A DNA stretch of 28,322 nucleotides from a virus: the IMG/VR virus record IMGVR_UViG_3300020451_000123, positions 1 through 28,322 of that record; one strand, 5' to 3'. The position numbers and the translations under genes were made by a program. How positions within the stretch are numbered: the stretch's first letter is position 1; every line of letters begins with the position of its first letter. Below the pieces are notes generated by a model that worked only from the letters and a program-made list of their open reading frames with translations, ran no database searches and had not been told where the DNA came from. Below are positions 1-28,322 of this stretch, one piece after another.

Positions 1-13
1 GAAGACCAATTCT

Positions 14-245
14 GGAACGGGTTCCCATAAGATTCAATTTTGTAGGTACGCTCTTATTATAGCAGCGGGGAACCTACCCGTATGCAAATATAACCAAATC
101 GTCACATACTGTAACAATACGTGGTAACACGTATACGTATCAAATATCACACCCGTCCCACTTATATTAGTGGCACAAGGCATTATGCCAGAGCGTAAAG
201 TTATGTTATAATGGTCGTTCGGATACCATCCACATTTGTGGAGGG
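14..245. repeat. Non-coding stretch with a run of inverted repeats
   Basis: No convincing gene was found in 1-264. It holds a series of perfect inverted repeats: GGAAC/GTTCC at 14-18 and 21-25; GTAGGT with CGCT (42-47, 49-52) against AGCG with ACCTAC (64-67, 72-77); ATACGTG/CACGTAT at 117-123 and 128-134; CCACT/AGTGG at 158-162 and 169-173; GGCAT/ATGCC at 179-183 and 185-189; TCCACA/TGTGGA at 229-234 and 237-242. A minus-strand extended -10 (TGCTATAAT, hexamer 56-61) sits in the second hairpin and would serve a gene beyond the left edge. A plus-strand extended -10 (TGTTATAAT, hexamer 207-212) also occurs. The stretch could be a structured RNA or a set of operators; no T-run follows any hairpin, so terminators are unlikely. 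Confidence 0.5.
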
Positions 246-264
246 ATCTGTTCGTGTATATTAT

Positions 265-423
265 CTACCAGATAACCTCTGCCGCATCCAATTCTTCAAC
301 ATATGCTTCACATGTCTCACCAGAGTGAAGGTTAAAGATTTTATCCCAGTTTATCTGCCTTGGTTCAAAGTCCTCATAGACTTCTAAGTCAAGCGTGATC
401 CTAATGTGATTCTTTTCGTACAT
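265..423 (-). CDS. Small hypothetical phage protein (52 aa)
   Basis: A 52-residue frame that starts ATG at 423 and ends TAG at 265. It begins MYEKNHIRITLDLEVYEDF and is mixed acidic with amphipathic stretches. It has no signal peptide, no membrane segment and no motif I recognise. The general look (ITLDLEVYEDF..INWDKIF) is like small conserved proteins of T4-like cyanophages, but that is recollection, not a search. A minus-strand promoter with an extended -10 (TGCTATAAT, hexamer 449-454) lies about 25 bases upstream of the start, so it probably has its own early transcript. No clear Shine-Dalgarno sequence is visible. Confidence 0.7.
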   Translation of the reverse strand: MYEKNHIRITLDLEVYEDFEPRQINWDKIFNLHSGETCEAYVEELDAAEVIW

Positions 424-448
424 GGGATTGGGTGGCGAGATTACTCAT

Positions 449-477
449 ATTATAGCATATGATATGAGATGGTGCAA
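449..477 (-). promoter_or_regulatory. Sigma-70-type promoter for the 265-423 gene
   Basis: Read on the minus strand, TTGCAC (472-477) is followed after 17 bases by TATAAT (449-454), preceded by TGC to give an extended -10. The predicted transcript starts near 442, about 20 bases before the ATG at 423. The ten bases at 448-457 are identical to those around the -10 at 55-64. Confidence 0.55.
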
Positions 478-492
478 CACTCACGAGATGTG

Positions 493-508
493 TGTGTATT
501 TATACACA
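493..508. promoter_or_regulatory. Palindrome containing a T4-type late promoter box
   Basis: TGTGTAT-TT-ATACACA is a perfect inverted repeat. Its centre reads TATAAATA on the minus strand (497-504), the T4 late promoter consensus. The next minus-strand gene starts about 75 bases downstream at 423. It may be a late promoter, a protein binding site, or chance in AT-rich DNA. Confidence 0.3.
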
Positions 509-565
509 AGAACTCAAAGAATATGACAAAATGTGAATATGATATTGACATGATTATGCACACAC

Positions 566-694
566 GCTCGTCGAGATTTATGCATGATTTATGATGATGA
601 TGTGACACCTCATGATCTGGTCGAGATGATGTTGACATAACTCGTCGAGATGTGATATAATGATTGATTGTGCCTTCGCACGTCTCGTCGAGAT
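566..694. repeat. Repeated CTCGTCGAG boxes
   Basis: CTCGTCGAG occurs at 567-575, 641-649 and 684-692, and as the variant CTGGTCGAG at 617-625. Each is followed by AT. The box is an inverted repeat CTCG-T-CGAG; the last copy extends to TCTCG-T-CGAGA. One copy lies exactly between the -35 and -10 of the plus-strand promoter at 632-661, which suggests an operator for a repressor or other DNA-binding protein. No convincing gene was found in 424-892. Confidence 0.6.
632..661 (+). promoter_or_regulatory. Consensus sigma-70 promoter on the plus strand
   Basis: TTGACA (632-637), an 18-base spacer, then TATAAT (656-661) preceded by TGA, so both hexamers are perfect and the -10 is extended. It points right, against all the protein genes here. 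Transcription would begin near 668 and run towards 893, where it becomes antisense to the minus-strand genes. The spacer contains one CTCGTCGAG box. Confidence 0.6.
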
Positions 695-730
695 TTCCTG
701 ACCTTTTATGTATTTTTTCTTTGCGATCCC

Positions 731-759
731 TTGCTTTTTTCGAGGTCTCATGCTATAAT
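731..759 (+). promoter_or_regulatory. Possible second plus-strand promoter
   Basis: TTGCTT (731-736), a 17-base spacer and TATAAT (754-759) preceded by TGC (extended -10). It points the same way as the promoter at 632-661. The only ORF directly downstream is a 19-codon frame (823-882), so the product may be a non-coding or antisense RNA. Confidence 0.4.
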
Positions 760-892
760 GCGCTGCCTAAGATCACTAGGTATCAGAGGGTTAAAAAGGT
801 ACACAAGGGTAGTATCCTGAGAATGACTATCAATAAGCAAACAAAACACACTTTTATATTTAAAATACCATTTAAAATGTAAAATAAATGAA

Positions 893-1024
893 TTATGGTA
901 ACAACGGATACCGTTTGAACTTAATCTGCCTTGCTATACTCTCCTGTAATTCCTCTAAACTTCGCAGGTCTATGTGTATAAGATCTATGCCTTTATTCCA
1001 CCTACTTTGCAATGGTACTAACAC
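893..1024 (-). CDS. Small hypothetical protein (43 aa), GTG start
   Basis: A 43-codon frame overlapping the end of the upstream gene. The GTG at 1022-1024 is preceded by GGAGG nine bases upstream, a good Shine-Dalgarno match, and no ATG is available. The protein contains RWNKGIDLIHIDLRSLEEL followed by a basic region ending in YPLLP. It is probably helical, and no family is recognised. It would be the last gene of the operon that enters from the right. No T-rich hairpin terminator is seen just after it. Confidence 0.5.
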   Translation of the reverse strand: MLVPLQSRWNKGIDLIHIDLRSLEELQESIARQIKFKRYPLLP

Positions 1025-1262
1025 TGTCAGTTCCCTCCATATCTCTCATGTGATTCATCTGCAATTGTTCTGGATTAGACCTATTATAAGTGCTATGTAA
1101 ATCCCCTGTAAGAACATCAGACTTATTAGTGTTTTTCTCTTTAATACCTTCATTAGTTCCGTTAATTCCTATCCATGCAAATGCTACTGGTACTGCTATG
1201 ATTAATACTCTTATCCAACCAGTAATTGCTAATATGATAAAGAGTTTAGTTTTGTTCTTCAC
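1002..1262 (-). CDS. Single-pass membrane hypothetical protein (86 aa)
   Basis: Starts at GTG (1260-1262), whose last bases overlap the TGA of the upstream gene (GTGA), so translation is probably coupled. Residues 1-6 are basic, followed by a hydrophobic segment at about 7-30, then a polar Asn/Thr-rich tail. This is the pattern of an N-terminally anchored inner-membrane protein with a soluble C-terminus. No family is recognised. The overlap and shared orientation put it in one operon with the two NTF2-like genes upstream; whether its role is linked to theirs is unknown. Confidence 0.65.
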   Translation of the reverse strand: MKNKTKLFIILAITGWIRVLIIAVPVAFAWIGINGTNEGIKEKNTNKSDVLTGDLHSTYNRSNPEQLQMNHMRDMEGTDSVSTIAK

Positions 1263-2074
1263 TTGTTCTTTTTACGTGTGATTTTGATTACTTTAGGATA
1301 GTTATCTCCCTCTGGTAGAGTAAACTCAAATACACACTGATAACTCCACTCCTTCACTTCTGATTCTATCATCTTACCTTCTGCTGGAATGTATACAGGA
1401 ACACTGGTTCCTTTTACTATTACATTAACCTTCCACATATCTTCTACAACTTCTTCTGGTTCACTGATCTTAGTCATCAGGTTACTATATCCCATGAAGT
1501 CTTCTATCCAACCATTATATACAGCAGGTTTATCAATCATTGTTGTTCCTACCCAATCAGTCATGGTAATGTTATCATGCATATACACACCCATCTTTGC
1601 AATGTGTTGTTCATTCAACCAACCAAACCACTTCTGCACAATCATCTTCTTATCAGTCATGTGCATCTCTTCATCACGTTCCTTGGGAATTCGATTTAAA
1701 GGATTGTCGATACCTGCTGTGTCAGGTTCATATTCATATGAGTTATCATTTGGTTCAAGTAAACCCTTCCTCTCTCTCTTTGCATGTTTAGCAGTATATT
1801 GTACTCCTCCTGCAAATGATGGTGCTGTAGTTCCGTCTAATGGTACACCACCAATACTCCCACCTTCCTGTGCAATCTCCTCTTCTGATGGAGTGAGTGA
1901 TGGTAGTTCAGGTGTTTTAACTTCCTTAACTGCAAATCCTTGTGTATTATCTCTATTTTGATATTCGGTAATACTATCAATGGTAAAGTCTGCTGCTTCG
2001 TCAAAGGGTGTAATGGTTGGATTCTCCTCCAATACTCCTTTTGCATTGCGTGAGTATGGTTTTTTGTTAGTCAT
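1259..2074 (-). CDS. NTF2/SnoaL-like protein with a disordered N-terminal half
   Basis: 271 residues from an ATG at 2072-2074 that overlaps the previous stop (ATGA). The first 135 residues are Pro/Gly/Glu-rich and look disordered. Residues from about 140 to the end resemble a small alpha+beta cone fold of the NTF2/SnoaL kind: a long helix (KKMIVQKWFGWLNEQHIAKM), then DNITMTDW, a KPAVYNGW helix and a set of beta strands. The same DxxxTDW...K..VYx pattern occurs in the protein encoded just upstream (2071-2439), so the two look like paralogues. NTF2-like folds serve as enzymes or binding pockets, so no reaction can be assigned. The family call rests on pattern similarity, not a search. Confidence 0.6.
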   Translation of the reverse strand: MTNKKPYSRNAKGVLEENPTITPFDEAADFTIDSITEYQNRDNTQGFAVKEVKTPELPSLTPSEEEIAQEGGSIGGVPLDGTTAPSFAGGVQYTAKHAKRERKGLLEPNDNSYEYEPDTAGIDNPLNRIPKERDEEMHMTDKKMIVQKWFGWLNEQHIAKMGVYMHDNITMTDWVGTTMIDKPAVYNGWIEDFMGYSNLMTKISEPEEVVEDMWKVNVIVKGTSVPVYIPAEGKMIESEVKEWSYQCVFEFTLPEGDNYPKVIKITRKKNK

Positions 2075-2439
2075 CTTTTGTATGCTTTGATTGATTCGAT
2101 TAACCCATTATCATTTATATGAATTACATCCACTACTTCTAAACTTATGTCATCACCATGTACCCACTTTGATTGATAGTACTGACCAACTGCTTGTCCC
2201 TCAATTAATATCTCAACGGCAAACCAGTTCTTATCATTACTATAAAAATACACTGGTTTTATGCTAAGATGTTCTACACCATCCCAAATCTTCTGTATCT
2301 CATACACGACATTCTCCTTACCTTCTACATCAATGTTCCAATCAGTCAAGGATACATCCTCAGATAACATCTCTGATAATGCTTCCATATTCTGATTACT
2401 GAACTCTTTGAAGTACTGTAATACCTTGTCAATCATCAT
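2071..2439 (-). CDS. NTF2/SnoaL-like small protein (122 aa)
   Basis: 122 residues, close to the usual length of a single NTF2/SnoaL-like domain. An N-terminal helix (DKVLQYFKEFSNQNMEALSEM) leads to EDVSLTDW, then a second helix around VVYEIQKIWDG, then strands ending in VDVIHINDNGLIESIKAY. This order is typical of the ketosteroid-isomerase-like cone fold. The start ATG at 2439 (or the adjacent one at 2436) overlaps the end of the upstream gene. It is probably co-translated with the paralogue downstream. Substrate and role are unknown. Confidence 0.6.
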   Translation of the reverse strand: MMIDKVLQYFKEFSNQNMEALSEMLSEDVSLTDWNIDVEGKENVVYEIQKIWDGVEHLSIKPVYFYSNDKNWFAVEILIEGQAVGQYYQSKWVHGDDISLEVVDVIHINDNGLIESIKAYKR

Positions 2440-2713
2440 GATCTTCTACCTTTGTGAATGAACCATCGTAATTGTGTCCTTTGTGTGGCAACCATCCAGA
2501 GAATGTTGCTCGGTGTCCTTGTGTGCATATAGCACCACTCCAACTTACCGCAGTCAGTGTGCCACCACCATAACACGTCTTTGTTTTTATGAGATAATCC
2601 AACAAATAATCCCATTCATCTGGGTTTATCTTGTGTTCTATCTCAACCAGTGCAATGATTCTGTCCAAGTCTTCCTTAGACATCAGTCTCATTACCTCAG
2701 ACTTCTCATACAT
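2429..2713 (-). CDS. Hypothetical phage protein (94 aa)
   Basis: The frame is open from a TTG at 2716, but the ATG at 2711-2713 is the better start. A later ATG (MRLMSKEDL) is also possible because GAGG lies near it. The protein has a helical first half (KEDLDRIIALVEIEHKINP) and a Gly/Trp-rich second half (YGGGTLTAVSWSGAIC). No enzyme motif is recognised. A likely sigma-70 promoter (2739-2767) begins a new transcription unit here that continues into the NTF2-like genes. Confidence 0.6.
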   Translation of the reverse strand: MYEKSEVMRLMSKEDLDRIIALVEIEHKINPDEWDYLLDYLIKTKTCYGGGTLTAVSWSGAICTQGHRATFSGWLPHKGHNYDGSFTKVEDHDD

Positions 2714-2738
2714 CAATGAATGTCACTATTTGTCCCTT

Positions 2739-2767
2739 ATTATACTCGCTTCTTATACCTTTTGCAA
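2739..2767 (-). promoter_or_regulatory. Sigma-70-type promoter for the 2713-1002 operon
   Basis: On the minus strand TTGCAA (2762-2767), a 17-base spacer and TATAAT (2739-2744). The spacing is ideal and four of six -35 bases fit. A second TATAAT at 2791-2796 lies in the same 115-base gap but lacks a good -35. Confidence 0.5.
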
Positions 2768-2832
2768 ATTTTGTGTCGGGTCTTTAAGATATTATAGAGA
2801 TTCCCCAAGCAACCATACAAAGGTATGTATAA

Positions 2833-3075
2833 TCAGTGAGTATTTGACTCCTTCTCAATGTTATTCACATATACAAGGAAGTCTTCTTCCAACCATGTTG
2901 TGTCTGTGTTACCCTTTGCAACCCAGTCATGACTAAACTCATACACCTGCTTCATGTGTTCGTTCAGGTAACTCTGCAACTTCATAATGCACTCTTGTCT
3001 GATCTGCATCTCTGAAGCACTGTACTTCTCAGATTCCATCTCTATCACATGCTCCTCTTGATACCTTCCACTCAT
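2833..3075 (-). CDS. Hypothetical helical protein (80 aa) overlapping the upstream gene
   Basis: The frame is open from 3120, but only through a TTG. The ATG at 3073-3075 has AGGAG nine bases upstream and is preferred, giving 80 residues beginning MSGRYQEEHVIEM. The product is Glu/Lys-rich and probably alpha-helical. It overlaps the end of the 3029-3400 gene by 47 bases in another frame, more than the usual 4-8 base junctions here. The 3029-3400 frame passes a T7 run (3119-3125) just before the overlap, so a frameshift fusion cannot be excluded. Confidence 0.55.
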   Translation of the reverse strand: MSGRYQEEHVIEMESEKYSASEMQIRQECIMKLQSYLNEHMKQVYEFSHDWVAKGNTDTTWLEEDFLVYVNNIEKESNTH

Positions 3076-3400
3076 TGTAACCATCTCCTGCTGTGTCCTT
3101 ACCTTCTGATAGACTGTCAAAAAAATCGCTTTCGCCCCTCGTCACCGCAGACTCGGAGGTTCTATCACCAATATCATCTAACTTATCTAAATCTTTACCA
3201 ACCTTAGATTTTACTCTCTTGCGTAATCTCTTAGCAACCTCAGCAATTGATTCATTATTAGTATATGCTTCATCTAAGATATAGTCTGCTGTTCTACTAC
3301 CTGTGTAAGATGGTAGACGTGAAGAACCTAATTGTTGTTCAATGCTATCCAATCTACGATTGATCTCATTTAATGTCTCTTCTAATTTGTATATGTCCAC
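3029..3400 (-). CDS. Hypothetical coiled-coil protein (123 aa), GTG start
   Basis: Starts at GTG 3398-3400 with GGAGG eight bases upstream, two bases after the previous stop. The first 25 residues (LEETLNEINRRLDSIEQQL) form a heptad-like coiled coil. A basic stretch (RLRKRVKSKVGKDL) follows in the middle, with an acidic Ser-rich tail. The coiled coil suggests self-association. No family is recognised. A run of seven T on the coding strand lies at 3119-3125 inside the gene, next to the region shared with the downstream frame. Confidence 0.6.
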   Translation of the reverse strand: MDIYKLEETLNEINRRLDSIEQQLGSSRLPSYTGSRTADYILDEAYTNNESIAEVAKRLRKRVKSKVGKDLDKLDDIGDRTSESAVTRGESDFFDSLSEGKDTAGDGYNEWKVSRGACDRDGI

Positions 3401-3402
3401 GA

Positions 3403-3564
3403 TTAGACCTCCGTAGTACTGTGAGTTACTTCTGCACTATCTATGCCTTCTAAACGAGCAAGAATACGACCACATTGTCTATTGATCAATGAAGTGTTGT
3501 ATTTGTTACCTAAATCGGTAAGTGCTTCTTCAATTAATTCAAATTGGTCTTGAGTTACAAGCAT
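3403..3564 (-). CDS. Small hypothetical protein (53 aa)
   Basis: A 53-residue frame from ATG 3562-3564 to TAA 3403-3405, with GGAG eight bases before the start. It begins MLVTQDQFELIEEALTDLGN and contains CGRILARLEG. It is probably a compact helical protein. Two bases separate its stop from the next GTG start, so it shares an operon with the downstream coiled-coil gene. No function is recognised. Confidence 0.7.
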   Translation of the reverse strand: MLVTQDQFELIEEALTDLGNKYNTSLINRQCGRILARLEGIDSAEVTHSTTEV

Positions 3565-3596
3565 GATTCGCTCCAAATAATAAAATGATCAGTGAG

Positions 3597-3830
3597 TTAC
3601 TGCTCCCAGTACATAGCATTAAACTCTGCTATGTGAAGATAGTCATCATCATGTAACCGTGTGATGTCATCTGGTTCATCAGTGATAAAGATGAACTCTT
3701 CACAGAAGTATTCAACAGCAATACCACCAAGTCGTTCACACGCTCGGAGCATATCACCTATCTCATGGTCTTCCATGTCACATTCATCAATGCAAAATGC
3801 AATATCACGTTCAAGTTGAGTTTGAGACAT
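3597..3830 (-). CDS. Acidic hypothetical protein (77 aa) downstream of the structured RNA
   Basis: 77 residues, rich in Asp/Glu, starting ATG 3828-3830 with GGAG about nine bases upstream. It begins MSQTQLERDIAFCIDECDMED and is predicted helical with several Cys (CIDEC, CERL, FCEEF). It is the first gene after the GC-richer structured stretch at 3849-4201, whose minus-strand end is a T7 run 19 bases before this ATG. If that RNA is a leader rather than a separate RNA, this is the gene it would control. No family is recognised. Confidence 0.6.
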   Translation of the reverse strand: MSQTQLERDIAFCIDECDMEDHEIGDMLRACERLGGIAVEYFCEEFIFITDEPDDITRLHDDDYLHIAEFNAMYWEQ

Positions 3831-3848
3831 TGGATTACTCCGTGGAAT

Positions 3849-4201
3849 AAAAAAACAGCAATGGTCAAGAGGTGCTTCACCTGACTACATTAGACTTACA
3901 GGACGTAATTTCCCTGCTGAACAGAGACAACCATAGATCCTTGCAATGGACAGGTACTAACTCATGCTGCGGTTAGTGTGAGAGGAACGTGGGGCACTGA
4001 TCTGGGTTTCACCCATGTTGCCCAAATTTACCTACTGGGAATCGCTTACACCTGAACCCCCAAACTTAATCGGGGCAGTAGAACCACATCAGTTACCTCT
4101 GCGGCATCAACTGGAGGGGAAGTCAATTACCTTAACGTCATGTCTCCGCTTCTCACCAAAAATGGAATGTCGGAGTAGTTAAGAACCTCACTTATGTTGA
4201 T
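3849..4201 (-). ncRNA. Candidate structured RNA (about 350 nt)
   Basis: This gene-free stretch is visibly richer in G+C than its neighbours and has no ORF of useful length on either strand. On the minus strand it starts about 7 bases after a TATAAT (4208-4213) and ends in seven T (3849-3855). Stems in plus coordinates: 4178-4183 with 4131-4136 enclosing 4171-4175 with 4144-4148; 4109-4113 with 4090-4094; 4072-4075 with 4057-4060; 4019-4023 with 3992-3996 enclosing 4011-4015 with 4003-4007; 3972-3977 with 3956-3961; and 3915-3919 with 3856-3860, which closes next to the T-run and encloses 3878-3882 with 3870-3874. It may be a stand-alone RNA or a long leader for the 3597-3830 gene. Known cyanophage RNA families such as manA, wcaG or GOLLD are candidates but are not recognised by sequence here. 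Confidence 0.65.
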
Positions 4202-4207
4202 GAACCT

Positions 4208-4235
4208 ATTATATACTAAAAAACCACCCTGTTAC
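4208..4235 (-). promoter_or_regulatory. Promoter for the structured RNA
   Basis: Minus strand: GTAACA (4230-4235, four of six -35 bases), a 16-base spacer, then TATAAT (4208-4213). The -35 overlaps the terminator of the upstream unit, so one transcript ends and the next begins within a few bases. Confidence 0.45.
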
Positions 4236-4244
4236 AGGTGGTTT
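4218..4244 (-). terminator. Rho-independent terminator
   Basis: On the minus strand AACCACC and GGTGGTT form a 7-bp stem around TGTAACAG, followed directly by a T-run (TTTTTT, plus positions 4218-4223). It lies just after the 29-residue gene and ends the transcript that starts at the 5201-5229 promoter or further upstream. Confidence 0.8.
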
Positions 4245-4251
4245 GTGCCAG

Positions 4252-4341
4252 TTATTCATCTGGTTGTTTCCAAGGTTTATCATGAGATAAATCTAACCAT
4301 TTTGGTAAATGATCTTTTATCCATGTTATAATCCTCTTCAT
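4252..4341 (-). CDS. Mini-protein (29 aa)
   Basis: A 29-residue frame whose ATG (4339-4341) overlaps the TGA of the preceding gene (TGATG), indicating coupled translation. It begins MKRIITWIKDHLPKWLDLSH and ends in KPWKQPDE. It is basic and aromatic and may form one amphipathic helix, perhaps at a membrane surface. A terminator follows eight bases after the stop. The tight start overlap and the terminator support it as a real gene despite its size. Confidence 0.55.
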   Translation of the reverse strand: MKRIITWIKDHLPKWLDLSHDKPWKQPDE

Positions 4342-5174
4342 CAGTTATGAGAATCAAATTTAGATGGTACTGCTAATGGATCAAAATCTGGTTCAGTTTT
4401 AATCTCAATATTCTCAGGTACTTGTGGATCTACATTGTTTGATTCATCATAACTTACTGGATATGTTGTTGGTTCATTAGTTGAATAGTATCCATCAGGA
4501 TTCTGTTCACTTGATGCGTAACCTGCAATCACTCCTGTTTGTGGAGGTGCAGTGTATGCTGCAACAACCTCTGGTACTTCTTGTACATCACTGTGACCAT
4601 CAACATAAAATGCTCCACCAAGATCATGATCATAATATCCATAAGGATTTGCTTCACTTGATGCTATACTCACTTCAGCATAGTTTGTGGTATCTACATT
4701 ATATGTTGCAGTTGGATATGCTGCGGTTGAACCTGCTGCAACACTGGTATCAACATGATATGGGTGATCAGGTGGATAAATGCTTGTATCAATATTCACT
4801 GTACCTGTCACTTCTGCTGTTGCATAATACTCAGGTGCATCAAATGCTGTTCCAGCGAACCCTGCAACCTCATCAATCCAGTGAATTGACTGTGCTGCTT
4901 GATCAGCATCAAACTGTGCTGCGTTCTGATCTTCTACTTTATCTACTAATGCTGCCTGTGCAACTCTTGCTGCTTCAGATGCTGCTAATGCTGCTTCCTG
5001 TGCAACTCTTGCTTCTTCTGCCTTGTGAGCGGCATGACCTTCTAAGATTGATCGTAAATCAACTAAGAATAATTCTGATGTTGCACCACCGTCGTTCAAG
5101 TATTCATGAACTACTTCGTTTAGTCTGCCTTTTCTGTTGTCTTCAAACATTGCTACTAATTGTTCCTCGTGCAT
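4341..5174 (-). CDS. Ala-rich coiled-coil and Tyr-rich repeat protein (277 aa)
   Basis: The frame is open from a GTG at 5186, but the ATG at 5172-5174 is chosen because the promoter (-10 at 5201-5206) leaves a normal leader only for it. Residues 1-45 are helical. Residues about 45-90 are an Ala/Glu-rich coiled coil (EEARVAQEAALAASEAARVA). The rest is acidic and Tyr/Pro/Thr-rich, with two copies of a repeat SSExNPxGYY (SSEANPYGYY and SSEQNPDGYY). Such composition suits an extended structural or surface protein, but no family is recognised. It is followed by a 29-residue gene and a terminator. Confidence 0.7.
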   Translation of the reverse strand: MHEEQLVAMFEDNRKGRLNEVVHEYLNDGGATSELFLVDLRSILEGHAAHKAEEARVAQEAALAASEAARVAQAALVDKVEDQNAAQFDADQAAQSIHWIDEVAGFAGTAFDAPEYYATAEVTGTVNIDTSIYPPDHPYHVDTSVAAGSTAAYPTATYNVDTTNYAEVSIASSEANPYGYYDHDLGGAFYVDGHSDVQEVPEVVAAYTAPPQTGVIAGYASSEQNPDGYYSTNEPTTYPVSYDESNNVDPQVPENIEIKTEPDFDPLAVPSKFDSHN

Positions 5175-5200
5175 TGGTGTTCTCACGGTACTTACGACCT

Positions 5201-5229
5201 ATTATATATTATGACCGCACATTATACAA
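5201..5229 (-). promoter_or_regulatory. Promoter for the 5174-4252 unit
   Basis: Minus strand: TTGTAT, a 17-base spacer, TATAAT (5201-5206). It lies at the end of the upstream glycosyltransferase gene and about 27 bases before the ATG at 5174. The -35 is weak; the -10 is perfect. Confidence 0.45.
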
Positions 5230-6186
5230 CTTTGCACCTCTAAACCGTGAAGCAGTTACATTAAATGCTGATCCAGCATGTGCAATGATACCCTTAGAGT
5301 ATGCCATCGCAACAAAATCAAGATATAATTTGATAAGATTCTCATCTAAATGATCATATCTAAGACTCAATGCACATTTAAACTGATCTAATACATCATC
5401 TTGAGTTATAATATTATAATCCTTTCTCCAATGTTTGAACATCACAGGATTAGCATCACTAGCAATATAAAAATGTGCTTTAGGATCTTTAAGTAATATT
5501 GCATCCATTTGCTTTTGATACATCTTATCCTTAATATATCTAAATCCCATTGAATTACTTAATAACTCTGAGTCATGTCTCTCCTTCTTATATAACTTCT
5601 TCGCTGCTACTGGCAATCCCTCCAAATCTTCATTCTTAAACCAAACACCATTCATTCTTCTTACATGAACAGTATAATACTTACCAAATGCTCTTTTGAA
5701 TATTTTATCAAATTCTGAATATTTTAATTCTATTTTAGATATGGGATCTTTTATTGTATTCACCTTAATTGGCATTGGATCAGTGTTACGAGCAGGGAAT
5801 AGTCCATTCTCATGTAACATCCATGAATTTATGATTATTCTATCATCTAATGTTCCATATACTTTATTTGTTGAGAATATCCTATGCAAATGCTCACGAT
5901 TAAGATGTGTGTATGTATCTAAGTCATCAGGATCATCTACAAATGTAGTATTTGGAATATTAAAGAGTTCTGTCTCTGGGAATATTGATTTTCTAAATTG
6001 AATGTCATACTTATTCTTACACAAATGGTTTAATAACTGGCATTGTCTCCAGAATAGTATCTTCTGCCCAAATGCATAATCATTAGGTGTTAATCTAAAT
6101 TGAACGTATTTACGGTCAGTATGTGCTGAAGGAACATTATCCCATTGAGGATATTCTTTAACACACATCATTGTCTGTTTATACAT
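5209..6186 (-). CDS. Glycosyltransferase with HxRR motif (NodZ/O-fucosyltransferase-like)
   Basis: 325 residues starting ATG 6184-6186, overlapping the upstream stop by eight bases. Features of GDP-fucose-using GT-B enzymes of the NodZ/FUT8/POFUT group: a strand with HVRR at 174-177, a later FYIASDANPV strand at about 239-248 that fits the sugar-nucleotide site, and a C-terminal KGIIAHAGSAFNVTASRFRG region like the Ser-containing loop of these enzymes. It would transfer a sugar, plausibly fucose, to a glycan or protein. With the GT11-like gene nearby it suggests modification of phage or host surface glycans. The N-terminal domain is divergent, so donor and acceptor are uncertain. Confidence 0.55.
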   Translation of the reverse strand: MYKQTMMCVKEYPQWDNVPSAHTDRKYVQFRLTPNDYAFGQKILFWRQCQLLNHLCKNKYDIQFRKSIFPETELFNIPNTTFVDDPDDLDTYTHLNREHLHRIFSTNKVYGTLDDRIIINSWMLHENGLFPARNTDPMPIKVNTIKDPISKIELKYSEFDKIFKRAFGKYYTVHVRRMNGVWFKNEDLEGLPVAAKKLYKKERHDSELLSNSMGFRYIKDKMYQKQMDAILLKDPKAHFYIASDANPVMFKHWRKDYNIITQDDVLDQFKCALSLRYDHLDENLIKLYLDFVAMAYSKGIIAHAGSAFNVTASRFRGAKLYNVRS

Positions 6187-6382
6187 CCTCCACCTCTTGT
6201 GCTATTTGATATAATTCTTGTGTTGCTTTATATGTAAGGGTATCACACTCATCAACTACACACTTTAAAAATGTTGCTAGTGCCTTCGCACCTATTTGTT
6301 TTTTGTTTAATCTGGTTGTACGTGACAACTCAGTAATGGCAACCAGATAGGACGTTGCTAGTCTCTCTCCTCTCTCACTCAT
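6179..6382 (-). CDS. Small hypothetical protein (67 aa)
   Basis: 67 residues from ATG 6380-6382 with GAGGAG about nine bases upstream. It begins MSERGERLATSYLVAITEL and looks all-helical with a central basic patch (RTTRLNKKQIGAKALA). No motif is recognised. It sits between two glycosyltransferase genes and overlaps the downstream one by eight bases (ATGTATAA), so the two are probably co-translated. Confidence 0.65.
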   Translation of the reverse strand: MSERGERLATSYLVAITELSRTTRLNKKQIGAKALATFLKCVVDECDTLTYKATQELYQIAQEVEDV

Positions 6383-6420
6383 CGTCTTTACTCCTCAATT
6401 CAATAAGATAAATGTGTCAA

Positions 6421-7575
6421 TCACTTGACTATGGTAAAACCACGTTGGTCTGGATTATCCAATCCTACCCAAGCATCATTTTTAAAATGACCAGCAATGG
6501 TTGCAGTTTGATCATGACCATTAAGATCCAATGCTATTGAATCATCTTGGTTACATCTAAATCCTGGTCGGCATGACTCTGGATCTTTGCAAACTTTTGC
6601 ATCTTTGTCCTCATGTAGTCCTTGCATCCAATACTTAGGATACACTACCTTCTTACTATTTGACATCTCAACACCCCATAGACCATAGGTGCTGTTTGCC
6701 ATTATATGATAGTCACACAAGTGCATCATACAATGGTCGAATGAATAGTTATACCAGTTATTTTTAATCTTTTTCTTACCATGTGGATTCATCTCACTGA
6801 TAATATTAGCGACTGGTACTCCTGTCCTCTGTGATACTAACATCAATGCCATTTTGTAATAGAACCTACCCATGCCAGACTCATCAATAACCTCATCTAT
6901 CATTTGAGTCCATTCACAGTTAACCATCTCATTATCATTACTTAGGTCAGTAATTAAAGTGAACCTATCATCCTGCCACTTAGGATTATTTAAGATATAA
7001 TCCTTATCATTAGTAAAAATTAATACTGGTAACTCAGGTAACTCTTTAAGAGCATCAACATAGTAATCATCATCAATTAAGAACATGCCACTTTGTATAT
7101 CACAGAAGTCACCTCTCCTAACATGCATAGAGATCAATGATGTATCACCAAAGTTCTTCTGCTTCCATGCTTTACACATGTCTTGGATGTCACCTCTATA
7201 TGTAAAATCCTTCTTAAGTTCTGTTATCTGTGTTGTATCAATACTATTAATAGGTGTTGGATACCCAAACAAAGGTATGTCATCCTTAACCTTTGCTAAT
7301 ACATCCTCAAACTGTTCATCATCCAAAAATTCAATTAATTCACCAGCATCTATTGGATCTTTAGTATCTGCTGCTCCCACATTATCACTATTCTCAGTCT
7401 CCTCATCAATCTTTAATGTCTCAAATGTATTCTTCAGTGCGAGTAACTCAAACTTACCAACAGAATACTTGAACCCAGATCTATTACACAATGCTCTCAT
7501 TAAAGCATAGCAAGACATCTGGTATCCTAATCCACTACCAGTCAGTTGATGTTCTTCGTTTAATCTAAGTGCCAT
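6421..7575 (-). CDS. GT11-like alpha-1,2-fucosyltransferase
   Basis: 384 residues. Motifs match glycosyltransferase family 11: an N-terminal GLGYQMSCYALMRAL segment (16-30; compare GLGNQMFQYA in the family), HVRRGDF at 151-157 (the GDP-fucose-binding HxRRxD motif), IFTND at 186-190 (compare FSDD), and ANSTYGLWG with PKYW at 293-316 (compare NSTFSWWGAWL and PKYW). The enzyme would add fucose from GDP-fucose to a galactose-type acceptor. An acidic insert lies at about 58-98 and the C-terminus has about 60 extra residues, with a Cys pair (CKDPESCRPGFRC), compared with bacterial members of about 300. A late promoter box lies 20 bases upstream, pointing to late expression and a role in virion or surface glycan modification. 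Confidence 0.72.
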   Translation of the reverse strand: MALRLNEEHQLTGSGLGYQMSCYALMRALCNRSGFKYSVGKFELLALKNTFETLKIDEETENSDNVGAADTKDPIDAGELIEFLDDEQFEDVLAKVKDDIPLFGYPTPINSIDTTQITELKKDFTYRGDIQDMCKAWKQKNFGDTSLISMHVRRGDFCDIQSGMFLIDDDYYVDALKELPELPVLIFTNDKDYILNNPKWQDDRFTLITDLSNDNEMVNCEWTQMIDEVIDESGMGRFYYKMALMLVSQRTGVPVANIISEMNPHGKKKIKNNWYNYSFDHCMMHLCDYHIMANSTYGLWGVEMSNSKKVVYPKYWMQGLHEDKDAKVCKDPESCRPGFRCNQDDSIALDLNGHDQTATIAGHFKNDAWVGLDNPDQRGFTIVK

Positions 7576-7594
7576 CTTTAATACTTTTATTGAC

Positions 7595-7601
7595 TATTTA
7601 G
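7595..7601 (-). promoter_or_regulatory. T4-like late promoter box
   Basis: CTAAATA on the minus strand, overlapping the stop of the 2OG oxygenase gene and 20 bases before the ATG at 7575. The same box occupies an equivalent place before the genes at 17702 and 18882. T4-like phages use a single TATAAATA-like -10 element recognised by the phage late sigma factor. Confidence 0.5.
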
Positions 7602-8401
7602 AAGTATATAATCCATTTACCATCACACTTAACACCATGTCCTTGCAAACTTATTCTTCTATCATTAAAATCAGCATTATATGCAGGTGCAATTTGATGA
7701 ACCAGTTCACCAGTAAACCAGAATAACCTACCTGCTTCATATGGTATTACTGTTGGTTCACCATAGTCACCCCAACAACTATAATCTAATTCCTTCATGT
7801 GTTTAGTATATTCATTATCAACCTCATACTCCTTCATTGATTCATTCTCCCAAGTATTCAAACCACCACCATTTGTGGGAACCTGAATTGGTAGAGTGAA
7901 TGACAATGTATTATCATAATCTACATCTTCAAATGAGTTATCCAATAAGAACTCATGCTTCTCATGTTGTAGATCCAAATGTATAGTAGCACTTGGTTGC
8001 TCCATATACATTTTAGTTGCCATCTTTGGTGTCTCATTAGGTTTAGTACCAAACACATGGAATCCTGGATGTGCTAATGGTTCCCATAATGCACATGGAT
8101 CACCAAGTTCTTCACCTAACTTGAATAGTGTTGTGCCATACAAATAATCAAAATAATCCTTAAATACAGGATTTTGTTGCTTTGCATAGTCATAATAATA
8201 TTCAAGATTTGATATACCATCAATGTATGTTGCTACACCCAGAGTATAAAAATCAACAGGATTCTCTTCACTAGCATCAAATCCGCCAGCATCAGAATAG
8301 ATACCTCTCGGTATCCACCAGTCCTTCATTAGATCAACACGATTTATGGTATCATCTATACCACTCTGATCTAATATATCTAAGAATCCGCTTCTTTGCA
8401 T
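7598..8401 (-). CDS. 2OG-Fe(II) oxygenase-like protein (267 aa)
   Basis: The expected iron and 2-oxoglutarate ligands can be read in order: H141-L-D143 (TIHLDLQ), distal H235 (GELVHQIAP) and R248 or R249 (DRRISLQGHG). This is the HxD...H...R pattern of 2OG-dependent dioxygenases, which hydroxylate small molecules or macromolecules with Fe(II), O2 and 2-oxoglutarate. The ATG at 8401 overlaps the upstream gene by 22 bases. An N-terminal region of about 130 residues precedes the core and contains ASEENPVDFY, similar to the repeat in the 4341-5174 protein. Substrate unknown; its neighbours are fucosyltransferase-like genes and ho1. Confidence 0.65.
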   Translation of the reverse strand: MQRSGFLDILDQSGIDDTINRVDLMKDWWIPRGIYSDAGGFDASEENPVDFYTLGVATYIDGISNLEYYYDYAKQQNPVFKDYFDYLYGTTLFKLGEELGDPCALWEPLAHPGFHVFGTKPNETPKMATKMYMEQPSATIHLDLQHEKHEFLLDNSFEDVDYDNTLSFTLPIQVPTNGGGLNTWENESMKEYEVDNEYTKHMKELDYSCWGDYGEPTVIPYEAGRLFWFTGELVHQIAPAYNADFNDRRISLQGHGVKCDGKWIIYF

Positions 8402-8655
8402 TTTATATCGTATTCAATGACAATTTTTTTAGATGATCTACCAACTGAGTTTAATGTCTCATACTCACTAAACTCACCATTCATTATCTTTGCCATCTCC
8501 TTCCTATCCAAACCACATAAGAACTCTGCATTATTAATTGCTATCTTAACTGCATCAACACCAGTAGGATGTTCATCCTTTGTGAATCCGTTGAGGTCAG
8601 TCTTCTTAGCATTTTCTAATGCTGCATCAATATCTAAATGGAACTCATCACTCAT
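8380..8655 (-). CDS. Hypothetical protein (91 aa)
   Basis: The longest frame opens with a TTG at 8670. The ATG at 8653-8655 overlaps the previous TGA (ATGA) and is preferred. It begins MSDEFHLDIDAALENAKK. The middle contains AVKIAINNAEFLCGLDRKEMAKIMNGEF, which reads as helices. No family is recognised. It belongs to the gene string from ho1 to the 2OG gene. Confidence 0.65.
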   Translation of the reverse strand: MSDEFHLDIDAALENAKKTDLNGFTKDEHPTGVDAVKIAINNAEFLCGLDRKEMAKIMNGEFSEYETLNSVGRSSKKIVIEYDIKCKEADS

Positions 8656-9065
8656 GCAACCTCTTCCCAATGGGAATCGTTACCATTTTCTTCCATTACT
8701 TTTACTTTACGACTGACATGCTTTGGTTCTGCATTTACTGCTAACTGTGCAGTCACAGTATAATAACAATCAATTGCTCCACCACTACCAGACTGAACAA
8801 CTATCTTCTTACCCCACTCTACTGCCTTAACAAATAGATCTTGGTGTACTCCAATAGGTGTCAACTGCACATTAATAGTTGCAGGATCAATAGTTCTCAC
8901 TGCTTCAGGTGGTTTGTTACCTAACCAATCATCAGGTAGATCAATAGTAGTATTATTCTTTAGTCTTCCACTAAATGATACACCACCATTTGCTTCAAGG
9001 AATGTTAATGCACCAACTGCTTCATCATAGATGGCATACTTTGGTTTAGCGTTAGGGTCAGTCAT
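8652..9065 (-). CDS. Hypothetical beta-rich protein (137 aa)
   Basis: 137 residues starting ATG 9063-9065 with an ATGA overlap. Alternating polar and hydrophobic residues (GGVSFSGRLKNNTTIDL; KKIVVQSGSGGAIDCYYTVT) indicate beta strands. The N-terminus is proline-containing and soluble. The C-terminus is Glu/Lys/Asn-rich. It may be a small virion or effector protein, but nothing specific is recognised. Its partner upstream is a membrane mini-protein. Confidence 0.65.
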   Translation of the reverse strand: MTDPNAKPKYAIYDEAVGALTFLEANGGVSFSGRLKNNTTIDLPDDWLGNKPPEAVRTIDPATINVQLTPIGVHQDLFVKAVEWGKKIVVQSGSGGAIDCYYTVTAQLAVNAEPKHVSRKVKVMEENGNDSHWEEVA

Positions 9066-9274
9066 GAGTTCTCCTCTTTTGCTTGCTTCAATGCTTCAAC
9101 AATAATTTTTCTAAGTTGATTTGCTTTCTTCCTACCAAGTCCTGCTCTTGTGTCTATTTGAACCTTGATCCAATAGAGTACAATCAATACGATAAGGAAC
9201 TGTATTCCCTCACCCCATGACATATTCCATGCTTCATTCAAATTAAGACTTGCTGCTGCTAACAGATTAGTCAT
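9062..9274 (-). CDS. Membrane mini-protein (70 aa)
   Basis: 70 residues. A hydrophobic helix (GIQFLIVLIVLYWIKV) spans about 23-38, followed by a basic helical tail (GRKKANQLRKIIVEALKQA). By the positive-inside rule the tail would be cytoplasmic, with a short N-terminus outside. Start and stop both overlap neighbours by ATGA. No family is recognised. Confidence 0.65.
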   Translation of the reverse strand: MTNLLAAASLNLNEAWNMSWGEGIQFLIVLIVLYWIKVQIDTRAGLGRKKANQLRKIIVEALKQAKEENS

Positions 9275-9417
9275 CTAAATTCTCCAATTTTGTTTAATTT
9301 TGCGTCAACAGATTCAGGTGTTGCTTTAACACGATAGTCCACCTCATCCTCCTTACCTAGTCTGGTTATCATCTCTGATACCTGATCCCATAGGTTTTTG
9401 TATTCGATGTCCTTCAT
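9271..9417 (-). CDS. Small hypothetical protein (48 aa)
   Basis: A 48-residue frame that exactly fills the gap between ho1 and the membrane mini-protein, with ATGA overlaps at both ends (start 9417, stop 9271-9273). It begins MKDIEYKNLWDQVSEMITRL and is highly charged and helical. The double overlap is strong evidence that it is translated. No function is recognised. Confidence 0.7.
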   Translation of the reverse strand: MKDIEYKNLWDQVSEMITRLGKEDEVDYRVKATPESVDAKLNKIGEFR

Positions 9418-10073
9418 TTGCCTTTAATCCAATTAACAAGTAATGTCCAAAGAGACTTACGAGCACTGCCTTGAATCTCATCAAACATATACATGTTCAA
9501 TTTGAACGCATAGTTTGCTTCAGATATTATAGCATCTATCTGTGACTGGTCAAGATCCATAGCATCTAAGGTAGCACGATAGTCATTCTTGTATGCTTTA
9601 GCATCCTCTATCTTATCAAAATCATAGAAGTGTAACCCTTCACCCTCTGGTAAATCAGTCATTGCCTTCTCTGCTATACCTTTGAGTATTTGTCCTCCTG
9701 ATAGATCACCAATGTATCTGGTATAATGATGACCAACCAACAACAACTTATCCACCTCACGTATGCGGTTAACATACTCCTGACATGCAGGAGTTGGTTT
9801 TATGATTGATCTCCAATTTACACCATAATAATACCTGAGATCTCTCTCAAGTGAATTAGTCCTGTATAATACAGGATCATCAATCACTGCTACTATAGGG
9901 TTCTTACTAATCTCCTCCTCCATTGCTCTATAAACAAAGTAGAAGTTTGCTATGAGTTTACGATACTCTTCAGGATCAACCACACCTCTAAGGAATGATG
10001 CAACAAACTTAGTATTCTCTGCTGCTGAGTGTGACTTCTTAGTTCCTGTTTTTAATTCTGTTGATAGGGTCAT
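9414..10073 (-). CDS. ho1: Heme oxygenase
   Basis: 219 residues, close to cyanobacterial HO1 (about 240) and typical of the phage form. Visible signatures: the proximal heme ligand H15 in KSHSAAEN, the GHHYTRYIGDLSGGQ segment at 114-128 (distal-helix GDLSGGQ at 122-128), and the C-terminal NYAFKLNMYMFDEI helix. The enzyme opens heme to biliverdin IX-alpha, CO and Fe using ferredoxin electrons. In cyanophages biliverdin can then feed phage- or host-made bilins. No bilin reductase (pcyA/pebS) is seen in this window. The start overlaps the upstream stop by ATGA, so ho1 is inside a run of small genes. Confidence 0.95.
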   Translation of the reverse strand: MTLSTELKTGTKKSHSAAENTKFVASFLRGVVDPEEYRKLIANFYFVYRAMEEEISKNPIVAVIDDPVLYRTNSLERDLRYYYGVNWRSIIKPTPACQEYVNRIREVDKLLLVGHHYTRYIGDLSGGQILKGIAEKAMTDLPEGEGLHFYDFDKIEDAKAYKNDYRATLDAMDLDQSQIDAIISEANYAFKLNMYMFDEIQGSARKSLWTLLVNWIKGK

Positions 10074-10384
10074 AGGTCTAATTCTAATTGTGTATCTTTT
10101 CTAATTCGTGATTTAACAAACTTTAACTGATGCCAATTTGACTCATTACATAATAGTAAAGTATGTATCATCTTATGCTTCATTGGTTTACCACTGGTAT
10201 ATTCACATACCAACTTAGGTTTAACATCTATCTCAATGGTAATATATCTAGGATTTGTTCTGAATCCCTTCTTAACCACTGGTACATCACCTACAAAGTA
10301 TACCCATCCTTGATGTGTTCCATATTCACCTTGATCCCAAATAACATAGTCGTCAACTTTGGGGAAGTAATTGTCATTCGGCAT
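10070..10384 (-). CDS. Hypothetical protein upstream of ho1 (104 aa)
   Basis: 104 residues starting ATG 10382-10384, overlapping the upstream gene by 11 bases and ho1 by four. It has a beta-rich start (KVDDYVIWDQGEYGTHQGWVYFVGD), resembling a small barrel, then a basic region (KPMKHKMIHTLL; KSRIRKDTQLELDL). No known motif is recognised. Its coupling to ho1 suggests co-expression but not necessarily a shared pathway. Confidence 0.65.
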   Translation of the reverse strand: MPNDNYFPKVDDYVIWDQGEYGTHQGWVYFVGDVPVVKKGFRTNPRYITIEIDVKPKLVCEYTSGKPMKHKMIHTLLLCNESNWHQLKFVKSRIRKDTQLELDL

Positions 10385-10580
10385 TATCCTCTTGTGTTAG
10401 ATCGTTTATGAATAACCAGTTATCAGGACACTCTTCTTCATCCACAACAAACTCTCCATGTAATGCGTCTGCATCATCCAATCTATTACTTGATACCAAC
10501 TCCATGCACGTTGTCATGAAGTATTCCTCCACATGCTCAATGCACTTTTCATGTCGTGCCTGTGCTATGATCTCATCCAT
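10374..10580 (-). CDS. Acidic hypothetical protein (68 aa)
   Basis: 68 residues with ATG 10578-10580 and a strong Shine-Dalgarno (AGGAGGG) a few bases upstream. It is acidic and helical (QARHEKCIEHVEEYFMTTCMELV), with an Asp/Glu-rich end. No family is recognised. A perfect 6-bp hairpin (10606-10622) precedes the leader. Confidence 0.65.
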   Translation of the reverse strand: MDEIIAQARHEKCIEHVEEYFMTTCMELVSSNRLDDADALHGEFVVDEEECPDNWLFINDLTQEDNAE

Positions 10581-10602
10581 GATGTCCCTCCTAACATATT
10601 AT

Positions 10603-10839
10603 CTATGTCGTAAATGACGACACGATGCCAACGTCTTCAGTTTGATCAACTTTAAGACGTACTGCATTTTTAACTTTAGGTAATATATGACTTACATGGT
10701 CATCTTGATAACCATCGTTTAACTCTCTACACAGATCAAAACATTCTTGATCATTCTTTGCAACTACATTAATTACACCACCGTACTCTGACTGAGGGAA
10801 TGGAACCCAATAGTCAACGATGTAAAGATACTTATCCAT
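10603..10839 (-). CDS. Hypothetical protein (78 aa)
   Basis: 78 residues from ATG 10837-10839 to TAG 10603-10605. It begins MDKYLYIVDYWVPFPQSEYGG, followed by helix-strand patterns (NDQECFDLCRELNDGY; AVRLKVDQTEDVGIV) that suggest a small alpha/beta fold. No family is recognised. It lies just after a terminator (10873-10901), so unless there is read-through it needs its own promoter; none is obvious. Confidence 0.6.
   Translation of the reverse strand: MDKYLYIVDYWVPFPQSEYGGVINVVAKNDQECFDLCRELNDGYQDDHVSHILPKVKNAVRLKVDQTEDVGIVSSFTT
10606..10622 (-). repeat. Hairpin at the end of the 10603 gene
   Basis: TGTCGT and ACGACA pair perfectly around CATTT, covering the last codons of the 78-residue gene. 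No T-run follows on the minus strand. It may be an mRNA stability or translation element before the strongly ribosome-bound next gene. Confidence 0.4.
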
Positions 10840-10872
10840 CTTAGGAATAAAAGAACATGAGTATTCTAAAGT

Positions 10873-10901
10873 AAAAAACCCTCTCCGTCAAGCGGAGAAG
10901 G
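10873..10901 (-). terminator. Rho-independent terminator overlapping a gene end
   Basis: Minus strand: a 9-bp stem CCTTCTCCG with CGGAGAGGG (one G-T pair) around CTTGA, then six T. The stop codon of the 36-residue acidic gene (10888-10890) lies in the loop. It probably ends the short transcript from the promoter at 11023-11028. Confidence 0.8.
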
Positions 10902-10998
10902 TGTCATCATCATCAAGTTGATCTTCGTTGAATGATTCAAATACATCCTCGTTAAGATCATCTTCTTGGTCTTGGATGAGAAGTAGATCGTCGTTCAT
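10888..10998 (-). CDS. Very acidic mini-protein (36 aa)
   Basis: 36 residues from ATG 10996-10998 to TGA 10888-10890. About half are Asp, Glu or Gln (MNDDLLLIQDQEDDLNED... ending DDDDTFSA). It has AAGG before the start, its own -10 (11023-11028) and its own terminator, so it forms a single-gene unit. Highly acidic small phage proteins can act as DNA mimics or inhibitors of host DNA-binding proteins. That role is speculation here. Confidence 0.6.
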   Translation of the reverse strand: MNDDLLLIQDQEDDLNEDVFESFNEDQLDDDDTFSA

Positions 10999-11021
10999 AG
11001 TGAATCCTTTTGGTATACATC

Positions 11022-11033
11022 TATTATACATGC
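11022..11033 (-). promoter_or_regulatory. Promoter -10 region of the acidic mini-gene
   Basis: GCATGTATAATA on the minus strand with TATAAT at 11023-11028, about 25 bases before the ATG at 10998. The same 12 bases recur at 13321-13332 before another gene. No good -35 is seen, so this may be a -10-driven (perhaps phage- or host-specific) promoter. Confidence 0.5.
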
Positions 11034-11034
11034 A

Positions 11035-11502
11035 CTAACCCACATGTACTACCATATTGGGACACTTCTTAATGTGTCTGTAATATTTGGGATTGCCTGT
11101 GAAGTGTGAATATAATATTAGTTCTCTCTTCCTAGCATCTATCTCATGTGGTTGGTTATCATAATCATCTCTGTTTATTACCTCACCTTTATATCTCATC
11201 TTACGATCTACACTTGTAAGACTACCACTAACCCATTGATGCACATGAGTCAACTCATGCATCATTGTTGTAATGTAGTTATGATTATTCATCCTTGCTT
11301 GCAAGGTGATCTTAAATTCTCTAGGTCTTCTGAATCCACCTGTAACATCACAGAATCCAAAAGAATCATCATGCACCAATCCACAATGATGAACATCTAT
11401 CTCTATATTGTGCCTTGGCATATACTCAGCACAAAACCATTGAAGGATATCCTTACAAAGACGTTTGGAGTATCCATATCCTGATGTGCTGTAAAGGAGC
11501 AT
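11035..11502 (-). CDS. SprT-like zinc metalloprotease
   Basis: 155 residues. The HELTH motif at 82-86 within TTMMHELTHVHQW is the zincin HExxH signature, with two His as zinc ligands and Glu as the base. The long helix and the position of the motif fit SprT-like proteases, which in eukaryotes (Spartan) cut DNA-protein crosslinks. A third ligand could be E120 or H119 in QPHEIDARKRE, which fits the usual second helix. The phage role is unknown. The ATG (11500-11502) overlaps the stop of the preceding membrane mini-protein by one base. Confidence 0.6.
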   Translation of the reverse strand: MLLYSTSGYGYSKRLCKDILQWFCAEYMPRHNIEIDVHHCGLVHDDSFGFCDVTGGFRRPREFKITLQARMNNHNYITTMMHELTHVHQWVSGSLTSVDRKMRYKGEVINRDDYDNQPHEIDARKRELILYSHFTGNPKYYRHIKKCPNMVVHVG

Positions 11503-11624
11503 TAGAAGAACCTCATCTCAAGTGTGGTGATAGTTGCAAATGCAACACGTACTCCCCAGTGCATCATCCATATGAATGATGCTACAAAGAACAACTTCTC
11601 TTTAGCAGTCATGTCTTTGCTCAT
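11502..11624 (-). CDS. Membrane mini-protein (40 aa)
   Basis: 40 residues from ATG 11622-11624 (GAGGAG nine bases upstream and ATGA overlap with the previous stop) to TAA 11502-11504. After MSKDMTAKEK comes a hydrophobic segment LFFVASFIWMMHWGVRVAF that can span the membrane. An ATG two codons earlier (11628-11630) is an alternative start. No family is recognised. Confidence 0.6.
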   Translation of the reverse strand: MSKDMTAKEKLFFVASFIWMMHWGVRVAFATITTLEMRFF

Positions 11625-11749
11625 TGGCATAACTCCTCAAATCTCTGGTTTGTGATGTCTATTCTAACATCTTCTTCCAGATATGGGAACTCCTCTGTTA
11701 CCTCATCGAATAGGTTTAAAAGAATCTCCTCATGATATAATGTACTCAT
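11621..11749 (-). CDS. Acidic mini-protein (42 aa)
   Basis: 42 residues from ATG 11747-11749 to TGA 11621-11623, with ATGA overlaps at both ends. It begins MSTLYHEEILLNLFDEVTEE and is acidic and helical (EFPYLEEDVRIDI). The double overlap supports translation. No function is recognised. Confidence 0.65.
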   Translation of the reverse strand: MSTLYHEEILLNLFDEVTEEFPYLEEDVRIDITNQRFEELCQ

Positions 11750-12066
11750 TTTTTATTCTCCTTTTGTTCAAATAACCATACAAAGAACCATAGTATTCCA
11801 AAGACTAATGCAATTCCTACAATCCACTTCCAATACATGAATACAAGGAACGCACCAACCCAGAATAGCAATGAAGTAAAACCTTCTATTGCACCCATGT
11901 CAAAACCTCCACCATAACTGTCTGCTTCCTCAATGTTGATAGTTTGTTGAGAACCATATACTCTCTCAAACTGTTGACGAGCACCATTAACTGTTGCTGC
12001 TTCAACTTGAAGGTTTTGATAACCTCCTTTGGTTCCAAGATAACATTTTGCGTTCCAAGTTGCCAT
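11746..12066 (-). CDS. Membrane protein with two helices (106 aa)
   Basis: 106 residues from ATG 12064-12066. Residues 1-50 are soluble (TWNAKCYLGTKGGYQNLQVEA...), probably strands plus a helix. Two hydrophobic helices follow at about 62-79 and 82-100, with a short basic tail (EQKENKK). It is probably an inner-membrane protein with a soluble N-terminal domain. No family is recognised. It is two bases downstream of the His-rich gene. Confidence 0.65.
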   Translation of the reverse strand: MATWNAKCYLGTKGGYQNLQVEAATVNGARQQFERVYGSQQTINIEEADSYGGGFDMGAIEGFTSLLFWVGAFLVFMYWKWIVGIALVFGILWFFVWLFEQKENKK

Positions 12067-12068
12067 GA

Positions 12069-12263
12069 TTAAAACTTTTTAGGGTGTGTAATTACATCAC
12101 CATGTATCTCATCTATATTAGCATGATCAATAGCATCAATGTGATCCAAATGATCTATATGCTCAATATGACCATGATCAATGGTAATGTGGATAGATCT
12201 CTCTTCAATAAGAGTAGCAATCTTCTCAAGACTACTAGCAATTCTATCTAATGATTCACTCAT
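12069..12263 (-). CDS. His/Asp-rich small protein, possible metal binder (64 aa)
   Basis: The frame extends upstream, but the ATG at 12261-12263 overlaps the previous TGA (ATGA) and is the natural start. Residues 1-22 form a heptad helix (SLDRIASSLEKIATLIEE). Residues 25-60 contain nine His with regular Ile-Asp spacing (HIEH, IDHLDHIDAIDH), at 25, 30, 32, 35, 38, 41, 47, 54 and 60. The pattern of alternating Ile with His/Asp could be a beta strand or helix with one face of metal ligands. Metal binding is inference; no known family is recognised. Confidence 0.6.
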   Translation of the reverse strand: MSESLDRIASSLEKIATLIEERSIHITIDHGHIEHIDHLDHIDAIDHANIDEIHGDVITHPKKF

Positions 12264-12427
12264 GCTGCATAAACCTCCCATTGTGATTTGTCTACTGATT
12301 CCCTGCAACACTGACATGTGAGTGCAGACCAACTAAAGTGATATACTTTAGCAGTTTGAGAGCATTTAGGACAAGTGATCCATTTACCATCTTGTCCTGC
12401 TCTTGTGTAACGATTTACATTACTCAT
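12260..12427 (-). CDS. Zinc-ribbon mini-protein (55 aa)
   Basis: Starts at ATG 12425-12427, overlapping the preceding stop by eight bases; the longer frame uses non-preferred starts. Two knuckles, C19-P-K-C22 and C38-Q-C-C41, 15 residues apart, are the layout of a small zinc ribbon. Such domains bind nucleic acid or protein. Aromatic residues (KVYHFSWSALT) lie between the knuckles as usual. It is in an operon with the His-rich gene. Confidence 0.65.
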   Translation of the reverse strand: MSNVNRYTRAGQDGKWITCPKCSQTAKVYHFSWSALTCQCCRESVDKSQWEVYAA

Positions 12428-12743
12428 GCTTAAGATTACCCTCCTCATCATACCATTCATCTGTCACATTCTCAAGTTCAACAGATTCTTTGATCTTATT
12501 GTATTCTGCTGTTGTGAATGGTGGTTTAAGATTGTTAGTCCAGTCTGGTTCATCAGCAGGATTGTCATAGTACCTTGCAGGTACTATATTCTCAAGTACT
12601 TCAAAGATGTCATCAACTTCATTACAAAGTGCTTCATCATCATTGCCTTGAACATATCCTTCAAGGACATAGAGAATAGTACTGATTTGACCCTCAGTGA
12701 GAGGACAGTTGAATGTTTGTGGTTTGAAGAGTTTCTTAGGCAT
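12420..12743 (-). CDS. Acidic hypothetical protein (107 aa)
   Basis: The longest frame starts with a TTG (12788); the ATG at 12741-12743 overlaps the stop of the mini-protein upstream (ATGCCTAA) and is preferred. It begins MPKKLFKPQTFNCPLTEG, followed by a helical acidic section (ISTILYVLEGYVQGNDDEAL, VDDIFEVLENIV) and an acidic end. No family is recognised. Confidence 0.65.
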   Translation of the reverse strand: MPKKLFKPQTFNCPLTEGQISTILYVLEGYVQGNDDEALCNEVDDIFEVLENIVPARYYDNPADEPDWTNNLKPPFTTAEYNKIKESVELENVTDEWYDEEGNLKHE

Positions 12744-12825
12744 GAGGATCGTATTTGCGAAGGATGTAAAGTGCGAGGGCAACACCAATTGATGATGAAC
12801 CGAGAATGATTAGTAATAGAGGCAT
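12736..12825 (-). CDS. Single-helix membrane peptide (29 aa)
   Basis: 29 residues from ATG 12823-12825 to TAA 12736-12738. MPLLLIILGSSSIGVALALY is hydrophobic and would span the membrane, followed by ILRKYDPHA with positive charge (inside). The overlap with the downstream start and the three-base gap to the upstream stop fit the packing of true genes here. No family is recognised. Confidence 0.55.
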   Translation of the reverse strand: MPLLLIILGSSSIGVALALYILRKYDPHA

Positions 12826-12827
12826 GA

Positions 12828-13295
12828 TTATCTCATATAAAGGTATCCACCTGCCCAATCCGCTCTGTTATAACATGCTTGACGCTCTTGAATGATGCGT
12901 AAGTCATATCTAACATGCTTTGCAGGTGCTCTCCAAGATGCTGCTTTATAAACTTCACCAGTGTTTTTGTCAACAAATGCATGAACGCCACCACTATCAT
13001 AACAGTTATCTCTATCGTTCCAGTCTTCTTGAACGATTTTGATATACTTCTTACCAACAGTGTAGGAGAACTTCATTCCCTTCCAAGTACCTTCCTTGAT
13101 TTGCTCAAGTCTAGTATTACCATATACACTAGGTTGATGAAGACAACCTCTCATAGTATAAGTTTTGTAGTCTTCTTCAAGTGCTGTACATAAATCATTA
13201 GTCCATTCAAGAACTCTCTCTTGAATAGTTTTATTCTTTACATCTTCGTACTTGTCGTAAGATGGAGAATCAAATTTAACTGGTGTTAAAGTCAT
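12828..13295 (-). CDS. Hypothetical protein with C-terminal ADW-G motif (155 aa)
   Basis: 155 residues from ATG 13293-13295. The C-terminal 80 residues run KKYIKIVQEDW...HAFVDKNTGEVYKAASW...RYDLR...ADWAGGYLY. The same order of blocks occurs in the 13369-13851 protein, so the two are paralogues. Pattern: strand, xxF(V)xxxTGxVYK, helix, ADWxGxYL. The N-terminal half is helical with a Cys. The domain has no name I recognise. Its own promoter (-10 at 13322-13327) and AAGGAGG in the leader suggest good expression. Confidence 0.7.
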   Translation of the reverse strand: MTLTPVKFDSPSYDKYEDVKNKTIQERVLEWTNDLCTALEEDYKTYTMRGCLHQPSVYGNTRLEQIKEGTWKGMKFSYTVGKKYIKIVQEDWNDRDNCYDSGGVHAFVDKNTGEVYKAASWRAPAKHVRYDLRIIQERQACYNRADWAGGYLYMR

Positions 13296-13311
13296 AAGTC
13301 AGTTCCCTTGA

Positions 13312-13332
13312 GTACCTCCTTATTATACATGC
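13312..13332 (-). promoter_or_regulatory. Promoter -10 and ribosome binding site
   Basis: GCATGTATAATA (13321-13332, TATAAT at 13322-13327) followed by AAGGAGG on the minus strand. The 12-base block is identical to the one at 11022-11033. No strong -35 is seen. Confidence 0.5.
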
Positions 13333-13368
13333 AAATACAATCCTAGTACATACAGAGTGTGCAGATTG

Positions 13369-13851
13369 TTATAGTGGCATATTGTTCTTCGGATCTGGAT
13401 TAAGGTAGAATCCTCTCCAATCAGCAAGTTTTAAACATTCATTGAGATCCCATGTTACCTTCTTATTTGCTGCTGTCTGTGACCGTGGTTTATATACTAC
13501 ACCATCAGTCATCCCTACAAAACAATGAGTCTTACAGTCGTCATCATCAGTCAACTGCAAGACTCTATAATATTTTCTATTGTTATCATCAATAACAAAT
13601 GATCCTATGTTATAATTATTATCTAATTCTCTCTTCTTAAACTTCTTCTTAACAGGATCTTCTTCTTTATCTGCAATATATGTTTGCTCTGCAAAATAAT
13701 TCTCTGTCAGTTTAATACAGAGAAGTCCTGTCTTTAATAGAACTTCATCTGGTTGATACTGCCTTGCTGACAACCTAGCAGCATAATCTACCTTAATATC
13801 ATCTAACGTCTTAATTCCTTCTTCATACAACCGAAGTAGATCATCATCCAT
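13369..13851 (-). CDS. Paralogue of the ADW-G protein (160 aa)
   Basis: 160 residues from ATG 13849-13851. Residues from about 80 read KYYRVLQLTDDDDCKTHCFVGMTDGVVYKP...WDLNECLKLADWRGFYL, matching the block order of the adjacent 12828-13295 protein. The N-terminal 75 residues (helical, ending in a basic KKKFKKRELD) differ. Tandem paralogues of this kind often arise by duplication in phage accessory regions. Function unknown. Confidence 0.7.
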   Translation of the reverse strand: MDDDLLRLYEEGIKTLDDIKVDYAARLSARQYQPDEVLLKTGLLCIKLTENYFAEQTYIADKEEDPVKKKFKKRELDNNYNIGSFVIDDNNRKYYRVLQLTDDDDCKTHCFVGMTDGVVYKPRSQTAANKKVTWDLNECLKLADWRGFYLNPDPKNNMPL

Positions 13852-13870
13852 TCACGTTACCAAATGCTAT

Positions 13871-13876
13871 ATTATA
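13871..13876 (-). promoter_or_regulatory. Possible -10 element for the 13369-13851 gene
   Basis: TATAAT on the minus strand, overlapping the stop of the 52-residue gene and 20 bases before the ATG at 13851. No convincing -35 is seen at 16-18 bases. Confidence 0.35.
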
Positions 13877-14030
13877 TAGTCGTGTCTTTATGTATTTTTT
13901 TCATTACCTTTTTATACATATCAAACTCAACTCCTTTATGCTTCAAGACAATTAGTTTTGTAACTGTCATCTCTTTATCATAAAAGAGGATTGGTTCGTC
14001 ATCCAGACAATGTTGTAAGTCACCACTCAT
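13872..14030 (-). CDS. Small basic protein (52 aa)
   Basis: 52 residues from ATG 14028-14030 to TAA 13872-13874. It begins MSGDLQHCLDDEPILFYDKEM, then TVTKLIVLKHKGVEF and a Lys-rich end (MYKKVMKKIHKDTTI). It reads as a small beta-strand plus helix protein. Its start overlaps the previous stop. No family is recognised. Confidence 0.65.
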   Translation of the reverse strand: MSGDLQHCLDDEPILFYDKEMTVTKLIVLKHKGVEFDMYKKVMKKIHKDTTI

Positions 14031-14245
14031 TATATACTTACCAAGTGTGAGATCTTTTCTTTACATACAAACTTACCTTCCATATCATAGATGAGTTTGT
14101 AGTTGGTTGTGTTAACATAATGACCCTTCAGTTCATTACCATCACAATGCCATCCATATCCTCTTACTCGTTCCTCAATGCCATCAATGCGGAACTTCTT
14201 ATCTCCCTTAAGATAAGATTCATAGGTTTGGTCTAGGGCGATCAT
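14030..14245 (-). CDS. Hypothetical protein (71 aa)
   Basis: The frame opens further up, but the ATG at 14243-14245, five bases after the preceding stop and with GAGGA about eight bases upstream, is the likely start. It begins MIALDQTYESYLKGDKKF and contains ERVRGYGWHCDGNELKGHY, a probable beta hairpin with His/Cys. No family is recognised. Confidence 0.6.
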   Translation of the reverse strand: MIALDQTYESYLKGDKKFRIDGIEERVRGYGWHCDGNELKGHYVNTTNYKLIYDMEGKFVCKEKISHLVSI

Positions 14246-14249
14246 TGTT

Positions 14250-14486
14250 TTAGTCCTCGGTGTCTGGGTTGAAGAATGAACCATATGAACCACTCGATCC
14301 TTGTTCACGGTTCTCTAATGCGTCCAATATACCATCAGCACTCTGTATTGTATCAATGGATGAGATCATCTTTGAGATCTCTCTACAAATCATAGGTCGC
14401 TCATTACGAGCAGCAAATGCTAAAGCATTACGAAGATTAGACTCTGCTTCTAAAAGAGACTCGATCACCTGTTCAGAAAGTGCCAT
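14250..14486 (-). CDS. Helical hypothetical protein (78 aa)
   Basis: The frame has an earlier ATG at 14513, but a consensus promoter with TATAAT at 14516-14521 would start transcripts near 14509, inside that longer frame. The next ATG (14484-14486, MALSEQVIESLLEAESNL) is therefore the real start. The protein is alpha-helical (NALAFAARNERPMICREISKM), with a Gly/Ser linker (GSSGSYGSF) and an acidic tail. No family is recognised. Confidence 0.65.
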   Translation of the reverse strand: MALSEQVIESLLEAESNLRNALAFAARNERPMICREISKMISSIDTIQSADGILDALENREQGSSGSYGSFFNPDTED

Positions 14487-14515
14487 ACGATACAAAAGTG
14501 TTGGTTTAAACACAT

Positions 14516-14543
14516 ATTATACTGTATATATCACAATTGTCAA
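14516..14543 (-). promoter_or_regulatory. Consensus sigma-70 promoter
   Basis: TTGACA (14538-14543), a 16-base spacer and TATAAT (14516-14521) on the minus strand; both hexamers are perfect. Transcription starts near 14509. This fixes the start of the 14250-14486 gene and begins the unit of small genes below it. It follows the large 2OG oxygenase gene. Confidence 0.75.
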
Positions 14544-14563
14544 CTCTTAACGATTGCTTTATA

Positions 14564-15739
14564 TTATGTGAACCAAGTTATGATACTATATCTAGTATTA
14601 TCAAGGACTGGCATGATCTCATGGGGGTACATAAAGTTGGCAGGGAAGATCACTGCTGAACCCTTAGATGGTTTAATAATATGCTCCCGATTAAAAAATG
14701 CAAACTCTCCACCAGTATAATCATCAGTCAACATCAATGACATTGCTACTGTCCTTGGACTCTTTGCATAGTTATCTGTATGAATGGTATAGAATCCTCC
14801 TGCATGATATCTCAAGAGATCATATCCACTATCAGTAGTAATAGTACACATAGGGAACTCTTCAATATATTTTTGTGCCGCAGCACCTGCTTTACTAAAA
14901 ACTATGTTGTCTATCTCCTTCCTCCTATCATAATTCTTGTTGACTATATCATTGGTTGATATATGTACTATCTCACAATTCCTAACATGATTCTTCTCTA
15001 CACCATCACCAACCTTTGCTTGATACCAGTCACTACAATCCTTATACTCTGCTAATATCTTATTACACTCTTCCTCGGTTAGTATATTATCATACACTCG
15101 GATATACTCGTCGAGACTATTCTTGCTCTTTGGTTCATTAAATGAATCATCAATAATAACATTTGCTGGTTCAATCTTTGGTTTTATTGGATCATTCACA
15201 ACCTTACGTTCCTTATTAAAATAGAATGTAGCATACTGACCTCTACTCCTTACATAGTGCATGAACACCTGAGTACATATGTTACCATTAAACTCTTCTC
15301 TCCAGTGTGGTGCAGTCATACCAAAATATATCATGGCATCACCTGGATTTAATTCAACCTCTCTCTTCTCACCTTTGGGTGTCTGTATCCATATTGACCA
15401 AGGGACATCACACTCAAGGTTAACAGTTAAAGAGATCTCACACTCTTCTTTATCAACATGAGGTGTTAATACAGCACCCTTCTCATATATCCTTGCGTAA
15501 GTATAAGTTGGTAGCACAGTCTCACCAACCAGTTGAGATACCTGCACATTCTTCTCACATAATAACTCTACGAATGAGATATAATCATACTTACCAAGAC
15601 ATTTATCAACTTGAGCATCATTCTTGATATCAAAATTGTTAGCATAATCTTTAAAGTCACATGCCAGTGACTCTGCTCTCTCACTCGATATAAAGTTAGG
15701 AACAATTAGATAGTTATTTTCAATGAACTTCTCATTCAT
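14564..15739 (-). CDS. Double-domain 2OG-Fe(II) oxygenase (391 aa)
   Basis: Two dioxygenase-like cores in one chain. Domain 1 (about 1-170): H94-V-D96 (TPHVDKE), a GDAMIYFG turn and H145 (APHWREE), but no clear 2-oxoglutarate Arg at the usual place (region NICTQVFMHY). Domain 2 (about 210-391): H320-T-D322 (YTIHTDNY), FPANFMYPHE with H373, and R383 (NTRYSIITWF), the full HxD...H...R set. Domain 2 looks like a prolyl-4-hydroxylase-type core; domain 1 may be inactive or use another anchor. Substrate unknown. The start overlaps the upstream stop by ATGA. Confidence 0.75.
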   Translation of the reverse strand: MNEKFIENNYLIVPNFISSERAESLACDFKDYANNFDIKNDAQVDKCLGKYDYISFVELLCEKNVQVSQLVGETVLPTYTYARIYEKGAVLTPHVDKEECEISLTVNLECDVPWSIWIQTPKGEKREVELNPGDAMIYFGMTAPHWREEFNGNICTQVFMHYVRSRGQYATFYFNKERKVVNDPIKPKIEPANVIIDDSFNEPKSKNSLDEYIRVYDNILTEEECNKILAEYKDCSDWYQAKVGDGVEKNHVRNCEIVHISTNDIVNKNYDRRKEIDNIVFSKAGAAAQKYIEEFPMCTITTDSGYDLLRYHAGGFYTIHTDNYAKSPRTVAMSLMLTDDYTGGEFAFFNREHIIKPSKGSAVIFPANFMYPHEIMPVLDNTRYSIITWFT

Positions 15740-15918
15740 ACATCTAACTTTCTAACTCTAAATGCCAATGCTTTACGCTCACCTTTATCCGTATGGACTA
15801 CTGGTTGACCGTGGTCATCTAGACTTATATCTGTGATAGTAGTTCTGACGTTTCTAAACTTACCAACGTCAATCTTATCACCTATTTTTAATTCAATGGT
15901 AAAAGAATCCATAATCAT
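15736..15918 (-). CDS. Small hypothetical protein (60 aa)
   Basis: 60 residues from ATG 15916-15918 (an in-frame ATG two codons on is also possible). It has a beta-barrel-like pattern: KIGDKIDVGKFRNVRTTITDI, then DDHGQPVVHTDKGERKALAFRVRKL. The layout (VGKF.N....I....D....PV..T.KG..K...R..KL) resembles a small domain at the end of several T4-like marine phage proteins, by recollection only. Overlaps both neighbours by ATGA. Confidence 0.65.
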   Translation of the reverse strand: MIMDSFTIELKIGDKIDVGKFRNVRTTITDISLDDHGQPVVHTDKGERKALAFRVRKLDV

Positions 15919-16262
15919 CTCCGCACTATGGCAGGTACATCGCCATCATCATCTGAGTCATCATCATCTTCCCATCCATCCTCGTTAAGTTCTTCAATAC
16001 GATCCTGTAAGGATTGTGTGAGATCATCACGAGTCTCAGGAGTAGGGAAGTTTACAACCAGTAATTCTTCATCCGTCTCAATCTCTGCTACTTCTGGATG
16101 ATTACTCGAACTTAATGGGTTCGGGTGATTAATATCCTGATCGTTGACATAGACCTTAATCGGTTTGTTAATGTCTGATAGATTCTTCCACATTAGAGCA
16201 AATGCTGCACCCGCTAATGCGAATGAAGCAAGTCCAAATAGGGCGACTCCTATAACAGTCAT
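15915..16262 (-). CDS. Membrane-anchored acidic protein (115 aa)
   Basis: 115 residues. A hydrophobic N-terminal helix (VIGVALFGLASFALAGAAFAL) anchors it; the rest is a long acidic, probably cytoplasmic or periplasmic tail with an Asp/Glu run (EDGWEDDDDSDDDGD) near the end and a basic terminus (VRR). No signal peptidase motif is obvious. No family is recognised. The ATGA overlap at each end marks co-translation. Confidence 0.65.
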   Translation of the reverse strand: MTVIGVALFGLASFALAGAAFALMWKNLSDINKPIKVYVNDQDINHPNPLSSSNHPEVAEIETDEELLVVNFPTPETRDDLTQSLQDRIEELNEDGWEDDDDSDDDGDVPAIVRR

Positions 16263-16441
16263 TCTGGTTTTTTCTTGTTAACTCTTTTGATCAGTTTAGC
16301 ATACTGAACATCCTCCTGAGTATACCATGAAGGATTCTTCTTTGCAACTTTGATCAATTTTTTAGCAATTTTCCTACATTGTTTCTTCTCTCTTGCATCC
16401 TGACATTCGTAATCCGTCAAAACTTTACCCTCTGTTAACAT
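16259..16441 (-). CDS. Small basic protein (60 aa)
   Basis: 60 residues from ATG 16439-16441 (TAATG overlap). It is strongly Lys-rich (REKKQCRKIAKKLIKVAKK; ends RVNKKKPE), with a probable long amphipathic helix. It could bind nucleic acid or an acidic partner, and the acidic membrane protein beside it is one candidate. This is inference; no family is recognised. Confidence 0.65.
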   Translation of the reverse strand: MLTEGKVLTDYECQDAREKKQCRKIAKKLIKVAKKNPSWYTQEDVQYAKLIKRVNKKKPE

Positions 16442-17343
16442 TAGTTGTTGTCACTCACCTTCGCATCTTCTGTATCATCCTCAGCAATGAGATTCTCAAT
16501 CTCTTTAACCACTGGTTGTGGTTCATTTTCATCCTCAAACATCATCTCTAAATTAAATTCATCGTCAAGTGTGCTAAGATCAAAGTTCTTAAAGAAGTCA
16601 TCTCCTTGTGCTGTTGGTTGTTCTGTTATTTCTACCTCACCAGTAACTTCTGGAGATGTGACAACATTCTCGAAGTACTTATCATCAATAGAATCATCAA
16701 ACAATGACTCATCAACCTCTCCATCAAATAGTGTCACCTGCGAATCAGCAGGGACAGTCTCAAACATTTCCTGACTCTCTTGTGCTATCTCTTCAGCAGC
16801 ATCTTGATTCTCAAAAAATGTATTGTGATCTTCCTGTTGCACCTTTTGAATACGTTCTATCTGTAGTTCATGATCCTTCATCAAGAACTCCATTTGTTGC
16901 TTATGTTCCTTCTCATGCATCTCAGTAGTTGACCATACTCTCTGCATCTGCATGTCATGATCCTTCTCTAATCCAACCACATATTCATCATGATTCTTCT
17001 GCATAGTATCCATCTGCAACTCAAGTTCTGCCATTGCTTCTTCCCAAGATACCGTCTTCTTCCTTTCTTCCTCTTCTCTTCTCTTCTTCTCATCTAATTG
17101 TCTACTAAGTTCGGAACGATAATGTTCAACATACTTATGTATTTCTTTTAATGTGATAGGAGTATTTGGAATAGGACTATCATACTCTACCCATCCATCT
17201 CCATCTTCAGTACCATTATCCTTCCATTGTATTGCCCATAGATGTTCAATATCAGTAAAAGGCCAATTCTCTACAGTAAAGAATATACCAGTGCCATCAA
17301 GTTTAATATAACGATCCTGTTCAATCAGTGTAAATTGCTTCAT
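16441..17343 (-). CDS. Coiled-coil protein with acidic tail (300 aa)
   Basis: 300 residues. Residues 1-70 form a beta-rich domain (YIKLDGTGIFFTVENWPFTD; HLWAIQWKDNG). Residues about 72-175 are a long coiled coil (RQLDEKKRREEEERKK; QMQRVWSTTEMHEKEHKQQ). The last 120 residues are very acidic and probably disordered. A structural or scaffold role near the tail-fibre genes is plausible but unproven. The ATG overlaps the four-Cys gene by ATGA, and both follow a late promoter. Confidence 0.7.
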   Translation of the reverse strand: MKQFTLIEQDRYIKLDGTGIFFTVENWPFTDIEHLWAIQWKDNGTEDGDGWVEYDSPIPNTPITLKEIHKYVEHYRSELSRQLDEKKRREEEERKKTVSWEEAMAELELQMDTMQKNHDEYVVGLEKDHDMQMQRVWSTTEMHEKEHKQQMEFLMKDHELQIERIQKVQQEDHNTFFENQDAAEEIAQESQEMFETVPADSQVTLFDGEVDESLFDDSIDDKYFENVVTSPEVTGEVEITEQPTAQGDDFFKNFDLSTLDDEFNLEMMFEDENEPQPVVKEIENLIAEDDTEDAKVSDNN

Positions 17344-17702
17344 TTTGAACCTCCAAGTTTATGAGTATGGTCATTGTCATCATCCTTTGCATCTACCTCA
17401 GTAGCATTGATGATTTTTCTTTCTTGCATCATCTGTGCAGCAGCAGATAATACATTAATGTTAGTTTCATTTGCCTTCACCATCTCATTCCTAAATGACT
17501 CAACAGCAGCACCAGTACCTCTAGATTGCTGAGAGTTCTCTATTAATAACATAGGTAACCATGTAACAGCACAACCCCACTCATCAACTGCTTCTCCTGT
17601 TTGTGGATTAGCACCTCTAATTTGTGTGTACCATGAACAACCAAGTTTTTTACACTTGTCTTGTATCAATGGACAAAAATCTTCTGGTTCTAACTGTGCC
17701 AT
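17340..17702 (-). CDS. Four-cysteine hypothetical protein (120 aa)
   Basis: 120 residues. Four Cys cluster at the N-terminus (C10, C17, C22, C44; CPLIQDKCKKLGC and WGC), consistent with a metal or Fe-S site. The rest is helical (AAVESFRNEMVKANETNINVL) with an acidic, His-containing tail. Proteins with this look occur in several phages by recollection; no named function. A late promoter box (17721-17727) lies 19 bases before the ATG, so it should be made late, with the fibre genes. Confidence 0.65.
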   Translation of the reverse strand: MAQLEPEDFCPLIQDKCKKLGCSWYTQIRGANPQTGEAVDEWGCAVTWLPMLLIENSQQSRGTGAAVESFRNEMVKANETNINVLSAAAQMMQERKIINATEVDAKDDDNDHTHKLGGSK

Positions 17703-17720
17703 ACTAAATCTAAGTCAAGT

Positions 17721-17727
17721 TATTTAG
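17721..17727 (-). promoter_or_regulatory. T4-like late promoter box
   Basis: CTAAATA on the minus strand in the short gap between the tail-collar gene and the four-Cys gene, 19 bases before its ATG. Same element and spacing as at 7595-7601. Confidence 0.5.
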
Positions 17728-17732
17728 TTAAA

Positions 17733-18314
17733 TTAATCCAATTTACACATTATAACATCGACATATTGAACTGCCAAGTTTACCTGTGCTGTATACGTTC
17801 CTGTGATATTTACTGTTCCACTAAAGGGATGGTCATGTGGACCTCCACCTGCTCCTTCATTTACTCCACCAGTATTAGTTGATCCATCAATCACTCTAGC
17901 ACCAGTATTACTAAATGGTGTAGCAGCAGAACCACCAGTAGGTCCCAATGTATGAACATGTTGGTGTTCTGGTAACTGTGCTACTGTCAGAGTATGGTCA
18001 CCAATTACCTTTGGTGTACCGCCTGGTGGTACAATAGTCCTTGTCTCATTAACTGTTATATCAATGTCCTTCACAGAAGATAATGTTGAAGTAAAATTCA
18101 AAATACCTGAGGATACTCCTCCACCTGTTCCAGTAACAACTCTCAACATCTTATTATTAACACTTGCGTCTGTTACCTGTGTCCATCCAGTAGGTGCAGA
18201 TGGTTCCCAGAACATCTTCTGTGTGTTGGCAGGATACATCCAATAATATGAATTAATGGAGTTATTAGCATCTGCTAAATCAAATTGTATCCCATTCGCA
18301 GTTAATCTTGCCAT
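17733..18314 (-). CDS. Tail-collar-type fibre protein (193 aa)
   Basis: Features of phage tail-collar proteins: APTGW at 40-44 after an aromatic strand (KMFWEPSAPTGW), a Gly-rich TGTGGG turn, and the HTLTVAQLPEHQHVH segment typical of collar domains, then PHDHPFSGTV and a beta-rich end (AVQYVDVIMCKLD). These proteins form short tail fibres or adhesin tips. It is a paralogue of the gene just upstream (18316-18882), with one base between them. The His-rich loops may bind metal, as in T4 gp12. Probably late-expressed. Confidence 0.8.
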   Translation of the reverse strand: MARLTANGIQFDLADANNSINSYYWMYPANTQKMFWEPSAPTGWTQVTDASVNNKMLRVVTGTGGGVSSGILNFTSTLSSVKDIDITVNETRTIVPPGGTPKVIGDHTLTVAQLPEHQHVHTLGPTGGSAATPFSNTGARVIDGSTNTGGVNEGAGGGPHDHPFSGTVNITGTYTAQVNLAVQYVDVIMCKLD

Positions 18315-18315
18315 G

Positions 18316-18882
18316 TCAACTAAATGTACAAACTAATACATCAACATACTGGAGTCGTAAGTCAATCTGTCCTGCTCCATTGGCAGAGAATGATGCTTGT
18401 CCACTGAACGGGTGATCATGTGGTTGTCCTATCTGTCCACTTGGAGATACAACATTACCAGTAGGAGCACTACCAGTAACCCTGAAGTTACTACCACCAC
18501 CAGAAGCAGAAGCAGCACCACCAGTTAATGAATTGTGTGTATGATCTGGTATCTGGGATATTGCCAGAGTAGTACCACCAACATTACCTGTTACAGTTGT
18601 AGTAGCACTAAATGGAACATTCAAAGATGATGTAGCATTTGGGAATACCTGAGTGAATGTTAATCCACCTGCCCCAGAAGTACCACCAAATCCAAATCCA
18701 CCACCAGTACCATTAACAAGTCGTAATGCCTTATCATTATGAGAATTCTCTTTAACCCATCCAGTCGGAGCTGCTGCTTGGAAGAAAACCATAGCAGCAC
18801 CCTGCTCAACAACAGCGTATTTTGAATTTAATGATGTAGTATCACTAAAAGTGACACCCGTCGCTGTAAGAATTGCCGACAT
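18316..18882 (-). CDS. Tail-collar-type fibre protein (188 aa)
   Basis: 188 residues with the same plan as the neighbouring 17733-18314 protein: AAPTGW at 37-42, LRLVNGTGGG, a TTLAISQIPDHTHN segment, PHDHPFSGQA and a beta-rich end (LRLQYVDVLVCTFS). The N-terminal 30 residues also match (ATGVTF / ANGIQF). It probably forms part of a receptor-binding fibre on the phage surface; two divergent copies may widen or tune host range. A late promoter box is at 18908-18914 and AAAGGAA precedes the ATG. Confidence 0.8.
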   Translation of the reverse strand: MSAILTATGVTFSDTTSLNSKYAVVEQGAAMVFFQAAAPTGWVKENSHNDKALRLVNGTGGGFGFGGTSGAGGLTFTQVFPNATSSLNVPFSATTTVTGNVGGTTLAISQIPDHTHNSLTGGAASASGGGSNFRVTGSAPTGNVVSPSGQIGQPHDHPFSGQASFSANGAGQIDLRLQYVDVLVCTFS

Positions 18883-18899
18883 TGTATAATGTTATTCCT

Positions 18900-19268
18900 T
18901 TATTCTTTATTTAGCACCTTTGTAGATCCGTCATTTATCCAGAACCCATCATCTGTTAACTCCCATCCATCATCCTTCATTGCTTTCCAACTACCATATC
19001 TTTCCATTGCTTCCTCAGTTAGATTCATCTTAATCCAAGCAGGCCAAAGTTCCTCTTCAACTTGAGGCATTTGCAATTGTTGTCTACGATCCATTGCATA
19101 TTCACGATACATCTCTTGAGTCCACCCATCATTATAAGGTGACTGTGCTTGTACCTCAGCATCCATCAACTTATAATCAAACAGTAGTTCTCTCTCTTTA
19201 TCTGGAGTGTCAGTGTCCCTAACATAGACAGTCTTGCCACCATCAGGAGATTCATAAATCTTAGACAT
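18900..19268 (-). CDS. Hypothetical protein downstream of talC (122 aa)
   Basis: 122 residues from ATG 19266-19268, overlapping the talC stop by eight bases. It begins MSKIYESPDGGKTVYVRD, with a small beta hairpin, then acidic helices (YNDGWTQEMYREYAMDRR) and a Trp-rich end (GSWKAMKDDGWELTDDGFW). No known family. Co-translation with talC suggests co-expression only. Its 3' end holds the late promoter of the fibre genes. Confidence 0.65.
   Translation of the reverse strand: MSKIYESPDGGKTVYVRDTDTPDKERELLFDYKLMDAEVQAQSPYNDGWTQEMYREYAMDRRQQLQMPQVEEELWPAWIKMNLTEEAMERYGSWKAMKDDGWELTDDGFWINDGSTKVLNKE
18908..18914 (-). promoter_or_regulatory. T4-like late promoter box for the fibre genes
   Basis: CTAAATA on the minus strand, 26 bases before the ATG at 18882, followed by an AAAGGAA ribosome binding site. 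It lies in the end of the 18900-19268 gene. Confidence 0.55.
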
Positions 19269-19917
19269 TTAAACTTGCCTCAGCATAATCACGATTGAAT
19301 AGATCAAGACCTTCCCTAGTTAGTACACTCTTGTACATATTATCAAAGGTCTTTGGTGGTAATGTAAGAACATGAGCACCATATAATAAGCAACGTGATG
19401 CTTGATGTGCTTCTCTAATAGATGCTGCTAAGATCTTAGTCTCCATCTTATGTTCCTTCTGAACACCACAGATTGCTTTGATTAACTCAACACCACTAAA
19501 ACTATTGTCATTAAGTCTACCTACAAATGGTGAGAGGTATGTAGCACCTGCCTTCATTGCTAAACATGCTTGAGCAACAGAGAATACAAGTGTTACATTG
19601 GTTGGAATACCATTATCACTCAATCTCTTACATGCTTTAAGTCCCTCAACTGTACATGGAACTTTAATAGTAACAGCAGGTGAGATTGGGTAGTAAGTCT
19701 CTGCTTGTGCTATCATCTCATCAGCAGTCTCAGCGACTACCTCAGCAGATATACTCTCCATAGCAGGATATCTTTGTGCAATCTCTTTGATTACATCTTG
19801 TTGAGTACGACCTGACTTAAGTATTAAGGTAGGGTTTGTTGTTACCCCATCAATAAGTCCTGTATCATAACGTGACTCAATCTCTTCTATGTTTGCGGTG
19901 TCTAAAAAGAATCTCAT
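19261..19917 (-). CDS. talC: Transaldolase (TalC type)
   Basis: 218 residues, the compact form found in cyanophages (about 215-220, like MipB/TalC; plant- and E. coli TalB-type enzymes are about 320). Signatures: FLDTAN at 4-9, GVTTNPTL at 24-31, the Schiff-base K85 in TIKVPCT, and SPFVGRLND at 129-137. The enzyme moves a dihydroxyacetone unit between sugar phosphates in the pentose phosphate pathway, so it can direct host carbon to NADPH and ribose for phage nucleotides. It lies next to a 2OG-like gene and overlaps it by ATGA-type packing. Confidence 0.96.
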   Translation of the reverse strand: MRFFLDTANIEEIESRYDTGLIDGVTTNPTLILKSGRTQQDVIKEIAQRYPAMESISAEVVAETADEMIAQAETYYPISPAVTIKVPCTVEGLKACKRLSDNGIPTNVTLVFSVAQACLAMKAGATYLSPFVGRLNDNSFSGVELIKAICGVQKEHKMETKILAASIREAHQASRCLLYGAHVLTLPPKTFDNMYKSVLTREGLDLFNRDYAEASLNV

Positions 19918-20513
19918 TTGTTTTTTTGATGTTGTGGTAAGTATAGTACATTACCTGAAATTGTCACTCTTCCAGCATCATTTGATCTGGGAACCTCATG
20001 ATAAGAGTGACCCTTGAATATTGTCAACCTACCATTCTTAGGTTCTACTGGTTGACCTTCTATTACTAAAGGAGAACAACCATCTGGTTGATCAACGTAA
20101 TAGGCAAACGCTAATGCATGAGGATAATGAGAATGTTTAATAAGATTCTCATTAGGGTTGAACATCAAACCCCAACACATATCAATTTTAAAATCACCCT
20201 CAGTAGGATCTGGTGATGATGATTTAGTCTGAGTAAGGAATCTTTTAAAAACCTCTGGTATAAGAGATTCTATCCATGTCAACCAATCATTCACCTCTGA
20301 TATATGTCTAGACCTTAGTATAGCATAATCATCTGTCTTCCTTGTTCCACCTGATACAAATCCTCCAAAAGGATCAATAGAATCCGCAATTACTTTATTT
20401 AAAACTCTATTGACTCTTTGATAATCTGGATAATCAAAACATTGAAATAGTAATTCATCTATCTCATTGTTTGAATCATACATGGGGAGGTGTGTAAAAT
20501 TAGGAGTAGTCAT
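19914..20513 (-). CDS. 2OG-Fe(II) oxygenase-like protein (199 aa)
   Basis: The longest frame opens with GTG (20525); the ATG at 20511-20513 is taken as start. Candidate ligands: H127 and H129 (IKHSHYPHALAF), distal H169 or H172 (FKGHSYHEVP) and R182 (GRVTISGNVLY). A YYVDQP strand follows the first site and LTIFKG precedes the second, as in the jelly-roll of 2OG oxygenases. An H-x-H start instead of HxD makes the iron site uncertain; it resembles the putative 2OG oxygenase group with HxH-like sites. It sits directly upstream of talC. Substrate unknown. Confidence 0.5.
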   Translation of the reverse strand: MTTPNFTHLPMYDSNNEIDELLFQCFDYPDYQRVNRVLNKVIADSIDPFGGFVSGGTRKTDDYAILRSRHISEVNDWLTWIESLIPEVFKRFLTQTKSSSPDPTEGDFKIDMCWGLMFNPNENLIKHSHYPHALAFAYYVDQPDGCSPLVIEGQPVEPKNGRLTIFKGHSYHEVPRSNDAGRVTISGNVLYLPQHQKNK

Positions 20514-20718
20514 CCTCTGGATCACAATGGATAAAACCTACGATTTTGGATTTACTATCACGATTCCTATAACCAATGTCAGCAACGACATCCATTACAT
20601 TAAGGATATCCTTAACAGGTGTTCCCTCTGGTAATCTGGTCATAACAAAATCAAATGCAGGGAAGAATTCATCCGCAGCATCCGTAAGTTCTTCCATATT
20701 TAGAGGTACTTTATCCAT
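20500..20718 (-). CDS. Acidic hypothetical protein (72 aa)
   Basis: 72 residues from ATG 20716-20718, overlapping the mini-gene upstream by eight bases. It begins MDKVPLNMEELTDAADEFF; helical (VKDILNVMDVVADI) with an acidic C-terminal end (HCDPEDDYS). No family is recognised. Confidence 0.65.
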   Translation of the reverse strand: MDKVPLNMEELTDAADEFFPAFDFVMTRLPEGTPVKDILNVMDVVADIGYRNRDSKSKIVGFIHCDPEDDYS

Positions 20719-20845
20719 TGTCAGTTTTAGGTGTGTTATTATGAAGATTTTCTAGTGCTTTGAGAACTTCTGGAGTCTCTTCCCATTCCCATACATTTGT
20801 ATGCTTAGGGTTCTTCTTCTCTTGTGTGAAGGTTCGTTTTGCCAT
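20711..20845 (-). CDS. Small hypothetical protein (44 aa)
   Basis: 44 residues from ATG 20843-20845 to TAA 20711-20713. It begins MAKRTFTQEKKNPKHTNVWE, with a basic N-terminus and WEWEETPEVLKALENLH after it. It starts an operon: an extended -10 (TGATATAAT, hexamer 20868-20873) is about 23 bases upstream. Downstream are the acidic gene, the 2OG-like gene and talC. No function is recognised. Confidence 0.65.
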   Translation of the reverse strand: MAKRTFTQEKKNPKHTNVWEWEETPEVLKALENLHNNTPKTDNG

Positions 20846-20867
20846 AGATTGTTTTCTACTAATATAG

Positions 20868-20896
20868 ATTATATCATAATACTAATTGTCCAGCAA
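20868..20896 (-). promoter_or_regulatory. Extended -10 promoter for the talC operon
   Basis: Minus strand: TTGCTG (20891-20896), a 17-base spacer, TATAAT (20868-20873) preceded by TGA (extended -10). It overlaps the end of the SGNH hydrolase gene and would drive the mini-gene, acidic gene, 2OG-like gene and talC. It suggests talC can be made early. Confidence 0.5.
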
Positions 20897-21614
20897 CATA
20901 ATCCGCTACGTTGTTATAAGTCTCACACCCAGCATGTGCCATGTCTCTACCATAATCCACTTGTGGTATGTACTCTGCACCTATCTGGTTATCCCTAAAG
21001 AGAGTAAAGTCAGCATATGGTGTATCATGACATAACTGTTGAGCAATCTGTCTACACAAATGAGAAGTTATCTCACCATGACTCTTATTATATCTCCATG
21101 CTAATCCCATACCAGCATCATCCTCTAACCAATTACCACAATGAGTTACTTCATCAGAATAGTATGGTGCTCTACCAGATCCAGACCATCCAATCACAAC
21201 ACCCTTGGGTTTATACTGTGCCAATAGACATGAGAGATTATGTATTGTAAATGTTGGTGAAGATCCAGGTACACCCATGTTAATTACAGGGTGACCTATC
21301 ATATCCTCTAATTGATGTGATATTGTCTCATCCTCAGCAACACCAACACCATACACATAAGAACAACCTAACAAAATTATAGAATTTTTCCAATGAATAT
21401 CAGTCCATTCCTTTGTACGATAACCATCAGAGTTAACATGATATTCTATCCTCTTGGTTGCATACTTCCATTCAGGTGTATAGTTCTTCTTAGCACGTTC
21501 TTTAGTGTCTTGATCAAACCAATCAACAGTATCAGGTCTGTCCTGAATACTAAAGAACTTTATAAATGGATGCTTAAGTTTAAAGAGATTATACTCTCTC
21601 GTGTAGTCTCTCAT
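20874..21614 (-). CDS. SGNH/GDSL hydrolase-like protein (246 aa)
   Basis: 246 residues with the SGNH order of blocks: block I GCSYVYGVG (83-91; S85 nucleophile, preceded by the SIILL strand), block II VINMGVPGSS (110-119, Gly), a third strand VVIGWSGSGR (139-148) where an Asn is often found, and block V DMAH (D224, H227; D-x-x-H). Such enzymes remove acyl, acetyl or similar groups from sugars and lipids. Residues 1-75 are an extra N-terminal region. It overlaps the radical SAM gene upstream by 26 bases. Substrate unknown; surface-glycan deacylation is a plausible guess. Confidence 0.6.
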   Translation of the reverse strand: MRDYTREYNLFKLKHPFIKFFSIQDRPDTVDWFDQDTKERAKKNYTPEWKYATKRIEYHVNSDGYRTKEWTDIHWKNSIILLGCSYVYGVGVAEDETISHQLEDMIGHPVINMGVPGSSPTFTIHNLSCLLAQYKPKGVVIGWSGSGRAPYYSDEVTHCGNWLEDDAGMGLAWRYNKSHGEITSHLCRQIAQQLCHDTPYADFTLFRDNQIGAEYIPQVDYGRDMAHAGCETYNNVADYVAGQLVL

Positions 21615-22419
21615 AATAAGTTACAGGTAATGTTGGATCTGGTTTAGTATATACATCACGATTAGCAGGACACATTGAACAAAATGATTCATCTTCTCTA
21701 TTTAAAAACTCTTCAAGTTCTTCATCAGTACAGTCCACATCTAATGATTGATACTTTAAGTATGGATTCCACTTATCAGATAAATTATACTTCTCTGCTT
21801 GCATTGGTAAGTATGCTAATGCTGGACATTTCCACAGTTTACCCTCATGCAACTGCATGGCATACTTTGATATGCATACCTCCCAACTCTTCCTAGAATT
21901 ATTATCCTCGTATGGCATCATTCTATCACCAAATCCTTTATATTGTCTAACCCACTCCTTATTGGTGAAGTCCCAGAACTCTACCCACACACCAAGATCA
22001 TGCTTCCACTTCTTAGCAAGTTTGTACCCACGCTTAAACTTCTTAATATAATTTGGATGCTCTGTACTATGAATTGATACCGCTAGAGTAGCACCAGTTG
22101 CTACAAGCATCTGTGGTAATCTAGGTTGTAAATGTAATCCAGTTGCATTAGTTATTACATCTATACCAGTGGAAGGGTCAGGGAACATTGCCCTAACCAT
22201 ATAAACAATATCAGGTAGATTTTTATTTAATGTTGGTTCTCCACCAAGTATAGTAAATGTCTTTGGTTTTATTCTTCTACTCCATCCATATAACCATTCC
22301 TCACAATCATCCAAAGATAGATTACCACTATGACCATGATTGGAATAGTGTGAACATCCCTCACAAGTAAAATTACATGCATGTGTAACATGCAATTCTA
22401 ACTGCTCAATGTCAATCAT
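21589..22419 (-). CDS. Radical SAM protein with C-terminal Cys motif
   Basis: 276 residues. The [4Fe-4S]-binding CxxxCxxC is C15, C19, C22 (THACNFTCEGC). The SAM-binding GGEP is at 59-62 (FTILGGEP). A C-terminal Cys set (GKLWKCPAL; FCSMCPAN) suggests an auxiliary cluster of the SPASM/twitch kind. The enzyme would cleave SAM to a 5'-deoxyadenosyl radical for a difficult modification. It is a close paralogue of the 24382-25200 protein (shared QYKGFGD, LQAEKYNLSDKW-like and CPAN blocks). Start overlaps the upstream 2OG gene by ATGA. Substrate unknown. Confidence 0.8.
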   Translation of the reverse strand: MIDIEQLELHVTHACNFTCEGCSHYSNHGHSGNLSLDDCEEWLYGWSRRIKPKTFTILGGEPTLNKNLPDIVYMVRAMFPDPSTGIDVITNATGLHLQPRLPQMLVATGATLAVSIHSTEHPNYIKKFKRGYKLAKKWKHDLGVWVEFWDFTNKEWVRQYKGFGDRMMPYEDNNSRKSWEVCISKYAMQLHEGKLWKCPALAYLPMQAEKYNLSDKWNPYLKYQSLDVDCTDEELEEFLNREDESFCSMCPANRDVYTKPDPTLPVTYYERLHERV

Positions 22420-22952
22420 TTATGGTCTATCATGTAATCATGACTCACATAATTAAAATTAATTACTAGTCTACGATCTGTTTTTGTACATGTTGTTCCA
22501 GTATGCCTAGTTCCACATGGAAACATACAAAATCTATTTGCTACACTCTCACACTTTGTACCATCTTCAAATTTAGTATATCCATCAGTAGTATTAATAG
22601 AATATATTGCTGTAGTCAATGTATGTGGAAAATCACAATGATACCCATCTTCAAATACCATTAATTCCTCTGTTCTCATCATACAATTTGCTTTGATTCT
22701 AGCAATAGAAGACATATTTGCTCTCATGATAAGAGGTTTTAGTAACTCATATGCTTTTGGAACTCTCACCTCAAACATTGAATGTATAAATGATGCAAAA
22801 TGCCAGTGTCCATCACCTATCTGTGCGATTCCATCCACAAAATTCCAATTACAAGAACCCTCAATAGTTCCATCATCCATCTCACCCATAAAATATGCAC
22901 GAATTTGTTCATGCTCCTCAGGTTTCAAATAATTATCAATTACTTTAATCAT
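22416..22952 (-). CDS. 2OG-Fe(II) oxygenase (178 aa)
   Basis: 178 residues with H105-C-D107 (YHCDFPH), distal H150 (GTRHTG) and R160 or R161 (DRRLVINFNYV): a complete HxD...H...R set. The N-terminus (MIKVIDNYLKPEEHEQI) is like prolyl-4-hydroxylase-type phage oxygenases. It lies between another 2OG gene and a radical SAM gene, overlapping both, so the three are likely made together. Substrate unknown. Confidence 0.7.
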   Translation of the reverse strand: MIKVIDNYLKPEEHEQIRAYFMGEMDDGTIEGSCNWNFVDGIAQIGDGHWHFASFIHSMFEVRVPKAYELLKPLIMRANMSSIARIKANCMMRTEELMVFEDGYHCDFPHTLTTAIYSINTTDGYTKFEDGTKCESVANRFCMFPCGTRHTGTTCTKTDRRLVINFNYVSHDYMIDHK

Positions 22953-23490
22953 TTATGTACTCCGTTTCTCTCAACATATCTAATGCTTCATTGTAAGTTG
23001 TATCAAGTAACTGCATGCAAATTGCTGTTCTCCTTATTGGTCCTCTCTCTGAAGGTATGAGTGCATGTGGATGAGATACATTCAATAAGTATGCATCACC
23101 CTCATGTGCCATAAACCTACAAGACTTCTTTAGATACTTATCATGGAATATAGCACCATCAGTTTGATTCTTAATCTGAACAGTCTCAACATCATCTCTA
23201 GGATGATAGAATTGAGTAAACATCCTATCAGTTCTGATATAGAAGTTTATGATTGCTTCAATACCACTATCAGTATGTGCAGGTATCTTATGATTTACTT
23301 CCATTAAAGAAAATGTACACCTATCTCTATATCTTGAAGGAATTACCTGTAATAAATGATCCTCTTTAAGTCTTACATATGAATACTTTATCCCAGCAAA
23401 TCCTATTGGTGTGTCAATACCATACTCTATCTTCTTACCAGTTTTGGTAAGTGAATCTACTGTAAATGTCTCATTCAATTGTTTAAACAT
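22945..23490 (-). CDS. 2OG-Fe(II) oxygenase-like protein (181 aa)
   Basis: The longest frame opens with TTG (23532); the ATG at 23488-23490 overlaps the previous stop by eight bases (ATGTTTAA) and is chosen. Ligands: H72-T-D74 (PAHTDSG), distal H140 or H142 (NVSHPHALIP) and R153 or R154 (GPIRRTAICMQL). The IINFYIRT strand and GDAYLLNV turn suit a jelly-roll oxygenase. It resembles aspartyl/asparaginyl-hydroxylase-type proteins in layout. Substrate unknown. Confidence 0.65.
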   Translation of the reverse strand: MFKQLNETFTVDSLTKTGKKIEYGIDTPIGFAGIKYSYVRLKEDHLLQVIPSRYRDRCTFSLMEVNHKIPAHTDSGIEAIINFYIRTDRMFTQFYHPRDDVETVQIKNQTDGAIFHDKYLKKSCRFMAHEGDAYLLNVSHPHALIPSERGPIRRTAICMQLLDTTYNEALDMLRETEYIND

Positions 23491-23743
23491 TTTCTTCTGG
23501 GAATACGTCGTGGTTTTGGAATCCAAGATCAATTAAGATCTCTTCTATAGTACCAGATATAACATCCTTATAATGTTGATCATCTCTAAGTTTGTTGTAC
23601 TTTGCTGCTTCATTTATAGTCTCCATAATATCTGGTCTGGTTTTCAACCAATCCAACTCATCACCAGTTAATTTAGATATGTCTCTATCCTTAATCTTAT
23701 TAAGAACATTTATCTGTAATATCCTTTCAAAACTACTGGGCAT
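23483..23743 (-). CDS. Hypothetical protein inside the oxygenase cluster (86 aa)
   Basis: 86 residues from ATG 23741-23743, overlapping both neighbours (11 and 8 bases). It begins MPSSFERILQINVLNKIKDR and contains KLTGDELDWLKTRPDIMET. It is helical and charged, with no catalytic motif. It could be a partner or carrier protein of the surrounding oxygenases and radical SAM enzymes, which is inference from position only. Confidence 0.6.
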   Translation of the reverse strand: MPSSFERILQINVLNKIKDRDISKLTGDELDWLKTRPDIMETINEAAKYNKLRDDQHYKDVISGTIEEILIDLGFQNHDVFPEENV

Positions 23744-24392
23744 TTCTCTTTTTATAGTATTCTAACTTAAGTGGACTAACAAAGTCAACAACTATAACAC
23801 ACCTATAATAGTTTTGAGCAATTACTGGTTCTGGGTTAACTGGTTGATGATTAATATATGAATGATGTATCAACAGAGAATTCTCATCACCTGGAATTAT
23901 TATCTCTCTATCATCATTCTCTATTAAGGTTCCATATATCCTAGATGGATTCTTAAGATAATATATCATCCCAAGATCGAAGAACTCATGCTTATGAGTA
24001 TTTCCGTAATTTATGTATAACTGACCATCATATAACTTCTGTGTTACTCCCTTCATTCTCTTTGCCCAACACGAAGCAACATGGAGTTTCTTTATACTCT
24101 CATCACCTACTAATTCTGAATATGAATACAAATGCTTCTTAATTAATTTGAAGAAGTACCTCCATGATTGCATATGCATTAACTTCCTATTTACCAGATA
24201 GTTAGTAACTTCGGTACATCTATCCCACTTATCCTCATGCTGATCTAATTCGTGCTCAACCTCCTTTATTAAGTTATTCCTATCATAAGAACTTAATAAA
24301 TTATATGCTCTATAAATCTTCTTATCACAAAAGTCAAAGTGCTCTACAGATCTAGGATCATCATGTAATAGTGGTTCCCAATCAGGTTTCAT
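23733..24392 (-). CDS. 2OG-Fe(II) oxygenase-like protein (219 aa)
   Basis: The frame is open far upstream inside the radical SAM gene, but the ATG at 24390-24392 overlaps its stop by 11 bases and starts a sensible protein (MKPDWEPLLHDDP). Likely ligands: H133 and H135 with E136 (NTHKHEFFDLGMIYYL), distal H182 (HHSYINHQPV) and R197 (YRCVIVVDFV). IYGTLIEND and IIIPGDENSLLIHH read as jelly-roll strands. The first ligand pair is not the usual HxD, so activity is uncertain. It sits between radical SAM and 2OG genes. Confidence 0.5.
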   Translation of the reverse strand: MKPDWEPLLHDDPRSVEHFDFCDKKIYRAYNLLSSYDRNNLIKEVEHELDQHEDKWDRCTEVTNYLVNRKLMHMQSWRYFFKLIKKHLYSYSELVGDESIKKLHVASCWAKRMKGVTQKLYDGQLYINYGNTHKHEFFDLGMIYYLKNPSRIYGTLIENDDREIIIPGDENSLLIHHSYINHQPVNPEPVIAQNYYRCVIVVDFVSPLKLEYYKKRNAQ

Positions 24393-25200
24393 ATTTTCTC
24401 TTCCAATAGGAGACTGGTAACAATGGATCTTCTGGTTTAAACTTCTCCACATTAGCAGGACACATGTTACAATATATCTCTGACTTACGCAAGAAGAACT
24501 TCCTAATATCTTCTCTTGTAGCAGATTTATCAAGTGGCATATATTTTAAATATAAATCCCATTTATCTGATAAATTATACTTCTCTGCCTGTAACGGTAG
24601 ATATGTTAAACCAGGACATTTCCATAGTTTACCTTGATATAATTGAACACACAACTTTGACACACAATTCTTCCAACTGGATACTGGATCTCCATCCTCA
24701 TAAGGTTCCATCTTATCACCAAATCCTTTATACTGTCTTTGCCAATGAACAATAGATGGTCTTAACTCTACCCTAACACCTTTCTTAATCCAATCCTGCA
24801 TCAATTTGTATACAGGTTTAAACTTATCAACATACACAGGATCAGTTTGACTATGAACAGATACACCGATAACTGTTCCTGTCTCTATCAATTGCTTCCA
24901 TAAGTCTGGATGTTTATGTAAAAAGAATCCATTACTAACAATTTCAATATCTGTGTGAGCAAACTTCTCTCTAGCAAGCATCACAAAATCACCTAACTTG
25001 GGATGAAGTGAAGGTTCACCACCCATTAAGGTAAATCTCTTAGGTATAACTTTTGTATTCCAATTACTCATCCATTCATCAGCTTCTTCTAATGATACAT
25101 TACCACTATGACCCTGATTCATATAATGGGTACACCCCTCACATGTTAAATTACAAGAATGAGTGACATGTAATTGGAACTCATGAGGAACTTTAAGCAT
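24382..25200 (-). CDS. Radical SAM protein, paralogue of 21589-22419
   Basis: 272 residues. CxxxCxxC at C16, C20, C23 (THSCNLTCEGC), GGEP at 60-63 (FTLMGGEP), a QYKGFGDKMEPYED block, GKLWKCPG and a final CNMCPAN. Motif order, spacing and long shared blocks match the 21589-22419 protein, so they arose by duplication. The first 25 residues also agree (LHVTHSCNLTCEGC). It starts ATG 25198-25200, one base after the stop of the 25202-25747 gene. Substrate unknown; two copies suggest two related substrates or a heteromer. Confidence 0.8.
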   Translation of the reverse strand: MLKVPHEFQLHVTHSCNLTCEGCTHYMNQGHSGNVSLEEADEWMSNWNTKVIPKRFTLMGGEPSLHPKLGDFVMLAREKFAHTDIEIVSNGFFLHKHPDLWKQLIETGTVIGVSVHSQTDPVYVDKFKPVYKLMQDWIKKGVRVELRPSIVHWQRQYKGFGDKMEPYEDGDPVSSWKNCVSKLCVQLYQGKLWKCPGLTYLPLQAEKYNLSDKWDLYLKYMPLDKSATREDIRKFFLRKSEIYCNMCPANVEKFKPEDPLLPVSYWKRKYET

Positions 25201-25201
25201 A

Positions 25202-25747
25202 TTAGTTAATGTTCATCGAGAGTATTAATCTATCAATGTCAGATGTATTAGGTGGAACATAATGTTGTAAACTAGTCGGGAAAACAATTAAAGTTCCTTC
25301 TTCCACATCTGTTGGTATATATTCAAGTACATTACCATCTATATTATTTAAAAATGGAGCAACAAAGGTAGTGGGTTTATGATGTTCTGGATCAAACTTA
25401 ATAAACAGAACAGAACTGAATCCACCAAATCCATGATTATGAACTGAATGTGCATGTGCCTTATTATATCTTTGGAACCATGCAGAATTTATTCTAATTT
25501 GTTTGTCTATACCAAATTGATTCTTGACATTAATCAGATCATCCATCAATATTGCTTCTAATAGAAAATGATACTGTCGATTAGTACCATAATCACTCAT
25601 CTGCTCACCTTCTACCATATTATCTTTATGTCTATCATGTATCTTTAATATTGCTTCTCTCTTAGTATCCCAGTCTGATATCTTACCTTTAGAAAAAGGT
25701 ATAGCAAACTTCTTTAAATATGGACCACTATAATCATCAGTTAACAT
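25202..25747 (-). CDS. 2OG-Fe(II) oxygenase-like protein (181 aa)
   Basis: 181 residues. H103 and H105 (SVHNHGFGGFSSVLFI), a GTLIVFPTSLQHYVPP block with H162, and R173 (DRLILSMNI) are the likely ligands. The order matches the putative 2OG oxygenase group with an HxH-type first site. It directly precedes the radical SAM gene, so it is the first gene of the main enzyme island. ATG 25745-25747 overlaps the stop of the 51-residue gene. Substrate unknown. Confidence 0.55.
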   Translation of the reverse strand: MLTDDYSGPYLKKFAIPFSKGKISDWDTKREAILKIHDRHKDNMVEGEQMSDYGTNRQYHFLLEAILMDDLINVKNQFGIDKQIRINSAWFQRYNKAHAHSVHNHGFGGFSSVLFIKFDPEHHKPTTFVAPFLNNIDGNVLEYIPTDVEEGTLIVFPTSLQHYVPPNTSDIDRLILSMNIN

Positions 25748-25896
25748 GACATTTCATTCAAATAGTTTATCACACTCTTCCTTGCTCTCTTTAACTCCAG
25801 CATATCTATTCCCTCCGCTTCTGCCTTGGAGCGAAGTTTACCAGTGATCTCTTCACTTAAAATAAAATCAAGTATTAATTGAGATGCTTTAGACAT
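25741..25896 (-). CDS. Small hypothetical protein (51 aa)
   Basis: 51 residues from ATG 25894-25896 to TAA 25741-25743, with a small overlap at each end. It begins MSKASQLILDFILSEEITGK and is helical and Lys/Arg-rich (LRSKAEAEGIDMLELKRARK). No family is recognised. Confidence 0.7.
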   Translation of the reverse strand: MSKASQLILDFILSEEITGKLRSKAEAEGIDMLELKRARKSVINYLNEMSC

Positions 25897-26170
25897 TATA
25901 AAAAGTATACTTTAAAAATAGTTCTTCACCCATTTTAATTGGTTTAATGGTCTTCATAAAATACTTATCATTCTCTAACCATTTTACACAGTTGGGAGTA
26001 TCACTATGATTTATAAAACCACCCAAAGGTGTTCTAAAGATCACATCATTAATAATTAAATGACTCATACCAAGTGCAAAATCTGCTGGTATATCCATCT
26101 TAGCAAAAAGACCTTGACCTGCTACAGGACTATCTTTAACATGCAAAACTGGTGGGAGAGCTATGTACAT
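25889..26170 (-). CDS. SET-domain protein, putative protein-lysine methyltransferase
   Basis: 93 residues, a minimal SET domain: GQGLFA at 18-23 (SAM-binding region, as in SET proteins G.GLFA), NHSDTPNC at 54-61 (the NHS..PNC signature) and GEELFLKY at 81-88 (GEEL..Y, Tyr for catalysis). It would transfer methyl groups from SAM to lysine or a similar amine. It is shorter than most SET proteins (about 110-130), lacking pre- and post-SET parts. SET genes are rare but present in phages and bacteria, usually with unknown targets. The start overlaps the mini-membrane gene stop (TAATG). Confidence 0.75.
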   Translation of the reverse strand: MYIALPPVLHVKDSPVAGQGLFAKMDIPADFALGMSHLIINDVIFRTPLGGFINHSDTPNCVKWLENDKYFMKTIKPIKMGEELFLKYTFYNV

Positions 26171-26268
26171 TATTTCTTCTTGTTATCATTTAATAATGAT
26201 ATGAGTACCCATAACCATATTAATCCTACTAGTAATGTAAGTAATTCAAATATTTGGGTGGGAATCAT
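26170..26268 (-). CDS. Single-helix membrane peptide (32 aa)
   Basis: 32 residues from ATG 26266-26268 to TAA 26170-26172. MIPTQIFELLTLLVGLIWLW continues into VLISLL, a membrane helix, then NDNKKK. The C-terminal charges suggest the tail stays in the cytoplasm. The stop overlaps the SET start by one base (TAATG), which supports translation. No family is recognised. Confidence 0.6.
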   Translation of the reverse strand: MIPTQIFELLTLLVGLIWLWVLISLLNDNKKK

Positions 26269-26465
26269 TATCCTTTCCTTAATTCGTAAACATATTCTAA
26301 TACCCTTTGCCTAACATCCATCAACTCATTAAAACATTTTTGATTATGAGCACATGCTCTTAAGGAGGTGTCAGGTTTATGTATTGATTCTATATAAAGA
26401 TCTAAAGCACGTTGGTACTTTTCATCTCTAGATTCATCATCAACGATTGAGTTTTGATCCTTCAT
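26268..26465 (-). CDS. Small hypothetical protein (65 aa)
   Basis: 65 residues from ATG 26463-26465, with its stop overlapping the next start (TAATG). It is helical and charged (EKYQRALDLYIESIHKPD), with two Cys (CAHNQKC) and a final KELRKG-like end (VYELRKG). No family is recognised. Confidence 0.65.
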   Translation of the reverse strand: MKDQNSIVDDESRDEKYQRALDLYIESIHKPDTSLRACAHNQKCFNELMDVRQRVLEYVYELRKG

Positions 26466-26950
26466 AATTTTAATTTAAGTCCACCGACAAGGATTTGTTT
26501 AGAGTCAGAAAATCTAGCAGAATGTTCAGTGTCGGCACTAAACACTAGAATTTTATTCTTCTCAGGTGCAATATGATGCTCAGAATCTTCGTAATGTAAA
26601 ACTGTTGCACCATCCTTACATGTGTTAAGGTATAGTATAAAACTATAATCCTCATTATGTTCATGACTATGGCGAGACATATACCCACCAGCATCATAAC
26701 TTATCATATGTAGGTAATGATAACTCAACCTCTTGTTGGTTACCGCTTCAACTATGTCTTTTAAATACGCAATGTATTCATCAAACATAGGATCTTTTAC
26801 CACACCTAGAATGTTAGTAGTTGCGAAACAATCTTCTGAGAGAGAACTATGTGTCTCATCCCTATGAAAATCACTCCTCATTACAAAATACTTTAACCAT
26901 TTGATAAAATACTCTGTAATATTCCTCTCACATTCTAGTACAATATGCAT
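26462..26950 (-). CDS. 2OG-Fe(II) oxygenase-like protein (162 aa)
   Basis: 162 residues. H94, H96 (GYMSRHSHEH) and H143 (ADTEHSARF) line up with the metal site, and the strand after it ends KQILVGGLKL with K151 where other members have Arg. SFILYLNT and ILVFSAD fit a jelly-roll. The missing Arg and HxH site make it a divergent or altered member. ATG 26948-26950 overlaps the upstream TGA (TGATG). Substrate unknown. Confidence 0.5.
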   Translation of the reverse strand: MHIVLECERNITEYFIKWLKYFVMRSDFHRDETHSSLSEDCFATTNILGVVKDPMFDEYIAYLKDIVEAVTNKRLSYHYLHMISYDAGGYMSRHSHEHNEDYSFILYLNTCKDGATVLHYEDSEHHIAPEKNKILVFSADTEHSARFSDSKQILVGGLKLKL

Positions 26951-27210
26951 CAGAGATCAAGTGCTGCTTTATACTCCTCATCATCAAAAACTGATTTATA
27001 CTGTTTAATGAGTGTATCTCTCATATCATGATATGGTGTGATATCAGTATCCAATTCATCACCAAGATTAAATGAATCTACCTGCTGAATTGCTTTATGT
27101 GCAGCAGATATCATAATGATTAATCCCATCCGATCAACTGTGATTTGAACTAATGTATCTTTAGGCAAATTTGCCGTTAGATTCATTACACCTTCTACTT
27201 CTTCAGTCAT
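26950..27210 (-). CDS. Hypothetical protein (86 aa)
   Basis: The frame opens at a TTG (27225), but the ATG at 27208-27210 has GGAG nine bases upstream and overlaps the previous stop (ATGA). It begins MTEEVEGVMNLTANLPKDTL. Acidic, helical, with a central hydrophobic stretch (LIIMISAAHKAI). No family is recognised. A CTAAATA box lies at 27266-27272 on the minus strand, but inside the upstream gene. Confidence 0.6.
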   Translation of the reverse strand: MTEEVEGVMNLTANLPKDTLVQITVDRMGLIIMISAAHKAIQQVDSFNLGDELDTDITPYHDMRDTLIKQYKSVFDDEEYKAALDL

Positions 27211-27407
27211 GATACAATTCTCCAATCATGGTCTCCATTTTTATTTAACCAAAAGTAATGGTCTTTATTTAGAGACTCTAAGTAATACTGTTCATCGTTA
27301 ACTTCTTTTACTCTACATGAATGGAATTTATCCATTTTATGTTCAAAATCATACTTTGCTTCATCACTCGTAGGAGAGACACAAATGAACTTGGTTTTGG
27401 TTTTCAT
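27207..27407 (-). CDS. Hypothetical protein (66 aa)
   Basis: 66 residues from ATG 27405-27407 with an ATGA overlap. It begins MKTKTKFICVSPTSDEAKYD; aromatic and charged (YYLESLNKDHYFWLNKNGDHDW), probably a small beta-rich domain. No family is recognised. Confidence 0.65.
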   Translation of the reverse strand: MKTKTKFICVSPTSDEAKYDFEHKMDKFHSCRVKEVNDEQYYLESLNKDHYFWLNKNGDHDWRIVS

Positions 27408-27634
27408 GGTAGGATTACAGTTCCTTGTTTAGGTTGTTTACGATGCTTTGCTATAAAGTTGCGAGCAGATTTTTCATTCCTGCAAACTTTTAACATCTCA
27501 CCCTCATGTACAATCATGAGTTGAGTCATACTGCCAGCATGAGGGACAGCATAATAACCATCTCTGGTTGCAAAACCCATCTTGGTATCTTTATAGAAAT
27601 TGTAGATGGAGTTTAGTTCTTTTTCAGTCGTCAA
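27404..27634 (-). CDS. Hypothetical protein (76 aa), start uncertain
   Basis: The only upstream start in the frame is TTG at 27632-27634; the first ATG gives a protein shortened by 18 residues (MGFATRDGYYAVPHAG). The TTG form is kept because coding-like sequence covers the gap after the preceding stop. Features: KMGFATRDGYYAVPH and a basic KHRKQPKQG end. No family is recognised. Confidence 0.55.
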   Translation of the reverse strand: MTTEKELNSIYNFYKDTKMGFATRDGYYAVPHAGSMTQLMIVHEGEMLKVCRNEKSARNFIAKHRKQPKQGTVILP

Positions 27635-27637
27635 AGA

Positions 27638-28135
27638 TCATAACCAATTTGGTTTTCTGGATGGGTCACGAAGATAATTAGATGCAACCCAAGGTTTGCT
27701 GCTAATGTAATTCTTGTAAGCAGTAAAAGTGTCAATGCTTGAGTCATATTTAAACTCGTCGGGCATTGCTCTCGTGAAACTTTTAGGGAAATCATTGTTT
27801 GGAAATATACTGTCTGCATGTTCTATAGTATGTTGACAACTATGAACTTTGTTGTAACGATGGGTATACTCAGCACATAATGCAAGAGCATGCTCTATCA
27901 ACCAACGATAGTTGTCTTGTGCCCAAATAGTGCAAGGATGATTGCGAAATGCACCCTTAGCAGTTTTATATGGTGTACCATCAACTTTAGGCAAAGAACC
28001 AAAGTCATGACCCCACTCAGGAGATGCAACAATAGAAAGCATTTGACATGATTCTAATGGCATCTTGACTACATGCTTATCGGGTAAGCATTGAGCAGAC
28101 TTAACTGGAGATGGATCGGTGACAAAGATATTCAT
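27638..28135 (-). CDS. Conserved phage protein (MNIFV family), function uncertain
   Basis: The longer frame starts at 28261, but the ATG at 28133-28135 (overlapping the upstream stop, ATGA) gives the familiar start MNIFVTDPSPVKSAQCLPDK, 165 residues. Further blocks: HVVKMPLESCQMLS, a HPCTIWAQDNYRWLIEHAL region and an AEYTHRYNKVHS block, then SFTRAMPDEFK. I recall this arrangement from widespread phage proteins, some labelled as pyrimidine-dimer glycosylase-like, but I cannot confirm that. The conserved His/Lys/Glu residues would fit an enzyme. DNA repair is one option; no assignment is made. Confidence 0.6.
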   Translation of the reverse strand: MNIFVTDPSPVKSAQCLPDKHVVKMPLESCQMLSIVASPEWGHDFGSLPKVDGTPYKTAKGAFRNHPCTIWAQDNYRWLIEHALALCAEYTHRYNKVHSCQHTIEHADSIFPNNDFPKSFTRAMPDEFKYDSSIDTFTAYKNYISSKPWVASNYLRDPSRKPNWL

Positions 28136-28322
28136 GGTGCAACTATAACAACAATAGACATCAATACCATTATAGCAGATATAACTGCCCAGATAGGAAA
28201 AAATGGGAGAACTATAAAGGCATGTATCAATTGTGCTATTACAATTCCGTAGAAACTCCACATTAAGACCATACCTATCTTATTATGGAGACTTCCACGT
28301 TTGAATGGGTGAGAACCACGAG
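28132..28322 (-). CDS. Membrane protein, cut by the window edge
   Basis: Open from the window edge (28322) to TGA 28132-28134. The visible end reads HPFKRGSLHNKIGMVLMWSFYG and then a hydrophobic stretch to the stop (LIHAFIVLPFFPIWAVI; MVLMSIVVIVAP). It has one or two membrane helices. If it starts inside the window, ATG at 28270-28272 or 28261-28263 gives a 46- or 43-residue membrane peptide; otherwise it is a partial gene. ATGA overlap with the next gene. No family is recognised. Confidence 0.5.
   Translation of the reverse strand, partial: RGSHPFKRGSLHNKIGMVLMWSFYGIVIAQLIHAFIVLPFFPIWAVISAIMVLMSIVVIVAP

Follow-up and report, generated by a model that had tools for sequence, protein, structure and literature searches.

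Exchangeable structured RNA modules in predicted mRNA leaders of small cyanophage genes

Introduction

Structured leaders that act in cis are already known as a kind in cyanophages, with manA, wcaG and PhotoRC-II as described examples (PMC2864571). The RNA considered here is encoded on the minus strand of a virus fragment of 28,322 bases, analysed as a whole and referred to below as the window, which carries cyanophage-type genes (ferrochelatase/2OG oxygenase, glycosyltransferase). An earlier note, made by reading this sequence alone, had picked out positions 3849–4201 as a candidate phage structured RNA, either stand-alone or a long leader of the gene at 3597–3830. Comparison with related viral sequences reveals a division into domains, covariation of helices, a position between promoter and gene, and swapping of the parts. 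The region is very probably a cis-acting, structured 5' untranslated leader of the 3597–3830 mRNA. The main point, which the earlier note missed, is that the modules of such leaders are shuffled.

Organization of the leader

The arrangement of signals given in the earlier note is correct. Reading along the minus strand, the intrinsic terminator of the upstream gene (4341–5186) lies at 4218–4244 and consists of a 9-bp stem and a T run. It is followed by the -10 box TATAAT of the putative leader promoter (4208–4213), and then by the leader itself, from about 4202 to 3831, with seven T at 3849–3855 and a Shine-Dalgarno-like GGAG at 3838–3841. The leader stands 5' of a 77-aa gene (3597–3830), its likely client. 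The %G+C of the stretch is raised, as had been claimed, but modestly (0.44–0.49, vs 0.32–0.42 in the neighbours). The claim that it is free of ORFs holds for the minus strand, which has none of 50 aa or more, but not for the plus strand, where a 55-aa ORF is found at 4015–4182. A short motif, ACTGGCAC, occurs at 4245–4252 (minus strand), between a stop codon and the next terminator or promoter, and recurs in the small-gene region of P-SSM2 (at 56582, 57062, 66606, 67181, 67757 and 68061).

Modules E, A and C follow one another on the minus strand, and B is nested within C. Module E (4105–4202) is closed by P1 (4196–4202/4105–4111), which begins at the predicted 5' end, followed by P1b (4186–4189/4114–4117) and the inner helices P2a (4178–4182/4132–4136) and P2b (4171–4175/4144–4148), with an insertion loop at about 4152–4168. 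Module A (3981–4100) has P1 at 4096–4100/3981–3985, P2 at 4076–4081/4032–4037, P3 at 4072–4075/4058–4061, which is an insertion site in relatives, and P4 at 4020–4023/3992–3995, carrying a hairpin (4011–4015/4003–4007); its conserved element is UUCAGGUGUAAGCGAUUCC. Module C (3856–3969) is formed by P1 (3965–3969/3856–3860) and P2 (3951–3955/3879–3883), with UUAGU and GAAGCACCUCUUGA as conserved elements. In its loop sits module B (3893–3944), with P1 at 3938–3941/3900–3903 and P2 at 3922–3926/3912–3916. The closing stem drawn in the earlier note (3915–3919 with 3856–3860) is probably wrong, as 3912–3916 belongs to B-P2 and 3856–3860 pairs with 3965–3969 in C-P1.

Judged on the window alone, the claim of a structured RNA would fail, as folding energy and Rfam are both blank. 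On neither strand is the minimum free energy lower than expected from dinucleotide shuffles (z +0.71 for the minus and +1.12 for the plus strand), so that the stems drawn earlier are not evidence of structure by themselves. Single modules reach z values of -0.7 to -2.2, and the window sequence can form all helices of the comparative model at a cost of about 5 kcal/mol or less relative to its optimum. Against Rfam, the window gave no match at the gathering threshold and only chance matches around the region at E≤10, while 67 kb of relatives gave none at E≤1. The models for manA, wcaG, GOLLD, ROOL and OLE matched neither window nor relatives, and the suggested kinship with manA, wcaG or GOLLD, or with any other Rfam family, is not sustained by a meaningful match even at E≤10. 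As a positive control, the same search recovered manA (RF01745; 142837–143034, 181.6 bits), PhotoRC-II and the glutamine riboswitch in P-SSM2, and wcaG (RF01761) scored 89.6 bits in S-SKS1. The case for more than a chance fold comes from relatives, in which the elements are conserved and covary, rather than from the stems.

Relatives and distribution

Searches with blastn found separate conserved minus-strand blocks in P-SSM2, P-SSM5 and single-cell marine viruses, where their order differs and a gene intervenes. Prochlorococcus myoviruses carry the modules, as do well over 100 IMG/VR contigs. Pattern scans of IMG/VR recovered block A in at least 119 stretches (a few of these being chance matches in coding sequence), block B in at least 119, C in 46 and a strict E pattern in 36; on long records the E pattern, being too strict, gave no matches. 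Since the isolates P-SSM2 and P-SSM5 also carry them, the leaders are not an assembly artefact. The same small-gene region of P-SSM2 holds further long intergenic stretches without the modules tested (65698–66123, 66280–66678 and 68264–69221). A bacterial origin was rejected, as the exact 21-base core of A has no match in 257 Gb of bacterial and archaeal genomes and module A has none in plasmids.

Each of 10 long records, among them the complete genomes of P-SSM2 and P-SSM5, has module A exactly once, for which reason a dispersed repeat was also rejected. Neighbouring leaders both contain A in 1 of 55 pairs, against 7.9 expected, as if duplicates were removed or redundant.

A further module, D, found in these leaders, is a predicted pseudoknot (P-SSM2 144039–144115; loci L265, about 880–952, L266, 900–951, and L267, 885–951; also L061). 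Several of its pseudoknot helices covary, with 12 distinct strand pairs in 18 sequences, and the partner-swap control is weak, there being few strands. Module D extends far beyond the P-SSM2 group, to 54 phage records of which 51 are Synechococcus phages, and has no Rfam match. It stands directly after the promoter of tRNA-manA-tRNA arrays in ACG-2014f and precedes such arrays in S-B05 and S-H68; in P-SSM2 it lies upstream of purM.

Covariation of helices

Among the matches listed, A-P2 shows perfect five-base pairing in 127 of 128 copies, using 8 helix sequences and enclosing inserts of 14–263 bases. An alignment of 31 module A sequences has 99.1% of cells paired (vs 85.0% in shuffles) and nine pairs with changes on both sides; sliding the partner by one base lowers pairing to 47–62%. 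A-P1 occurs as GUGG/CCAC, ACGG/CCGU, AAGG/CCUU and GCGG/CCGC. The other modules behave similarly: 138 of the 140 copies of E-P2b are paired and include 10 fully paired variants, the outer helix of C has 9 such variants among 62 copies, and in B the inner and outer helices are paired in 131 and 130 of 131 copies (among the matches listed), with compensatory changes from AGGA/UCCU to AGGG/CCCU and from CUCUG/CAGAG to CUCAA/UUGAG. A strand test by cell counts gave 24 G-U against 23 A-C cells. Because related sequences are treated as independent, the pairing counts overstate the number of events, and the diversity of helix sequences together with the slid controls forms the stronger argument. Covariation in relatives thus bears out the proposal of a phage structured RNA; as judged from these alignments, secondary structure is conserved with compensatory changes, as in structured cis-leaders. 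A coding gene in the stretch, which the earlier note had set against a structured RNA, was considered and rejected, since the inserts differ freely in length, without a step of three.

Exchange and nesting of modules

The scaffolds of A, E and C hold a wide range of inserts: among the matches listed, 67 distinct ones in 130 copies of A, 76 in 116 of E and 26 in 64 of C. Module B is found in A, C and E scaffolds and module C in A and E, and further nestings include a whole A inside E, E inside A, and two copies of B inside one A. The inserts swap for one another while the pairing of the scaffold is kept. Calling architectures with a rough motif parser gave, among the matches listed, 226 complete leaders with a downstream ORF, of which 201 are non-identical; these fall into 103 architectures, built from one to six modules and up to 694 bases long. 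Counting incomplete leaders as well, there are 300 leaders and 126 architectures among these matches.

One gene family may stand behind many architectures. Among the matches listed, the 53 members of one family carry 38 architectures, the 39 of another carry 25, and the family of the window gene, all 11 loci of which lie behind such leaders, carries 8. The closest relative of the window gene among these matches (89% protein identity; locus L264) has a leader in which E bears another insert and A another P2, while C and B are absent. Cyanophages quite possibly practise a combinatorial shuffling of RNA domains, in which a shared pool of domains that fold independently is recombined recursively in mRNA leaders, one domain within another, to give hundreds of composite RNAs with separate activities. 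If true, RNA would here have its own equivalent of the domain shuffling of proteins.

To our knowledge, a nested and swappable architecture is undescribed for natural RNA leaders. The literature searched, in which subscription journals and bioRxiv are thinly covered, contained no description of the modules or of nested exchangeable leaders, and parts of the modules could already be listed in a published catalogue of viral structured RNAs; there is a real chance that the shuffling of modules is categorically new. At least five modules supported by covariation (A, B, C, D and E), carried by abundant ocean viruses and by the isolate P-SSM2 with its public genome, are absent from the RNA family library searched. 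The occurrence of the same gene under dozens of leaders is a ready natural experiment, which opens to test both the survival of phage mRNA where infection raises host RNase E and the question of whether RNA domains shuffle as protein domains do.

Promoter and client genes

In E-type leaders the promoter is locked in place: of 36 unique leaders, 28 have TATAAT 24–26 bases ahead of GAGGUUC, against a background of 0.08 per 70 nt. Among the matches listed, the first paired base lies 8 nt past the -10 box in 46 of 66 E-type leaders and 5–6 nt past it in 36 of 54 A-type leaders. From this spacing, the 5' end is predicted to fall at, or within about 2 bases of, the outermost helix, and from promoter geometry we infer that transcription starts just after TATAAT. 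In A-type leaders (e.g. L061, L013 and L076), a conserved GACGTAAAACTGC lies directly 5' of the -10 box and is possibly a promoter element of its own.

At the other end, the next same-strand ORF begins with ATG in 190 of 203 cases, at a median distance of 93 bases (among the matches listed). By these sequence signals, the leaders are flanked by a promoter on one side and a same-strand gene on the other. Together with the covariation, the locked promoter and the 11-locus gene family, this agrees with the suggestion in the earlier note of a long leader for the 3597–3830 gene. The clients are small and belong to many unrelated families; as, in addition, one gene family may be found under up to 38 architectures, no single pathway is indicated.

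No common expression platform is seen across the leaders, and U runs occur near the start codon. U5 runs precede it in 40% of leader genes vs 9% of controls (among the matches listed). Shine-Dalgarno sites are found in 16% of leader genes and 18% of controls, which include spurious ORFs (again among the matches listed). In the MGTRSR and NFAEFLL gene families, the start codon is preceded by a U-rich stretch and a Shine-Dalgarno-like site is found in 2 of 47 and 0 of 31 members listed. An IRES-like replacement of the Shine-Dalgarno site was dropped, as the overall frequency equals that of controls despite these two site-poor families.

The U7 stretch of the window (3849–3855) also bears on the other form of RNA proposed in the earlier note, a stand-alone regulatory RNA acting in trans and ending at these seven T. 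C-P1 adjoins U7 in the window and A-P1 adjoins it in L264, which would fit such an RNA. However, the closing helices enclose more than 100 nt, unlike those of an intrinsic terminator, and a terminator scan of the region found the upstream one, reported by the scan at 4221–4244, and no short G+C-rich hairpin before U7. In L264 the stretch is retained beside the gene even though module A has replaced C before it, and U-rich stretches before the start codon are general in these leaders. Many relatives have no U run after the last helix, the next same-strand gene follows within about 90 nt, and a single gene family does not keep to one architecture. A stand-alone RNA is therefore very unlikely.

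Possible function

After TATAAT, the RNA would fold domain by domain, first E, then A, then C bearing B. The leaders would be drawn from about 20 interchangeable RNA modules, combined and nested before small accessory cyanophage genes. The reading that we tentatively favour is that such a leader would be mainly a mechanical shield, sealing the 5' end, resisting nucleases and protecting the phage mRNA in cis. The outermost helix would seal the 5' end as a blunt helix, the compact domains behind it would resist 5'-dependent attack by host RNase E or by any 5'-3' exonuclease, and the U-rich single-stranded stretch would be left open for the ribosome. As many different stable domains would suffice for shielding, their free exchange under the same gene would be explained. 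The covarying helices, the fixed promoter distance, the helix at or next to the predicted 5' end, the variety of client genes and the place of module D at the head of untranslated tRNA-manA arrays also speak for this reading. RNase E is raised during infection of Prochlorococcus by phage, and the transcripts of one cyanophage are reportedly protected by antisense RNA (PMC9692554), while bacterial RNase J1 is stopped by a compact viral RNA (PMC5760640). Two observations count against a shield. Loop sequences such as UUCAGGUGUAAGCGAUUCC are conserved beyond the needs of a structural plug, and therefore partners may bind; and most phage genes, those of P-SSM2 included, are without such leaders.

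The same loops favour riboswitch-like arrays, in which each module would bind its own metabolite, ion, or phage or host protein, and the combination would set expression. The variable helices of the modules surround invariant loops, as in aptamers, and known cyanophage leaders, manA and the glutamine riboswitch, are of this type (PMC2864571). It is hard to reconcile with such arrays that the modules before a given gene are swapped, that many unrelated genes share one module, that a common expression platform is absent, and that Shine-Dalgarno frequency equals that of controls. We consider this reading somewhat unlikely.

Less likely again is an action on the transcribing polymerase, by put-like antitermination or pausing, giving read-through of later terminators. 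It would fit the fixed place directly after the promoter and the terminators between small transcription units. Module D adds weight to it, since untranslated tRNA-manA arrays of Synechococcus phages begin with this module too and control of translation would make no sense there. Each client unit, however, seems to consist of one short gene with a promoter of its own, and known put sites have far less domain diversity than these leaders.

That the modules are selfish repeats or intron-like elements, mobile between loops, is highly improbable: they do sit inserted in one another's loops, but inserts replace each other with scaffold pairing kept and interrupt no sequence that could be restored, A is single-copy in each of the 10 long records and rarely shared by adjacent leaders, and no Rfam intron model matches the window or relatives.

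Comparison with known RNAs

Of the known RNAs, manA (RF01745) is like the present leader in being a structured cis-leader of cyanophages, found also in P-SSM2, and it shares its surroundings with module D in tRNA arrays. It differs in sequence and fold, and is one motif of 192 positions rather than a set of exchangeable modules. wcaG (RF01761), PhotoRC-II (RF01717) and the glutamine riboswitch (RF01739) are likewise 5' leader motifs of cyanophages, but match in neither sequence nor structure, and precede metabolic or photosynthesis genes whereas the present leaders precede small uncharacterised ones. GOLLD and ROOL are similarly large, multi-domain and phage-encoded, but they stand alone near tRNA islands, while the present RNAs lead single genes and have shuffled domains.

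In the put RNA of phage HK022, RNA stem-loops lie directly after a phage promoter, as in the present leaders; put consists of two small hairpins of one sequence, and has no known similarity to them. The flaviviral xrRNA would be alike in the proposed principle, a compact viral fold that shields from 5'-3' decay, of which the placement of a helix at the predicted 5' terminus is what is shown here. It is a 3' UTR element of unrelated sequence, while the protection proposed for the cyanophage leaders is a hypothesis and would act from the 5' end of the mRNA.
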